Assembly (NCBI GenBank): GCA_021463865.1
Contig: JAJTXY010000010.1
Location: 1 to 64,000, forward strand
Reading direction: 5' to 3'
DNA: 64,000 nt
Origin: Anaerolineae bacterium
Lineage (GTDB): Bacteria > Chloroflexota > Anaerolineae > Aggregatilineales > J027
In this document: positions 1 to 64,000 of the stretch, piece by piece
How positions within the stretch are numbered: position 1 is the first letter of the stretch
Layout: every line of letters starts with the position of its first letter
Notes under the pieces: generated by a model
Database searches by the model: none
What the model was told of the DNA's origin: nothing
The model's input: only the letters and a program-made list of their open reading frames with translations
Made by a program: the position numbers and the translations under genes

Positions 1-1
1 T

Positions 2-229
2 TATCTCCAACTCGACGAGAGCTACTCCATCAAACTCCGCAATCGTAAGGACGATCAACCCGTCGAAATCCGTGTCGTCGAACATCTCTTCCGTTGGTCG
101 GAATGGCAAATCCTATCCTCCACCCATGAATACGCCAAGACCAGTTCGTCCACCATCGAATATCGCGTCACCGTCAATCCCGGTGAAGAAGTCCAACTGG
201 ATTACACCGTCCACTATCAGTGGCAATAA
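2..229 (+). CDS. C-terminal fragment of a DUF4139-like protein
   Basis: The window opens inside an open frame that runs to a TAA at 227-229; 75 residues are visible. The text contains an asparagine/arginine-rich strand, then VVEHLFRWSEW, a kinase-like run of Ser/Thr, and ends VQLDYTVHYQWQ. This alternation (a V-V-E-x-L strand, W-x-I-x-S, then a final Y-T-V-x-Y-x-W strand) is how DUF4139 proteins usually end, a family of beta-rich, often secreted proteins of unknown role. The assignment rests on a short fragment; it could be another beta-sandwich protein. No terminator with a T-run follows, but an inverted repeat lies at 271-314. Confidence 0.6.
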   Translation, partial: YLQLDESYSIKLRNRKDDQPVEIRVVEHLFRWSEWQILSSTHEYAKTSSSTIEYRVTVNPGEEVQLDYTVHYQWQ

Positions 230-270
230 ACAGCCGCTTGCCGTGCGAGGGATACATTCTCACTAATCAC

Positions 271-314
271 GAAGTGGGTAGGAACCAATATAGGGATGAG
301 GCCCTACCCACTTC
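271..314. repeat. 12-bp inverted repeat, hairpin without T-run
   Basis: Arms gaagtgggtagg (271-282) and cctacccacttc (303-314) are perfect reverse complements around a 20-nt loop. No T-run follows on either side, so it is not a standard intrinsic terminator. It could be a copy of a dispersed palindromic repeat or a mRNA-stabilising hairpin after the fragment ending at 229. Confidence 0.55.
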
Positions 315-415
315 CGCCGAAATACTGATTGCGCCCCATCCCAATTTGACCTACACTGTGTTTATCCAACACATCCATCACCAACTACCAGCCCCTAATC
401 CTAAGGAGTGTCTAC

Positions 416-1690
416 ATGCACAAAGCACTTATCGCACTAACGGTTCTGATTCTTATAACTGCCATTGTGCCATCCGCTTCCGCCCAGCTTGGCAACAACA
501 ATCTTTGCAATAGAGCGACCACCCTTGAGTATGGTGATTCTGCCACTGGAACGGTTGACAATACCACCTACGTCGTCGGTTTCTGTTTTACGGGAACATC
601 GGGCGACCAAGTAACGATTACGATGGAAAGTACCAGTGGAACCCTTGACCCCTACTTGGAACTTGCTGACCCCACTGGTAACACGCTCTTTGCTTCCAAC
701 GATGATGCCGACGCCAATACCCGCAATGCACAAATTGTCTTTACCCTGACCACCACCGGACAACACCTGATTGTCGCCAGTCGCTACGGCATTGATCAGG
801 GTGACAGCGCAGGCAATTTCGTTTTGACCCTCGCCGCAGGTGGCAAAGGCAACACGGGTAATTCTGTCCCGCCCAAAGGTGGCACCCCGGCACCAGAAGA
901 TCAGATCGTGATCAACATCACCTGCGATACGGGTGAACAAATTGTCGGCGGCGTGCAGCTATCCTTCATCAATGTCAACCCCGGCTTTTCCTATACGGTA
1001 ACCGCCGTCGGTCTGGATGGCTTTGACCCGGTGGTCGCCGTCGAAACTGAACCCGGCGTTGGTACCTGTAATGATGATGCAGCAGGCGCAGCGGGTAGTG
1101 AAATTGCGGTGCCAGATTTTGGACGTATCGTTGCCAGTCGCAGCACGGCCCAAGTTCGTTTTACTTCCCCGCGTCGTGGCAACCCCACCAACATCAGCGT
1201 TGGTTCGGCCAATGGTGAAACGGGTCAATATGTGTTGATTATTGAAGGTCTGGCGATTTCCCCCTCGGATGAACTGGATGGTTTCGCTGTGCGTGTACCT
1301 GACAGCGTAGCCGCCGAAACCCTCTCGGTTTACATGGTCAGCAAGTATGTTGATCTCGACCCCTATCTTGAACTCTATCAGGGTGACGGCCTAACCCAAG
1401 CCTATGATGAAGATGGCAACTTCTACGAAGATTCGGTGGACTACAACAACATTGAATTTCTGTTCGCGTGCGATGATGCTGGAGTTGGTGATTGCGCCGA
1501 TACACCCGCCTTCCCCGGTGGTGGGGTAGATATTGCCAACGGGTCGCGTTATGTGGCGGGCGAACTGGACGCGGGCCTATTGGTGACGCCCAACAGCAGT
1601 CTGCCAATGCTATTCGCCTTTGGCTCGGTCAATGGGGCCAGCGCGGGTGAATATGCCATTATGGTGATTGGCTTCGTCCCCGGTAACTAA
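416..1690 (+). CDS. secreted PPC-domain-type protein
   Basis: 424 residues. The ATG follows AAGGAG at a good distance. Residues 1-23 form a signal peptide (basic M-H-K, a hydrophobic core ending ASA-Q). After cleavage, residues about 35-140 match the pattern of bacterial pre-peptidase C-terminal (PPC) beta-sandwich domains: a G-x-V start, DPYLELADPTGN, an N-DD-A calcium-type loop and a closing strand with G-x-F-x-L-T. Two more beta-rich segments follow (about 160-280 and 290-424); the last again carries DLDPYLELYQGDG and an acidic DDAG loop. No catalytic domain is seen, so this looks like a secreted or surface binding protein. It resembles the larger protein at 42731-44896. Role unknown; secretion is well supported. 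Confidence 0.8.
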   Translation: MHKALIALTVLILITAIVPSASAQLGNNNLCNRATTLEYGDSATGTVDNTTYVVGFCFTGTSGDQVTITMESTSGTLDPYLELADPTGNTLFASNDDADANTRNAQIVFTLTTTGQHLIVASRYGIDQGDSAGNFVLTLAAGGKGNTGNSVPPKGGTPAPEDQIVINITCDTGEQIVGGVQLSFINVNPGFSYTVTAVGLDGFDPVVAVETEPGVGTCNDDAAGAAGSEIAVPDFGRIVASRSTAQVRFTSPRRGNPTNISVGSANGETGQYVLIIEGLAISPSDELDGFAVRVPDSVAAETLSVYMVSKYVDLDPYLELYQGDGLTQAYDEDGNFYEDSVDYNNIEFLFACDDAGVGDCADTPAFPGGGVDIANGSRYVAGELDAGLLVTPNSSLPMLFAFGSVNGASAGEYAIMVIGFVPGN

Positions 1691-1710
1691 CCGCTGCTCA
1701 ATCGAAAATC

Positions 1711-1743
1711 AAAAAAGACCCCGGTGCAAATTGGGGTCTTTTC
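1711..1743. terminator. bidirectional intrinsic terminator
   Basis: Stem aaaagacccc (1713-1722) pairs with ggggtctttt (1733-1742) around a 10-nt loop, with T-runs on both strands. It lies between the convergent genes ending at 1690 and 1768 and can serve both. Confidence 0.85.
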
Positions 1744-1767
1744 ATTTCTCGATTAAGTCCCAAAAAA

Positions 1768-2370
1768 TTACCGATTATAGTACCAATTGCGTCCATAGTA
1801 GCCGCTGGCGGTGCGTGCCTCGACTGCTACCGACCCCGCGCTGACAAACGCCGCTGGCAAAGTAACCGTCACGTAAAATTGCCCCGTCGCATCGGTAGTC
1901 GCCGTAAAATAGGGCGTATAGGCCGTCCCCCCCAACGTTGTCAACCCAATCGTAATTTGGGTGTTACGCGGGAAGTTATAACCACGTAGCTCAAATTTTT
2001 GTCCGAGCGTCACGCTGGGAAAATAGATACGTGGTTCAGTGGTCGGGCCAAATGGATTGCCGGGATAAATCGTAATGGGGCCACCTGTTGCTGGCGGCAC
2101 ATATGGGCCACCAGTTCCCGGAACTACGGGGCCGGATACACACAGCACCTGCCCCGCATAGACATAATTGGGATTCACGATGCCATTCCACTGCGCCAGC
2201 ACTGTCCAAGAAACATTATAGAGCAGGCCAATACGAAATAGATTTTGCCCCGCCTGTACAACATGGGTTCGGGCACAGCCTGTTTGGGCCGCCGCTTTTT
2301 CAGTCGGAACAAACGCGAATACAGTGGCGAACAGTAAAGCCACTAGAATGACTAAACGAAGCATACGCAT
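1768..2370 (-). CDS. secreted single-LysM protein with C-terminal Ig-like region
   Basis: 200 residues. A signal peptide (MRMLRLVILVALLF then ...AAAQ, about 29 residues) is followed by one LysM domain (about residues 34-80: HVVQAGQNLFRIGLLYN, WNGIVNPNYVYAGQVLCV). LysM binds the glycan backbone of peptidoglycan or chitin-like polymers. A Pro/Gly linker leads to a beta-rich C-terminal region (about 110-200) with FELRGYNFP and an alternating strand pattern like Ig/filamin folds. It lies 35 bp downstream of a LysM/L,D-transpeptidase on the same strand, so both probably act on the cell envelope and may be co-transcribed. Confidence 0.85.
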   Translation of the reverse strand: MRMLRLVILVALLFATVFAFVPTEKAAAQTGCARTHVVQAGQNLFRIGLLYNVSWTVLAQWNGIVNPNYVYAGQVLCVSGPVVPGTGGPYVPPATGGPITIYPGNPFGPTTEPRIYFPSVTLGQKFELRGYNFPRNTQITIGLTTLGGTAYTPYFTATTDATGQFYVTVTLPAAFVSAGSVAVEARTASGYYGRNWYYNR

Positions 2371-2405
2371 GGATTCAGACCCTTTCTAATCACAGACGTG
2401 CGAAA

Positions 2406-3533
2406 TTAATAATTCACCTTCACGGGCGTTCCCACCTCGGCCCAGTTGAAAAACCACTGTGCTTCAGGTGTTGGCAAATTGACACAGCCATGACTCATCG
2501 GCTGCCCAAAATTGTTGTGCCAATAGGTGCCGTGAATAGCATAGCCCTGATAGAAATACATGACCCATGGCACACCGGGCAGATAATAGCCGGGGCCGGA
2601 CATCGTTTGCGAATTGAGCTTCCAATAAACGCGATAATCTCCCGTGACCGTTGGTGTTCCCGGCAGCCCTGTCGAAACGGTGACAGCCCGCATCAACACA
2701 CCATTCTCATAGGCATAGATCCGCTGATCGCTCAGATTCACAATAATTTGCTTACCGGTGGTAATTGTTGGCGCAGGTGCGGAGGGTACACCCCCTGTCG
2801 GCACAAAGTACGTTCCCGCCGGATCGTCCTGAGCCGGGATCACCAATTGCTGCCCAGCATAGATTTGATTCGGGTTCTGCAAATTATTGGCGCGAGCAAT
2901 CGTCGTCCAGCGCAAGCCGTACAATCGCGCAATCGAGGCGAGATGCTGCCCAATTTGCACAATATGGGTACGTTCTGTACCAGTAGTAGCGGGCGTCGTA
3001 GTATTTTCAACAATCGTTGGCCCGGCAACAGCGGCACTCCCCGGTGCGGCGGTTCCATTCACCACGAGTCGCTGTCCGGCAAAAATCGTATTAGGGTCAG
3101 TCAGATTATTCCATGTGGCTAGGTCTTGCCATGTCAACCCATATTGTCGGGCGATACTGGCAAGCGTTTGCCCCGGCTGCACAATATGAATTAAGGCGGA
3201 ATCGGCAGGCGCTGGATTAACTGCTACAGCAACAGGGTCAGTCGTAGGGGTGGTTGTATCAGCGGGCGCGGCAGGCACACTTCCGGGAGTGGGAATCACC
3301 AAAACCTGCCCAACATAAATACGGGTCGGATCGGTAATACCATTGGCAGCGGCTAGTTGATCTACCGTCAGCCCAAAACGCAGCGCGATGCGAAATAGAT
3401 TTTCACCACTTTGCACGGTATAGGTCTGGTTGCCATCCTGCGCATCGGAAATGCGAGGGCGGCCCAGCGGCAGCGAAACAACTAATGCCACAATCAGCAG
3501 TAGTAGTATAAAACGCCAGTGTTTAGAGTTCAT
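2406..3533 (-). CDS. L,D-transpeptidase (YkuD) with three LysM domains
   Basis: About 375 residues from the ATG at 3533; an open frame extends to 3650 but lacks a signal peptide in that extension, whereas the start at 3533 gives MNSKHWRFILLLL, a proper export signal, with GGAAGG about 15 nt upstream. Three LysM repeats each show the Y/H-x-V-Q-x-G-x-x-L pattern (about 40-85, 115-160, 190-235). The C-terminal third is a YkuD domain: IIVNLSDQRIYAYENG, then HGTYWHNNFG and the catalytic SHGCVNL. L,D-transpeptidases make 3-3 peptidoglycan crosslinks or attach proteins to the wall; the LysMs anchor it on glycan. High confidence in family, not in exact substrate. Confidence 0.93.
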   Translation of the reverse strand: MNSKHWRFILLLLIVALVVSLPLGRPRISDAQDGNQTYTVQSGENLFRIALRFGLTVDQLAAANGITDPTRIYVGQVLVIPTPGSVPAAPADTTTPTTDPVAVAVNPAPADSALIHIVQPGQTLASIARQYGLTWQDLATWNNLTDPNTIFAGQRLVVNGTAAPGSAAVAGPTIVENTTTPATTGTERTHIVQIGQHLASIARLYGLRWTTIARANNLQNPNQIYAGQQLVIPAQDDPAGTYFVPTGGVPSAPAPTITTGKQIIVNLSDQRIYAYENGVLMRAVTVSTGLPGTPTVTGDYRVYWKLNSQTMSGPGYYLPGVPWVMYFYQGYAIHGTYWHNNFGQPMSHGCVNLPTPEAQWFFNWAEVGTPVKVNY

Positions 3534-3710
3534 CTGTGGCACAAATTGCCTTCCTTTACTCCCTGCGATAATACAACCATGAATAAATCTATCCCTAATG
3601 TTACTGAGGTTGAAACGGATTGTATAGCAACTTTTGTCCACCGCCTTCACTGAGTTAGAGATAAGTTAGTTTTTATTGGGCATAGTGAACAATCTTTAAT
3701 ATCGCACGGG

Positions 3711-3738
3711 TTGACATTTTATGCAAGAAGGGTAGACT
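3711..3738 (+). promoter_or_regulatory. sigma70-type promoter of the ArsR-type regulator
   Basis: A perfect -35 TTGACA (3711-3716) is followed after 16 nt by TAGACT (3733-3738), a 4/6 match to the -10 box. It points toward the regulator gene starting at 3796. Confidence 0.6.
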
Positions 3739-3761
3739 AGGAAACGAATATGCAAATTTCT

Positions 3762-3779
3762 GCATATTTGCAAATATGC
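3762..3779. promoter_or_regulatory. perfect 18-bp palindrome, candidate ArsR operator
   Basis: GCATATTTGCAAATATGC is its own reverse complement. It lies between the predicted promoter and the ribosome-binding GGAG at 3787-3790. A further half site (atatgcaaat) lies just upstream at 3749-3758. ArsR/SmtB-family dimers bind AT-rich inverted repeats of this sort, so autoregulation of the next gene is the natural reading. Binding is inferred. Confidence 0.65.
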
Positions 3780-3795
3780 GCGTTTGGGAGTCCCA

Positions 3796-4920
3796 ATGGA
3801 ACTAATTGCAATCTCCCCTAAGGTAAATGTCCATTTCCGTGTAACCCTTTTACACGATTTACTCTCGATTATTGGTCTGCTGCCCAATGCTGAACGCTTT
3901 GAAGGTCTAAGCGACTGGCTGCGGCACATGTCAACCCACATGGATGCCCATGACTATGATATTTTGCGCCCCATTCACATGTTGGTCATTTTTGCTGGTG
4001 GCGTGCAAGCCCATTTGATTGACAGCATTCCTGCTCAAAGTGAGGCGGATACCGATTTTGAGGCATTATACGGCCATTTGCAGACCCTTGACATCTATGC
4101 CCTACAAAAGGCAACCCTTAAGGCGTTTGAAGAACAATTAGTGCGTATGGAAGTTATCGGGAAAGACGTAAAGCTGCCCAACGACGTGACTCGCCTTGCC
4201 CAACTGGTAGACAGAATGCAGCAAGCCCGCGAAGAACAATGGCAATCGCCCCCTGCCCCGATGTCCTCTGAAGTCTTCGCCCAATTTTTGCTAGATGCTC
4301 AAGCCATACATGAGCATTTATTGGCTGCTATTCACCACACATGGACGCGGTTCTATGCCGAACATGCCGCTGGCGATTTGCCCCAAAAATTCGCCGCTGC
4401 CGAGTACCATACCGCTCAAAATTATGCCCCGGACATCACGACCATTTTTCGCGCCGTCTCTGGCCGCAACCCAACCCCTTGGCTCAGTGAAAATGCCGCG
4501 CGGTTTAAACAAGTGGAGCTAATCCCCTGCTGCCATTTGGGAACCTATGTCACCTTGTTTACATTAGGTGACCGATTGTGGATTGGGTTTAATGCCAATC
4601 TCGTCCCAACCATCGCAGGCGATACCGTTCACGCCCCCCTGCCAATCATCAACCTCTACCCAGCCATGAAAGCTCTCGCAGATGAGGCCCGCCTCAAAAT
4701 TGTGGCATTCTTGGCGCAGCAAGGAGAAAGTAATGTCGGTGAAATCGCCGATGCCATGCACCTGACCCAATCCACCGCCTCCCGCCATCTGAGCCTACTC
4801 GCCAAAACCGACATTTTGCAGATGCGCCGTGATGGGGCGATGCGTTACTACAAGGTCAGTCCATCCGCCCTATGCGAAATCGCCCACAGCCTGACAGGAT
4901 TAGCAGGTCAAAATTCTTAG
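3796..4920 (+). CDS. ArsR-family transcriptional regulator with long N-terminal domain
   Basis: 374 residues from the ATG at 3796, which has GGAG 5 nt upstream; an in-frame TTG at 3784 overlaps that site and is less likely. The C-terminal 85 residues form a winged helix of ArsR type: MKALADEARLKIVAFLAQ, then EIADAMHLTQSTASRHLSLL and a wing with MRYYKV. The first 280 residues are a helical domain with no recognised metal site (few Cys); long ArsR-type proteins with such an N-terminal domain occur in Firmicutes and Chloroflexota, and the domain may sense a small molecule. The gene precedes a two-subunit ABC exporter by about 60 bp, so it likely represses itself and the exporter through the palindrome at 3762-3779. 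Confidence 0.85.
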   Translation: MELIAISPKVNVHFRVTLLHDLLSIIGLLPNAERFEGLSDWLRHMSTHMDAHDYDILRPIHMLVIFAGGVQAHLIDSIPAQSEADTDFEALYGHLQTLDIYALQKATLKAFEEQLVRMEVIGKDVKLPNDVTRLAQLVDRMQQAREEQWQSPPAPMSSEVFAQFLLDAQAIHEHLLAAIHHTWTRFYAEHAAGDLPQKFAAAEYHTAQNYAPDITTIFRAVSGRNPTPWLSENAARFKQVELIPCCHLGTYVTLFTLGDRLWIGFNANLVPTIAGDTVHAPLPIINLYPAMKALADEARLKIVAFLAQQGESNVGEIADAMHLTQSTASRHLSLLAKTDILQMRRDGAMRYYKVSPSALCEIAHSLTGLAGQNS

Positions 4921-4981
4921 AATCCTGCTGGTGTGGTGAGGGGTATTTCATTGTCCACTTCATGGATGCAAGGAGTTGCAC

Positions 4982-6823
4982 TTGAGTAATTTTGCCGTCT
5001 GGAAACGCTTGATGGGGTACATGCGCCCCTACTGGAAATGGACAGCTACTGCCCTATTTGGCATTGTCGGTGGCTCGGCATTGGCAATTACCATCCCCAG
5101 TCTCTTGCGCTGGGTCATTGATGTCGGGGTTGAGCGTGACGATCAAACATTTATGCTCCGAGCCGGATTATTGGTGGTCACACTTGGGATAGTGCGCGGA
5201 TTTACGGGATTCTGCGCCCGTTTTTTTGGCGAACGACTATCACACCATATTGCCTACGACATCCGCAACGAGCTTTACGATAAAGTGCAGCATCTCCATT
5301 TTGGCTACCACGACAAAACTCAAACGGGCATGTTAATTACCCGTGCCATTAGCGACGTAGATGAAATGCAGCGCTATTTTGCCAATGGGCTTTTGGATGG
5401 CCTCAACACTATGATCCTCCTCTTGGGGGTAGTGGTGGTGATGTTTGTCAGCAGTCCTCCATTGGCGGTTGTGGCACTCCTACCTATTCTTCCACTTGTT
5501 TTCATGTCCAAGAGTTATGCCGCCCGCATTGATCCCCAATGGAAAAAAGTAATGGAGCATGTCCAAAATCTCAGTGAGCATCTCCAACAAAATGCTTTAG
5601 GGGCACAGGTCGTTCGCGCCTTCGCCCGTGAAAAACACGAACTCAAAAAATTCGAAAACGAAAACGCCAAACTGTTCACCGATCAACTCCGATTGGTCAA
5701 TTTGTGGACGACCTACATGCCCGTCAGCAATTTCGTGATCGCGTGTTGCGTTGCTATGACCCTCTTTGTCGGCGGATTGATGGAACGCAACAATTTCGCG
5801 GGTGTTACGGTTGGCATGGTCGTGTCCTTCAATGCCTATGTCCTGCTGATTGGTCAACCTGTGCGCTTCCTAGGTTTTGTCATTCTACTGTTTACCCAAG
5901 CTGTGACCAGCAGTCGCCGTGTTTTTGAAATTATGGACGCCCCCATCGAGATTGATGACGACCCGAATGCTAAAGAAATGCCTGCCATTCAGGGGTACGT
6001 CAACTTCGAAAATGTCTCTTTTGCCTACGACTCCGAACCCGTCCTCAAAAACATCACTATCGAGGCCAACCCCGGTCAGATTATCGCCTTGTTAGGACAA
6101 ACGGGGTCGGGCAAAAGCAGTCTCATCAATCTAATTCCGCGCTTCTATGATGTGACGGAAGGTCGCGTGACGATTGATGGCATTGATATTCGAGAGGTGC
6201 GCCTGTCCACATTACGCCGCCAAATTGGCATTGTGCTGCAAGAATCGGTGTTGTTTTCCGCCACTATCCGCGAAAACATCGCCTATGGACGGCCCGACAT
6301 CGGTATGGATGAGATCATTGCCGCCGCCAAAGCCGCCAATGCCCACGACTTTATTTTGGAATTTCCGCAGGGCTATGAGACCGAGATTGGTGAACGCGGG
6401 GTGACACTGTCTGGTGGTCAGCGTCAGCGTGTAGCGATTGCGCGTGCTTTGTTGGTGGATCCCCGCATTTTAATTCTGGACGATTCAACCAGCAGCGTAG
6501 ACACCCGCACCGAATACTTGATTCAAGAAGCCTTGAATCGCCTCATGGAAGGTCGCACCACCTTTGTCATTGCCCAACGTCTCACCACCGTCCAAAACGC
6601 CGACCAAATTCTGGTACTGGATCATGGCGAGATTGCCGAACGCGGCACGCACCATGAACTACTGGCGAAAAACGGCCTCTATGCTGACATCTACCGCTTA
6701 CAACTCGCCGATCAGGAGCGCCTCAAACACGAGCTTATGGCGCTGGGTGGCCTTTTGGAACAGGGCAATGTGCGCTCGACGGACAAGATCAAAGTCCGTG
6801 AACCCCAAATGAGCGGTAGCTAA
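4982..6823 (+). CDS. ABC exporter half-transporter, degenerate-site subunit
   Basis: 613 residues. The TTG at 4982 sits 6 nt after AGGAG; an upstream TTG at 4976 touches that site. Six membrane segments fill residues 1-310 (type IV exporter fold), followed by a nucleotide-binding domain: Walker A GQTGSGKSS, signature LSGGQRQR, Walker B ILILDDSTSSVD and switch region FVIAQRLTT. The residue after Walker B is Asp, not the catalytic Glu, and the switch histidine is Gln. These are the marks of the degenerate member of a heterodimeric exporter (as in TM287/288 or BmrCD-type pumps). The partner is the next gene, 24 bp downstream. Likely exports drugs, lipids or peptides; substrate unknown. Confidence 0.93.
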   Translation: MSNFAVWKRLMGYMRPYWKWTATALFGIVGGSALAITIPSLLRWVIDVGVERDDQTFMLRAGLLVVTLGIVRGFTGFCARFFGERLSHHIAYDIRNELYDKVQHLHFGYHDKTQTGMLITRAISDVDEMQRYFANGLLDGLNTMILLLGVVVVMFVSSPPLAVVALLPILPLVFMSKSYAARIDPQWKKVMEHVQNLSEHLQQNALGAQVVRAFAREKHELKKFENENAKLFTDQLRLVNLWTTYMPVSNFVIACCVAMTLFVGGLMERNNFAGVTVGMVVSFNAYVLLIGQPVRFLGFVILLFTQAVTSSRRVFEIMDAPIEIDDDPNAKEMPAIQGYVNFENVSFAYDSEPVLKNITIEANPGQIIALLGQTGSGKSSLINLIPRFYDVTEGRVTIDGIDIREVRLSTLRRQIGIVLQESVLFSATIRENIAYGRPDIGMDEIIAAAKAANAHDFILEFPQGYETEIGERGVTLSGGQRQRVAIARALLVDPRILILDDSTSSVDTRTEYLIQEALNRLMEGRTTFVIAQRLTTVQNADQILVLDHGEIAERGTHHELLAKNGLYADIYRLQLADQERLKHELMALGGLLEQGNVRSTDKIKVREPQMSGS

Positions 6824-6847
6824 CTTTATCGGAAGGAACGGAAACTT

Positions 6848-8659
6848 ATGGCACTCTCACAAGCAGCAACAGAAGCCGGTAAAGGTTTTGACTGGCAAGT
6901 CACCAAACGTCTCTTTGGCTATCTCAAACCCTACAAGAAAAACGTGGTGATTGCTTTCACGGCGATGTTGTTTGTCGTCATCGCCAACATTATGGGGCCA
7001 CCGCTGATTGGCTGGGCAGTGGATGAGGGTATTCGCAAGGGCAATATGTCCTTAGTGGGTGCAGGTGTTTTTGGCTACATTTTGGTTCAAGGACTTGGCT
7101 TCTTGGGGTTTCGCATCCAACTGGCAAACATGGCTTACGCGGGACAACGCATTATCGAGAAATTGCGCAACGACCTATTTGAGAAAATCCAGTATTTCTC
7201 GATGTCGTTTTTTTCGAATTACGAAACAGGCCGCCTGATCGCACGGGTCATCAGCGATGTCAGCGTTCTGCGTGAAGCCATTACCTTTGCCGTAGTTGGT
7301 ACAGTGCGCGAAATGTTGATTTTGATTGGCATCCTCATTTCTATGTCCATCATTAACCTGACCCTAACTGGCGTGGCGCTGGTTGTCCTAGTGGTTTTGA
7401 TTACGATTGCGAATTTCTGGCGCATCTTTGCCCGTAAAGCCTATATCCGCGTGCGCGAAACCAATGCCATCGTCAACGCCGAACTTGCCGAAGCCTTTAA
7501 CGGCGTGCGCGTTACCCAAGCCTTTGCCCGCGAAGGGTATAATTATCAGCGCTTCGTCTCCAAGATTGATTACAATAATCGTGAAGCGAATGTCGCAGCA
7601 GCGCGTATCAGCGGCTTTTTCTTCCCCAGTATTGAATTGGTCGGCGGGGTGGCGACGGGCGCGATGATTTATGTTGGCGGCACGCTGGTCTTAAAACAAC
7701 AACTTTCGGTGTTTACCCTGCTCACCTTCGTTCTGTATATTGATGAGTTTTTCTTCCCTATCCGTATGCTAGCCCAACGTTACAACGTATTCCAAGCGGT
7801 CATGGCAGCAGGGGACAAAATCTTTACCTTGCTTGACACACCTATCGAAGTACAGGATGCGCCGGAGGCCACCGAACTCCCCCAAATTCAGGGTCATGTT
7901 CAATTTGATAATGTCGAATTTCGATATAGTGACGGTGAGATGGTGTTGAAAGGCGTCAATTTGAATGTGCCTGCTGGGTCAACCGTCGCATTGGTCGGGC
8001 ATACGGGCGCGGGCAAAAGCACTATTATCAAACTCGTCACGCGCTTTTATGATATTACCGATGGCAAGTTAACCATTGATGGCTACGATGTGCGCACCGT
8101 CACCCAAGAAAGTCTGCGCCGTCAGATGGGTGTCGTGTTGCAAGAAACCTACCTTTTTTCCGGCACGGTCATGGAAAATATCCGCTATGGTCGCTTGGAG
8201 GCGTCAGATGAGGATGTGATAGACGCTGCCAAAGCGGTGGGTGCTCACGACTTTATCATGCGTTTGGAAAACGGGTATAATACCGAGGTTCGTGAAGGGG
8301 GTTCGCTGCTTTCGGCTGGTCAACGCCAACTATTAGCCTTTGCCCGTGCCCTGCTTGCCGACCCACGCATCTTGATTTTGGATGAGGCGACCAGCAGCAT
8401 TGACACCCAGACCGAGAAAATTATTCAGAGTGCGCTAGAGCGCCTCCTAAAAGGGCGTACCAGTTTCGTGATTGCGCATCGGCTCAGTACCATCACCAAC
8501 GCCGACTTGATTGTGGTGATAGATCATGGTGAAATTATTGAGCAGGGTTCGCACGAGAGCCTATTACAGCAAGGTGGCGCTTATCGTGACCTCTATACAA
8601 TGGCCTATGCTCGTCCGTTGGAAGCAGTATCGCCGGAGGTCACAGTCGCTGCTGATTAG
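6848..8659 (+). CDS. ABC exporter half-transporter, catalytic-site subunit
   Basis: 603 residues; the ATG follows GGAAGGAAC. Residues about 20-330 are a six-helix exporter membrane domain; the ATP-binding domain has Walker A GHTGAGKST, Walker B ILILDEATSSID with the catalytic Glu, and switch histidine FVIAHRLST. Its signature motif is LSAGQRQL rather than LSGGQ. In a dimer with the preceding protein, its Walker residues meet the partner's intact LSGGQ (active site), while its altered signature meets the partner's Asp/Gln site (degenerate site). This complementarity supports an obligate heterodimer. The two genes probably share an mRNA controlled by the ArsR-type regulator upstream. Confidence 0.94.
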   Translation: MALSQAATEAGKGFDWQVTKRLFGYLKPYKKNVVIAFTAMLFVVIANIMGPPLIGWAVDEGIRKGNMSLVGAGVFGYILVQGLGFLGFRIQLANMAYAGQRIIEKLRNDLFEKIQYFSMSFFSNYETGRLIARVISDVSVLREAITFAVVGTVREMLILIGILISMSIINLTLTGVALVVLVVLITIANFWRIFARKAYIRVRETNAIVNAELAEAFNGVRVTQAFAREGYNYQRFVSKIDYNNREANVAAARISGFFFPSIELVGGVATGAMIYVGGTLVLKQQLSVFTLLTFVLYIDEFFFPIRMLAQRYNVFQAVMAAGDKIFTLLDTPIEVQDAPEATELPQIQGHVQFDNVEFRYSDGEMVLKGVNLNVPAGSTVALVGHTGAGKSTIIKLVTRFYDITDGKLTIDGYDVRTVTQESLRRQMGVVLQETYLFSGTVMENIRYGRLEASDEDVIDAAKAVGAHDFIMRLENGYNTEVREGGSLLSAGQRQLLAFARALLADPRILILDEATSSIDTQTEKIIQSALERLLKGRTSFVIAHRLSTITNADLIVVIDHGEIIEQGSHESLLQQGGAYRDLYTMAYARPLEAVSPEVTVAAD

Positions 8660-8685
8660 AAATTAAACAAGAGTGAGCAGATAAT

Positions 8686-9567
8686 TTGCGTGACTTTCAA
8701 CTCCTCGCCCCGTCCGAAGAAGGCGAGGAACCATTTCCGTATCGGCGCGTCTGGCGACCCCTCACCATTGAACTAGGGGTGTTAGCCGCTGCTGTTCTTT
8801 TTATTCTCTTCACCACCCGTTTGGGCATCCTTGACGATTCCTACTCCCGATCTCTTAGCGGTGGATTGGCGTTACTGCCAATCGCCGCCTACTGGTTTCT
8901 TTCTATTCGCCGTGAACGTCTTGCCCTAGAACCACGACAGGGCCTCACCGCCATCCTATTTTTGAGCATGGTAATGGCAAATGGCGTTGCCGTACCGATC
9001 ATGAGGGAGATTTTCACCCCCGAACGCTGGCTACCCGGCGCAGGCTTTTTTAACCGTATCCTCGGTTACGCCTTCACTATTGGCATCTTGAATGAGTTTA
9101 TCAAGTACGCAGTAGTACGTTATACCATGTGGCCCCACCGCTTCCGCATCCGTTTGGATGGCATCGCCTACAGCACCGCCGCCGCACTTGGTTTTGCCAC
9201 TGTCCTTAACATGCGGCTGGTCTTTTATGATGAACTGACCCTCTCATCCGCCGCCGTCAACATCCTAACCAATGTCTATATCCACATTGCCATTGGCGCG
9301 GTGATTGGCTATTTCTTGGGCGAATTCGCTGTCGGCAATCCCTCAGCGGTATGGTTGCCTACAGGCTTAGTCGTCGCCGCCATCCTAAGTGGTATCCATT
9401 TTGCCTTTCGGGGTATTGCCATTTCCAGCGGCTTGGGCAGTCGCGCCATCGGTGGTTTATTTTTGGTCATCGGCATCAGTGCGGCCATTTTGGGTATCCT
9501 CTCATTTATCATTGAAAGCGCCGACGCACGTATGGCTGATAAACTGGGAGTACGACGTATCCGATGA
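8686..9567 (+). CDS. PrsW-like polytopic membrane protein, key acidic residues changed
   Basis: 293 residues, TTG start with GAGTGAG upstream. About seven or eight hydrophobic helices. PrsW-family (CAAX-protease-like, M82) landmarks are present in order: N-E-F-I-K (136-140) where PrsW has E-E-x-x-K, then LDGIAYSTAAALGFATVLN (157-175) where PrsW has DGxxYGxxxGxGFAxxEN, and later histidines near 200 and 239. The first Glu and the Glu before the final Asn are replaced, so proteolytic activity is doubtful. PrsW cleaves an anti-sigma factor in Bacillus; no anti-sigma gene is next to this one. It overlaps the next gene by ATGA (9564-9567), so the two are translationally coupled. Confidence 0.7.
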   Translation: MRDFQLLAPSEEGEEPFPYRRVWRPLTIELGVLAAAVLFILFTTRLGILDDSYSRSLSGGLALLPIAAYWFLSIRRERLALEPRQGLTAILFLSMVMANGVAVPIMREIFTPERWLPGAGFFNRILGYAFTIGILNEFIKYAVVRYTMWPHRFRIRLDGIAYSTAAALGFATVLNMRLVFYDELTLSSAAVNILTNVYIHIAIGAVIGYFLGEFAVGNPSAVWLPTGLVVAAILSGIHFAFRGIAISSGLGSRAIGGLFLVIGISAAILGILSFIIESADARMADKLGVRRIR

Positions 9568-10169
9568 GTTATTTCGAAAATCCCAAAGATTTTTCCGAAC
9601 CACAGGTCGCCCGTCGGGTCAACATCAACAGCGGATTGGCAATTATTGTGACATTGGCTCTTATGGGTTTGGGTATGATCTTTCGGAGCAGTATTCTGAA
9701 CGCCACCGTGCTGTATGAAGATGAAGAGAACGGGATACGCGGGCAGATTCCCCTCAATTGGCTGTTGGATGAAAATCAACAAGATTATGTTTTCCGCGTT
9801 GAAAACCCAAACGCCCGTCCCTTCAAAACCCTCATCCAAGTAAGCCTCCTCACCGTTGGGCCAGATGCTAATCCACGCAGCGTGATAGATTTGCTGGTGG
9901 TACAAGGGCCAAATCGCCTGCCCGGTTATCATGTCCAATCCGTTTCAGAAACTAGCCTCGGCGAAGATGATGCTGTCGAGATTCAATATTCCTTCGTTCA
10001 ATCCGACCCCAATCCCTTTTTGCAGAGTGTACCAGTCGTGGTACAAGGCGTTGATTTGGTCGTCCTGCGTGGCAATCAAGCCGTGATTCTAACATATCGA
10101 GATGCGGCTGAAAATTTCGACGATAACCGCCCCTACTTTGATCGCTTTCTCCAAACTGTCGAATATTAA
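9564..10169 (+). CDS. single-pass membrane protein with extracytoplasmic beta domain
   Basis: 201 residues. One membrane helix (about residues 22-40) anchors a C-terminal domain of about 160 residues on the outside. The domain starts with Y-E-D-E-E-N-G-I-R-G-Q-I-P and W-L-L, an opening reminiscent of PsbP-like or other ligand-binding lipoprotein domains, but I do not recognise a family with confidence. The start overlaps the stop of the PrsW-like gene and the next gene begins 14 bp after its stop, so the three genes are likely co-expressed; a role as partner or substrate of the neighbouring membrane proteases is possible. Confidence 0.75.
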   Translation: MSYFENPKDFSEPQVARRVNINSGLAIIVTLALMGLGMIFRSSILNATVLYEDEENGIRGQIPLNWLLDENQQDYVFRVENPNARPFKTLIQVSLLTVGPDANPRSVIDLLVVQGPNRLPGYHVQSVSETSLGEDDAVEIQYSFVQSDPNPFLQSVPVVVQGVDLVVLRGNQAVILTYRDAAENFDDNRPYFDRFLQTVEY

Positions 10170-10183
10170 AGGGGGATTTGCCG

Positions 10184-12595
10184 ATGCGAAATTTAACTAA
10201 CATGCAGCGACGCCTTTGGTTCATCTCTGTCCTATTGCTGATTGCTCTCGGTGTTGGTTTTTTAAATTTGCTCCCACCACCCTCACGGGCACAGGACGAA
10301 GACACCCCGCCGTTGGTACGCCTCAACGAAGACAACATCAAAAAAGCGACGGTTTTTATAATGCAGACGGTGGACACCAACACTGGCCCGGTCATCACCT
10401 GTGTGGGTACGGGCACTTTGGTTAGTACCGATGGGCTAGTGTTAACCAATGCCCATATTGTTGAGGCGACCCAAAGCTGTCCAGCAAATCGCACGGTCAT
10501 CGCCCTAACTCTGCGCACCGAAGAACCGCCTGTCGCCACCTATATCGCGGAAACCGTCGAATTCAATCGCGGTTATGATTTGGCCGTTCTGCGCATCACC
10601 AGTTATTTGGATGGTCGGAGTATCGAACATGGCACGCTGCAACTGCCCTTTGTAGAACTAGGCGACTCTAATACCGTCACGATTGATGACACCATCGCGG
10701 TTTTTGGCTATCCCGAAATCGGCAACGACCCCGTTACCGTGATTCGCGGAACGATTGGTGGCTTTACCGCCGAGGCGGGTTTGGGTGAACGGGCTTGGCT
10801 GCGCACCACCGCCGAAATCCCCGGTCTCATGAGTGGCGGTGGGGTGTACAACCGCAATGGGGAACTCATCGGCGTCCCCACCATTGCCCCGGCCCGTGCT
10901 GCGGGTGAGGCGCTCGAATGTCGGCAAGTTTATGACACCAACGGTGATACCCAACTGGATAACCTCGATTTGTGTATCCCATTAGGCGGCACTATCAGCG
11001 CCATCCGCCCCTCCAATTTGGCTCGAGGGCTAGTCCGAGCCGCCGCATTAGGCATTCAACCCGGCCCAGAAAAAGCCCCGGTGGATTTAGCGCCCCCCGC
11101 CGAGACTGCTACCTTTCGACGGCTCTTTGTCTCAACGAGTGTCAATGAAGCCGGGATGCCAACCAGTATTGTGACCAGCCTCCCAACAGGCACAAACAGT
11201 CTCTATCTCTTTTTCGATTATCAAAATATGCAGGATGGGCAAGTCTACGAACTGCGTACCACGGTTGGGGGTCGGCCCAATGTCCTCTACAGTTTGCCTC
11301 CCGTCACATGGAGTGGCGGCGAACGTGGTATGTGGTACATCGGCGGAACTGTGCCAACGGGTTGGGAAAACGGGGTCTATGAATTCACCCTGTTCATTGA
11401 AGGACGACAGGTGGACAGTCATCGCATTACCATTGGCGGCGGGCCACGCACCGACCCGCAGTTTTCTGATCTCGTATTCGGTATTCAAGACCCGCTTGGC
11501 AACTTAATCGGTGCAAATTACGTCATCCCCGAAGGCAATATCATCCGTGCCCGTTTTAATTATCAAAATATGCGGGACGGTATCGTTTGGCAGCAGCGTT
11601 GGTATCAAAATGGCAATCTGATTTCCCCTCCCCTAAATACAGCGGAACCCCCGGTGTGGTCGGGCGGGCCAAGCGGCCTTAGCAGTGACCCCAGCATCAC
11701 CAGTGACATCGGGTTTACCTCCGGTCTCTATCGGCTCGAAATCTATGTCCAACTGCCATCGGGTGAAGATTGGTGTTTGGTACGTCCAGACATTCATCCT
11801 TCCCTCAGTGACTGGTGTTTGATGGTGACATCCGATTTTGTAGTGGCAGGCGGCGCGGGTGGTGCCAATAATGCCCAAGCCCTCATTTTTAGCGATTTCC
11901 GCTTTGCCCGCGACGAACAAGGCGGCTTACCCATCAGCATTGTTGGCGAATCCATGCCTGCTGGTTCAACCGCAATTTATGTATTTTTCAATTGGCGACA
12001 AGTGCGCCCCGGTACACCCTTTCGTTGGCGCTGGCTGGTAGATGATGAGGTGCTCATTGAAAACCGCACCCAATGGGCCACCGACGTGAATGGTGAGAAC
12101 TACTATTTTTCGTTGCTGGGTGTGCCCAATTTGCCCGATGCCACCTACCGTTTTGAATTGTATATGGGGGGGATTCGCCTGACCGACGAAACGGTGCAGG
12201 TCGAAGTCGGCTTGGGGCAGCTTCCCGTTGAAGCCTTCGCCAGTGCCAGAGGCGTACAGATGACTGGGCAAGTGTTTGATGCCGCCACCAATCAAGGTAT
12301 CCCCGGCGCATTGTTCGTCGTGCTGTTGGCCGAATTCAGTGTCGAAGATTTCGAGTGGCAGGCAGTACAAGTCTTAGGCCGTGCCATCACCGACGAGCAA
12401 GGCTTTTTCCAGATTCCGGCTTTGTTGCCACGCGGCACCATCGAAGAACCCGCCCTATACAGCGTTCTGATACGTGCCGAAGGTTACTTGCCTGCCAACT
12501 CGGATGGGATAACGGTCACTACCCAGACCGAAAGCCCTGTCAATATGGAGGTATGGCTCAATCGAGATTTGTCATCCTACGGCGAGATACAATAA
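10184..12595 (+). CDS. secreted/anchored trypsin-like serine protease with repeat modules
   Basis: 803 residues from the ATG at 10184, 7 nt after GGGGGA (an in-frame TTG at 10178 is too near). A signal or anchor helix (about 12-32) ends in a possible AQD cleavage site. Residues 45-280 are a trypsin/HtrA-like domain: TNAHIV (His 91), YDLAVLRI (Asp 132), and GLMSGGGV with Ser 217 where GNSGGP is usual. Three related beta modules of about 110 residues follow (near 305-415, 420-560, 565-680), the first two sharing F-x-Y-Q-N-M-x-D-G. The last 110 residues resemble a carboxypeptidase-regulatory-like beta sandwich (MTGQVFDAATNQGIPGA). No PDZ domain is seen. Likely cleaves proteins outside the membrane; target unknown. 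Confidence 0.83.
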   Translation: MRNLTNMQRRLWFISVLLLIALGVGFLNLLPPPSRAQDEDTPPLVRLNEDNIKKATVFIMQTVDTNTGPVITCVGTGTLVSTDGLVLTNAHIVEATQSCPANRTVIALTLRTEEPPVATYIAETVEFNRGYDLAVLRITSYLDGRSIEHGTLQLPFVELGDSNTVTIDDTIAVFGYPEIGNDPVTVIRGTIGGFTAEAGLGERAWLRTTAEIPGLMSGGGVYNRNGELIGVPTIAPARAAGEALECRQVYDTNGDTQLDNLDLCIPLGGTISAIRPSNLARGLVRAAALGIQPGPEKAPVDLAPPAETATFRRLFVSTSVNEAGMPTSIVTSLPTGTNSLYLFFDYQNMQDGQVYELRTTVGGRPNVLYSLPPVTWSGGERGMWYIGGTVPTGWENGVYEFTLFIEGRQVDSHRITIGGGPRTDPQFSDLVFGIQDPLGNLIGANYVIPEGNIIRARFNYQNMRDGIVWQQRWYQNGNLISPPLNTAEPPVWSGGPSGLSSDPSITSDIGFTSGLYRLEIYVQLPSGEDWCLVRPDIHPSLSDWCLMVTSDFVVAGGAGGANNAQALIFSDFRFARDEQGGLPISIVGESMPAGSTAIYVFFNWRQVRPGTPFRWRWLVDDEVLIENRTQWATDVNGENYYFSLLGVPNLPDATYRFELYMGGIRLTDETVQVEVGLGQLPVEAFASARGVQMTGQVFDAATNQGIPGALFVVLLAEFSVEDFEWQAVQVLGRAITDEQGFFQIPALLPRGTIEEPALYSVLIRAEGYLPANSDGITVTTQTESPVNMEVWLNRDLSSYGEIQ

Positions 12596-12649
12596 GCCTC
12601 AAGGTTGAGTCGCGCTTCAAAACGACATACATTATCATGGGAAAATGCA

Positions 12650-12811
12650 GTGAGATTTAGAATTGTACTTTTAGCGATTGTCGCAGTAGTGCTGCTGGTG
12701 GGGGTCATTGGTCTTTCAATCCGACTGCTGCCCCCCGCACCCACATCCCCCACCCCAACCTTTCCGGAGGGGATAGATTTTCCCAATGGGCGGCCTGTGC
12801 CACATCGCTAA
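12650..12811 (+). CDS. small membrane protein, 53 residues
   Basis: A GTG at 12650 with GGGA upstream opens a frame encoding V-R-F-R-I, a strong membrane helix (about residues 5-24), then a Pro/Thr-rich tail ending PNGRPVPHR. A longer frame from 12605 lacks coding character in its first 15 residues. It sits between the serine protease and the prepilin-peptidase-like gene on the same strand, with spacings of 54 and 24 bp. No family recognised. Short length makes it uncertain, but the hydrophobic helix and the tight spacing support a real gene. Confidence 0.5.
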   Translation: MRFRIVLLAIVAVVLLVGVIGLSIRLLPPAPTSPTPTFPEGIDFPNGRPVPHR

Positions 12812-12835
12812 TCTTCTGAAGGAGCAACCATCGGA

Positions 12836-14152
12836 ATGGACAATATCATCCTCGCCATCATCATGGCTATGATAGGTTTTGCATTGGGCATTGTGATTAA
12901 TTGGCTGTCCGATAACCTCCCCAACGAGCAACTGCCTCCAGCATGGCTACCCGATAGATGGACAAAGCAGCAACCGATCCGTTCCCAAGTAGAGGCTCTT
13001 GTCAAACATTTGCAGGCCAACCAGATTGATCTGGTGTATGTCCAGACCGGGGCATGGCAGCAAGATAGGCAGTATCAGGTATGGAATTATGCCAATGAAT
13101 TTCGGGCATTGCTCCGCGACCTTGCCCCCGAAATCAAAGCCCTAGACTGGATTACGATAGAAAGTCACCACGAGCCGTACCTTTCTGAAAATAATGAGAT
13201 GCTGGTGAATTACGGCCAACAAAGCATCAATGAGCGACATTATGATGGGGTGCATTTGCACTGGCTTTCTGAGTCCAGTGAAAATTTCGTGCCGCTAGTA
13301 CAAGCCTTCCATGAATTATTGGGGAAAGATCACACCTTATCAGTAGCTGGCCCACACGACGCTACCACTGGTTCACCATTGGTTCCAACTGGCTTGGATG
13401 ATCTATCCATTCGCTGGAATCCACCCTTTAAGCAGCAGAGTGTTCTAGCACCTCCTACCTACCCCGATGGTTCACCGCGTCCCAAAATCGCTTGGTCGGG
13501 CCTGCTTGCCTTTCTAATAGGCAAACGTAGCAGCGACACCGGGTCAAAATTGCGCTGGCGGCATCCAATCACGGAGGTGGTGATGGCCCTCTTGTTTGGG
13601 TTTATCATCTTGAATTGGCCCGACCACGAACGGCGTTTTGTATGGATGATTTATCTAGCAATCCTAATGCTGGTGACACTAATTGACCTTGAACATCGCA
13701 TTATCATCACTCCTGTTATTTTGGTCGCTTGTATTCTTGCTTTTGTATTTGCGTTGGTCACGCCTGAATCAGATCGAGATCTTGTAGATTACATCGCGGG
13801 TGGTGGCCTCGGGCTTGGCCTGTTTCTGGTAATGTTTTGGGGCGGCGGTATATTCTCCAGCGTGGTAGCCTCAGCCAGAGGTGAAGCCCTAAACGAAGTC
13901 GCTTTTGGTTTTGGCGATGTCTACGTAGCGACGATGTGCGGTTTGATGATCGGCTGGCAGGCCTTTATTTTTGCCGCGATTATCACGGTCTTTTTGGGGG
14001 CATTGGGCGGCATCCTCTTTCTAGTTGCTCAAACCTTGCGCGGGGGGTATGATGCTTTCACACCCCTCCCCTACGGTCAATATATTATCATTGGTACGAT
14101 TATCATGATGTTATGGCGATCTGAAATTGGAGAATTCCTGCGCGGGGGCTGA
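12836..14152 (+). CDS. prepilin-peptidase-like (A24) membrane protein with soluble insert
   Basis: 438 residues; the ATG follows GAAGGAGC. The C-terminal half is a type IV prepilin peptidase core: RHPITEVVMALLFG, LVTLIDLEHRIIITP with Asp 284, and FGFGDVYVATMCGLMIG with Asp 361, the two catalytic aspartates of A24 peptidases. The N-terminal helix (1-24) also fits. Between them, where usual enzymes have a short cysteine-containing loop and a methylase region, residues about 45-210 are a soluble-looking domain with no cysteines that I cannot name. No pilin or pilus assembly genes are adjacent. It could process a secretion or pilus subunit encoded elsewhere. It ends 5 bp before the convergent histidine-kinase gene. 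Confidence 0.85.
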   Translation: MDNIILAIIMAMIGFALGIVINWLSDNLPNEQLPPAWLPDRWTKQQPIRSQVEALVKHLQANQIDLVYVQTGAWQQDRQYQVWNYANEFRALLRDLAPEIKALDWITIESHHEPYLSENNEMLVNYGQQSINERHYDGVHLHWLSESSENFVPLVQAFHELLGKDHTLSVAGPHDATTGSPLVPTGLDDLSIRWNPPFKQQSVLAPPTYPDGSPRPKIAWSGLLAFLIGKRSSDTGSKLRWRHPITEVVMALLFGFIILNWPDHERRFVWMIYLAILMLVTLIDLEHRIIITPVILVACILAFVFALVTPESDRDLVDYIAGGGLGLGLFLVMFWGGGIFSSVVASARGEALNEVAFGFGDVYVATMCGLMIGWQAFIFAAIITVFLGALGGILFLVAQTLRGGYDAFTPLPYGQYIIIGTIIMMLWRSEIGEFLRGG

Positions 14153-14157
14153 ATAAG

Positions 14158-17055
14158 TTAGACTCTATAGGTCGGTAGCACAAGTGAGAACGTGGTTCCG
14201 ACCCCTTCAACACTCTCAACTTCAATACTGCCACCATGCGCTTCGATGATCTTCTTGGAAATTGCCAGTCCTAATCCCGTCCCTTCGGTGGTGCGGGCAC
14301 GATCTACCTTATAAAAACGATCAAAGATGCGCGGCAAATGATCAGCCGCAATGCCAATTCCAGTATCCGCAATCTCGACCACAACCATCTCCCCACGCAG
14401 ATAAGTTTTGATGCTGATGCTGCCTTTTTTGGTGTATTTCATGGCGTTTTCAACAAAATTAGCAATCCCCCGATGAAACTGCGTCTCATTAGCGAGGATC
14501 ATAGGTAACGATTGGCCGAGGTCAAGGATTAATTCCAGATTCTTTTTGGCAATATGCGGTGCATAGATTTGGGCGATGCTATTCAGTAAGTGATTGACAT
14601 CAAGCTGGACAAAGGTCAATTCCGTGATATTGATTTCTAGCCGTGAAATATCCAATAAGTCTTGGACTGTTTTGTTCAAACGTTCGGCCTGTGCTTCTAA
14701 GATCCGAAGCCGTTCGAGTCGCTTCTCTTCATCGCCACCCGTTCGCAGCAAATACGTATTGAGGATAATGGTGGAAAGCGGCGTGCGTAAATCATGCGAG
14801 ACATCACCAATAAACTCTTCTAGCATCTTCACCCGTGCCCGTTCAAGTGTCAGTTCGATGCTTTTCTGTTGAGCCTCACGAATGGCCGTAATATCAAACA
14901 CCACCCCGATAAATCCAGCAAAGACACCCTCTAGATCATAAAACGGCTGACCCACTACCATGACCGTATGATAGGTACCATCGCTGTGGTGGAGACGACA
15001 TTCCACCTCAAAACCACGTTGATCCCCAAATGCGGCCAGATACTTTTGCTCCCACTTATCCCAATCCTCCGTATGAAAACTTGTCTTCCATGCCTGATCG
15101 GAATTGTGACCCATCGTCAGGCCTGTAAACGAAAACCAACTGGTATTCAAAAAGTGAATATGGGTATCCAGTTCGGAGCGCCAAACGGGAACCGGGAAGG
15201 TATCCAAAAGGCTCAGATAAAAATGGAGCGATTGTTCTAGCGCTTGTTCGGCGCGTTTTCGATTGGTGACAATCGTATTGGTCACCAATAGTTCCATCGG
15301 TTGATCGCCCTCCCAAGATAGAACCGTAAAACGACTTTGCACCCATTCCCAGTGCCCTCGTTTATGGCGGACACGGTATTCAATTTGGGGATTCTCATCC
15401 AACTTCCCTTCCATCGCTTTGCGCCATTCCCGTGAGACCCGTGAGGCGTCCTCAGAATGAATCGCAAAGGTGATAGATTCGGGCTGAAGCAATTCTTTTG
15501 CCGAATAACCGAGCATCTCTTGGCGGTTAAGATAGACCCCCTTACGAGTACGTAGGTCGAGGATGTAGATGTAATCGGGCGAATTCTCGGTTAAGGTGCG
15601 AAAACGCTGTTCACTTATTTGAAGCGCGTCTTGGGCCTTTTCGCGTTTGGCAAATTCCTCATAGACTCGCTCGATTAATCGGGCATTGGTGAGTGCAATC
15701 GCCGCTTGGTCAGCAAAAAGTTTGACCAGCCGGATTTCTTCTTCATCAAATGGGATGGTCTTTTCGGAATCAGTGACATTAATCGCCCCAATCACTCGCC
15801 CACCTACTTTCATGGGCACTCCCAATACGCGGCGGAATGGGGAATTTTGATAAACATCTGCCTTTCCATCCCATTGGGAATAATCCGTTACAAACATCAC
15901 CTCCCCGGATTGCGCCACTTTGCCGGAAACCCCTTCACCAAATTGCAGTATGGTGCCGACCAAATTACTAGGCAGGTTATAAGCGACGACCAATTCAAGG
16001 CTTTGGTTATCGGGCCGAAGTAAATAAAGTCCGCCCATTGGCGCATTTAATAATTTCGCGGCACGTTCAACAATCGCCCGCAATAAAGTCGTAACATCTG
16101 GCTGTGAATTGATCGCCAATGACGTTTCGTATAAAGCCACCATCGCCGCCGAGCGACGTTTCTGCAATTCCTCGGCGTGCTTGCGTTCGGATACATCCCG
16201 CATAACGACGTGGAACAACCCATCATGCAATCGGCGGACATTCGCCTCTACAAAAATACGCTTTTGATCTTTACAGACCAACCATTCTTGGGCCTGAAAG
16301 CGGTCTGGAAGGGCTTCATCACCTGTAAGTGCAGGCAGCAGCGTTGAATCTTTGGTGATAAAGTCAACAAGGCCCATCCGCAGCAGTTCCTCGCGGCTGT
16401 ATCCCAACAATTCACAAGAGCGAGGATTTACCTCCCGAAACGCACCCGTAGGCATCATCACAATAATGGCGTCGGTGGCCTGCTCCATCAAAATCCGATA
16501 TTTGGTTTCGCTGATCGGTGCAGCATCAGCCGTCTGTTTATTTAAAAGCGCCACCCCAAGTAACGCCGCCGCTGTTTTGAGGGTAGCCACCTCCGAGGGG
16601 GTCCAATCCCGTCCGCTTGCCGAACCCTCCAAGCCGACAAATCCTAGCCAATGCTGTTTGGCATGGATCGGTGATAGTATGCTACGCGGGTTGCCTAGCT
16701 GTGACCATCCTTCAATACCCGTGCCGCCGCTCATAGTCTGAATGCTCTCACCGGATTCAAGTTGGGTAGTCCATTTAAATGAACGTTTGAAGGCATCTAT
16801 TGGCATGGGCGTGAACGGAGTCAAGGAAGCAGCAGGAATGGATTGCCATTCGCAGATTCGCCGGATAGTGGGGGCCGGATCACGCAGAATAGAAGCAATT
16901 TCATAAATGTAAGCGCAATCGGCTCTAAACTGGGATGCTAATTGGGACAGGGTGTCGTCCAGTCTCTTTTGGGAGACCTCCTCTAGCAACAAGTGCTGCA
17001 TAATTGAGACGACCTGTTGTAATACAGCTTCGCCCGTCTGTAGCTGAGTAGCCAT
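14158..17055 (-). CDS. PAS/GAF sensor histidine kinase
   Basis: 965 residues, apparently soluble. Order: N-terminal GAF-like segment (about 10-170), PAS (about 183-295, ETKYRILMEQATDAII), GAF (about 305-460), PAS (about 475-605), PAS (about 610-730), HisKA with the phospho-accepting His in GDVSHDLRTPLSTI (near 745), then HATPase_c with N-box NFVENAMKY, G1 DTGIGIA and G2 GTGLGLAISKKIIEAHGG. It autophosphorylates in response to signals bound by the sensor domains and passes phosphate to a response regulator. No response regulator lies next to it, so it is an orphan kinase here. Ligand or cofactor cannot be told from sequence. Confidence 0.95.
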   Translation of the reverse strand: MATQLQTGEAVLQQVVSIMQHLLLEEVSQKRLDDTLSQLASQFRADCAYIYEIASILRDPAPTIRRICEWQSIPAASLTPFTPMPIDAFKRSFKWTTQLESGESIQTMSGGTGIEGWSQLGNPRSILSPIHAKQHWLGFVGLEGSASGRDWTPSEVATLKTAAALLGVALLNKQTADAAPISETKYRILMEQATDAIIVMMPTGAFREVNPRSCELLGYSREELLRMGLVDFITKDSTLLPALTGDEALPDRFQAQEWLVCKDQKRIFVEANVRRLHDGLFHVVMRDVSERKHAEELQKRRSAAMVALYETSLAINSQPDVTTLLRAIVERAAKLLNAPMGGLYLLRPDNQSLELVVAYNLPSNLVGTILQFGEGVSGKVAQSGEVMFVTDYSQWDGKADVYQNSPFRRVLGVPMKVGGRVIGAINVTDSEKTIPFDEEEIRLVKLFADQAAIALTNARLIERVYEEFAKREKAQDALQISEQRFRTLTENSPDYIYILDLRTRKGVYLNRQEMLGYSAKELLQPESITFAIHSEDASRVSREWRKAMEGKLDENPQIEYRVRHKRGHWEWVQSRFTVLSWEGDQPMELLVTNTIVTNRKRAEQALEQSLHFYLSLLDTFPVPVWRSELDTHIHFLNTSWFSFTGLTMGHNSDQAWKTSFHTEDWDKWEQKYLAAFGDQRGFEVECRLHHSDGTYHTVMVVGQPFYDLEGVFAGFIGVVFDITAIREAQQKSIELTLERARVKMLEEFIGDVSHDLRTPLSTIILNTYLLRTGGDEEKRLERLRILEAQAERLNKTVQDLLDISRLEINITELTFVQLDVNHLLNSIAQIYAPHIAKKNLELILDLGQSLPMILANETQFHRGIANFVENAMKYTKKGSISIKTYLRGEMVVVEIADTGIGIAADHLPRIFDRFYKVDRARTTEGTGLGLAISKKIIEAHGGSIEVESVEGVGTTFSLVLPTYRV

Positions 17056-17220
17056 CAGTTAGACTTCCTTGGGGACTGAGGGCATTGATCTGACCTGTCC
17101 AGAAGATTTTTCCCTAAAGTTTTATTTTACCGCAGGATGTCATGTTTGGAACTAGGTGCAACCTAAGCGATGCAACAAATTCACCGAATTGCCTAAATAC
17201 CCAGTTGTAGAAGAAACGGA

Positions 17221-18345
17221 TTACGAGGAAATGGTAGCCGATTCCAGATGTTCAACCCGCTGAATTAAGCCACCACCAAGACACTGATCATCTTCATAAA
17301 ATACTGCGCCCTGACCGGGAGTGATGTCTCGCAGTGGTTCATCAAAGATGACATTGACCCGGCCATCCGGGAGGGGTTCAAGAGTAGCCGGGGCAGGCTT
17401 GGCTTTATACCGAATTTTGACTTCGGCGCGGATTGCCTCAGCCGGTGGAGCACCTGCAATCCAATTAACTCGACCTGCGACAAGCCTGTCACGTCCCAGT
17501 TCATCGCGCGTGCCCACAATCACGGCATTCCGCTGGCGGTCAAGATCAAGCACATAGAGGGGGTCGCCGCTGCCGGAAATGCCCAAGCCTTTACGCTGAC
17601 CGATGGTATAATTGGGGAGGCCATCATGCGTACCAACTTGTTCCCCACGCCGATTAAGAATCGGGCCGGACATGAACAAATCTACTGGCCCGTGTTCCCG
17701 CAAAAAGCGCCGATAATCCCCATCGCCCAAAAAGCACAAATCCTGCGAATCATGTTTACTGGCGACGGGCAGACCAAACTTCGCGGCGAGTTCACGTACC
17801 TCTGGTTTGATATAGTTTCCAACTGGAAACAGGGTATGGCGAAGCTGTTCTTGTGTCATCACACTCAGGACATAAGATTGATCTTTTTCAAGACTATGGC
17901 CCTTGCGTAATTCAAATAGGCCCTCCATAGACTGGGTAATCCGCGCATAATGCCCCGTCGCCAGATAATCCGCTCCCAACGCCAACGCATTATTCAACAA
18001 CCAGTCAAAACGGATGTGCATATTGCACGCTAGGCAAGGATTAGGCGTCAATCCATCAGCGTGTTGGTCAATGAAAAACTGAACGATCTTATTACGGAAT
18101 ACGTCACGGGTATCGAGAACATAAAAGGGGATGTCCAGCATATCCGCCACACGCCGTGCATCATTCATCTGTTCCGGGGTGCAGCAGCGATTATGACCTG
18201 TCAGGCCGGGGGCAGTCTCCTCCGACCATAGGCGCATCATCATACCGATGACGTTATAACCCTGCTCAACCAGCAAAGCCGCCGCCACCGAACTATCCAC
18301 ACCACCGCTCATTGCCACCGCAACGGTAGGCAGGTTTCCTGTCAT
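17221..18345 (-). CDS. mnmA: tRNA-specific 2-thiouridylase MnmA
   Basis: 374 residues from the ATG at 18345, where the protein begins MTGNLPTVAVAMSGGVDSSV; an open frame to 18462 is an unlikely extension that would overlap the upstream gene. The PP-loop SGGVDSS binds ATP; catalytic cysteines are in TPNPCLACN and DSQDLCFLGDG; the TIGQRKGLGISG stretch is typical of the central domain. MnmA places sulfur on U34 of Glu, Gln and Lys tRNAs, taking it from a cysteine desulfurase relay. The cysteine desulfurase is the gene just upstream, 79 bp away, a common pairing. No strong Shine-Dalgarno is visible. Confidence 0.97.
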   Translation of the reverse strand: MTGNLPTVAVAMSGGVDSSVAAALLVEQGYNVIGMMMRLWSEETAPGLTGHNRCCTPEQMNDARRVADMLDIPFYVLDTRDVFRNKIVQFFIDQHADGLTPNPCLACNMHIRFDWLLNNALALGADYLATGHYARITQSMEGLFELRKGHSLEKDQSYVLSVMTQEQLRHTLFPVGNYIKPEVRELAAKFGLPVASKHDSQDLCFLGDGDYRRFLREHGPVDLFMSGPILNRRGEQVGTHDGLPNYTIGQRKGLGISGSGDPLYVLDLDRQRNAVIVGTRDELGRDRLVAGRVNWIAGAPPAEAIRAEVKIRYKAKPAPATLEPLPDGRVNVIFDEPLRDITPGQGAVFYEDDQCLGGGLIQRVEHLESATISS

Positions 18346-18424
18346 GGAATTTTTTGAACCATTTTCCAATTTATTCACATGCCCCAAATGGTAGCGGTTT
18401 TGTGGTTGAGGGTCAAGGCGAATT

Positions 18425-19597
18425 CTAGTCCAACACCCTGCTAAACCGTCGCACTCCTTCAATTACGTTGGGCATCACCTCTATAACGTAGTCAATATCA
18501 GCGTGGGTCGTGTGCCGCCCTACGGTCAACCGTAAGCCCCCCATTGCCCAATCGTGGTTATAGCCTAACGCCAACAAGACTTCCGAGGGTTCTGGATTGC
18601 CTGTCTTACAGGCGCTCCCCGACGATGCCGCAATGCCCTTCATATCAAGGTGCATCAACAGTGTGTTGCCATTAACGTGCTTAAAAACAAAACTGGCGTG
18701 AGACGGCAGCCGATGATGGCGCTCCCCAGTCAATTCTACATCGGGGATGGTTGCCAGCACCCCATCAATCAAATGGTCACGTAGATCCATAAAATGCGGA
18801 ACCCACTGATCGCGTTCGGCATAAGCGATTTCCAACGCCGTTGCCATCCCCACAATCAACGGAACGTTGTGGGTGCCACTGCGCCGACCCGCTTCATGAC
18901 TGCCGCCGGTCTGCGAGGGTAGAAGCGGGACACCCTCCCGTATATAGAGTGCCCCCACCCCTTTTGGGCCGTAAAATTTATGGGCGGACATCGAGAGCAA
19001 ATCCACTCCCAATTTTTGTACATCCACATCCAATTGGCCCGTCGCTTGCACTGCATCGGTATGGAAATACGCCCCTTTTTCGTGCGCCACCGCTGCCAAC
19101 TCCGCAATCGGCAAGATGGTCCCGATTTCATTGTTCGCCAACATCAAACTGACCAGTGCCGTATCCTCTTGGATAGCGTCGCGCAGCATGTCAGGCGTGA
19201 TATTTCCCCTGTGGGCCGGCTGCAAAAACGTCGTGGATAGGCCAAAAACTCCCTCCAATTGCTGGGCAGTACGGCTGATGGCATGGTGTTCGAGGGGGCT
19301 GGTAATCAAATGGGTACCCCGTCCCAGTTGTTTGGACGCCAATGCCACGCCACGCAGGGCCAAATTATCACCTTCCGAGCCACCGCTGGTAAACACAATC
19401 TCGTCGGGGCGACAGTTCAAGATTTTTGCCATCTTGTCGCGGGCATCTTCCATCGCCGTCTCAGCCTTGCGCCCCAGCCGATGCACCGACGATGGATTCC
19501 CAAAAATCTCCGAAAAATAGGGTATCATGGCGGCGACCACACGCTCATCTACCGGCGTCGTCGCGCTATGGTCAAGGTAAATGAAACGATCAAGCAT
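18425..19597 (-). CDS. cysteine desulfurase (IscS/NifS type)
   Basis: 390 residues from ATG 19597, which has AAGGGGG 9 nt upstream; the frame from 19624 lacks a site. The fold-type I PLP enzyme removes sulfur from cysteine for tRNA thiolation and FeS clusters. Seen: YLDHSATTPVDERV at the start, the cofactor-binding histidine region, the PLP lysine in LLSMSAHKFYGPKGVG, and the persulfide cysteine in AASSGSACKTGNPEPS. The active-site loop is the long IscS-type one. Its position directly before mnmA suggests that tRNA 2-thiolation is a main job; no iscU or regulator is beside it. Confidence 0.96.
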   Translation of the reverse strand: MLDRFIYLDHSATTPVDERVVAAMIPYFSEIFGNPSSVHRLGRKAETAMEDARDKMAKILNCRPDEIVFTSGGSEGDNLALRGVALASKQLGRGTHLITSPLEHHAISRTAQQLEGVFGLSTTFLQPAHRGNITPDMLRDAIQEDTALVSLMLANNEIGTILPIAELAAVAHEKGAYFHTDAVQATGQLDVDVQKLGVDLLSMSAHKFYGPKGVGALYIREGVPLLPSQTGGSHEAGRRSGTHNVPLIVGMATALEIAYAERDQWVPHFMDLRDHLIDGVLATIPDVELTGERHHRLPSHASFVFKHVNGNTLLMHLDMKGIAASSGSACKTGNPEPSEVLLALGYNHDWAMGGLRLTVGRHTTHADIDYVIEVMPNVIEGVRRFSRVLD

Positions 19598-19740
19598 CCC
19601 AATAAGCCCCCTTAACATTGTCAACCATTAGTTAGCATCCTTGTCATTTTACCCTAAATTGACCATCGAGCAGGGTTCATTTAAGCGATTGTAGGATATA
19701 ATCGTCCAGCGTTAAATCAAACAAAGTAATGTGAGGCCCA

Positions 19741-20619
19741 ATGCCGAGAGTCTACACATGGCGGTTCAATGTGCGCTCCTATGAAGTTGACCGCCTTGGT
19801 CACGTGAACAACGCCGTCTACCTGAATTATTTGGAAGAAGCTGCCACACGGGCCAGTGCTGACGCCGGATTTGATGGTGCATGGTACGACGCGCATGGTT
19901 GCATGTGGGTTATCCGCGAAATGCACGTGCGTTATCATGAACCTGCCCTTTATGGAGATGAACTGGAGATCCGCACATGGGTCTCCGATTTTCGGCGGGT
20001 GCGTTCCCATCGAGAATACGAAATCGTGCGAGTGCGTGATAATTGCCGCGTTCTGCGGGGTCGAGCAGATTGGGTATTCATGGATCGGGCTGAAATGCGG
20101 CCCAAGCGCCTTGTCCCAGAATTTGAAGGTGGATTCCAACCCGCCAATGCCCCTCTTGAGGATTTGGAAATCCGTCTCCCCGCTGCCGTAAACCAGACCT
20201 CTCACCAATTTATCTCTGAACGCCGTGCCCAAAGTTATGAAATTGACCAGCTAGGGCACGTTAACAACGCCAATTATCTGCGCTGGATTGAACAAGCCAC
20301 GGTGGATGCGTTGACAAGTGTGGGATGGGATACTGCCAGACTCCAAGCCGAAAATTTTTATGTTTTTGCACGGGGGCATGAACTGGAATATTTCCACGAG
20401 GCAAAAGAAGGCGACCCGATTAAAATTGTCAGTTGGGTCACGGAAAATTCGCGGGTACGGGGTGCATGGATTCATGAGATGTATAACCGCGACACAGGTG
20501 AACTTTTGGCTCGTGACTATGCGGCAGGTGTATTTTTGAAGCGGGATGGAACAAATTATCGCCCTACCCCAATGCCAGACGCCCTAACTCATGCGATAAT
20601 CACGGGAGAACGAACCTAG
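19741..20619 (+). CDS. double-hotdog acyl-CoA thioesterase (4HBT-like)
   Basis: 292 residues; GTGAGG precedes the ATG, and a TATAAT lies at 19697-19702 without a good -35. Two hotdog domains are fused in tandem, each with the YbgC/FadM-type signature: YEVDRLGHVNNAVYLNYLEE (about 13-32) and YEIDQLGHVNNANYLRWIEQ (about 165-184). Single-domain relatives hydrolyse acyl-CoA or 4-hydroxybenzoyl-CoA as dimers; this protein supplies both halves in one chain. The next gene, an ADP-forming acyl-CoA synthetase, is 56 bp downstream, fitting control of the acyl-CoA pool. Exact substrate unknown; plant-type acyl-ACP thioesterases (FatA-like) have the same two-hotdog plan and are an alternative. Confidence 0.85.
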   Translation: MPRVYTWRFNVRSYEVDRLGHVNNAVYLNYLEEAATRASADAGFDGAWYDAHGCMWVIREMHVRYHEPALYGDELEIRTWVSDFRRVRSHREYEIVRVRDNCRVLRGRADWVFMDRAEMRPKRLVPEFEGGFQPANAPLEDLEIRLPAAVNQTSHQFISERRAQSYEIDQLGHVNNANYLRWIEQATVDALTSVGWDTARLQAENFYVFARGHELEYFHEAKEGDPIKIVSWVTENSRVRGAWIHEMYNRDTGELLARDYAAGVFLKRDGTNYRPTPMPDALTHAIITGERT

Positions 20620-20675
20620 CGTAGATTTTGGGGGATATGTGCTTATAAGGTACGAAGGCGAATTGGAGGATTTGA

Positions 20676-22787
20676 ATGTTAGACGCTTTTTTCAGGCCCA
20701 ATTCTGTTGCCATCATTGGAGCAAGCCGTAACCCCAGCAAACTCGGCTATGCGGTCTTGGCAAATTTGGTCGAAAGCAAATTTACGGGTCGCATTTATCC
20801 CGTCAACCCGGCAGGCGAAGAAATCCTCGGCTATGTCTCCTTCCCACAAGTCGCTGATCTTCCCGAAATTCCTGATCTAGCTGTGATCGTCATTCCCTAC
20901 CAGCATGTCCCGGAAGCGGTACAAGCCTGCGGTGAAAAAGGCATCAAGGCAGTCGTAGTCATCAGCGCAGGTTTCCGCGAAACAGGTCGCGCCGGGTTAG
21001 AACTTGAACTCAAGGTGCTACAGATCGCCAAACAATTTGGGATGCGCTTAATCGGGCCAAACTGCTTGGGCGTGATGGACATCCACCACCCGGTCAATGT
21101 CACCTTTGCGGCGGGTGGGATGCCGATGAAAGGCTCAATCGCGTTCATGAGCCAGTCCGGGGCATTAGGGACGGCTGTCTTGGACATGAGCATGGGCAAC
21201 AACAAACACATCGGCTTCAGCGCCTTTGTGAGTCTCGGCAACAAGGGCGATGTCAGTGAAATAGACCTCATGCGCTATTGGGCCGACGACCCCAACACCA
21301 AAGTCATTTTGGCCTATTCTGAAGGACTACCCAGCGGACAAGAATTTATGAAGGTCGCACGTGAGGTTAGCCGCAAAAAACCCGTCATCATGCTCAAAAG
21401 TGGCGTCACCCAATCCGGCCAAAAAGCCGTTTCGTCGCATACAGGTTCATTGGCCGGGGCAGAACAGGCCTATAATGCCGCGTTTTATCAAAGCGGGGTG
21501 CTGCGTGTAAACAATCTCCAAACCCTGTTTGACCACGCGGTTGCTTTTGCCTATCAACCCCTGCTCAAAGGCAATCGTATCGCCATTGTCACCAACGCAG
21601 GCGGGCCGGGGATTTTGGCAACCGACGCGCTGGAAAAAGCCAATTTACAACTGGCCCGTCTGGAAAACGCGACGATCAAGGCTTTGGAAGAATTTTTGCC
21701 CGATGCCGCCAGCGCCGCTAATCCGGTAGACGTGTTAGGTGATGCCCGCGCAGATCGTTATGAATTTGCCCTCAAACACGTCGCCGCCGATCCCAACGTG
21801 GACGGGATGATTGTCATCCTAACCCCACAGGCTATGACCGAAATTGACGCCACTGCCCACGCCATCGGCAAATTGACTGCTGAAATTGATAAACCCGTGT
21901 TGGGTTGTTTGATGGGCGATCATCGGGTGCAGACCGGGATTGAAATCATGGCGAAGTTCTACACAGTGCCCAACTATGCCTTCCCCGAACGCGCCGCCCA
22001 CGCCTTTGCCGCCATGCGCGATTACAACGAAGCCCGTAAACGTGATACAGGTGAAATCCGCAAATTTGAAGTAGATCAAGATCGCGTCAGAGCAATATTT
22101 GAAAAAGTCCGTGCCGAGAATCGCGTTTCGATGATTGAAGCCGAAAGCCGCGAGGTCTTTGCTGCCTATGGCTTCCGAATGCCGCGCAGTGAACTCGCCA
22201 GCACCCCCGACGAAGCAGTGCGTTTGGCAGACGAAATGGGCTATCCGGTGGTGTTAAAAATCGCCAGCCCCGATATTCTCCATAAGACAGAGGTCGGCGG
22301 GGTCAAGGTCAATTTGCACAATGCCACCGAAGTCCGTGATGCTTTTGAATTGATGGTTTATCGCGCCACGCGCTATGTCCCCGGCGCAAATATTTGGGGC
22401 TGTCTGGTACAAGAAATGGTGCCACCGGGGCTTGAGGTTCTGTTAGGCATGAGTCGAGACCCCCAATTCGGTGCGCTGGTGACTTTTGGGCTGGGTGGAA
22501 TTTATGTGGAAGTGCTCAAAGATGTGACCTTCCGCATCGCGCCGTTTGGCGAAACGGATGCCAGCACCATGCTGCGTGAAATTCGGGCTGCGCATTTATT
22601 AGATGGCGTGCGTGGGCAAAAACCCGCTGATAAGGATGCCCTAACCGATGCGTTACAGCGCATCAGCCAATTAGTAACGGATTTCCCAGAGATTGCCGAG
22701 TTGGACATCAATCCACTCTTTGTCTATGAAAAAGGCCGGGGTGTGTTAGCATTGGACGCACGTATTATTTTGCAGGCTCGTCAATAG
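20676..22787 (+). CDS. ADP-forming acetate/acyl-CoA synthetase, fused subunits
   Basis: 703 residues; GGAGG lies 7 nt before the ATG. Domains: CoA-binding Rossmann (about 1-130, IIGASRNPSKLGYAVLANL), two succinyl-CoA-ligase-like domains (about 150-430) with the phosphohistidine loop SSHTGSLAG, and a C-terminal ATP-grasp domain (about 480-703, VVLKIASPDILHKTEVGGV). The enzyme turns acyl-CoA, ADP and phosphate into acid, CoA and ATP, conserving energy during fermentation, or runs in reverse. Alpha and beta parts are in one chain as in many bacteria. Substrate range (acetyl-, propionyl-, aryl-CoA) cannot be told; related lysine acetyltransferases have an extra GNAT domain that is absent here. 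Confidence 0.93.
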   Translation: MLDAFFRPNSVAIIGASRNPSKLGYAVLANLVESKFTGRIYPVNPAGEEILGYVSFPQVADLPEIPDLAVIVIPYQHVPEAVQACGEKGIKAVVVISAGFRETGRAGLELELKVLQIAKQFGMRLIGPNCLGVMDIHHPVNVTFAAGGMPMKGSIAFMSQSGALGTAVLDMSMGNNKHIGFSAFVSLGNKGDVSEIDLMRYWADDPNTKVILAYSEGLPSGQEFMKVAREVSRKKPVIMLKSGVTQSGQKAVSSHTGSLAGAEQAYNAAFYQSGVLRVNNLQTLFDHAVAFAYQPLLKGNRIAIVTNAGGPGILATDALEKANLQLARLENATIKALEEFLPDAASAANPVDVLGDARADRYEFALKHVAADPNVDGMIVILTPQAMTEIDATAHAIGKLTAEIDKPVLGCLMGDHRVQTGIEIMAKFYTVPNYAFPERAAHAFAAMRDYNEARKRDTGEIRKFEVDQDRVRAIFEKVRAENRVSMIEAESREVFAAYGFRMPRSELASTPDEAVRLADEMGYPVVLKIASPDILHKTEVGGVKVNLHNATEVRDAFELMVYRATRYVPGANIWGCLVQEMVPPGLEVLLGMSRDPQFGALVTFGLGGIYVEVLKDVTFRIAPFGETDASTMLREIRAAHLLDGVRGQKPADKDALTDALQRISQLVTDFPEIAELDINPLFVYEKGRGVLALDARIILQARQ

Positions 22788-22859
22788 CCGCAAATCATCG
22801 GAGCAAGGAGAGAACCTGTTTTTCTTTTTCGTGTCCCCGTTTTTTAAATACTTACGGTT

Positions 22860-22899
22860 GGCTGTATGGTGCTTGTCGTCTGCATCCCACAGCCTTTTT
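22860..22899 (+). terminator. intrinsic terminator after the acyl-CoA synthetase gene
   Basis: ggctgt (22860-22865) pairs with acagcc (22889-22894); inner bases ggtgc and gcatcc extend the stem; five T follow at 22895-22899. It separates the synthetase from the next gene at 22921. Confidence 0.75.
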
Positions 22900-22920
22900 C
22901 AGAGAAAGGATTTTGATTAG

Positions 22921-25339
<2,419 letters not shown>

Positions 25340-25350
25340 GACGGAATTCT

Positions 25351-26823
25351 ATGTTAAACATGATTGATGGGAAGCGCACTAAAATTGTTGCAACCATCGG
25401 CCCTGCTTCCGGAAATGAAGCTGTGCTGCGTAAGATGATTCAAAATGGTCTAGATGTAGCACGAATCAACTTCAGTCATGGGACGCATGAAACACATGCC
25501 GAAAATATCGCCCTGATTCGCCGCCTTGCCGAAGAAGAAAAGGCAGTGGTGGCGATCATGGGTGATTTGCAAGGGCCGAAAATTCGCTTGGGTGGCTTAA
25601 CCCCAGACCCATTGCCTATCAAGCCGGGAGATGAGATTATTCTCACCTCCCGACCCAATCCGGATCAAAGCAAAAAACACTTACCACTCCCCCACCCTGA
25701 ATTTGTCAAAGACATCCGGGCAGGCAATCGGCTGCTGCTGGACGATGGTGATATTGAATTGACGGTTAAAACCCGCTATGGCGACGATTTGGTGTGTGAA
25801 GTTGTAGTTGGTAATGAACTCAAGAGCCGCAAAGGGGTCACGGCATTAGGGGCAAATTTATCCCTCTCTGCTTTGACCGACAAAGACCGCGCCGATGTGG
25901 TTTTTGCCCTTGAACAAAACCTTGACTATCTAGCCATGTCGTTTGTCCGCAGTGCGGATGATATGCGCGAACTGCGCTGGCTGGTGCGGCATCATGGCGG
26001 CGACGTGTGGTTGATTGCCAAGATTGAAAAAACGGAGGCTATCGAGAATTTTGAAGAGATTTTACAGCATTCCGATGGCATCATGGTGGCACGCGGAGAC
26101 CTAGGGGTGGAGCTACCCGCCGCCGAAGTACCCGTCCGACAAAAACACATCATCCGCCGCTGCAATCAAGTCGGCAAACCGGTTATCACCGCGACACAAA
26201 TGCTCAATAGCATGGTCAGCAATCCCCGCCCCACCCGCGCCGAAGCCAGCGACGTTGCCAATGCGATTTTTGACGGCACTGATGCAATCATGCTCTCCGC
26301 CGAAAGCGCCAGCGGCAAATACCCGGTAGAATCTGTCGCAATGATGACAGAAATTGCCAAAATCGCCGAGGCGCATTTGCTGGAAAACAGCAACGAGAAA
26401 ATGTGGCGGGGCTTTGGCGAAGCGGTCACGGAAAACATCTCTGAGGCCATTAGCTATGCGACCAGTGTGATGGCCCACGAACTGCGGGCAAAAATGATTG
26501 TCACCAGCACATGGACAGGTTACACGGCCCAGCGGGTGGCTCGGCAGCGACCCTTGACCCCGATTGTCTGTGTTACCCCCCATCGCGGCACCTATCAACG
26601 CATGGCGCTGGTATGGGGCGTGCTGCCCATTTTGGTTGAAGAATTCGCCTCTATTGACGATATGATCAGAATTGTCGTCCAGACCGCCGTTGAACGTGAA
26701 CTCATCGAAATCAACGACATTATGATTATCATCGCGGGTGTACCATTTGGGGCAGGCGGTCAAACCAACTTCGTCAAGATTCATCGCGTCGGCGAATCTG
26801 GCGAAGTAGAACAAGAATTATAG
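25351..26823 (+). CDS. pyk: pyruvate kinase
   Basis: 490 residues. The barrel shows RTKIVATIGPAS, INFSHGTHETH, the active-site lysine and metal ligands in IAKIEKTEAIENF, MVARGDLGVELP, and the PTRAEASDVANAIFDGTD helix. The B domain is inserted after GDLQGPKIR. The C-terminal allosteric domain (about 360-490) is present without the extra PEP-utilising domain of some Gram-positive enzymes. Transfers phosphate from PEP to ADP. Lies 11 bp after eno and before a terminator; MLNMIDGKRTK allows a start at the fourth codon as well. Confidence 0.98.
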   Translation: MLNMIDGKRTKIVATIGPASGNEAVLRKMIQNGLDVARINFSHGTHETHAENIALIRRLAEEEKAVVAIMGDLQGPKIRLGGLTPDPLPIKPGDEIILTSRPNPDQSKKHLPLPHPEFVKDIRAGNRLLLDDGDIELTVKTRYGDDLVCEVVVGNELKSRKGVTALGANLSLSALTDKDRADVVFALEQNLDYLAMSFVRSADDMRELRWLVRHHGGDVWLIAKIEKTEAIENFEEILQHSDGIMVARGDLGVELPAAEVPVRQKHIIRRCNQVGKPVITATQMLNSMVSNPRPTRAEASDVANAIFDGTDAIMLSAESASGKYPVESVAMMTEIAKIAEAHLLENSNEKMWRGFGEAVTENISEAISYATSVMAHELRAKMIVTSTWTGYTAQRVARQRPLTPIVCVTPHRGTYQRMALVWGVLPILVEEFASIDDMIRIVVQTAVERELIEINDIMIIIAGVPFGAGGQTNFVKIHRVGESGEVEQEL

Positions 26824-26850
26824 ACCCCTCTCATCACTCAAAATCATACG

Positions 26851-26877
26851 ATAGGCGGGTCTCACTCGCCTATTTTT
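26851..26877 (+). terminator. intrinsic terminator of eno-pyk
   Basis: ataggcg (26851-26857) and cgcctat (26867-26873) form a stem with a 9-nt loop, followed by a T-rich run. The run touches the stop codon of the convergent tlyA-like gene at 26876. Confidence 0.75.
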
Positions 26878-27676
26878 ATTCAGGCTCACTTGGCTGTGGA
26901 ACAATCTGGTCTATCAGGGGTAGGATGTCCGTTTTGGCGTGGGCGGGCGACCATTGCAGCCATACCAAAAACTCACGATTGCCCTTCGGTCCAGTAATCT
27001 GACTTTCCACCAGACCGCTCACGGTATAATCCATCGCTTGCGCTGCACTTAACACATCCAACAATACGGCGCGATGAGTCGCCGCATCTTTAATCACGCC
27101 ATCGCCCTTATCAACTTCGGTCTTGCCTGCCTCGAATTGGGGTTTTATCAGGCCAATCACATCGGCGGTAGGGGTTAGCCAATCCGCAATAGTAGGCAGC
27201 AACATTTTGAGCGAGATAAAACTGGCATCAATGACAACCAGCGCAATTGGTTCGGGCAGATTATCTAAATAACGGGCATTGGTGCGCTCCATGACCACCA
27301 CCCGTGCGTCGTCGCGTAATTTGACCGCCAACTGTCCATATCCTACATCAATCGCGTAGACCTTCGCCGCCCCTCGTTGCAATAGGCAGTCAGTGAACCC
27401 CCCTGTGCTTGCTCCGACATCGGCACAAATTCGGCCTTCTGCCACTACCGGAAAATGCTGAAGCGCCCCTTCCAATTTTAATCCGCCTCGGCTGACAAAC
27501 TGCGCCGCTTTTTTGAGAGTGACATCGGCATCGGCGAGCACGGACACCCCCGGTTTAGTGCGCAGTTCGCCATTCACCATTATTTCGCCTGCTAGGATGT
27601 AACGCTGGGCCATTTCGCGGCTCGGCGCTAACCCAAGTTCATGCACCAACACATCCAGTCGTTTCTTCTGTGCCAC
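26876..27676 (-). CDS. tlyA: TlyA-type rRNA 2'-O-methyltransferase
   Basis: 266 residues, GTG start (MAQKKRLDVLVHELGLAPSR). An S4 RNA-binding domain covers about residues 5-65, followed by an FtsJ-like Rossmann methyltransferase domain: SRGGLKLEGAL, ADVGASTGGFTDCLLQRGA (SAM site), VYAIDVGYGQL, and VVIDASFISLKMLLP, IGLIKPQFEAG. TlyA methylates ribose in 16S and 23S rRNA (C1409 and C1920 in mycobacteria) and its loss gives capreomycin resistance; some homologues are called haemolysins. Last of three tightly packed minus-strand genes (7-bp gap to the VOC gene). Confidence 0.93.
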   Translation of the reverse strand: MAQKKRLDVLVHELGLAPSREMAQRYILAGEIMVNGELRTKPGVSVLADADVTLKKAAQFVSRGGLKLEGALQHFPVVAEGRICADVGASTGGFTDCLLQRGAAKVYAIDVGYGQLAVKLRDDARVVVMERTNARYLDNLPEPIALVVIDASFISLKMLLPTIADWLTPTADVIGLIKPQFEAGKTEVDKGDGVIKDAATHRAVLLDVLSAAQAMDYTVSGLVESQITGPKGNREFLVWLQWSPAHAKTDILPLIDQIVPQPSEPE

Positions 27677-27683
27677 CTAATTA

Positions 27684-28873
<1,190 letters not shown>

Positions 28874-28983
28874 GCCGCAATTTTCTCCTAAGCAATCGTT
28901 TCTAAAATCATAACCTACTTACCGACGACCACCAACTGTTAGGCGACTGAAAGGCCAACGCGCCTAATCGAACTGTGTACCTG

Positions 28984-28992
28984 TGATATAAT
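28984..28992 (+). promoter_or_regulatory. extended -10 promoter element
   Basis: TGATATAAT matches the extended -10 pattern TGnTATAAT exactly; no good -35 is seen 17 nt upstream. It would start transcription near 28999, just before the prenyltransferase gene. Confidence 0.55.
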
Positions 28993-29010
28993 TCTGGCGG
29001 GGCTGCTTTT

Positions 29011-29973
29011 TTGAATGACCCACTTGGAAAGGCTGAAAATCGCTTGAATACTGTCATGCAATCTGCCATGTCGCTTTGGGGCGGAATTCCTGCTTCGGTA
29101 CGTGGACTCATCCGTACCATGCGCCCCAAACAGTGGTCAAAAAATGGCTTTGTATTTATGGGCATCCTGTTTGATGCTCGCCTATTTGATCTGGATGCAC
29201 TTTGGCGCGTGTTGGTAGCTTTTTGGCTTTTTTCACTGACGGCCAGTTCCGTCTATATCATGAATGACCTTGTGGATATTGAGCGTGATCGGCTGCACCC
29301 TAAAAAGAAAAATCGCCCCCTACCCTCCGGTCAATTACCCATTGGTCTAGCAAAGACCGCAGCGGTGGTCTTGCCCCTATTGTCTATTGGTTTGGGGTTT
29401 TTAGTGAATTGGCAATTGGCAGCGGTGCTGGCGGGCTATATGGGCCTGCAAATCGCCTACAGCTTCTATCTCAAAAATCAGGTACTGTTGGATGTTTTTG
29501 CAATCGCGGCAGGCTTTGTTCTGCGCACGATTGCGGGTGTAGTCGCCATTGAAGTTACCAATTTTTCGGCGTGGCTCTATGTCTGCGCGGGGCTGTTATC
29601 GCTGTTTTTGGCGATTGGCAAGCGACGGCAAGAATTGGTACTGCTGCAAGGGGATGCCGAAAAAGTCCGCGATACCTACAAGGGCTATAACATGCCCCTG
29701 TTGGATGATATGCTGCGACTGGTCGTCACCAGCGTTGCCCTCGCCTATACCCTGTATGCCGCAGAGTCAGAGACCGCCCTTGTAGACGCTGAATATATGC
29801 TGCTGACCGTGCCCTTCGTCTATTATGGTCTGTTCCGCTACCTGTATGTGATTCATCGGCTTGGTAAGGGTGGCGACCCTACCGAAGTATTGTTTGAAGA
29901 TCGGCCCTTGCTCGTCGGGATTGGGTTGTGGGGTCTACTGGTGGTTTTCCTTCTATATGTGGTCGCAAAGTAG
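29011..29973 (+). CDS. UbiA-family decaprenyl-phosphate phosphoribosyltransferase-like
   Basis: 320 residues from TTG 29011; an in-frame ATG at 29056 is an alternative start, since neither has a strong Shine-Dalgarno. The family mark TMRPKQWSKNGFVFMG is followed by the first Asp motif NDLVDIERDRLHPKKKNRPL and a second in LLDVFAIAAGFVLRTIAG. Eight or nine membrane helices. This subgroup of UbiA enzymes moves phosphoribose onto polyprenyl phosphate (as in mycobacterial arabinan precursor synthesis). In a bacterium without known arabinan the product may feed another glycan. Mevalonate kinase follows 10 bp later, tying the pair to isoprenoid lipid supply. Confidence 0.88.
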   Translation: MNDPLGKAENRLNTVMQSAMSLWGGIPASVRGLIRTMRPKQWSKNGFVFMGILFDARLFDLDALWRVLVAFWLFSLTASSVYIMNDLVDIERDRLHPKKKNRPLPSGQLPIGLAKTAAVVLPLLSIGLGFLVNWQLAAVLAGYMGLQIAYSFYLKNQVLLDVFAIAAGFVLRTIAGVVAIEVTNFSAWLYVCAGLLSLFLAIGKRRQELVLLQGDAEKVRDTYKGYNMPLLDDMLRLVVTSVALAYTLYAAESETALVDAEYMLLTVPFVYYGLFRYLYVIHRLGKGGDPTEVLFEDRPLLVGIGLWGLLVVFLLYVVAK

Positions 29974-29983
29974 CCAACTCGTA

Positions 29984-30928
29984 ATGAAACCTATCGTGGC
30001 AACCGCCCCCGGCAAATTAATCCTATTTGGCGAACATGCGGTGGTGCATAGGCAGCCTGCTTTGGCCGTGCCATTGACTGCACTTACTGCAACTGTGACC
30101 GCCGAAGCCACTCTCCCCAATTCTGGTCTGCATATCTTACTGCCGGACAGCCGCCACCATCACACCTTGCGGGTCTATCCGGGAAATGATACCGAGAATG
30201 CACTGGTGTATACCGCGCAGTTGGTCTTAAAAACGCTTGGTATCACCACCCCGCCCGACCTCAAACTTATCCTTCATTCCACTATCCCACTTGCTGCTGG
30301 TTTTGGCAGCGGGGCAGCCGTCAGTGCAGCATTGGCACAAGCGCTATCGCAGGCACTTGGTCATCCTTTAGATAACGAAAATTTGAATGAATTGGTCTAT
30401 GAAGTCGAAAAAATCCATCATGGCACACCCAGCGGCATAGATAACACCGTTATTGTCTATCGGCAGCCTGTCTATTTTGTGCGCGGCAAGCCGTTGGAGA
30501 CCTTCACCATCCCCCACCCCTTTTTGCTGGTGGTGGGCAATCTAGGCCACGCCACCCCAACCCATATCACCGTTGGGGCAGTGCGCGAATTGGTAGAACG
30601 TGAACCTGAACGCATCCAACCGATTTTGGGACGAATTGGGGAAATCGCTAATCAAGCGCGAACCCTGATTGAGACCGAGCAACCGGATTTGCTTGGCCCA
30701 CTAATGGACGAAAACCACGCCCTGCTGCGCGAATTGACCGTCTCAGATGATGAACTTGATCAATTTTGTGTAGTGGCAAAACAGGCCGGTGCGATGGGAG
30801 CAAAATTATCGGGTGGGGGTCGCGGTGGCAATATGATCGCCCTAGTAGATGAAAAAACCGCCCCTGCTGTTCAAGAGGCTCTCAAACAGGCAGGCGCGGC
30901 CAAAGTGTTTACCACGCAGGTGGGTTAA
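29984..30928 (+). CDS. mvk: mevalonate kinase
   Basis: 314 residues from ATG 29984 (MKPIVATAPGKLILFGEHAVV); a longer frame back to 29861 overlaps the upstream gene. GHMP-kinase motifs: PGKLILFGEHAVVHRQPALA (motif 1), PLAAGFGSGAAVSAALAQAL (ATP loop; usual form is GxGSSA), GTPSGIDNT, and motif 3 KLSGGGRGGNMIAL. Phosphorylates mevalonate in the mevalonate route to isopentenyl diphosphate, unusual among bacteria but known in some Chloroflexota. No other mevalonate-pathway gene is in the window. Its stop codon abuts the stop of the convergent gyrA-like gene with no gap. Confidence 0.93.
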   Translation: MKPIVATAPGKLILFGEHAVVHRQPALAVPLTALTATVTAEATLPNSGLHILLPDSRHHHTLRVYPGNDTENALVYTAQLVLKTLGITTPPDLKLILHSTIPLAAGFGSGAAVSAALAQALSQALGHPLDNENLNELVYEVEKIHHGTPSGIDNTVIVYRQPVYFVRGKPLETFTIPHPFLLVVGNLGHATPTHITVGAVRELVEREPERIQPILGRIGEIANQARTLIETEQPDLLGPLMDENHALLRELTVSDDELDQFCVVAKQAGAMGAKLSGGGRGGNMIALVDEKTAPAVQEALKQAGAAKVFTTQVG

Positions 30929-33520
30929 TCATTCTTCGGGATACTGCTCGTAGCCGTTATCGCCATTGTCGCTAAACTCGGCTTCATCGAACAAACCTAA
31001 CATTGCAGGTTCGGGCGATTCGTTGACAAAACCATTGTCCTCAATCACATCGGCGTTTTCAACGCTGGAGATAGTCGCAGTTTTCTTAGTAATCGGCGGC
31101 TCGACCAATCCCAACCCGCTAATATGTTCACCAATGCCGGGTGAGAAAAACAGTTCCCCACGAAAATCGCGTTTGTAGAGGGGCGCTTTGTTGGTATCTA
31201 CCAGCACGGTGCGTCCATGCGTAGTAGCAATGATGCTCATCATGCCCGGTTCGATGACTGCCGCACCCGCCAGTAAAGATTCTTGCCCCTTGAGGCCCTT
31301 ATAGGTTCGCACGCCACCCCCCGCACGGCCTTGTACAGGGTATTCTTCTAATTCGGCGCGTTTGCCGCGACCATCTATCGCCAGCACCAGCACTTGTTTG
31401 CCGGGTCGGGCCACCCCTGCCCCCACCACAAAATCATCTTCGCTGCGGAGTTTGATGCCACGCATCCCACCCGCCGCAAGACCCGTCGGACGGACTTCAT
31501 CCACCTTAAAGCGGATGGCTTGGGCTTCATGCGTGACCAATACCATCTCGTCATCGTCTTCGACCACATCCACCCGAATCAAGTGGTCGCCTGATTCAAC
31601 ATCAAACACACTGAAGCTGTCGGCCCGCATCCCCGGCAAATCTTCCAATCGCAGACGTTTTACTTCGCCATGATAGGTACTGAAAAACGCATACCCCTCG
31701 TTGACGGTAGGCGGCAGGCTCAACATGCTGACGACAGTGTGCGATTCCTTGAGGGCAGATAGGCGGTAGAAAAATTCTCCCACTGCTGGTTCCACCGCTT
31801 GGGGTAATTGAGACACGGGCAGAGTTGCCACCAAGCCTTCAGGAGTAAATAGGTAGAGAGTGTCAGCCGTCGTCGCGCTAACAACCAATGCCGGATAATC
31901 GTCTGCTTGGGCAGGGAGGGCAGGCAGTTCGTGTTGGAAGGTGCGACTGAGACGACCCATTTGCGTCAATGTGACATAAGTGGCTTCTTGGGGTACGAGC
32001 AAATCCCCTGCCCGAACATTGGTCGGGGCATTACCCACAATCACCGTGCGGCGGTGGTCGGCATATTCCTTGCGGAGTTCCAGCAACTCGCGCTTGACCT
32101 CCACCCGCATTAATTTGGCGCTCGACAGCAGCATCCGCAAATCTTGGATGAGTTTGACCAGCGCATCATATTCATCCTTGAGCAGCTTACGTTCCAATTG
32201 GGCCAAGCGACGTAGACGCATATCCAAAATGGCGGTGGCCTGTGCCTCCGACAATTTGAAGGTTTCTCGCAAATTGCGACGGGCCGTTTCGGGCGTGCGC
32301 GATTTACGAATGACCTCAATCACATGGTCAATATCATCCAACGCGATAAGTAATCCCTGTACGATATGGGCGCGGGCTTCGGCTTGTGCAAGGTCGTATT
32401 CACTGCGACGGCGGATCACGTCGAGGCGGTGTTCGATGAAGATACGGAGGGACTGCTTGAGGGTTAGAGTACGGGGTTCACCATCCACCAACGACAGCAT
32501 AATGATGCTGAAGGTACTTTGGAGGGGGGTATATTTGAATAATTCTGCCAACACATCGGCAGGGTCAGCGGCCCGCGAAACTTCAATCACAATGCGCAAG
32601 CCTTGACGATCCGATTCATCACGCAAATCCGCCATGCCCTCGACTTTACCCGTCTGGGCCAATTCCGCGATACGTTCAAGTAAGGCGTTTTTGTTGATCT
32701 GGAAGGGGATTTCAGTGACGATAATCCGGCTACGTCCCCGGCCCAATTCTTCGAGATGGACTTTGGCGCGAACGATGACCTTGCCGCGCCCGGTAGCATA
32801 GGCCGAAACCAGCATATCCTCGTCATCATCCCGGCCTTTGGTATAGACCAGACCGCCTGTCGGGAAATCTGGCCCTTTGATAAACTGCATCAAATCCGTG
32901 ACCGAGATGTCCCCCAACTGCTCCCAATTATCAAGCATGTACATGATGGCATCACACACCTCGCCCAAATTATGCGGCGGGATGCTGGTACTCATACCGA
33001 CAGCAATCCCCGATGAGCCGTTTACCAAAAGATTGGGTAAACTGGCGGGGAGGACAATCGGTTCTTGTAATGAGCCATCAAAATTATCGGTGAAATCAAC
33101 CGTGTTTTTGCCAATGTCGTCTAATAAACGAGTCCCTAATGCCGCCATGCGTGCTTCGGTATAACGCATTGCCGCTGCCGCATCACCGTCAATCGAGCCA
33201 AAATTGCCCTGCCCATCTACCAATTCGTAGCGCATGGAAAAATCTTGGGCCATGCGTACCATCGCTTCGTAGACGGACACATCGCCGTGTGGGTGATATT
33301 TCCCCAAGACCTCGCCGACAATACGGGCGCTCTTGCGATATTCCGAGGTGGCAGTAGAACCCATGTTGTGCATGGCATAGAGAATCCGCCGATGGACGGG
33401 TTTTAGGCCATCCCGCGCATCCGGCAAGGCACGCGACACAATTACGCTCATGGCGTAATCGAGATAGGCGTCGCGCATTTCTTCGTTGATATTTCGCTGT
33501 CGAACCAGACCTGTTTCCAT
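30929..33520 (-). CDS. gyrA: DNA gyrase subunit A (or topoisomerase IV A)
   Basis: 863 residues; GAGGGG lies 8 nt before the ATG. Type IIA topoisomerase breakage-reunion domain: [39 protein letters not shown] and the DNA-linking tyrosine in [11 protein letters not shown] (Tyr 120). Coiled-coil tower and dimer gate follow, then a six-bladed pinwheel (about 500-810) and an acidic tail. The GyrA box, which lets gyrase supercoil (QRRGGKG in E. coli), reads QGRAGGG here, so a gyrase versus Topo IV call is not certain. At the quinolone sites, E. coli Ser 83 is Val 81 and Asp 87 is Glu 85. No gyrB or parE adjoins it. Confidence 0.93.
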
Positions 33521-33585
33521 TCAAAAACCCCTCGTGCCGCGCTGATAAATACGCTGGGTTCGCATCAAATCCCCAAAATGGGGCA

Positions 33586-33615
33586 ACTATACGCGATATG
33601 AAGATGATTTGTCAA
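33586..33615 (-). promoter_or_regulatory. sigma70-type promoter of gyrA
   Basis: On the minus strand TTGACA (33615-33610) and TATAGT (33591-33586) are separated by 18 nt, about 65 bp before the gyrA start. Confidence 0.75.
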
Positions 33616-33630
33616 ACACCAATAGCGATA

Positions 33631-33642
33631 GAACTAGTGTTC
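33631..33642. promoter_or_regulatory. candidate LexA (SOS) box upstream of gyrA
   Basis: GAAC-TAGT-GTTC, flanked as AGAAC-N4-GTTCT, matches the Gram-positive-type LexA box and the copy found at the recA promoter (42603-42614). It lies 15 bp upstream of the gyrA -35, so it may act on gyrA through another promoter or be fortuitous. Confidence 0.5.
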
Positions 33643-33787
33643 TTTATTCTACCATAATCGCTTAAATTAGCCAAGTTAAATCTGGATGAAAACTATAAGA
33701 AGTTTTCCACAGAACTAAATTATTGCTGGGAGACAATAAGATAAAGATTTGAGGGAGGGTATATTTTAGGGAGTCGCCCTTATAAGA

Positions 33788-34228
33788 TTATCGTTTTCGG
33801 TTCTTCCTAATCTCTTTAAAATGCCGATGCCACTTGAGGGCAAATCCGCTCATATGCGCCGCTTGGGTTAATCCTCCCCAAAGCATAAAGATGCCAAATA
33901 CAACCAAGCAAGTTAGAGTAGATGCTATAAAACATATATCCTCAAACTCATCAACATAGCTACTATCCTCATACAGTCCAATCACTATAGCCGTCGCACC
34001 GCATATCAGAACCAATCCACCGGCGATGATCCATATTAAGTCTAAAGGATTACGGGTACGGAGAGATACCCAAAGTAGATTACGAAAGTGAATTTCTGCC
34101 CGAGGAGGTTTATAGGTGTCTAACTTAGGTTTGTCTTGAGTTTTCTTGTGCAATTCTCGGCCCATATGCCAGTACCATTCAATACGTTCGATACCAAATT
34201 GCGGCCCATAGTTTGTTACAAGTTCCAC
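33788..34228 (-). CDS. small membrane protein, paralogue of the next one
   Basis: 146 residues with two membrane helices (about 65-85 and 100-120) and a basic C-terminal end (HFKEIRKNRKR). Its C-terminal part, GGLTQAAHMSGFALKWHRHF, matches AGLTNAAQMSGLTRWWRRQF of the upstream gene at 34237-34671; both also share LRTRNP-x-x-L/V before the first helix. So this is a tandem duplication. No known family. Base composition is more AT-rich than the surrounding housekeeping genes. The 8-bp gap to its paralogue indicates a two-gene transcript. Confidence 0.75.
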   Translation of the reverse strand: MELVTNYGPQFGIERIEWYWHMGRELHKKTQDKPKLDTYKPPRAEIHFRNLLWVSLRTRNPLDLIWIIAGGLVLICGATAIVIGLYEDSSYVDEFEDICFIASTLTCLVVFGIFMLWGGLTQAAHMSGFALKWHRHFKEIRKNRKR

Positions 34229-34236
34229 AGCAAAAG

Positions 34237-34671
34237 TCAGTGCTTTTTAGCTTTCTTGAGCTTTTTAAACTGCCGACGCCACCAACGAGTGAGACCACTC
34301 ATCTGTGCCGCGTTGGTCAATCCGGCCCGCAGCATCAAGAGGCCAAGCCCACCCATAAAAATGACCATCGTCCCTATACAAAAAATACTGCCGAAATCGC
34401 CTGCAAAATAGGGATCATTCACCATTCCGCTTACCATCCCTACTGCCCCGCCTGTCAGCAGTACACCGCCTGTCAACAAAATGAGTACGACAATGGGGTT
34501 CCGGGTGCGAAGTGTACCCCGTAGAAGGTGGCGATAGAACAACCCCTCCATTCGACCCGCTTCACGCGAGGTGTCAAATGGGTCAAGTCCGGTCTGACGG
34601 CCTCGATTGCGATAGCCAATCTCACCGGGGTGATAGGTACGGGGTTTGGGGGTATAGGTTTTTTTTGGCAT
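34237..34671 (-). CDS. small membrane protein, paralogue of the previous one
   Basis: 144 residues. The first half is hydrophilic (YHPGEIGYRNRGRQTG), then LRTRNPIVVLILLTGGVLL opens two membrane helices separated by a short acidic loop, and the end is strongly basic (KKLKKAKKH). Two-helix plan and sequence are shared with the protein at 33788-34228. Function unknown; small two-helix proteins with a basic tail can be membrane anchors or subunits of larger complexes. The rpoC terminator lies just upstream, so these genes have their own promoter or depend on read-through. Confidence 0.75.
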   Translation of the reverse strand: MPKKTYTPKPRTYHPGEIGYRNRGRQTGLDPFDTSREAGRMEGLFYRHLLRGTLRTRNPIVVLILLTGGVLLTGGAVGMVSGMVNDPYFAGDFGSIFCIGTMVIFMGGLGLLMLRAGLTNAAQMSGLTRWWRRQFKKLKKAKKH

Positions 34672-34717
34672 ATGTTTTATAAACCCATTAATTGAGTGAT
34701 AATTTTATTATATGAAA

Positions 34718-34759
34718 TAAAAACAAAAGGACGCAGCCCCAAAAATTGAGGCTACGTCC
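34718..34759 (-). terminator. intrinsic terminator of rpoC
   Basis: ggacgcagcc (34729-34738) and ggctacgtcc (34750-34759) pair with one mismatch; on the minus strand the stem is followed by TTTTGTTTTTATTT. Confidence 0.85.
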
Positions 34760-34795
34760 CTGTGAATTTACCCAGATTGAGGGTTGGCTTGGTTT

Positions 34796-37700
34796 TTAGT
34801 CCTCGCCGTAGGGGTCAGAGTCGAGTTCGGCTTCTTCTTCCTCGAAGTCCACCTCAACCTCTTCGTCCTCTTCCTCAAACTCACCTTCGGCCTCATCGTC
34901 TACATCGAGGGCCAAAGCGCCGTCTACAAAGTCACCATCTTCCTCGTCGTAGTCGTACTCATCCTCGTACTCATCTTCGGCCTCATCCGCCGCCAATGCA
35001 CCTTGTTCGGCAAGGTCAATGGTCGGGGCGATGATGTCGCGGTCTTTATAGGTATGGAACCCTGTACCCGCCGGGATGAGCTTCCCGATGATGACGTTTT
35101 CCTTTAGACCAAACAGGCGGTCAACCTTGCCTTCAATCGCTGCCCCGGCCAACACTTTGATGGTGTGTTGGAAGCTGGCGGCGCTGAGGAAACTGTCGGT
35201 ACTGAGGGCAGCTTTGGTGATACCCAGCAGGACTGGAACACCCGCAGCAGGCTCTTTGCCCTCCCCCAACAGACGATCATTCATGTTCAGCAGAGCCAAT
35301 TTATCAATCAGTTCGCCGGGGAGCATTCCGCTGTCCCCACTGCGGGTGATTTGCACTTTGCTCAACATCTTGCGAATCATGATTTCAAAGTGCTTGTCGG
35401 CGATGTTCACGCCCTGATTACGATAAACATCCTGCAATTCGTTCAACAGATACAACTGCGTGGCATCGGCACCCAACACACGCAAAATACGGTGGGGGTT
35501 CTTCGAGCCTTCGGTCAACTGCTCACCGGGGGCGACTGTGACACCATCGGCAATGCCTTCGCACAAGCGGGCGCTAGACGGAATTTCATATTCAACCGTC
35601 TCGACTTTCTCGTAACGGATGTAGAGCTTATGGCCCTCGACATGCACCGTACCATTCATGCGGGCACGGATTTCACCATCGCCATTGGCTTCGGCGGCAA
35701 TAATCTGGCCTTCGCGGATATTCGCCTCATCTTCGACCTGCAAATCCCAGCCGATTGGAATGTCATGCTCCTCGTTGAAGACCTTGCTATCAATAATGCG
35801 AGCGATACGAACATCTCCCTGCTTATCGAAACGCAGCATCCCACCGATGTCGGTCATGACGGCCTCGCCTTTAGGATTCTTGCGGGCCTCAAAGATTTCT
35901 TCCACGCGCGGCAGACCGCTGGTGATGTCACCGGAGGCTTCCGCCGTACCGCCTGTGTGAAATGTACGCAGCGTCAACTGGGTACCGGGTTCACCGATAG
36001 ATTGGGCAGCGACGATACCAACAGCCTCACCGATACGCACCAACTCACCACGGCCCAAGTCACGGCCATAGCAGTAGGCGCAGATACCGTGAATCAGGGC
36101 ACAGGTCATGGGGCTACGAACATAAATCGTCTCGACATTCGCCTCAACCAATGCGTCCGCCACTTCCTCGGTAATCATTTCGTTGCGATCAACAATGATC
36201 TCACCCGTGCGAGGGTCAATTGCTGCCCTAGCGGCCAAACGACCCAAGATACGTTCTTGGTAAGACTGGCCTGCGATATTCGCTTCGGGCTTGTGGCGGT
36301 TGTTTTCGTGATTCGGATTCAAAATCCAAATCCCGGCATGGGTACCGCAGTCCTGACGATTCACAATCACATCTTGGGCCACGTCCACCAAACGGCGGGT
36401 CATATAACCAGCGTCAGCGGTACGAAGCGCGGTGTCGGCTTGACCCTTACGCGCACCATGCGTACTGATGAAGTATTCCAGTGCGGTCAACCCCATTCGG
36501 AAGTGGCTACGGATGGGCAGGTCAATGATACGACCAGACGGGTCAGCCATCAGACCACGCATACCCGCAATCTGGGTAATGGGGCCGAAACCACCTTTGG
36601 TCGAGCCAGAAATCGCCATAACCGCGATGGGGCCAAATGGATCAAGCGTGTTGCGGATAATGTTTTGCAGCTTATCCTTCGCCATGTTCCAGTTGTCAAT
36701 CGTGCTCTGATACCGTTCTTCTTCGGTGAGCAGACCACGACGCCAGTTACGTTCCGCCTCATTCACGGCGCGATCCGCGTTCGCCAAAATTTCTTCACGT
36801 TCTTCGGGCACAGTGATGTCGAAAATCGAAATCGTCGTACCGGAGATCGTGGCATAGTGGAAACCGAGATTCTTGACCGCATCTACAATGTCGGTAGTGC
36901 GATCCGAGCCAAAGCGTTGATAGGTGATGGCTACAAGGTCTTGCAACTGCTTCTTGCCAAATGTACCCTGCTGGAAGCGCAGTTCATCCGGCAAAATGCG
37001 GTTGAAGATGGCACGACCCACCGTACACACTTCGGGGTGGGCAGGCAGTGGCATGTCGGGCGAATCATAGTAATTGCCCAACAAAATTGGCGTATGTAAC
37101 CCGACAATCCCCAATTGATACAGCGCTTCCACTTCGTCAAGATCAACCACGTGGCGGCGCTCCATCAAATTTGCGATGGTGAAGGGGTACTTCTTTTTAT
37201 TCATCAACTGCTGGCCTTCATAGGCATTGTAGATGATGACATCTACTTCGCCAGCGACCAGCCCCTCAAACAGCAGGGTTGTTGCGTCTTTGCCCTTAAT
37301 GACCTTGCCCAAATCGTTAACCTGATCGTGGTAAACCACAATTTCGTTCCCTAGATCAAGATTACGGGCACGGGCTGTTTTGCTGCCAGCGGTGTTATGT
37401 GCCACGCCGATGCGTACACCCGCATTTTCGAGGGTTGCCCAATAACGATATTTATCGGCGTCCTTGTGTTTGCAGATGATTTCGGCGGTGGGATCCATTG
37501 TCATATAGTAGATACCCAACACCATGTCTTTGTTGGGGCCAACGACGGGCGAACCATCCGCCGGTTTGAGCAGGTTGCGGCTGCTCAACATCAACTCACG
37601 TGCTTCCTGAACCGCTTTCTGGCTCAAGGGCACGTGCATCGCCATTTGGTCACCGTCAAAGTCAGCATTAAAGGCCGCACAGACCAGCGGGTGAATCTGA

Positions 37701-39541
37701 ATCGCCTTGCCTTCCACCAACTGCGGTTCAAACGCCTGAATGCCCAAGCGGTGCAGTGTAGGCGCACGATTCAACAGCACGGGGCGGTCTTTGATAACTT
37801 CTTCCAAGACTTCCCAGACCTCAGGGCGTTCGCGCTCGATAATCCGTTTTGCGCCCTTGACGTTGCTGGCGTAATTTTCCGCCACTAGTCGGCCAATGAC
37901 GAAGGGACGATAGAGTTCCAATGCCATTGTCTTGGGCAGACCGCATTGGTGCAGTTTGAGGTTGGGGCCGATCACGATGACTGAACGGCCTGAATAGTCT
38001 ACACGTTTACCCAACAGGTTACGGCGGAAACGGCCCTTCTTCCCCTTGAGCATGTTGCTTAGGGATTTCAATTCGCGGCGACCACGACGGCTGAGGGCGC
38101 GACCACGTTGCCCATTGTCAATTAAGCTATCAACGGCCTCTTGGAGCATACGCTTTTCATTGCGGACGATGACATCCGGCGCACCCAATTCCAACAGGCG
38201 CTTGAGGCGGTTGTTGCGGTTAATCACGCGGCGATAGAGGTCATTCAAGTCGCTGGTCGCAAAACGACCACCATCCAACTGCACCATCGGGCGCAAATCG
38301 GGCGGGATAACAGGCAGTACGGTCAAAATCATCCACTCAGGACGATTATTGCTGACGCGCAGGGCTTCCACAACGCGCAAACGTTGGGTGGCTTTCTTGC
38401 GGCGCTGTTTCGAACGAGTGGTACGAACTTCCTGCCACAATTCTTTGGCGAGCTTGTCCAAATCCATATTTTTTAGGATTTCATAGAACGCCTCGGCCCC
38501 CATATCGGCTTTAAAGACCTGCCCATATTTGGCCTTGAGGTTACGATAATCCTGCTCGCCCAAAAATTGGACGGGTTGCAGATTTTCGAGATCACGCTTG
38601 GTCTTGCCTGCTTTGTCCCGAACATCTTCGAGACGGGCATCATAATCCATACGCAGAGATTCGATCTGATCAGCCGCAGAATTGGTGATTTCGTCTACCT
38701 GTGCATCCAAGGATGCCAAATCAGCGGTGCGCTGTTCATCAATTTCCGCCATGATCTCATTCAGGCGAGCCGTCGCAGCCGCATTCACCAGTTCAAGGTG
38801 CTGATTACTCACCTTGTCGCCTTTGCGGACAATGATAGAACCCGCATTGGTAAACTCAATTTCAGAGTCCAATACCTTGCCGAGATTCTTTTCAATCTGG
38901 GTCTGAATGCGTTGGCCTTCGGCTGTCACCGCTTCAGATAGGCGCTCCTGTTCACGAATATAATGATCGTGAATGGCGTCAATATCCTGTTGCAGCTTGG
39001 ACAGGGTCTCATCACGGGTCAGCAAAATGCTGTTGACCTGCCCATCCAGTTCGCCAATGACTTGTTCTTCTTGGCGCTGAATTTCCTCAGACAAACGCCC
39101 TAATGCCTTGTTGCGGGCATCATGGTCAACAGTGGTGATGACATATTGCGCGAAATACAATACACGGTCTAGGTCGCGGCGGTTAACATCCAGCAACAAG
39201 CCAAGATAGCTGGGGACACGACGGGTGTACCACACATGCGCCACCGGAGCCGCCAATTCGATATGGCCCATACGCTCACGGCGTACCGAAGCACGGGTGA
39301 CTTCGACCCCGCACTTATCACAGATGATACCCTTGTAGCGGATGTTTTTATATTTTCCGCAATAGCACTGCCAGTCCTTGGTTGGGCCAAAAATCGCCTC
39401 ACAAAAGAGGCCATCTTTTTCGGGCCGCAGGCGGCGATAGTTGATGGTTTCCGGCTTCGTTACCTCACCATAGGACCACGACCTGATTTGCTCAGGTGAG
39501 GCAAGGCTAATACGCAAAGCACTAAAGTCTTTCGCCTCCAA
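34796..39541 (-). CDS. rpoC: RNA polymerase beta' subunit
   Basis: 1581 residues, longer than the 1400 or so of most bacteria. The TTG start follows AGGAGG by 8 nt ([20 protein letters not shown]). Seen in order: N-terminal zinc site CYCGKYKN...CDKCG, rudder and bridge regions, the catalytic [12 protein letters not shown], and the second zinc site built from [20 protein letters not shown]. Residues about 140-330 are an extra coiled-coil-rich insertion in the clamp, with a small beta stretch [11 protein letters not shown]. The last 90 residues are an acidic tail. rpoB is not next to it; the upstream neighbours are a GNAT and a DsbA-like gene, so rpoC is expressed alone here. Confidence 0.98.
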
Positions 39542-39898
39542 TGGGACGCCCTCCTGAATTAGTGTAAATACCCTTACGATTGATCACTAAATTCACAAAT
39601 ACTGCCATAACAGTGGATAAGGATGAAGACCGTGCGAGGGAATTGGGTTTTGTCCGGTTTAGCGATCATCTGGTCTTCGTGGGCTTGCGACATTTGACGC
39701 AGCGGCACAACTTTTCGCATAGTTTAGGGATTCTCTCAGGCAATAAAAAAAGCTCCTAAAGCCTAATGGCCTAGTGCCTGATTTTGTGACCGGACATTCC
39801 TCTCATTCATATGTATTGAAACTTATAGTATAGGCCGAATGAAAAGGTATGTCAAGGTTTTTTAACGTAGAATTTCAAGTTAGGGAGAGATCTAAACT
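39542..39898. other. 357-bp gap between rpoC and a GNAT gene
   Basis: Holds the rpoC leader (AGGAGG at 39550-39555 on the minus strand) and, toward 39744-39782, the terminator of the upstream gene. No open frame with coding character, no tRNA and no clear -35/-10 pair was found, though the rpoC promoter must lie here. Confidence 0.6.
39744..39782 (-). terminator. intrinsic terminator of the DsbA-GNAT pair
   Basis: On the minus strand ctaggcc, a short loop and ggctttag form a bulged stem, with outer gc/gc pairs, then seven T. It separates the DsbA/GNAT transcript from rpoC. Confidence 0.5.
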
Positions 39899-40402
39899 TT
39901 ATTCTATCCCAACCTGTGAACTACGACGTTCCATCAGTACCACATCCCGCCAGATGCCGTTCAACTTTCCCAATCGTTCACGGTAGCCTACCTCACGAAA
40001 CCCTGCTCTGGCATGTAACTGACGACTGGCAAGGTTTTCTTTTAAAATACCTGCCTGCAACGTCCAAAATCCGGCCCCTTCAGAGGCTTGAACGAGATGT
40101 TGCAGCAACGCAAGCCCAACCCCCTGCCCTCGATAAGCCTCACCGATATAGATGCTGACCTCGGCCACCCCACCATAGATACAGCGCCCCGACACGGGCG
40201 ATAAGGCGGCCCATCCCAGAATTATCCCCTCACGGCGGGCCACCAAGCGAGGGGATGGGGCATGATCGGCGTCCCATACTTTCCATTCGGGCGCATCGGC
40301 TTCAAGCGTGGCATTACCAGTCTGGATGCCCTCCAAATAGATGGCACGCACTTGTTCCCAATGTTCAGGGCACATTGCTTCAATTTGGAACTCAGCGATC
40401 AT
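39899..40402 (-). CDS. GNAT acetyltransferase, phosphinothricin/methionine-sulfoximine type
   Basis: 167 residues. The pattern AIYLEGIQTGNATLEADAPEW, IYIGEAYRGQGVGLALLQHL and LHARAGFREVGYRERLGKLNGIWRDVVLMER is that of the PAT/MnaT subgroup, which acetylates phosphinothricin-like or methionine-derivative amino acids. In ordinary soil and water bacteria these enzymes mostly act on methionine sulfone or sulfoximine or unknown amines. The ATGA overlap at 40399-40402 couples it to the DsbA-like gene upstream. Substrate is inferred from family resemblance only. Confidence 0.9.
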   Translation of the reverse strand: MIAEFQIEAMCPEHWEQVRAIYLEGIQTGNATLEADAPEWKVWDADHAPSPRLVARREGIILGWAALSPVSGRCIYGGVAEVSIYIGEAYRGQGVGLALLQHLVQASEGAGFWTLQAGILKENLASRQLHARAGFREVGYRERLGKLNGIWRDVVLMERRSSQVGIE

Positions 40403-41295
40403 GAACTTGCTCCCGAAATAGTGGATTCATTATTTGGGCGTGCGGGTGGGGTAATTCCCAAAATCACCAACTGGGTATCAATCTCATCCATAAACAATTC
40501 AATCGGTTGGGCGCCAACGATTTCCTTACCATTGATATAAAAGGTCGGTGTCCCGTTGATGTCAAATCCATAACCCGCCTGCAAATCGGCTTGAACTTCA
40601 TCGTTATAGCGACCCTCTGCGACGCAAGTGTTATAGGCATCCATATCAGCCCCAACGATTTCAGCATAATCCGCCAAAATAGTGCTGTCTTCGTTAATCG
40701 CCGTTTGATCCTCGGTCAATAGGTCGGTTCGGAGATTCGACTGATTAGGCCACAGCAAGTCAGAATAATCCCAATACATCCCTTGCTCATTGACACACAA
40801 GGCCGAAAGCGCAATGATCTCGGTAAGGTCGGTGCCAATCACTGGATACTCACGATAGACCACCCGTACCAAATCACCATAATGTTCAAGCAAAGGTTTA
40901 AAAGTTTGTTCATGAAAGTTCGCGCAATAGGGGCATAAGTAATCAGAAAATTCGACGATGGTGATTGGCGCATCCACTGGGCCAAGCGTGGGGCTATAAT
41001 TTGTCAACAACACTTCGATTGGCACAGGCGTCGAAGTTGGAGGTGCAGTTGGAGCCATCTCCGTCAGTCGTTTGTCTACAGCAACCTGCAAATCCTCATC
41101 ACTGACACTATCACTGTCCATGCCAAAAATCAGCATCGCCAGCACAAAACCAAGTCCAAAGAAAATCGCGGCAGTCATCAACAGAGCCGGAGTACTGCTT
41201 GGCTGGGGCGGAATAGGATTTGATACACCGGGACGACCACCAGCTAAATCCACTGGCGGGGCAGGAGGCAAATTGGGGGTTTGGTTGGATTGCAT
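40399..41295 (-). CDS. membrane-anchored DsbA-family thiol oxidoreductase
   Basis: 298 residues. A Pro-rich cytoplasmic stretch (1-37), a membrane helix (about 38-58), a spacer, then a thioredoxin-fold DsbA domain: IVEFSDYLCPYCANFHEQTF with Cys 121 and Cys 124 in C-P-Y-C, and the cis-Pro region FDINGTPTFYINGKEIVGAQ. Such proteins introduce or reshuffle disulfides outside the cell membrane. A likely reoxidising partner, a VKOR protein, is encoded 14 kb away at 54694-55233. The GNAT downstream overlaps by 4 bp. Also related are the DsbA-like proteins called thioredoxin-domain or disulfide isomerases in Chloroflexota. Confidence 0.92.
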   Translation of the reverse strand: MQSNQTPNLPPAPPVDLAGGRPGVSNPIPPQPSSTPALLMTAAIFFGLGFVLAMLIFGMDSDSVSDEDLQVAVDKRLTEMAPTAPPTSTPVPIEVLLTNYSPTLGPVDAPITIVEFSDYLCPYCANFHEQTFKPLLEHYGDLVRVVYREYPVIGTDLTEIIALSALCVNEQGMYWDYSDLLWPNQSNLRTDLLTEDQTAINEDSTILADYAEIVGADMDAYNTCVAEGRYNDEVQADLQAGYGFDINGTPTFYINGKEIVGAQPIELFMDEIDTQLVILGITPPARPNNESTISGASS

Positions 41296-41391
41296 TCTCT
41301 CTTAATCCTACGTCACATAAAAGTACTCGTGTCATTTATACACTATCACACCGCACTTGACGCCATCAAAATCGTCAATCTTTCTATACAG

Positions 41392-41418
41392 AAAACAAAA
41401 ATGCCCGTTGTTGGGCAT
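41392..41418 (-). terminator. intrinsic terminator of recA
   Basis: atgccc (41401-41406) and gggcat (41413-41418) form a 6-bp stem with a 6-nt loop; on the minus strand TTTTTGTTTTC follows. Confidence 0.8.
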
Positions 41419-41455
41419 CTGTTGTTTCACGAAATTTAGCGCAATGCGACGCAAA

Positions 41456-42568
41456 TTACTCGTCGAGACCGACAGGTGTATCCTCATCCCCACCCCCATC
41501 ATCGGCAGCAGAGCGAGCCGTCACGGGCATCCGGTCAGCTGCTTCGCGGATAAGCATTTCCAATTCATAGGTAAGTGCAGGGTTCTCGCGGAGATATTGC
41601 TTGGCGTTTTCGCGGCCTTGACCAATCAAGCCATCGTTGTAGCGTAGGAAAGCCCCACGTTTCTCGACAATGCCCATTTCCACACCGAGGTCAATGACAT
41701 CGCCCTCTTTGCTAAAGCCTTCGTTATACATCACATCAAATTCGGCTTGGCGGAAAGGTGGAGCAACCTTGTTTTTGGTGATTTTGACACGGGTGCGGTT
41801 GCCGATGACTTCCTGCCCTTGTTTAATCGCCTGAATACGGCGAATTTCAATCCGCACACTGGCATAGAAACGCAATGCCCGTCCACCTGTCGTGGTTTCG
41901 GGATTACCAAACATGACACCGATTTTTTCACGAAGTTGGTTGGTAAACAAAACGGCGGTGTTGGTCTGTTTGATCGCACCGGAAATCTTGCGGAGGGCTT
42001 GGCTCATCAAACGGGCCTGCAACCCGACATGCGAATCACCCATCTCCCCTTCAATTTCGGCACGCGGCACGAGGGCTGCCACACTGTCGAGGACGATCAC
42101 ATCTATCGCGCCAGAGCGAATCAGGGCCTCGATAATTTCAAGGGCTTGTTCAGCGGTGTCCGGTTGGGAAACATATAGGTTATTAATGTCTACCCCCAGC
42201 CGTTCAGCATACAGGGGGTCAAGGGCGTGTTCCATATCCACAAAAGCCGCCAACCCGCCTATTTTTTGGCATTGGGCAATCGTGCTGAGGCAGAGGGTCG
42301 TTTTACCAGAACTCTCCGGGCCATAGATTTCGGTGATACGCCCACGCGGAATCCCGCCAATGCCCAACGCAAGGTCAACCGCCAGCGACCCCGTTGGGAT
42401 GATGTCAATATTGATGATGTGCTGGGCATCGCCGAGGCGCATCACCGTATTATCGCCGTAGCGTTTGGTAATGTCGGCTAATGCGGCTTCGAGAGCCTTT
42501 GAACGTTGCTCGTTGGTGCTGTTCGCGCCATTGGTTTCAGGGGCAGAGGTCTGTTTTTTCTTTGCCAT
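41456..42568 (-). CDS. recA: recombinase RecA
   Basis: 370 residues, normal size. Walker [29 protein letters not shown], Walker [13 protein letters not shown], the L1/L2 DNA loops around [12 protein letters not shown] and [20 protein letters not shown], and an acidic C-terminal tail. RecA coats single-stranded DNA, drives strand exchange and triggers LexA self-cleavage. Its own promoter carries a GAAC-N4-GTTC box directly after the -10, the classic arrangement for SOS control. A strong terminator follows the gene. Confidence 0.99.
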
Positions 42569-42602
42569 AAGTTCAGTCGCAATCTACTCTCAGTTTTTAG
42601 TA

Positions 42603-42614
42603 GAACCCGTGTTC
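42603..42614. promoter_or_regulatory. LexA (SOS) box of recA
   Basis: GAAC-CCGT-GTTC, extended to TAGAAC-N4-GTTCTA, lies 3 bp downstream of the recA -10 and would cover the transcription start. Inverted GAAC-N4-GTTC repeats are the LexA target in Firmicutes and related groups. Confidence 0.8.
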
Positions 42615-42617
42615 TAA

Positions 42618-42646
42618 ATCATATACTGATTGCTACAGGAAGTCAA
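42618..42646 (-). promoter_or_regulatory. sigma70-type promoter of recA
   Basis: On the minus strand TTGACT (42646-42641), a 17-nt spacer and TATGAT (42623-42618), both one base from consensus. Confidence 0.8.
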
Positions 42647-42676
42647 TCCTGAAGACAGGCCAAGTATAGCACAAAT

Positions 42677-42707
42677 CAAAAAGGGCAGGATTCTGCACCC
42701 TACCCTT
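42677..42707 (-). terminator. intrinsic terminator after the PPC/DUF2135-like gene
   Basis: aagggcagg (42681-42689) pairs with ccctaccctt (42698-42707) with one mismatch; on the minus strand CTTTTTGATTT follows. It insulates recA from the gene ending at 42731. Confidence 0.7.
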
Positions 42708-42730
42708 CTAAGATAGCAGTTTGGAATGTT

Positions 42731-44896
42731 TTAGTTCAATAGTGACAAGCTGAGGCTGAAGGGACCTTGTGTCCCACCATAACGCAGGCCATAGTGGGTT
42801 GCGATGATGTAATAAGTGCCTTCAGCGGTTAGTACAAAACCACCGATACGCGAATTGGTATTGCGTACTTCGGTATCGGAGCCTGCTGCCATATCATCAT
42901 TAAACGCAAACACCTGATTATTCGGCCCGATCAGATAAACTGCCGTGTCGAGGTTCCCCGCGGTCTTTTGCATCAAGATATTGACACGATCTCCCGCTCG
43001 GCCCTCAAAACTGTACACTTGGAACTTGCGATCCTGACGGATTTCGCCAGTCGTCACTTGGTCATACAAAATCGGGGTGACTTCACCTGCTAATGCTGCT
43101 GTCAAATCAATCCCGGAAATGATATTGTCCATATCAAAGAAACTTGCCTCGCCGGGAGTTTGCACCGGGGTGCCATCAGCATTGATCGTAAACGTCACCA
43201 TATAATGGTTGTCCAGACTGGCGGTCTGCGTGGTGGTAAAAATTTGCTGGCCGCCCGCATTGACAGTAAGTTGGAAAGTATTGACGCTCGTGTCGTCACA
43301 ATCGGCTTGGAACCAGACTTCTACCTCGTAAGTCCCCGCTGGAGGAGTACGGGTAGCAGGCCAATAGATATAGGACGTGGGGGTTCCATCGGCACGATTA
43401 CAATTTTGATTGCCCACTGCCCCCAAAATACCACCACTGGAAACTTGGGTGGCATCGTCATACACCGAATTCCCCAATGGATCACGTACCAACAGTTGCA
43501 GGTCATGGTCGGTGTTCCAAGTCAGCAAGACTTCGACACTACCCGCTGGAAGGGTCGTATCCGTCACAATCGGAGTAGCACCATCGGTTGCGGACGGTGT
43601 CGCGTTGCTGGCAACCTGTTGGCCTGTATTAATGCCGAGACTGTAAGCGCCTTCTGTGCCCCCAATCACTTGCCCATAGCGGGAAATAACAACGGTATAA
43701 ATACCCGCCGTGTTGATCGTCGCTTGGATCGTCGAATCGGTAATGCCTGCGGCCCGATCATCGTTATCCAGCAAACGTTGACCGTTTGGATCGAGCAAAA
43801 TGAGCAGGGTGTCAAGACTACCGGATGTGGCATCCGCGTTTACAACAAGCTGTTGCCCCTGCGTCAAATCAAGCGTGTAGGCGTCTTTAGGATTGTCGTT
43901 GGTAATCGTGCCCGTATAGGTTTGGTTAAGTGCGGCTTCGACCACTTCTCCATCAAGGCTCACATCGAGGCCCGCGTTCACACCGCCATTAAACAACGCC
44001 CATGTGCGGTTCACATCCAGTGTCACCCGTGCCAAATAGACTTGACCGGGATTCACGATACCGGAAATCGTTTGGGCGTCATCCCCATTAATCCCCGTCG
44101 TCAAGGTGAAACTTTGCGGGCCAGATACCCCGCATGGCTGGTTGTAATAAATCAACACTTCATAACTGCCAACCGGGACACTTCCTTGAGGCCAATTCAC
44201 CGATTCGGTTGGGTTATCAGCCGTAGCAGCCGTGCAGTCACGATTTACATCACCGCCATGCACTCCGCCACTTTCCGCCGTCAAGTTGTCGCCATAGATC
44301 GCCCCACCGATGGGATCACGGACTTCCAAATTGAGGTCAACAGCGGCTGACCACGTAAGTGTGACATCCACGCCGCCATTTTCCAAGTTGACAAATACGA
44401 ATCGGCCACTGACCGCCGGGGATATATTCGATCCGCTGGGAATCGCGGTTGCCGGAGCGGTAATATTGCCCGCCAGTGCCAATGTAAAGTCACCCTCTGC
44501 GTCACCTTCCGCACCCGTGCCACGCAGCACTGTCACCACATATGTCCCATCCAATGTCAGGGCCACATTCGACAAGACGGCCACCGTCGCGGAGGACAAA
44601 TCGCCATCGCGGGCTACCACAGCACCATCCGGCCCGGTCAGTACCATCGCCAATGACAGTTCGGCAACCGTAGTGGTCGCGGTCAATGTCGCGGAATTTC
44701 CGGCGGCGGCATCAAAAATATAAGATTCCGCAAAATTCTCGGCGCTCAATGTGCCAGTCACGGTCTGCCCCACCGTCAAGCGGCGCGTACCACCATCTGA
44801 CTGCGCATTGACAGGCTGAATGAGCATCCCAATCGTAGCAATAACGATCAGACCCAAGATTCCCAAAATTGCACGCCTGCTAGTCTGGCGTCGCAT
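42731..44896 (-). CDS. secreted multi-module protein: PPC-like and DUF2135/YfaP-like repeats
   Basis: 721 residues; AGGAGG lies 11 nt before the ATG. Signal peptide about residues 1-31 (ends VNAQ). Three PPC-like modules: about 35-145, 330-430 (DAYTLDLTQGQQL, DNDDRAAG) and 610-721 (FQVYSFEGRAGDR, FNDDMAAGSDTE). Between them sit two copies of another module, about 175-270 and 460-560, each with V-x-V/L-L-T-W, DLxLxVRDPxG, a GG and N-C, and P-x-G-S/T-YEV; this looks like the DUF2135/YfaP fold. No enzyme domain. Likely a surface or extracellular adhesion or polymer-binding protein. A smaller relative is at 416-1690. Confidence 0.85.
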   Translation of the reverse strand: MRRQTSRRAILGILGLIVIATIGMLIQPVNAQSDGGTRRLTVGQTVTGTLSAENFAESYIFDAAAGNSATLTATTTVAELSLAMVLTGPDGAVVARDGDLSSATVAVLSNVALTLDGTYVVTVLRGTGAEGDAEGDFTLALAGNITAPATAIPSGSNISPAVSGRFVFVNLENGGVDVTLTWSAAVDLNLEVRDPIGGAIYGDNLTAESGGVHGGDVNRDCTAATADNPTESVNWPQGSVPVGSYEVLIYYNQPCGVSGPQSFTLTTGINGDDAQTISGIVNPGQVYLARVTLDVNRTWALFNGGVNAGLDVSLDGEVVEAALNQTYTGTITNDNPKDAYTLDLTQGQQLVVNADATSGSLDTLLILLDPNGQRLLDNDDRAAGITDSTIQATINTAGIYTVVISRYGQVIGGTEGAYSLGINTGQQVASNATPSATDGATPIVTDTTLPAGSVEVLLTWNTDHDLQLLVRDPLGNSVYDDATQVSSGGILGAVGNQNCNRADGTPTSYIYWPATRTPPAGTYEVEVWFQADCDDTSVNTFQLTVNAGGQQIFTTTQTASLDNHYMVTFTINADGTPVQTPGEASFFDMDNIISGIDLTAALAGEVTPILYDQVTTGEIRQDRKFQVYSFEGRAGDRVNILMQKTAGNLDTAVYLIGPNNQVFAFNDDMAAGSDTEVRNTNSRIGGFVLTAEGTYYIIATHYGLRYGGTQGPFSLSLSLLN

Positions 44897-45104
44897 ATCG
44901 CATTATTCCTCCTGATTAAAGGGCAGCCTCAACCAACACATCATCTTCATACTGCCCATCCTAAAAACGATTTTTGGATGACTGAACCAATAAGCAGCCC
45001 CCAATTTTGCCGGGGCAAGTCTAACCAATGCAGTCAGGGTTAGCAATGATGCCTTTTCAACCTGACATCAACGCGGGAAACTCGTAGGTGGCGCGTCAGG
45101 CTCA

Positions 45105-46427
45105 TCAGTTGCCTTCTGTACCTTCCCCGCTTTCCAACGGAATCGGGGTTGCAGGGGCGGCAGGGCCAACCACAAATTCGACAAAATTGACCATACTGGC
45201 ACGTACCGTAATCGTTTGGGTATATCGTTGTTGCCCCACCAACGCCACAATCTGATATTCACCTTCGGGCACATCGCCTAACACGAAATTCTCCTGCCAA
45301 TTATCATCGGAAACCACATGCCAACGGCGTACATCGGGTTGCTTGGGTTGTATATAAGACGTTGTGCTGTCTACCCGCCGTCCACCGCGATTAATTTGGA
45401 TAATGGCGTTATCTACAAATCGGCCTGAACTATCCACTACCCGGCCTGCCACAACCCCATGATTGATATAAGGGGCCATCCACAGTAGCGGATTGCGTGT
45501 TTCCCAATAGCTGTTGACGCCGACCCGCACCTCAAAATGAACATGTGCCCCGGTCACAAACCCTGTATCCCCTACCAAGCCGATGACCTGACCAATTTCG
45601 ACACGCTGGCCTTTATCCACCAAAATCGCCGACATATGGGCATACAGCGAATAGACAGGTTTGCCACCGATACTGAAATCGTGCTCGATGACCACGACAT
45701 TGCCATAGGCAACGTAAATCTCCAACACGCCTTCTTTCACATCCTGGGCAGTGCTGGCTGCCCATACAACTGTCCCACTTTGGGCCGCGACTACCCGTTC
45801 GCCAATCGGATTCGGAATATCTATCCCATGATGCACACGGAATACTTGCCCAGCAGAACCGTAGGGGTAATAAAATAACTGTTCATTATTCGCGCTGGCA
45901 TCCACCGGACGGATCATATAAAAGTGATCGTTGGGCTGTAGGCTCAGTGGCACTTGCTCCAACGGTGGGGCATATTGAGCAACGGCAGTCGCATCCGAAA
46001 AATCCTGTTCAATCCCTTCCGGGCTTGGGACAGGCGTGGCACCGCGATACTCAATCGGGGTCGCAGGGATTTCTAGGGTTGGATAAGGCGTGCTGGATGG
46101 AAACGGGCTGGCTTCCACATCTTGCACATCAAATATTTCTACCGTCGAAGGCAACTCAAAGGGAATCGTTGGCGGTGGCAAATATTCCAATGTAGGGATG
46201 TCTTGGGTCGGCTCGGCGGTGGCCGGATTCAAAATCTCATTTTCGAGAGCCGAGCGCCATTCCGGGGCTAGTGATTGAGTTGGTTGAATCTGCACAGGCC
46301 GCACGATATATTGCGGGGGTTTTTCGTTGTTCATAAGAACAAAGGCCCCAATGGTCGTCACGAATGATAAAACCAGCAACCCTTGAAAGTTGGCACTCCG
46401 CAAAAACGATTTATTCTGCTTCCCCAT
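45105..46427 (-). CDS. membrane-anchored M23 metallopeptidase
   Basis: 440 residues from ATG 46427, with AGGAC a few bases upstream; the frame to 46445 has no site. One membrane helix (about 14-32), a long Pro-rich linker, then an M23/LytM domain: FRVHHGIDIPNPIGERVVAA (zinc ligands His and Asp) and the H-x-H pair in TGAHVHFEVRVG, so the site looks complete. The last 120 residues form a carboxypeptidase-regulatory-like beta domain (VVAGRVVDSSGRFVDNAIIQ). M23 enzymes cut peptide crosslinks in peptidoglycan. It starts 24 bp after the stop of the propeller protein gene; the two are probably co-transcribed. Confidence 0.92.
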   Translation of the reverse strand: MGKQNKSFLRSANFQGLLVLSFVTTIGAFVLMNNEKPPQYIVRPVQIQPTQSLAPEWRSALENEILNPATAEPTQDIPTLEYLPPPTIPFELPSTVEIFDVQDVEASPFPSSTPYPTLEIPATPIEYRGATPVPSPEGIEQDFSDATAVAQYAPPLEQVPLSLQPNDHFYMIRPVDASANNEQLFYYPYGSAGQVFRVHHGIDIPNPIGERVVAAQSGTVVWAASTAQDVKEGVLEIYVAYGNVVVIEHDFSIGGKPVYSLYAHMSAILVDKGQRVEIGQVIGLVGDTGFVTGAHVHFEVRVGVNSYWETRNPLLWMAPYINHGVVAGRVVDSSGRFVDNAIIQINRGGRRVDSTTSYIQPKQPDVRRWHVVSDDNWQENFVLGDVPEGEYQIVALVGQQRYTQTITVRASMVNFVEFVVGPAAPATPIPLESGEGTEGN

Positions 46428-46451
46428 AAGAGTCCTATTCCACAATCATCA

Positions 46452-48626
46452 TTAGGCGTCGGGTGGCGGTGGCGTTGGGCTGCGTTCAGGTTCAGGCGTG
46501 TCGGGTATGCCTTCTGTTGCAACAGGAATCGCCGTCGCCTGCGCGGACGGGCCACCGCTTAGGAAATTCTTGAATTGCTCAACTTCAATAGGTGTATAGA
46601 GTTCACCCAATGCCGTCTCCCATTCTAAATCATCCGTTTTGATGAAATCCCAGAACAAAATGTCGGCGAAATTCTGCCGCCATGTGCGTCCGGCTTCAAC
46701 TGGATGCCAGCCGTAGTCTTCGGCTAGTCGGGTGAAATCCACATAATAGCCAGTGGGCACCGTCGCCATCAAACGCCCCCCATTTTCATAAGCATCCAGA
46801 TCACCGCTGGTGCGCGATTCAAAATCCCATGGAACCGAGCGTAATGGTTCACCCAAGACGCCATTTTGGTATTCGTCAGCTACCCTTACAAACACCCGCC
46901 AATAGGTACCGACCTCACGGTTTTCGCGCACGACGACCATAAGGCTTGGGTCGCCTTGCGAAATTAAGTCACGTTGCAATGAAAAAGCGCGTCCCGTATA
47001 GTGCCAGTTATAGGGGTCTTGGCCGGGTTCAGGACGACGTGTATTGCGCCAGAAAGCATCATCCAATTGGGCGAGTACGTCCCAACCTGCCATTTCATAA
47101 ATCTTGACGCGCAAAGCATTAAAAGAATCATCCACCCGTGTATTCAAAAAAGCATCGGTAGTGGTCACGCCGGGAAGAGAAGCCAACCCATATATACCGT
47201 CGGAACCACGGGCTTCGTTCTCGGCGAATAAGGGAGGATAGGTCGCATCCAGCCCCGTAAATTCTGGTTCATAGGGTGTCCAATCCAAGTCCGACACCTC
47301 GCCATTAATCAGGGTGAGATCACCGCCTCCACCAAAGCTACCTGTTTGCGCGGCTAAGATTTGATAGTAGTTGCTGCGACGGGGGGCGACATAAAACAGG
47401 CTGCTGCCATCAATCGGGTTCCATGCTGGCATCCGTCCGCGCCCAATCGAAATCTCAAGACCGGATGTGCCGCCAGAAAAATCTTCATTCCATTGAATTT
47501 GGCGATAGAACGCCCCCTCAATGCCATCGAAAACGGCGCTATAGGCAATGGCTCGTCCATCGGGACTCCATGCCGCATAATTTTCGTCAATATCGCGGGT
47601 GTTGGTCACATTGATGGCGGCTTGATCGGAGGGATTATCAAGGCTGATGGCGTAAATGTCCTGCTGTCCATTGCGCCAACTAGTATAAGCAATCCAGCGC
47701 CCACCCTTGCCATCCACGTTGGGCATCCAATCAGGTTCATAATCTGGCCCGTCATTATTGGTCACACGACACGGGCAGCCCCCCGAACCATCCACTGCCA
47801 CAATATAGATGTTCAGATTGTTGTCTTGGTAGGATTCGTAGGCGATAAACGCCCCATCCGGGCTAAACGTTGGCGACCCTTCAAAACCGGGAGTAAAAGT
47901 GAGGCGGGTCACGTTTTTGGTAATGACATCAAGGGTATACAAGTCCCATGGGCCATCTCGTCGGCTAATAAAGGCTACTGTGCGCCCATCTGGACTCCAT
48001 GCTGGATCGCGGTCATCGGAGAGGTGGTTGGTAAGGCGCAGTGGCTGGCTGCTCCCCCGTTGCAGGGCAAAAACATCCTCCTGCCCATTTTCTCGCACCG
48101 AAAACACCAGCGTGCCACGCCAATTGAGCGGCTGGGGGACAGGAGTTAGGGTCGGGGTAGCGGAAGGCAATAAAGCGGCTGTCGGTTGATCGGGCTGCTG
48201 AGGGAGGCCGCTGATGATACGGGTATTGCCGATACTCCCGTTATCCGTGTCACGCCCGGTTGACCAGATGACCACTGCGATGAGTGAAATCATCAGCAGA
48301 ACGGCAAACACGCTCAAGGTGCGGTTCTGCGTAATCAGCGGGTCTTCAATGACGGTCACTTTGTTATCTTTATCAACCGAGACCATCGCCGCCCTCTGCA
48401 CCATCAGACCACGCTGTCGGGTGCCAGTGGCTTCGTACACCTTACGGCTGCCCCGCACCATCACTTCGGTTGCACCCGTGAGGCTCTTATAGACATTGAC
48501 AATCGTGGTCTGCCCGGACTCGCGCAGTTCCGTGACCTGCTGCATAAAGCCGCTGACCAACCACACCGCCAATTTTAGAAAGGCATTGCTCAATTTATCG
48601 GTAAGGCGAAATCCACGTACCAGCAT
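46452..48626 (-). CDS. membrane protein with extracytoplasmic TolB-like propeller
   Basis: About 724 residues. The first ATG is at 48626; an in-frame GTG at 48650 is possible and neither has a clear ribosome site. The N-terminal 110 residues are cytoplasmic and helical, then one membrane helix (RTLSVFAVLLMISLIAVVIW). Outside, TolB/WD40-like blades repeat W/F-S-P-D-G-x-x-[VI]-A-[FY] (WSPDGRTVAFISRRDG, FSPDGAFIAYESYQD, WSPDGRAIAYSAVFDG) over about 200-420. The remaining 300 residues, with FLNTRVDDSFNALRVKIYEM and repeated Trp, are unassigned and end in a Pro-rich tail. Upstream partner of the M23 peptidase gene; may bind wall fragments or proteins. Confidence 0.8.
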   Translation of the reverse strand: MLVRGFRLTDKLSNAFLKLAVWLVSGFMQQVTELRESGQTTIVNVYKSLTGATEVMVRGSRKVYEATGTRQRGLMVQRAAMVSVDKDNKVTVIEDPLITQNRTLSVFAVLLMISLIAVVIWSTGRDTDNGSIGNTRIISGLPQQPDQPTAALLPSATPTLTPVPQPLNWRGTLVFSVRENGQEDVFALQRGSSQPLRLTNHLSDDRDPAWSPDGRTVAFISRRDGPWDLYTLDVITKNVTRLTFTPGFEGSPTFSPDGAFIAYESYQDNNLNIYIVAVDGSGGCPCRVTNNDGPDYEPDWMPNVDGKGGRWIAYTSWRNGQQDIYAISLDNPSDQAAINVTNTRDIDENYAAWSPDGRAIAYSAVFDGIEGAFYRQIQWNEDFSGGTSGLEISIGRGRMPAWNPIDGSSLFYVAPRRSNYYQILAAQTGSFGGGGDLTLINGEVSDLDWTPYEPEFTGLDATYPPLFAENEARGSDGIYGLASLPGVTTTDAFLNTRVDDSFNALRVKIYEMAGWDVLAQLDDAFWRNTRRPEPGQDPYNWHYTGRAFSLQRDLISQGDPSLMVVVRENREVGTYWRVFVRVADEYQNGVLGEPLRSVPWDFESRTSGDLDAYENGGRLMATVPTGYYVDFTRLAEDYGWHPVEAGRTWRQNFADILFWDFIKTDDLEWETALGELYTPIEVEQFKNFLSGGPSAQATAIPVATEGIPDTPEPERSPTPPPPDA

Positions 48627-48810
48627 GAAAAAACGTCGCCTATCTTCCACAGAATTCTATTAATATCAGCTTCAGATTTCGGATTGTACAGGATTAGGTT
48701 AGCGCTGGCAACCAGTGTTGGTTACAAAATTGACGGATAGATAGCATCCCCGCGCAAGATTCGGCATAATCACCACAATTATATTTTGGGTGGAGAGTAG
48801 GGCTTAGACC

Positions 48811-49932
48811 ATGCCACAAACAGATATTATCATTATCGGCGCAGGTCCGGCTGGGTTAACCACCGGCGGGGCATTAAAACACGTTGGGTTAAATCCTGTC
48901 TTGTTAGACAAAGATACGGTGGTCGGCGGCACATGGCAGCGGCGCTATGATCGGCTGCATCTGCACAGCGTCCGGCGATTTTCTGGCCTTGCCCACGACC
49001 CCCTACCCCGCAACCTGCCCGCCTATGTTCCCAAAGATCAGTTTGTTGAGTATCTCCAAAATTACGCCAAAAAATTTAATTTGGATATTAAGGGCGGCTG
49101 CTCGGTCAAAAAAATCCGCATCGCGCCTAATCAGCAGTGGGATATTGAAACCAACGGGGATACATGGCAAAGCAAGGTGGTCATTGTCGCCACCGGGCAC
49201 TATGGCAAACCGCACATTCCCGACTGGCCGGGTAAAGCCGATTTTAAGGGCAAGCTGATTCACTCGATTGACTACAAAACCGGACGCGAATTCGCAGGTC
49301 AGCGCGTTTTGGTGATCGGCAGCGGTAACAGCGGCTCAGAAATTGCCTGTGATCTGGCTGAACAAGGCGCGGGGTACGTTGCCAACAGTGTTCGAACTCA
49401 CCCACCCGTTGTGCCACGTAATTTTATGGGTACACCCGTACAGGTTTTTGGCATTATGATGAACCCCCTACCACCCAAAATTGCGGATCGAGTGGGCAGT
49501 TGGATCGCCAGAATTGCAATGGGGAATCTTGCCCCCTACGGCATGAAACCCGCCCAATGGCAGCCGTTTACCGCGCACCGCATACCGATTATTGATGTCG
49601 GTTTTGTCGGCGAACTCAAACGCGGCAAAATCAACATCCGGCCCGACATTGAACGTTTTACGCCGATGGGGGTTGTATATGTAGACGGCACATCCGAGGA
49701 TTTTGATATCATTATAGCAGGGACAGGTTTTCAAACAGGTCTGCCCGATTTGATTGATGTACCCAATGTGCTAGACGAACGCGGCTATCCAGCTTTTACG
49801 TCTGGTCAACCGACGGCCCAGCCCGGCTTCTATTTTATGGGTTATACCGAAAGTGTGCGCGGTCATTTGTATGAGGCCAATCAGGATTCGCGCCGACTGG
49901 CAGGAATCGTCCAAAAATATCTAAACGGCTAG
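48811..49932 (+). CDS. FAD-dependent monooxygenase (FMO/YUCCA-like)
   Basis: 373 residues. FAD Rossmann motif IIIGAGPAGLTTGGAL, then GGTWQRRYDRLHLHS, the FMO-identifying FKGKLIHSIDY (F-x-G-x-x-x-H-x-x-x-Y), and the NADPH site VLVIGSGNSGSEIA. The closing ATGF stretch IIIAGTGFQTGLPDL is also typical. These enzymes use NADPH and oxygen to oxidise nitrogen, sulfur or ketone groups; plant YUCCA relatives make auxin from indole-3-pyruvate. Substrate here is unknown. The SDR gene follows 6 bp later, so the two enzymes probably act in one pathway. Use of oxygen suggests at least some aerobic life. Confidence 0.93.
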   Translation: MPQTDIIIIGAGPAGLTTGGALKHVGLNPVLLDKDTVVGGTWQRRYDRLHLHSVRRFSGLAHDPLPRNLPAYVPKDQFVEYLQNYAKKFNLDIKGGCSVKKIRIAPNQQWDIETNGDTWQSKVVIVATGHYGKPHIPDWPGKADFKGKLIHSIDYKTGREFAGQRVLVIGSGNSGSEIACDLAEQGAGYVANSVRTHPPVVPRNFMGTPVQVFGIMMNPLPPKIADRVGSWIARIAMGNLAPYGMKPAQWQPFTAHRIPIIDVGFVGELKRGKINIRPDIERFTPMGVVYVDGTSEDFDIIIAGTGFQTGLPDLIDVPNVLDERGYPAFTSGQPTAQPGFYFMGYTESVRGHLYEANQDSRRLAGIVQKYLNG

Positions 49933-49938
49933 GTCACT

Positions 49939-50715
49939 ATGGCAGTTTCTATCAACCTCTCCGGCAAACACTATCTCATCACAGGCGCAGCCAGTGGCAT
50001 TGGGTTGGCAACAGCCCGTCTGTTGAAGCGGCACGGCGCAAATCTCGTGCTGTGGGATTTTAATACCGAGGCACTTGAACAAACCGCCCAAGAATTGCAT
50101 TGCCATTTCAAGGTCGTGGATGTCGCGCAATCTGATGCAGTTCAAGACGGCTATACCGAAGTCATCGCACAAATGGGCAAACTGGACGGGGTCATTCATT
50201 CGGCGGGGATTTTGCGGACTGGCCCATTTGAGTCGCTGGATATTGCTACCCATCAGCGTACCGTCGAGATTGATTTATTCGGGGCAGTGGCGGTGGCCTA
50301 TGCTGCCCTGCCGTATCTCAAACAATCGCGGGGGTCGCTAATATTTTTGGGGTCGGGGTCGGCTTTTTGGGGAACAGCCGAATTCAATTCTTATGGAGCA
50401 GCTAAAGCGGGTGTCTTGAATTTGGCGCAGGCATTACGAACCGAATTAGCAGGGACAGGAGTGCATATCGGCGTAGTAAATCCGCTGTTTGTGGGGTCGC
50501 CAATGTTGGATGAAACCAATCGTCAGGCCAAATACATCCGGCGTTTTGGTATCGTTCATACTCCCGAACAAGTAGCCGAAGCGATTTTGAAAGGCTTGGA
50601 CAAGCGGCGGTTTATGATCTGGCCCAGCCCCATCCTCAAAACACGTGGCATGTATTGGGCCACCCACCATCTCCATTTTGCCGCACCATTGATTATGCGA
50701 TTGCTGTGGCGTTAA
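49939..50715 (+). CDS. short-chain dehydrogenase/reductase
   Basis: 258 residues. Cofactor motif TGAASGIGLATARLL, the NAG-like HSAGIL, catalytic Ser in FLGSGSAFWG and Y-x-x-x-K in SYGAAKAGVLNLAQ. Asp at the end of the second strand (LVLWDFNTEA) suggests NAD preference. The C-terminal 40 residues are hydrophobic and basic (AAPLIMRLLWR), as in membrane-associated 3-ketosphinganine-reductase-like SDRs. With the FAD monooxygenase 6 bp upstream it forms a two-enzyme unit; a ketone or alcohol linked to a lipid is a reasonable but unproven substrate. Confidence 0.9.
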   Translation: MAVSINLSGKHYLITGAASGIGLATARLLKRHGANLVLWDFNTEALEQTAQELHCHFKVVDVAQSDAVQDGYTEVIAQMGKLDGVIHSAGILRTGPFESLDIATHQRTVEIDLFGAVAVAYAALPYLKQSRGSLIFLGSGSAFWGTAEFNSYGAAKAGVLNLAQALRTELAGTGVHIGVVNPLFVGSPMLDETNRQAKYIRRFGIVHTPEQVAEAILKGLDKRRFMIWPSPILKTRGMYWATHHLHFAAPLIMRLLWR

Positions 50716-50794
50716 TCACCCTATATTTTGAGACTGCCCTATCGCTATAATAGCCCGGTGATTTCATATTACCTCATGGCTGAGATGTCTAGTG

Positions 50795-51553
50795 ATGCTC
50801 GAACTGCTGCAAAATCGCCTTGCATATCAATTCCATAGCCTTGACCTGTTGGAACAAGCCCTCACCCATCGTTCCTATCTAAATGAAAATCCTGAATACG
50901 CGCTGGGACATAATGAGCGCCTTGAATTTTTGGGTGACTCAGTGATCGGCTTTATCGCGGGGCATTTTCTCTTTAGCAGATTTCCAAGTTTTTCCGAAGG
51001 CTATATGACCCGTTTGCGGGCAGGTTTGGTTCGCACCGAAACCTTAGCTGAATTTGGCAAAATCCTCGAATTGGGCGAGATGCTCAAAATGGCAAAAGGA
51101 GAAGTGGATTCGGGCGGCAGGACACGGCGCTCGCTCATCTGTGATGCGTTCGAGGCGGTGATCGGCGCGATGTTCCTCGATTCTGGCGACACGGGCCTCG
51201 AAACCATCCGCAATTTTCTGATTCCGCTGTTTGAACCTGTCTTGGACGAAATGCTCCGAAATAAGACGGACACCGACGCCAAAACGTTGTTCCAAGAATG
51301 GAGTCAATCCGAACTGCATCTCACGCCCGCCTATCGGACGATTACAGGCATTGGGCCAGAACATGACCGTTCGTATGTGATCGAGGTCATGCTGAACGAT
51401 GTGCCGTTGGGTTGGGGCAATGGACGCAGCAAACAGGCCGCCGAGCAAGATGCCGCCCGCCAAGCTATGAACCTCGCCCTCTCCGGTGAAATTTACACCG
51501 TACTGGGCTTGCCCCAACCGTCTAGCGACATTGCAGACCCGCTGCCCGACTGA
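50795..51553 (+). CDS. rnc: ribonuclease III
   Basis: 252 residues from the ATG at 50795; a GTG directly before it (50792) is in frame. Catalytic domain (about 5-155) with signature HNERLEFLGDSVIGFIAGHF and a second acidic site ICDAFEAVIGAMFLDSG; double-stranded RNA-binding domain about 160-232 (DAKTLFQEWSQSELHLTP, SKQAAEQDAARQAMNLAL). Cuts double-stranded RNA, including rRNA precursors. A TATAAT at 50746-50751 lacks a well-spaced -35. The last 32 bp overlap the end of the convergent EEP gene. Confidence 0.97.
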   Translation: MLELLQNRLAYQFHSLDLLEQALTHRSYLNENPEYALGHNERLEFLGDSVIGFIAGHFLFSRFPSFSEGYMTRLRAGLVRTETLAEFGKILELGEMLKMAKGEVDSGGRTRRSLICDAFEAVIGAMFLDSGDTGLETIRNFLIPLFEPVLDEMLRNKTDTDAKTLFQEWSQSELHLTPAYRTITGIGPEHDRSYVIEVMLNDVPLGWGNGRSKQAAEQDAARQAMNLALSGEIYTVLGLPQPSSDIADPLPD

Positions 51554-53618
51554 CCTGCACCACCGACAACCGATGGTCGGAGGCCACCAAATCTTGGTCA
51601 ATCCCCACGCCTGCCGGGGTTAGATTCATCAGCCACAAATAATCAAAACGGGCCGCTACGCCGTTCACTAAAAAGACTGTATCAAGCCGTTCTTCTGCCA
51701 ATCCTACGAACGGGTCTACAAAGGTGGTGTTGGCCCATTTCTGATAGAGGGGCGAATCCATATCGTAGTTAAACGTCCCGCCCAATACAATGCGTTCGGC
51801 AAAAGCAGGGCCATGATTGGCGGCGATAATCTCCTGCATTTCTTCAGTCTGGCGATTTTGATCTTGCAGGCTGTCCGGCAGGGGCTGACCGTTGGCATCG
51901 GTGGTGCGATAGCCCAACCAAATGTTATAGACGTGGAAAGGCGCGGTATCGAGTTCCAGTTCGACATGCATCACGCCCGCCTGCGCGTTTTCGCTGGTGA
52001 GTTTTTCACCTTCCACATTTTTCAAGGGAATCCGGCTGAGAATGGCTAACCCCCGCAGCGATTCATCTTGTGGGAAATAGGCCGCTTCCATACCTAGTTC
52101 ACGTGCCAACCATTCTGCTTGATCTACCCCATAACTTGACATACGTCCAGTATCTACCTCTTGCAGCAGCACCACATCCGCACCGTTCCGCAAAATGGCT
52201 TGTTTGACCAGTTCCAAATTTTCGTCAAACAGCAGAGTGTAGCCGCTGTGGATATTGAGGCTGGCAAATCGCAGGCAGTCCACATTGTCAGGGCGGACAA
52301 CGGCAGGGGTGGCTGAAATCTGACTCCCCCCAACGGTTAGGCCAATGACCAGCAAAAAGCTCAAAAAGGATTCCCCCGTGCGACCACCCCGCCACGGAAT
52401 AACCCGTCGTTCCAAAATCAGCGGCATCGCCAAGATAATTGCCGCAAATAGAAACAGTTGCAACCCCATCTCGCGGAAGGCCCGCAGCACATCGCCCAGT
52501 TGTTGGAACGGTGCGGCAAAATCTCGCACAAAGGCATAGTCGTAGGTGAAATAATCGCCCGTGCTAAACAATCCAAACATCACCAATGACAGCAGCAGCA
52601 AAATGGGAGTCGGATTGGTCAGCGAGTCTTCATCACGTAGCAACACCATCCACCACAGGGTCAGTCCGGTGATAAATTGGGCCACCACCAACACCACAAA
52701 CGCCAATGGGCCATCAAAACGATTGCCGATAACCAGCAAAAAGCCCAACAGCAGTGCCCAAATCCATCCGCGCCACGTCCCATCAAACGAGCCTAAAAAA
52801 TTACGGGCTTGGTCACGGATAAATGGAATCAGGGGAGCAGCGGTGGCGAGTAACATCCAAGGAACGGCGGTGGCATAACTGACTTCTGACCACCGGGCCA
52901 CAGCATTCGCTAAACCAAGCAGGGTCAGTTCCAGAAACATAAAACTACCAAAGGCCAAACTGCCCCACCCCGTCAGCCGTCCGCGCTTTTCGGGTTCATA
53001 ACCGGGCAGGCGAGTGACTTCAATTTCGATGAAGGTGGTGTATCCACTCAGGAGCAGCATCCCTACCGCTGCTCCCAAATAAAGCGCCTCCATCGTGACG
53101 TTCTGCCCAAAGATGGCGATTTCAAAATCGGGCAACCAAGTCACATCACGGCTATCATAGGCAGCGCGGATAAGTTGGTCGAGCGTAAAGCCAATCAGTA
53201 GCATGGAAGGGAAATGCGCAGGACGGCGAATGATAATCAGTGCTAGATACAACACGCCAGCCCCTACCACCAACGCGGCGGCTAGCGGAGCCGAATCGGG
53301 AACTTGCAATGCTAAACTGCGCCCCACTACACAAAAGGCTACCGCTAAGGGAATGCTCCAGCGGGTACGGGCCAGAATTAATGCCAACAATGGGGAAAGC
53401 AGGGCAATCCCCACCGCCGCAATCTCCCGTTGCACTTCAGCCGGGGTGATATATCCCGGCAAATCACGCAGGGGACTGGTGTTGGCAACCCTGCCCACCA
53501 AGTCGGCACTACTGACATGGGCATACAGCGTTCCATACAAAAAGCGAATAGCCTGAATGAGAAAGAGTCCGATAACGCCCGCTTCTACCGAGCGCAAAAA
53601 GTCTCGTCGGAGGTGCAT
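51522..53618 (-). CDS. polytopic membrane protein fused to EEP-type phosphatase/nuclease
   Basis: 698 residues. The first 430 hold around twelve hydrophobic helices; the C-terminal 260 form an endonuclease/exonuclease/phosphatase fold: LRFASLNIHSG (Asn), ADVVLLQEVDTGR (metal-binding Glu), LAILSRIPLKN, IVLGGTFNYD where the usual motif is GDFN, and the catalytic His in LVASDHRLSVVQV. EEP enzymes cut phosphoesters of DNA, RNA or lipids; joined to a membrane part, a lipid or inositol phosphate substrate is more plausible. The D of the GDFN motif is replaced by G-T, so the metal site may be altered. Its 3' end overlaps rnc by 32 bp. Confidence 0.88.
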   Translation of the reverse strand: MHLRRDFLRSVEAGVIGLFLIQAIRFLYGTLYAHVSSADLVGRVANTSPLRDLPGYITPAEVQREIAAVGIALLSPLLALILARTRWSIPLAVAFCVVGRSLALQVPDSAPLAAALVVGAGVLYLALIIIRRPAHFPSMLLIGFTLDQLIRAAYDSRDVTWLPDFEIAIFGQNVTMEALYLGAAVGMLLLSGYTTFIEIEVTRLPGYEPEKRGRLTGWGSLAFGSFMFLELTLLGLANAVARWSEVSYATAVPWMLLATAAPLIPFIRDQARNFLGSFDGTWRGWIWALLLGFLLVIGNRFDGPLAFVVLVVAQFITGLTLWWMVLLRDEDSLTNPTPILLLLSLVMFGLFSTGDYFTYDYAFVRDFAAPFQQLGDVLRAFREMGLQLFLFAAIILAMPLILERRVIPWRGGRTGESFLSFLLVIGLTVGGSQISATPAVVRPDNVDCLRFASLNIHSGYTLLFDENLELVKQAILRNGADVVLLQEVDTGRMSSYGVDQAEWLARELGMEAAYFPQDESLRGLAILSRIPLKNVEGEKLTSENAQAGVMHVELELDTAPFHVYNIWLGYRTTDANGQPLPDSLQDQNRQTEEMQEIIAANHGPAFAERIVLGGTFNYDMDSPLYQKWANTTFVDPFVGLAEERLDTVFLVNGVAARFDYLWLMNLTPAGVGIDQDLVASDHRLSVVQVSRAAGLQCR

Positions 53619-53738
53619 GAATTTTGTTCTCTATTTTGGTGACCAATATTCAAAATCTACCCGTAGGCACAAATCCCTGATTTTACGCACTCTGACGCAG
53701 AACGCCAGTTCAATTTGCAGAGATGGGTTTTCTTTCCA

Positions 53739-53767
53739 TTGATACGCCGCTTGGATAGGGTTATAAT
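53739..53767 (+). promoter_or_regulatory. sigma70-type promoter of the S1-domain gene
   Basis: TTGATA (53739-53744), a 17-nt spacer and a perfect TATAAT (53762-53767), 55 bp before the gene. Confidence 0.8.
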
Positions 53768-53822
53768 CGCCTGTCGGTCTGCGGACTAAAACGGAAGCGT
53801 ATCGCGTTAAGGAGCAATTATC

Positions 53823-54629
53823 ATGAGCGATGCAACAATGGACACCATGAACGCGGCAGAAAATGCCGAACTCAACAATCCAGTAGTCGAAGATGCAGCG
53901 GCGGCAGAAGTCGCCCCGACCACCCCGGCAGCCCCGGTCAATGGTCGTTCTCTGAGCATCGCCGATTTGAAGCCCAAGATGGAACTCAAGGGCAAGGTTG
54001 TGAAAACTGAACTATATGGCGCCTTTATAGATATTGGCGTCGGTAAGCCTGCCCTATTGCATATTTCCCAGTTGACCGAACGGCAGCGCGTCAACAATGT
54101 GACCGATGTGGTCAAAGAAGGCGACGGTATCACGGTTTATGTCCTCGACATTGACCACACCCAAGAGCGGGTCAGCCTCACCCTCATTAGACCTCCCGCT
54201 TTTACATGGAACGAACTCAAAATTGGCGAGATCGTCAACGGCAAGGTCATCCGTGTCGAAAGCTATGGTGCCTTTGTAGATATTGGTGCGGAGCGCCCCG
54301 GCCTCGTTCATATTTCAGAAATGTCAGACGACTTTGTGGGGTCAGCCGAATCAGTTGTGAAGCCCGATCAAGAAGTGCAGGTCAAGATAATCGGCCTCGA
54401 TAAACGCAAGAAACAAATTGACCTCAGCATCCGTGCCGCCGAAATTTCAATGGCCCGCGTTGAGCAAGACGAAGATGATGGCGAAGAACTGACGGCGATG
54501 GCCGCCGCACTGCGTAAAGCAATGGGTGGCAGCAGTCTCGACAAAGACAACAAGCGCCGTAAGAAAGAAAAAGCCAACAGTATGCAGGATGAGATCTTGA
54601 GCCGCACCCTGCAAAATCAGCGCCGCTAA
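53823..54629 (+). CDS. two-S1-domain RNA-binding protein
   Basis: 268 residues; AAGGAG lies 8 nt before the ATG. An Ala/acid-rich N-terminal 40 residues, then two S1 OB-fold domains: MELKGKVVKTELYGAFIDIG with LLHISQLTE (about 55-125) and IVNGKVIRVESYGAFVDIG with GLVHISEM (about 135-205). The C-terminal end is charged and ends in KKEKANSMQDEIL. Ribosomal protein S1 has four to six repeats in most bacteria; this short form resembles the S1-like proteins of Chloroflexota and Gram-positives, which may help translation initiation or RNA decay. It has a strong promoter and terminator of its own. Confidence 0.9.
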   Translation: MSDATMDTMNAAENAELNNPVVEDAAAAEVAPTTPAAPVNGRSLSIADLKPKMELKGKVVKTELYGAFIDIGVGKPALLHISQLTERQRVNNVTDVVKEGDGITVYVLDIDHTQERVSLTLIRPPAFTWNELKIGEIVNGKVIRVESYGAFVDIGAERPGLVHISEMSDDFVGSAESVVKPDQEVQVKIIGLDKRKKQIDLSIRAAEISMARVEQDEDDGEELTAMAAALRKAMGGSSLDKDNKRRKKEKANSMQDEILSRTLQNQRR

Positions 54630-54646
54630 TCAGATTCAAAAACAAA

Positions 54647-54675
54647 AGGGGCGACTTGATCTTCCCACCGCCCCT
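54647..54675. terminator. bidirectional hairpin between S1-domain gene and VKOR gene
   Basis: aggggcg (54647-54653) pairs with cgcccct (54669-54675). On the minus strand TTTTGTTTTTG follows, a strong terminator for the VKOR gene; on the plus strand the T-run is weak. Confidence 0.75.
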
Positions 54676-54693
54676 CTTAAATCTTATTCCTCG

Positions 54694-55233
54694 CTATTCG
54701 GTGGCTAATTCCTCGTCGTTCTCAAATTCATCATCACTGAACGAATTCATAACCCGTGTCAGGGACAGGACAAACAACCCGACCATCAACAGCGCCGAGG
54801 CCACACACCACGGGCACCATTTTTCCAGCACAAACGCTTCGATATAGGTTAAATACGCCGAATAAACCACCCCAAACAAGGTCATAGCAAACAACAGCAC
54901 ACGGCTATACTCTTGCACGAGGCTGACCCGCCGTTCGAACAGGAGTATGGCTAGCATCGTGCCATAAGCCGCCAACCCGATAAACGCAACCGGAATCCCC
55001 AGCATCTCAGAATAGGCACTTGTCTGCACCGAATTACAGTCAAACGTACTGGTTTTGACACAGACGGCCTCTTTGTCGGCGACCTTGACATAGGTCAAAT
55101 AGAGACCGATACCTATACCTACAAGCGTCATCAGAATCGCAATCCAATACAGATGAGTTTGCGATTTCTGGTGGGAGTCGGCTACCAAAGCCGTAGATTG
55201 CGACGATGCCGAAGTTGAAATATTTGTAGCCAT
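54694..55233 (-). CDS. vitamin K epoxide reductase family protein (VKOR)
   Basis: 179 residues with four to five membrane helices. The cysteine layout is that of bacterial VKOR: loop cysteines Cys 58 and Cys 66 (VCVKTSTFDCNSV), a conserved serine-containing turn, then the C-P-W-C redox pair (Cys 140, Cys 143) at the membrane surface. It oxidises DsbA-like proteins and passes electrons to quinone, replacing DsbB. The matching DsbA-type protein is encoded at 40399-41295. The C-terminal tail is acidic and no thioredoxin domain is fused. It lies 32 bp downstream of moeA on the same strand. Confidence 0.93.
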   Translation of the reverse strand: MATNISTSASSQSTALVADSHQKSQTHLYWIAILMTLVGIGIGLYLTYVKVADKEAVCVKTSTFDCNSVQTSAYSEMLGIPVAFIGLAAYGTMLAILLFERRVSLVQEYSRVLLFAMTLFGVVYSAYLTYIEAFVLEKWCPWCVASALLMVGLFVLSLTRVMNSFSDDEFENDEELATE

Positions 55234-55265
55234 ACGAGTTTTACCTAGTGTTCCTTTCCAATGAA

Positions 55266-56495
55266 TTAATCCTCGAACCTAAAAGGTCGTACCGCGAGAC
55301 GATCCCCCATCTTCACCTCGCGCACGCCCTCTGGAATAATCAACAAACCATCGGCTTTGACCATTGATGAAATAACCCCGCTGCTCTGGTTGCCCGTGCT
55401 GTAGGCCACCAAATCACCATTTTCGCGGGTCAGACGCACCCGTGCAAACGTCATACGCCCGTCACTGGTCATCGCCTCCCCCATTGTAGCCATCCGTGTC
55501 GGCATTTCCACTGACAAACCTAACATTTTGCGAATGACAGGGCGAGCAAATACATCAAATGTCACCATCGCCGAAACCGGATTACCGGGCAGGCCAAGAA
55601 AACAGATGCCTTGAATTTGGCCGAAGGTGAGCGGTTTGCCGGGGCGTAGATTGACCTTCCAAAATTCGACTGACCCCATTTCATCCAGCACGGTTTTGAC
55701 AACATCAAACGCCCCTACCGACACTCCTGCCGAACTCAAAATCAGATTCGCCCCCTGTTCAACGGCGAGGGTCAATTTTTCACGCACGGATTCGGCGGTA
55801 TCACGTGCAATACCTAGCAGGAGCGGTTCACCACCTGCTTCAGCGATGAGGGCTGGCAGAAAATAGCTATTCATATCGCGGATTTTACCGGGGGTAAGTG
55901 GTTCATGGGGCAACACCAACTCATCTCCATTGGAAATCACCGCCACTTTGGGCCGTGCCATTACTGCCACCTGCGAGACACCTAATCCCGCCAGCACACC
56001 CAAATCAGCAGGCCGTAACACCTGCCCTTTCTCTAAAACCGTTTCGCCACGTTTGATGTCCTCACCAATAGGCCGCACATAGTCGCCCTGTTTGACCCTT
56101 TGCACTACTTTTATTGAAGCAGGCATCTCTGGCGACATTCGGCTCTGATCGGTTTGCTCGACAGGCACAACCGCATCTGCCCCCGCCGGCATTGGCGCAC
56201 CTGTCATGATTCTGGCGGCTTGTCCATGCCTAACCGTCATATGGGGTGCTTTGCCCGCCGGAATATCTTCAATAACATGCAACGTCACTGGATTGGATGA
56301 GCTACTCCCTGCAACGTCGGTAGCAATTACAGCGAAACCATCCATTGAGCTATTATCAAAGGGCGGCAGGTCATAGCTTGCCTGCACATCTACCCCCAGA
56401 ACTCGGCCTAATGCCTCATGCAAACCAATAGTTTCGGTATGAAGTGGCTGCACAGTGGCTAGGATACGGCGTAAGGCTTCTTCGACAGCTAACAT
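55266..56495 (-). CDS. moeA: molybdopterin molybdenumtransferase MoeA
   Basis: 409 residues from ATG 56495, 7 nt after GAGGA; another ATG two codons upstream (56499-56501) sits too near that site. Domain landmarks: LAVEEALRRILATVQPLHTE, DLPPFDNSSMDGFAV (substrate loop), RIMTGAPMPAGADAVVPVEQ, LSSAGVSVGAFDVVKTVL, GLPGNPVSAMVTFDVFARPV, and the C-terminal beta domain. MoeA inserts molybdate into adenylated molybdopterin to finish the molybdenum cofactor. No other moa/mog gene is in the window. The usual SGGVSxG reads SAGVSVG, a minor change seen in many homologues. Confidence 0.96.
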   Translation of the reverse strand: MLAVEEALRRILATVQPLHTETIGLHEALGRVLGVDVQASYDLPPFDNSSMDGFAVIATDVAGSSSSNPVTLHVIEDIPAGKAPHMTVRHGQAARIMTGAPMPAGADAVVPVEQTDQSRMSPEMPASIKVVQRVKQGDYVRPIGEDIKRGETVLEKGQVLRPADLGVLAGLGVSQVAVMARPKVAVISNGDELVLPHEPLTPGKIRDMNSYFLPALIAEAGGEPLLLGIARDTAESVREKLTLAVEQGANLILSSAGVSVGAFDVVKTVLDEMGSVEFWKVNLRPGKPLTFGQIQGICFLGLPGNPVSAMVTFDVFARPVIRKMLGLSVEMPTRMATMGEAMTSDGRMTFARVRLTRENGDLVAYSTGNQSSGVISSMVKADGLLIIPEGVREVKMGDRLAVRPFRFED

Positions 56496-56690
56496 AATCA
56501 TGTCCTCAATAGCGTTTTATATCTAACCTGACTATAACCCAACGCCTGCACTACGTCACCATCTGGCTTGCCGAAGTGAATTATTGCGGCGGGAAGAAAA
56601 ATTTGCGTTACAATGGAACTCAATTACACGCTTTATGCGTCGTATTCCTTAGTACGACTTGAGCCATTTCATCAACTGAGGTGTGAAAAA

Positions 56691-57350
56691 ATGTCGGAAC
56701 ATTCGGATAAACCGGTTCTGATTATCATGGAAGGCGAACGCGCTGGTCAACGCTGGACAATCGAAGGGGACACCTTTGTAGTCGGGCGTGGCGGTGAATG
56801 TGAATTAGTTTTGCCAGAACGTCAAGTATCACGGGAGCATATCCGCATTTACCGCGACGGGAACGAATATTTTCTACAGGACTTGGGCAGTAAAAACGGC
56901 ACATGGGTCAATGGGGTAGAAATCCCGAATCAGACGATTGCCCTACACGATGGCGACGAAATCTCCATTTCCAAAGTGGTGAAGATTACCTTCGTGGGCA
57001 GTGAAGCCACCGCGCCAATGGTCTTAAGCAAGATGGCAGCACAACAAGGTCGCCTGCAATTGGATCGAGATTCACGTCGTGTGTTTATCAATGAACAAGA
57101 GGTTGACCCCCCTCTCAGCCTGCCCCAATATCGGCTATTGGAACTCCTATATGATGCGGCGGGGGCGGTCAAAACCCGTGAAGAAGTGGTCTCATATGTC
57201 TGGCCCAATGCCGTTGGTGAAGGGGTCAGCGAACAAGCGATTGATGCGTTGGTGCGTCGTCTGCGTGACCGCCTCAATGAAATTGACCCCGAATATCAAT
57301 ATGTGGTAACGGTGCGTGGGCATGGCTTCCGGCTGGAAAACCCGAATTAA
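56691..57350 (+). CDS. FHA domain plus winged-helix DNA-binding regulator
   Basis: 219 residues from ATG 56691, with GAGGTG 7 nt upstream; a longer frame from 56613 is unlikely. An FHA domain (about 10-100; VVGRGGECELVLPERQVSRE and DLGSKNGTWVNG) binds phosphothreonine peptides. A C-terminal OmpR/PhoB-type winged helix follows (about 120-217; LSLPQYRLLELLYDAAGAV, AIDALVRRLRDRLNEI, YVVTVRGHGFRLE). There is no receiver domain, so control would come from Ser/Thr kinase signalling, as for EmbR-like proteins, with domain order reversed. No kinase is adjacent. It lies 21 bp before xisH but its relation to that cassette is unknown. Confidence 0.92.
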   Translation: MSEHSDKPVLIIMEGERAGQRWTIEGDTFVVGRGGECELVLPERQVSREHIRIYRDGNEYFLQDLGSKNGTWVNGVEIPNQTIALHDGDEISISKVVKITFVGSEATAPMVLSKMAAQQGRLQLDRDSRRVFINEQEVDPPLSLPQYRLLELLYDAAGAVKTREEVVSYVWPNAVGEGVSEQAIDALVRRLRDRLNEIDPEYQYVVTVRGHGFRLENPN

Positions 57351-57371
57351 AGAGAGTTTCGGTAAAACCCC

Positions 57372-57779
57372 ATGCCAGTAAAAGACTACTATCACGATGT
57401 GGTCGCCCGCGCCCTAATCAAAGATGGTTGGACAATCACCGATGAACAGGTCAAAGTCATCGTAGATGAACGTAATCTATATATTGACCTTGAAGCCACC
57501 AAAGATTCAACGGGGTTGATTATCTTGGTGGAAGTCAAAGAGTTAGATGATGTTAGGTCGCCTATCGAGGCGCTTGCAAATGCGGTAGGGAAGTATTTTC
57601 TCTATCGCACCTCCTTAGACGACAAGGGAATCAACACACCACTATACTTAGCGATGTCAGTCGCTGCCTATCACCGTATCCTTAGTGAAACAATTGGCAA
57701 ACTCGCAGTGGGTCATGGAAGGATTTCTCTATTGATATTTGACCCAGAACAAGAGGAGGTCGTCAGATGGATTCCTTGA
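57372..57779 (+). CDS. xisH: XisH family protein
   Basis: 135 residues: MPVKDYYHDVVARALIKDGW, then LYIDLEAT and ILVEVKEL, ending LIFDPEQEEVVRWIP, the layout of cyanobacterial XisH. Asp 39 and the E-x-K pair Glu 54/Lys 56 fit the core of a PD-(D/E)xK nuclease fold, which XisH proteins are known to resemble. In Anabaena, XisH and XisI are needed with the XisF recombinase to excise the fdxN element, but most copies, as here, have no XisF or element nearby, so their general role is open. The stop overlaps the xisI start by 13 bp. Confidence 0.9.
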   Translation: MPVKDYYHDVVARALIKDGWTITDEQVKVIVDERNLYIDLEATKDSTGLIILVEVKELDDVRSPIEALANAVGKYFLYRTSLDDKGINTPLYLAMSVAAYHRILSETIGKLAVGHGRISLLIFDPEQEEVVRWIP

Positions 57780-58087
57780 AAAAAACCGTTTATGAAGTCA
57801 TCGCTGGCTATACAGGGAAAGCGCTCAATGGGTATAGCTATCTAACCACAAATGAAGACCATACCTTGTTGGCAGTAGTAGACATCGAGCAACCAAAGGA
57901 GAAACGCCAACCTCACTATGCAGGAACGAGTGTCATTGTCCAAATAATAGGGGATATGGTCATCATTGACCGCGACCAAAATGATAAACTTGTCGTAGAT
58001 GCCCTCCTTCAAGCAGGCATCCCTCGCGAACAAATCATCCTTGCCTATGCAGGGGAATCCCTACAAGAAATAAGTCCCAGTAGATGA
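57767..58087 (+). CDS. xisI: XisI family protein
   Basis: 106 residues: LKKTVYEVIAGYTGKALNG, a beta-rich middle with VIVQIIGDMVIIDRDQND and the family ending LLQAGIPREQIILAYAGESL. The XisI family always travels with XisH and is of unknown biochemistry; the pair was named for fdxN-element excision in heterocyst-forming cyanobacteria. Here it starts inside the xisH frame (13-bp overlap), so equal expression is likely. The C-terminal 20 residues found in many homologues (after the fourth helix) seem shortened to SPSR. Confidence 0.88.
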   Translation: MDSLKKTVYEVIAGYTGKALNGYSYLTTNEDHTLLAVVDIEQPKEKRQPHYAGTSVIVQIIGDMVIIDRDQNDKLVVDALLQAGIPREQIILAYAGESLQEISPSR

Positions 58088-58091
58088 CAAT

Positions 58092-58496
58092 ATGAGTGAT
58101 ACTTGGCTTATCACTACCTACCCCTATGAAGAATGGGATTCCTCTTCGAATAAATTCCAGTTAGATACAGAAAGGTTTTTTGAAGCTCTTCAAAATCATT
58201 TTGAAATGAATATTATTAAACAACCCAACGAAGAGAAGGACATTTCGTGGGACTTGTATACGCTGGATCAGCAATCAATAGGTTTTTGGGGGTTAATCCT
58301 TCGAGATGGACTGGGTGTTTCGTTTCATAATCCATCGAAAGACATCTTCATAGAATTTGCACTTTGGTATCGGAAATTTGTTCCTGAAAACATACCTTTA
58401 TATCTCTGGAACTCTTTTGATCCTAAGAAAAATTTGGTTTTGACTCCACAGACCACAACTTCGGAGATTAGCGGCTTCATGGGCTACGAAGGCTAG
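58092..58496 (+). CDS. unknown 134-residue protein after xisHI
   Basis: The ATG lies 4 bp after the xisI stop. The protein starts MSDTWLITTYPYEEWDSSSN, is rich in Trp and aromatic residues (WDLYTLDQQSIGFWGLIL) and in alternating alpha/beta character, without signal peptide or membrane helix. I do not recognise a family; its size and style resemble small immunity or contact-system proteins. Codon use is clearly AT-richer than in neighbouring genes such as eno or moeA, as is much of xisI, which suggests the cassette came by transfer. Confidence 0.7.
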   Translation: MSDTWLITTYPYEEWDSSSNKFQLDTERFFEALQNHFEMNIIKQPNEEKDISWDLYTLDQQSIGFWGLILRDGLGVSFHNPSKDIFIEFALWYRKFVPENIPLYLWNSFDPKKNLVLTPQTTTSEISGFMGYEG

Positions 58497-58507
58497 AGAA
58501 TCACAAT

Positions 58508-59563
58508 TTATGTCAACAACCCCCGCGCCGCCACATCCCACACCACCTCCACCTGCCCATTCCGTACCCCGACCATCTGATTAAACAGATTGCTCACTAC
58601 GCAGCAATGGTTGGGAATAATCGTCACCCGTTCGCCGATAGTAGGTTTAGTCGCGCACGCCGAAAAATCCACATGCCCATGCTCTTCCGAAAGCTGATAA
58701 ATCTGTGCCTCCGGGTATTCCAAAATCAAGCCATGCCCCGTTAATCCTATCAAATCCGACGACAGAGTTTTACTCCCCGCGTCCAAGATACCCCGTTCGG
58801 CGGTAGGTCGGCTGATGACAGTGCTGATTATTTTCATAGCACATTGGTCAACGGTCATTGCACCTGCTTTGAGTGTGGCCCGATCCCCATAGACATACGT
58901 CCCGGCCCGATACTCCGTGACACCCGTATGCATATGGGCCTCCCAGATTTTCGGTGTACCCCCCAAGCTGACTCGCTCAACCGGAATACCCCGTTTTTCA
59001 AGCAGAGATTTAGTTTCTTGAACAAATAGCGCGGTGTTTTGATTGGCAGGATAGGTCATCAATCCACCAAATTTCAGCGAGGGCATATCGGCAATCACAC
59101 ATGCCAGATCAACCGCCTGTTGGGGATTTTGCACGCCGCAGCGTCCTGAACCCGTATCAAATTCGACCAGTACGGTTAATTCCCGGCGTGCTTGTTGTGC
59201 CGCCTGTACATATCCCCGCACCGTGTATTCTGAATCCGCTGTCACACTGATTTCCGCCGCTTGCATGAGTGCCGCCAGCCGTGCCAATTTTGGCTCACCC
59301 ATCAGGTTATAGGGGATAAAAATGTCATGGATGCCCACCTGCACCATGCTTTCCGCCTCACCTAATTTTTGACAGGTAATCCCCGCCGCGCCTGCCTGCA
59401 ATTGCATCAGTGCAATCTGTGGGATTTTATGGGTTTTGATGTGAGGGCGATTCAAGATTTGGTGACCATCCAAATACTGCTGCAAACGGGCAATATTGGC
59501 TTCAAGGCGATCTAAATCAATAACAGCAACCGGGGTATCAAGTTCGGAAATGTGCATAGGCAT
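58508..59563 (-). CDS. D-threonine aldolase-like PLP enzyme (alanine-racemase fold)
   Basis: 351 residues from ATG 59563; a second ATG two codons on (59557) and a TTG at 59590 also fit, and no strong ribosome site decides. The PLP barrel starts LDTPVAVIDLDRLEANIARL with the PLP lysine in RPHIKTHKIPQ; VLVEFDTGSGRCGVQ and GAGxx-like phosphate loop VSLGGTPKIWEAH follow. The C-terminal beta domain has the PNHCCVVSN metal site (H-x-C), typical of D-threonine aldolase and D-serine dehydratase-like enzymes. Splits beta-hydroxy D-amino acids, or dehydrates D-serine; which one is unknown. Likely co-transcribed with the deaminase gene 49 bp upstream. Confidence 0.88.
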   Translation of the reverse strand: MPMHISELDTPVAVIDLDRLEANIARLQQYLDGHQILNRPHIKTHKIPQIALMQLQAGAAGITCQKLGEAESMVQVGIHDIFIPYNLMGEPKLARLAALMQAAEISVTADSEYTVRGYVQAAQQARRELTVLVEFDTGSGRCGVQNPQQAVDLACVIADMPSLKFGGLMTYPANQNTALFVQETKSLLEKRGIPVERVSLGGTPKIWEAHMHTGVTEYRAGTYVYGDRATLKAGAMTVDQCAMKIISTVISRPTAERGILDAGSKTLSSDLIGLTGHGLILEYPEAQIYQLSEEHGHVDFSACATKPTIGERVTIIPNHCCVVSNLFNQMVGVRNGQVEVVWDVAARGLLT

Positions 59564-59612
59564 TGGTTGAAAAATAGACCCCTTCCCCAAAATGAAGAAG
59601 GGGCATCATCCA

Positions 59613-61604
59613 CTAATTGGGAACGGCGACAGGCCCACCCGCCAGTTCTACATAATCCATCGCCACTCGTTCGTCGGCAGCGACCTGCAAAATCTCGCTC
59701 AACATTTCGGCGATCAGCGAGGCTTTATATTCGGCATCCCGCATTGACCATGTGCGTGATTTGATTTCGAGATAGGTGTGATCGGCTTTGGGCTTTAGGA
59801 AGTTGTCGAGATTGACATAGAATTGAACGCCTTTATACAAAATACTCCAGCGGCGGCGTTCTTTGGTAATCTCACGCTCCTCGGCCCCCCTGAAATATTC
59901 GTGATAGAAACGCAGCGGGCGATCTGCCGGGGCGTAAAATTGGGAATGGGAGAGCAAGACGGCCCGATCAAATTCGCGTTCTTTGGTCGGCGACGTGTAG
60001 GTCAGGCGTGTGCGTACTCCGGTCACTTCATTGGCTTCATCCAATGTGTCATCTTCACGATAGCGTACCCGTGACCCATCGTTAAACAGGAAATACGTGT
60101 CATATTGACGATAACGGGTTTCCTTGACGATTTGAACATCAGGGTGTTCCAGCAAACGCTGCAACATTTCGGGATGATCAAAGCGCGTCTTCAGTTGAAT
60201 CTCAAAACTCTCTTGGCGCTGGAAACTGGCAATCGAGAGTAGCTTGGACATAATGTTGCCAGAGTATTCGCGGATATATTTGTCAATCTGCACCGCAATG
60301 ACTTGGGCCTGCTCCAAAATGGGTTGCAGATCAATCGTCAACAGTTGGCGATCTCGCATCAGCCACACCCCATTACACATGACATGCGCCACATCGGTGC
60401 TCTTAGTCGAATACACCAACTGACCATAGATGCCGTCAGGGTCATGGGTAAAAAATGGCGTATTATGTAGGGTCTTTTGATTAACCATGATAATATCAGC
60501 CCGCTTGCCAACCTCAAGGCTGCCTGTAATATCCCCAACATGACAGGCCTGTGCGCCAAGCCGGGTCGCCATCAATAAGGCTTCTTTGGCAGGCAGAGTT
60601 GTGGGGTCATTGGTAGCCACCTTCGCCAACAATGCCGCCAGATGAATTTCGGTAAACATATCAAGGTCATTATTGCTGGCTGTCCCGTCTGTGCCAATAC
60701 CCACATTCACCCCTTGATCCAACATCGTTTTGACTGGGGCGATACCGCTGGCGAGTTTCAAATTGCTGGTTGGGTTGTGTGACACCCCGGCATTGTGATT
60801 ACGAAGCGTCCGAATCTCACCTGAGTCAATATGGACACAGTGGGCACATAAGCACTTATGATCGAGGATGCCCATTTTCTTGATACGCGGCACAACGGGC
60901 ATCCCAAATTCGTTGCGACTGTCTTCAACCTCCTGTTTTGTTTCCGCCACATGGATAATCACTGGGACATCATATTTATGAGCAAGGTCGGCGCAGAGTT
61001 GCAGCAGTTCGTCAGTGCTGGTATAGGGAGCATGGGGCGCAACCGATGGGACTACTAAGGAATGGCCCTTCCACTGTTGTATAAACTTTTCGGTATAGGC
61101 AAGGCTGTCTTCATAACTTTCCGCATCAGGCGATGGGAATTTTAGGATGGTTTGACCACATAGCCCCCGTACCCCAACTTCGGCGGCGGCGCGGGCCACT
61201 TCCGATTCAAAATAGTACATATCCGCAAAACAGGTCGTGCCGCTGAGAATTAATTCCGCCAGTGCCAGTTTCGCGCCGAGATAGACAAATTCTTCATTGA
61301 CATAGATTTTCTCAGCGGGCATGATGTACCCCATCAGCCATACATCCAAGCGCAAATCGTCTGCCAAGCCGCGCATCAAGGTCATCGAAAGATGAGTATG
61401 GGCATTCACCAAACCGGGCATAATCACCTGCCCGCTGCAATCCACCACCTCTGGTGCTTCAAAATTTGCCACAATCTCCGCTGTCGGCCCAACCGCAACA
61501 ATTTCCGCACCTTTGATCGCTACGGCCCCATCAGAATAGGTGTCCATCCCATCATTCATGGTCAGGACATAGCCCTTGATGAGCAACCGATCTACCTTTT
61601 GCAT
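59613..61604 (-). CDS. amidohydrolase (SAH/MTA deaminase-like) fused to CYTH-like domain
   Basis: 663 residues; AAAGGAGC precedes the ATG. Residues 1-440 form a metal-dependent amidohydrolase of the adenosine/SAH/MTA deaminase (MtaD, TrzN-like) group: NAHTHLSMTLMRGLADDL (His 69, His 71), IIHVAETKQEV (His 218, Glu 221), SHNPTSNLKLASG and GTDGTASNNDLDMF (Asp 306). Residues about 455-640 look like a CYTH triphosphate-tunnel domain: FEIQLKTRF (E468, K472; the middle Glu of E-x-E-x-K is Gln), QYDTYF, RVRYRE, YLEIKSRT. Deamination of purine nucleosides joined to a triphosphate-binding module is unusual. Its promoter is at 61682-61709. Confidence 0.87.
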   Translation of the reverse strand: MQKVDRLLIKGYVLTMNDGMDTYSDGAVAIKGAEIVAVGPTAEIVANFEAPEVVDCSGQVIMPGLVNAHTHLSMTLMRGLADDLRLDVWLMGYIMPAEKIYVNEEFVYLGAKLALAELILSGTTCFADMYYFESEVARAAAEVGVRGLCGQTILKFPSPDAESYEDSLAYTEKFIQQWKGHSLVVPSVAPHAPYTSTDELLQLCADLAHKYDVPVIIHVAETKQEVEDSRNEFGMPVVPRIKKMGILDHKCLCAHCVHIDSGEIRTLRNHNAGVSHNPTSNLKLASGIAPVKTMLDQGVNVGIGTDGTASNNDLDMFTEIHLAALLAKVATNDPTTLPAKEALLMATRLGAQACHVGDITGSLEVGKRADIIMVNQKTLHNTPFFTHDPDGIYGQLVYSTKSTDVAHVMCNGVWLMRDRQLLTIDLQPILEQAQVIAVQIDKYIREYSGNIMSKLLSIASFQRQESFEIQLKTRFDHPEMLQRLLEHPDVQIVKETRYRQYDTYFLFNDGSRVRYREDDTLDEANEVTGVRTRLTYTSPTKEREFDRAVLLSHSQFYAPADRPLRFYHEYFRGAEEREITKERRRWSILYKGVQFYVNLDNFLKPKADHTYLEIKSRTWSMRDAEYKASLIAEMLSEILQVAADERVAMDYVELAGGPVAVPN

Positions 61605-61681
61605 CTAGTTCGCTCCTTTGAGTCTTTAAATTCTTCTTAACAAGCCTATTAAAGAATATTTTGGGGCTGAAATTTTGCGGA

Positions 61682-61709
61682 ATTATAGCGCAAATTCAAG
61701 GAATGCCAA
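61682..61709 (-). promoter_or_regulatory. sigma70-type promoter of the deaminase-CYTH operon
   Basis: On the minus strand TTGGCA (61709-61704), a 16-nt spacer and a perfect TATAAT (61687-61682), about 78 bp before the gene and just after the stop of the CHAT gene. Confidence 0.75.
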
Positions 61710-61713
61710 TCGT

Positions 61714-63813
61714 TTAGGGCGCGGAAAGGCTGATTTGCGTGATTTCCATCGTGGGAGCGGTGGTTTCGATGACCGCTGCCAAGATGTTCTCGCGGTCAAA
61801 TGGGCCAAGTAGCATTGAAGCTGTACCTTCGCTGGTTGCTACGCGATCAATCTCAGCATTGCGTTCGCGGTCTGCGAAAATCGCTAGTTCATACTCCGCC
61901 TGCGCTTCCTCAAACAAAACTTCCAAACCACGTGTCCCCTCTTGTGTCAGGTCAATTTGGGGCAAAAGCGTGATCACAATCGGCACATTGGCACAGGCAG
62001 ATGGATTATCCGGCAAGCCTGTTCCCAATCGCACAACCCCATCACTGCCAACCTTAAACCACACCACTGCTCCGGTACAATTTTCAGCCGGCAGGGTTGT
62101 CAACACAAACCCCCATAGCGCAAAGGTATCCTCCGCCACCACCCGCGATTCCGTGACCCGTTTGCCATCAGGTAGAGCATCCGAAAAATTCACCACCAGC
62201 GGTTGATCCCCCGTGATAATCGGCTGGGTCTGGATATTATTGCGTTCGTTGGTTTCAACCAGTGTGTTATCAGGGTCAAGCAGCACCCGAGCAATAAACG
62301 TCCCGAACCAGTTGAAGCGGTAGGAAAACTCATCTTCAAAAGTCGCCCCCGGCTGAATGGGTGGAATTTCACGGTTGATTGAGGGCAAACGTGGATCACG
62401 GTCATTACCCAAAAATTCAAAGGTGGCAGGAACAGATACTTCCGTGCCCGCGTTTTCTACTAGCAGCCGTACACTGGTAAATTGACCGGGCACAGGTCGG
62501 CTTGTACCGATTTCAAACGTCCGTATCTGTAAATCGGTATTGGGGACACGAGTTGACCCACCGCCATTCTTCTGTTCATCGTCTTGGGCCAGCAGCAAAA
62601 ATCCCCCTACCCCGACAGCAACCAATATCACGACGGCCAGCAGCAACGCCAAATCACGCAGGTCAAACCGGCGGGTTTCTTCAATCCGAAGCGGGCCGGA
62701 TTGCAGCATGAACAAATAGCCATCTTCGGCGCGAAGATACAACACAGGCGTTGCCCACTCAATATTCCCGACCGTGCTGCTTACCGCTCGACGCGCTTCC
62801 GAAACAGCCGCATCCATTGGCAGACCATCCGCCACCGCCCGATAAAATTCCTCACTAAACACGCTGGCAGCATCATTACTGATTTCAAATTGATTGGCAA
62901 CAACTGCCGGAATCCCCCGCGTAATCAGACTACTAGCAATCCCTTCCGCTGCATTTTGCTGATTTTGCCGCGCCCCATGACACGAATTGAGTACCACTAA
63001 GCGGATCGTGTTTTCTTCGCTGAGTTCACGTGCCAACGCTTCGGCCCGCACCGGAAAATGACTGTTTTCACCCAAAGGGTCAACCAGCGCCAGTGTACCA
63101 ATGCCGCTTTCGGGGTCATAGCTGCTGTGGCCGATGTAATGGAAAATATGATAGTCCTTCAATCGAAGAGTACGCTGAAGGGTTCGCAGCGAGGCATCTT
63201 CCAAAAAGTCAATTTCCAATAACCCTTTGGTACGTAAATCCGCTGTGGCGTTTTCCAAGAGTGTCCGCTCTTGCTGGACATTTAATGGCGGCAAATCGCT
63301 AGGGCTGGCAATCATCACTAATAGTCGCAGCGGATAACTTAGGGAAACGCGGCGGCGCACCACAACCTGCTTAGGGAAACGCACAATCGGCGTTTGGCGC
63401 GAGAGGGCCAGATAATCCTGTGGCCCGCGCAAAAATTCAAACGGTAGGTTCGCTAATTCCCCGGCCCCATCCAAATTCAATTGGAGACGTAGGCCAATTT
63501 CCGCATCCACCAAAGCCTTCTGATAGCTGCGATTATAGGCTTCAAGAACGGCCTCGCTGAAAATCGTCTTAAATAAAATCTCGCCAAATTCACGCGCCAC
63601 TTGCTGACGTTCGGAAAGTGGAGCAGAGCGTTCGCCACTGAGGGTTGCAATGCGGAAAGCTAATTGTTCAGTGGTATAAGGAAGTTGGAAAATGTGGCTC
63701 GGCGCAGCAGTCCCCAAAGTTTCCAATGGCATCCGCACAACTTTGGCTTCATAACGACCATCGCCTAACGCTGTAATCTGGAGTTCAAAATCTAAGTGTG
63801 CAGGCCGGGTCAT
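61714..63813 (-). CDS. CHAT-domain protease with membrane helix and CARDB domain
   Basis: 699 residues from the ATG at 63813, with AAGGAA upstream; a TTG two codons earlier touches that site. Residues about 150-370 form a CHAT (caspase-like) domain with the catalytic pair His 229 (IFHYIGHSSYDP) and Cys 278 (VVLNSCHGARQ). One membrane helix (about 385-409) is followed by a CARDB-like adhesion domain (about 430-540, ending TLVETNERNNIQ) and a last beta-rich region. CHAT proteases act in bacterial cell-death and defence circuits such as separase/TPR-CHAT and gasdermin systems. Here the likely protease faces the cytoplasm and the receptor part the outside. No gasdermin or TPR gene is visible beside it. 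Confidence 0.9.
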   Translation of the reverse strand: MTRPAHLDFELQITALGDGRYEAKVVRMPLETLGTAAPSHIFQLPYTTEQLAFRIATLSGERSAPLSERQQVAREFGEILFKTIFSEAVLEAYNRSYQKALVDAEIGLRLQLNLDGAGELANLPFEFLRGPQDYLALSRQTPIVRFPKQVVVRRRVSLSYPLRLLVMIASPSDLPPLNVQQERTLLENATADLRTKGLLEIDFLEDASLRTLQRTLRLKDYHIFHYIGHSSYDPESGIGTLALVDPLGENSHFPVRAEALARELSEENTIRLVVLNSCHGARQNQQNAAEGIASSLITRGIPAVVANQFEISNDAASVFSEEFYRAVADGLPMDAAVSEARRAVSSTVGNIEWATPVLYLRAEDGYLFMLQSGPLRIEETRRFDLRDLALLLAVVILVAVGVGGFLLLAQDDEQKNGGGSTRVPNTDLQIRTFEIGTSRPVPGQFTSVRLLVENAGTEVSVPATFEFLGNDRDPRLPSINREIPPIQPGATFEDEFSYRFNWFGTFIARVLLDPDNTLVETNERNNIQTQPIITGDQPLVVNFSDALPDGKRVTESRVVAEDTFALWGFVLTTLPAENCTGAVVWFKVGSDGVVRLGTGLPDNPSACANVPIVITLLPQIDLTQEGTRGLEVLFEEAQAEYELAIFADRERNAEIDRVATSEGTASMLLGPFDRENILAAVIETTAPTMEITQISLSAP

Positions 63814-63870
63814 CCACAAAATTCCTTGTTATGCAGCAACCGAATCACCACCCAATTGTATCCGGTAACA

Positions 63871-63905
63871 AAAAACACGCCTCTTTAACGATAGCGTGTT
63901 TTTTC
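63871..63905. terminator. bidirectional intrinsic terminator
   Basis: aaaaacacgc (63871-63880) pairs perfectly with gcgtgttttt (63894-63903) around a 13-nt loop, with T-runs on both strands. It ends the gene entering from the right edge. Confidence 0.85.
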
Positions 63906-63928
63906 AAAATCCGAAAACTTTTAGGGCA

Positions 63929-64000
63929 CTATTGTGGTTTGATCCATTCGCTTAAGGTTGGGGGGTTAGAGAAAAACTCGACCGCGTTGTCTGAACCAAG
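63929..64000 (-). CDS. C-terminal end of a truncated gene
   Basis: The minus strand is open from the window edge to a TAG at 63931-63929, giving LGSDNAVEFFSNPPTLSEWI plus KPQ. The terminator lies 26 bp after the stop, which supports this frame over the two others (also open but with less natural endings). The fragment is too short to name. Confidence 0.45.
   Translation of the reverse strand, partial: LGSDNAVEFFSNPPTLSEWIKPQ

Follow-up and report, generated by a model that had tools for sequence, protein, structure and literature searches.

A metal-dependent deaminase fused to a CYTH/TTM tunnel domain with a rewritten metal site in Chloroflexota

In the window (the whole stretch of 64,000 nucleotides that was analysed), one minus-strand gene encodes a metal-dependent deaminase joined to a tunnel domain of the CYTH/TTM type. 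Both domains come from known families; the fusion is fixed across much of the phylum Chloroflexota, with a consistent non-canonical tunnel signature. The reading favoured here, to which a probability of about 0.55 was given, is that of an ancient deaminase whose one-metal tunnel would bind a triphosphate-like ligand without hydrolysing it, probably as a regulator. The features concerned are listed in Table 1.

Table 1. Features of the fused gene and of its surroundings in the window
Feature	Position	Strand	Basis or remark
FHA/winged-helix regulator	56613-57350		beside the XisH/XisI pair
XisH gene	57372-57779	+	E 8.2e-30
XisI gene	57767-58087	+	E 8.5e-8; overlaps the XisH gene
D-threonine-aldolase-like gene	58508-59590		beside the fused gene
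Fused gene, amidohydrolase-type nucleoside deaminase + CYTH/TTM	59613..61604	-	open frame, 663 aa
Deaminase domain, residues 1-445	60270..61604	-	Pfam, fold match, conservation
Interdomain join, about residues 426-460	60225..60329	-	full-length AlphaFold2 model
CYTH/TTM tunnel domain, residues about 460-655	59643..60227	-	AlphaFold2, fold searches
Altered hallmark E468-I-Q470-L-K472 (canonical ExExK)	60189..60203	-	conservation across copies
Altered strand-8 motif E613-I-K615 (canonical ExE)	59760..59768	-	conservation across copies
CHAT (caspase-like) protein with CARDB domain and hydrophobic segment	61714-63819	-	just upstream of the fused gene

Architecture, spread and descent of the fusion

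The frame runs from an ATG start at 61604 to a stop included at 59613, over 663 codons without internal stop. A sequence-only reading of this DNA had proposed a single frame joining a deaminase to a CYTH-like region, and the frame check confirmed it as an uninterrupted minus-strand gene; the residues His69, His71, His218, Glu221 and Asp306 and the motifs E468-x-Q470-x-K472, QYDTYF (500-505), RVRYRE (512-517) and YLEIKSRT (611-618) were all found where that reading had placed them. The two-domain interpretation is backed by fold prediction, fold search and the conservation of the fusion. The full-length AlphaFold2 model (pLDDT 91, pTM 0.85) has predicted helices at 426-449 and 451-458 in the interdomain join, without a long disordered linker.

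The C-terminal domain was found in 51 of 61 genomes (the source genome and its relatives), and both domains lay in one frame at all 110 loci obtained from the genome search and from a scan of GTDB contigs, in which 80 loci were kept. A search for the same fusion in other Chloroflexota, as had been suggested, recovered it in 89 of 400 genomes of the phylum (50 of the 55 from the same class, and 39 outside the class). Since the same continuous frame recurs in many independently assembled genomes, an assembly, frameshift or sequencing error is ruled out as the origin of the fusion. The contig scan returned Chloroflexota-type loci only, save two cyanobacteria-labelled MAG contigs, L074 (JAHHHY010000001.1) and L056, which bear the labels Pleurocapsa minor or uncultured cyanobacterium and carry a Chloroflexota-type fusion at 52-56% identity; these bins are likely mislabelled or contaminated.

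No genuine standalone copy was found among the loci examined: the short frames in three genomes (G034, G202 and G446) stop at contig ends, the match in G034 starting near base 1 of its contig and the fused gene of G202 being split across two contigs. A 708-aa frame in G096, considered as a second fusion, was rejected as a long upstream read-through. One genome holds two fused copies on different contigs (L196 and L197, at G363:C53 and C121), with a short frame of similar sequence on the opposite strand after each.

When the phylum was searched with the deaminase domain, matches of at least 47% identity corresponded to the fused group and those of 41% or less to ordinary single-domain paralogues. 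A 2.7 Mb genome (G079) has 11 such paralogues among the matches listed, an unusual expansion. In a tree of 44 deaminase domains, all fused copies, together with the contig-split copy of G202, formed one clade (support 100/100), which splits into the non-class families on one side and the class's own copies with one outside family (f89) on the other. This clade and the wide conservation of the fusion are consistent with a single fusion and mostly vertical descent thereafter; the two-domain protein would have arisen only once, in the ancestor shared by several Chloroflexota lineages, and been retained since.

Gene neighbourhoods were considered as a source of functional clues and rejected, as none of the neighbours is widely shared, and no conserved operon partner pointing to a pathway was found at the loci examined. 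The D-threonine-aldolase-like gene, previously taken for an operon partner, adjoins the fusion in 4 of 95 loci, all of the genus itself, and being genus-specific it carries no functional clue. A divergent membrane-type protein (701 aa in one example) lies near 44 of the 95 loci, cinA near five, and CoaE (dephospho-CoA kinase) directly after the fusion in six (L155, L156, L157, L158, L160 and L161), in a part of the phylum where its reading frame sometimes abuts the fused gene. In L193 and L071 the gene immediately after the fusion encodes purine nucleoside phosphorylase (PNP), and in L147 a PNP gene lies two genes upstream of the fusion; this is a modest hint at nucleoside catabolism. The CHAT/CARDB gene was found beside the fusion in four loci only, apparently of the same genus. 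XisH- and XisI-like neighbours, a pair whose name derives from excision control in cyanobacteria, also occur at a few related loci.

Assignment of the two domains

The N-terminal domain is matched by Pfam Amidohydro_1 at 60-414 (E 1.6e-75), and its model superposes on 4dzh with Z 58.5 and an rmsd of 1.3 over 438 aligned residues, and on 4f0r with Z 57.9. The HxH, H, E, H, D set is present on a TIM-barrel amidohydrolase fold: in a conservation set of 100 non-redundant (nr85) fused proteins, with identity to the window protein down to 40%, the metal and catalytic residues H69, H71, H191, H218, E221 and D306 are invariant, as are E98, R146 and D160. Fold and catalytic residues place this domain among the metal-dependent SAH/MTA/adenosine deaminases. 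The fused protein does not reach any NCBIfam equivalog cut-off, the best score being that of PRK09045 (458 bits, cut-off 540), against 430 bits for PRK06038 (cut-off 609) and 353 bits for PRK07228, the 5'-deoxyadenosine deaminase (cut-off 522). We infer both the reaction, probably deamination of an adenosine-type nucleoside, and any exact substrate. A missing SAH hydrolase or MTA phosphorylase was rejected as the reason for having this enzyme, as AhcY (SAH hydrolase) and MTAP (MTA phosphorylase) are both present in the genome; the deaminase is thus not the sole route for the by-products SAH and MTA.

For the C-terminal domain of the window protein, the Pfam CYTH match at 468-617 is weak (E 0.0033; 17.7 bits, below the curated cut-off of 23.2). 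It is considered as real homology because 55 of 69 diverse homologues match the same family (best E 9e-8) and the more distant L147 copy passes the cut-off with 24.2 bits. The structure prediction that had been proposed as a check returned an eight-stranded tunnel: the AlphaFold2 model of the domain, built on 69 homologues (pLDDT 90), comprises strands b1 466-474 (bearing ExQxK), b2 490-506, b3 512-521 (RxR), b4 527-537, b5 549-559, b6 575-590 (KxRxRW), b7 593-604 (NxD) and b8 610-618 (ExK), followed by a C-terminal plug helix at 621-638. With VIA-align this model matches Pyrococcus PH1819 (2een; Z 17.9, rmsd 2.2, 168 aligned), SaTTM (7ns9; Z 16.4), the class IV cyclase (Z 15.6), AtTTM1 (Z 14.8) and ygiF (Z 13.7), and with Foldseek it reaches SaTTM 7nsd at E 3.3e-7. 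A profile (A1) compared with PDB sequences gave no match at E up to 5, so the solved relatives are reached through fold only. Judged by its predicted model and the fold matches, the domain is a CYTH/TTM tunnel.

Motifs specific to known activities were also sought in the fused copies. HFxxxxExExK of class IV adenylyl cyclase (CyaB) is absent, positions 462-463 being mostly E/Q and Q/R and never HF, and the second-messenger role once proposed for the fused protein is left unsupported. W/YxRxR of thiamine triphosphatase (strand 3) is likewise lacking in the window protein, which has R512, this position being R in 96 of 100 nr85 copies and W in 2; the RxR of this strand is kept, with R514 and R516 in 100/100.

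The tunnel metal site and its possible function

In all 100 nr85 copies, the ExExK hallmark is replaced by ExQxK (Q470) and the strand-8 ExE by ExK (E613 with K615). Positions invariant in the tunnel across this set are K472, R514, R516, R565, K581, R583, R585, D600 and E613. Motif order, strand order and a profile alignment with a weak middle part assign Q470 to Glu-4 of AtTTM3 (Glu-6 of ygiF) and K615 to Glu-171 (Glu-162 of ygiF); E613 would correspond to Glu-169, which is invariant (Glu-160 in ygiF).

In TTM proteins, metal site 1 binds the substrate and site 2 activates the nucleophile (PMC4641920, PMC8233210). In AtTTM3, Glu-169 belongs to site 1, which holds the substrate, and Glu-2, Glu-4 and Glu-171 form site 2, which positions the nucleophilic water (Martinez et al., PMC4641920). 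Mutation of Glu-2, Glu-4 or Glu-169 strongly reduces PPPi hydrolysis by AtTTM3 (PMC4641920, PMC8233210), and ExExK with ExE have been used as signatures of hydrolysing TTMs (SaTTM study, PMC8233210). With two of the three site-2 glutamates replaced and E613 kept, we infer that substrate binding is kept and the nucleophile-activating site lost; since E468 is also kept, the second metal site may instead be partial or of another kind. The earlier guess that the tunnel may bind rather than hydrolyse had been made from the glutamine and had missed K615, where another metal-2 ligand is lost; the invariance of both Q470 and K615 strengthens it.

The tunnel is considered to be under selection rather than decaying: invariant positions make up 22% of it and 17.5% of the deaminase, and its dN/dS against L005 is 0.064 (0.017 for the deaminase), both ratios being rough as dS exceeds 1. 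A separate, ordinary CYTH protein is present in 40 of 41 genomes, and in the 31 of these proteins examined ExExK and ExE are intact.

In the mechanism proposed, the tunnel would retain the phosphate-gripping basic residues and E613 of metal site 1, with Q470 and K615 in place of two site-2 glutamates. Going by the published two-metal mechanism, it would most likely bind a triphosphate-like ligand complexed with Mg and leave it unhydrolysed. A phosphate compound, for example ATP, PPPi, polyP or an alarmone, may then control or position the deaminase, which is the least certain step. Among the points in favour of a non-hydrolysing binder are the precedent of RESC2, a tunnel without metal-coordinating glutamate motifs that binds a triphosphate (PMC10201420), and the separate ordinary CYTH protein of nearly all genomes. 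A bolder and only tentative proposal is that of a new functional TTM class, in which a one-metal ExQxK/ExK tunnel would sense a triphosphate-type ligand, or transfer it, in direct coupling to purine-nucleoside deamination; if true, energy or alarmone state in Chloroflexota would be tied, within one protein, to the turnover of SAM by-products.

Three other roles for the tunnel were weighed. A still-working tri- or pyrophosphatase, within a bifunctional protein that clears PPPi along with SAH, MTA or 5'-deoxyadenosine (by-products of adenosyl chemistry), would agree with the retention of E468, K472, R514, R516, D600 and E613, with the PNP-type genes adjoining or near the fusion in L071, L193 and L147, and with the pyrophosphatase activity reported for AtTTM2, from a cluster without ExExK and ExE (PMC8233210); it is rather unlikely, as every copy has other residues at two of the three site-2 ligand positions and the genomes already have an intact CYTH protein. 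We regard as improbable a true enzyme with other one-metal chemistry (phosphoryl transfer, as in the Vtc4 polyphosphate polymerase), working beside the deaminase or on its product. Vtc4p does have site 1 without site 2, basic residues replacing the acidic patch (PMC4641920), the six VTC-domain proteins retrieved from relatives all share the strand-8 ExK, and the tunnel is strongly basic and invariant; however, no profile relation to these six proteins was detected (hhalign probability 0.2), E468 is retained, the fused protein has no transmembrane or SPX part, and VTC proteins are rare (4 of 41 genomes). A structural or oligomerisation module without ligand has a parallel in Mediator Med18/20, where the TTM fold is non-catalytic and which is among the fold matches, and is very unlikely given that the invariant residues are mainly charged ones of the tunnel type, which a scaffold could do without.

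TTM domains are best known as phosphatases and cyclases, and non-hydrolytic reuse is known in few cases. Here a tunnel with a uniformly rewritten metal site is fixed on a purine deaminase in most of one class and in some of the phylum outside it. Identifying the ligand would reveal either a metabolic sensor of a new type or new tunnel chemistry, and would put the two-metal model of TTM catalysis to a natural test. Many proteins likely annotated only as amidohydrolase or SAH deaminase carry this unrecognised second domain. A literature search found no paper linking CYTH to an amidohydrolase in this sense, and earlier notice is possible; the published CYTH network has only CHAD and phosphoribulokinase as partners, and databases may list the fused architecture mechanically.

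Comparison with known deaminases and tunnel proteins

The MTA/SAH and adenosine deaminases 4dzh, 4f0r and 1p1m (TM0936) have a fold in common with the fused protein (Z 51.7 to 58.5) and the same metal ligands, with about 40% identity to 4f0r; they are single-domain proteins of about 400 to 470 aa, whereas the fused protein adds a C-terminal tunnel of about 215 aa.

Among tunnel proteins, the Vtc4 polyphosphate polymerase and bacterial VTC resemble the fused tunnel in having metal site 1 only and ExK on strand 8, but differ in their first motif, and no sequence relation to them was detected. VTC was neither among the Pfam matches listed for the tunnel homologues nor among the 50 fold matches listed, and hhalign gives no support for membership; the likeness appears to be one of arrangement, not membership. 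AtTTM1/2 (CYTH network cluster 7, kinase-TTM, PDB 7z67; Z 14.8) also lack ExExK and ExE and have the tunnel fused to a kinase-type domain; their partner is of the phosphoribulokinase family and they are restricted to plants and amoebae. RESC2 of kinetoplastids (8cdp, fold Z 8.9; PMC10201420) binds a 5'-triphosphate without the metal-coordinating glutamate motifs, but is a Cet1-like RNA-binding subunit without enzyme fusion. SaTTM, PH1819, ygiF and AtTTM3 have in common with the fused protein the eight-stranded tunnel, the plug helix, the phosphate-binding Arg/Lys residues and the site-1 Glu; the fused copies all differ from these four in carrying ExQxK instead of ExExK and ExK instead of ExE, and in being joined to a deaminase.
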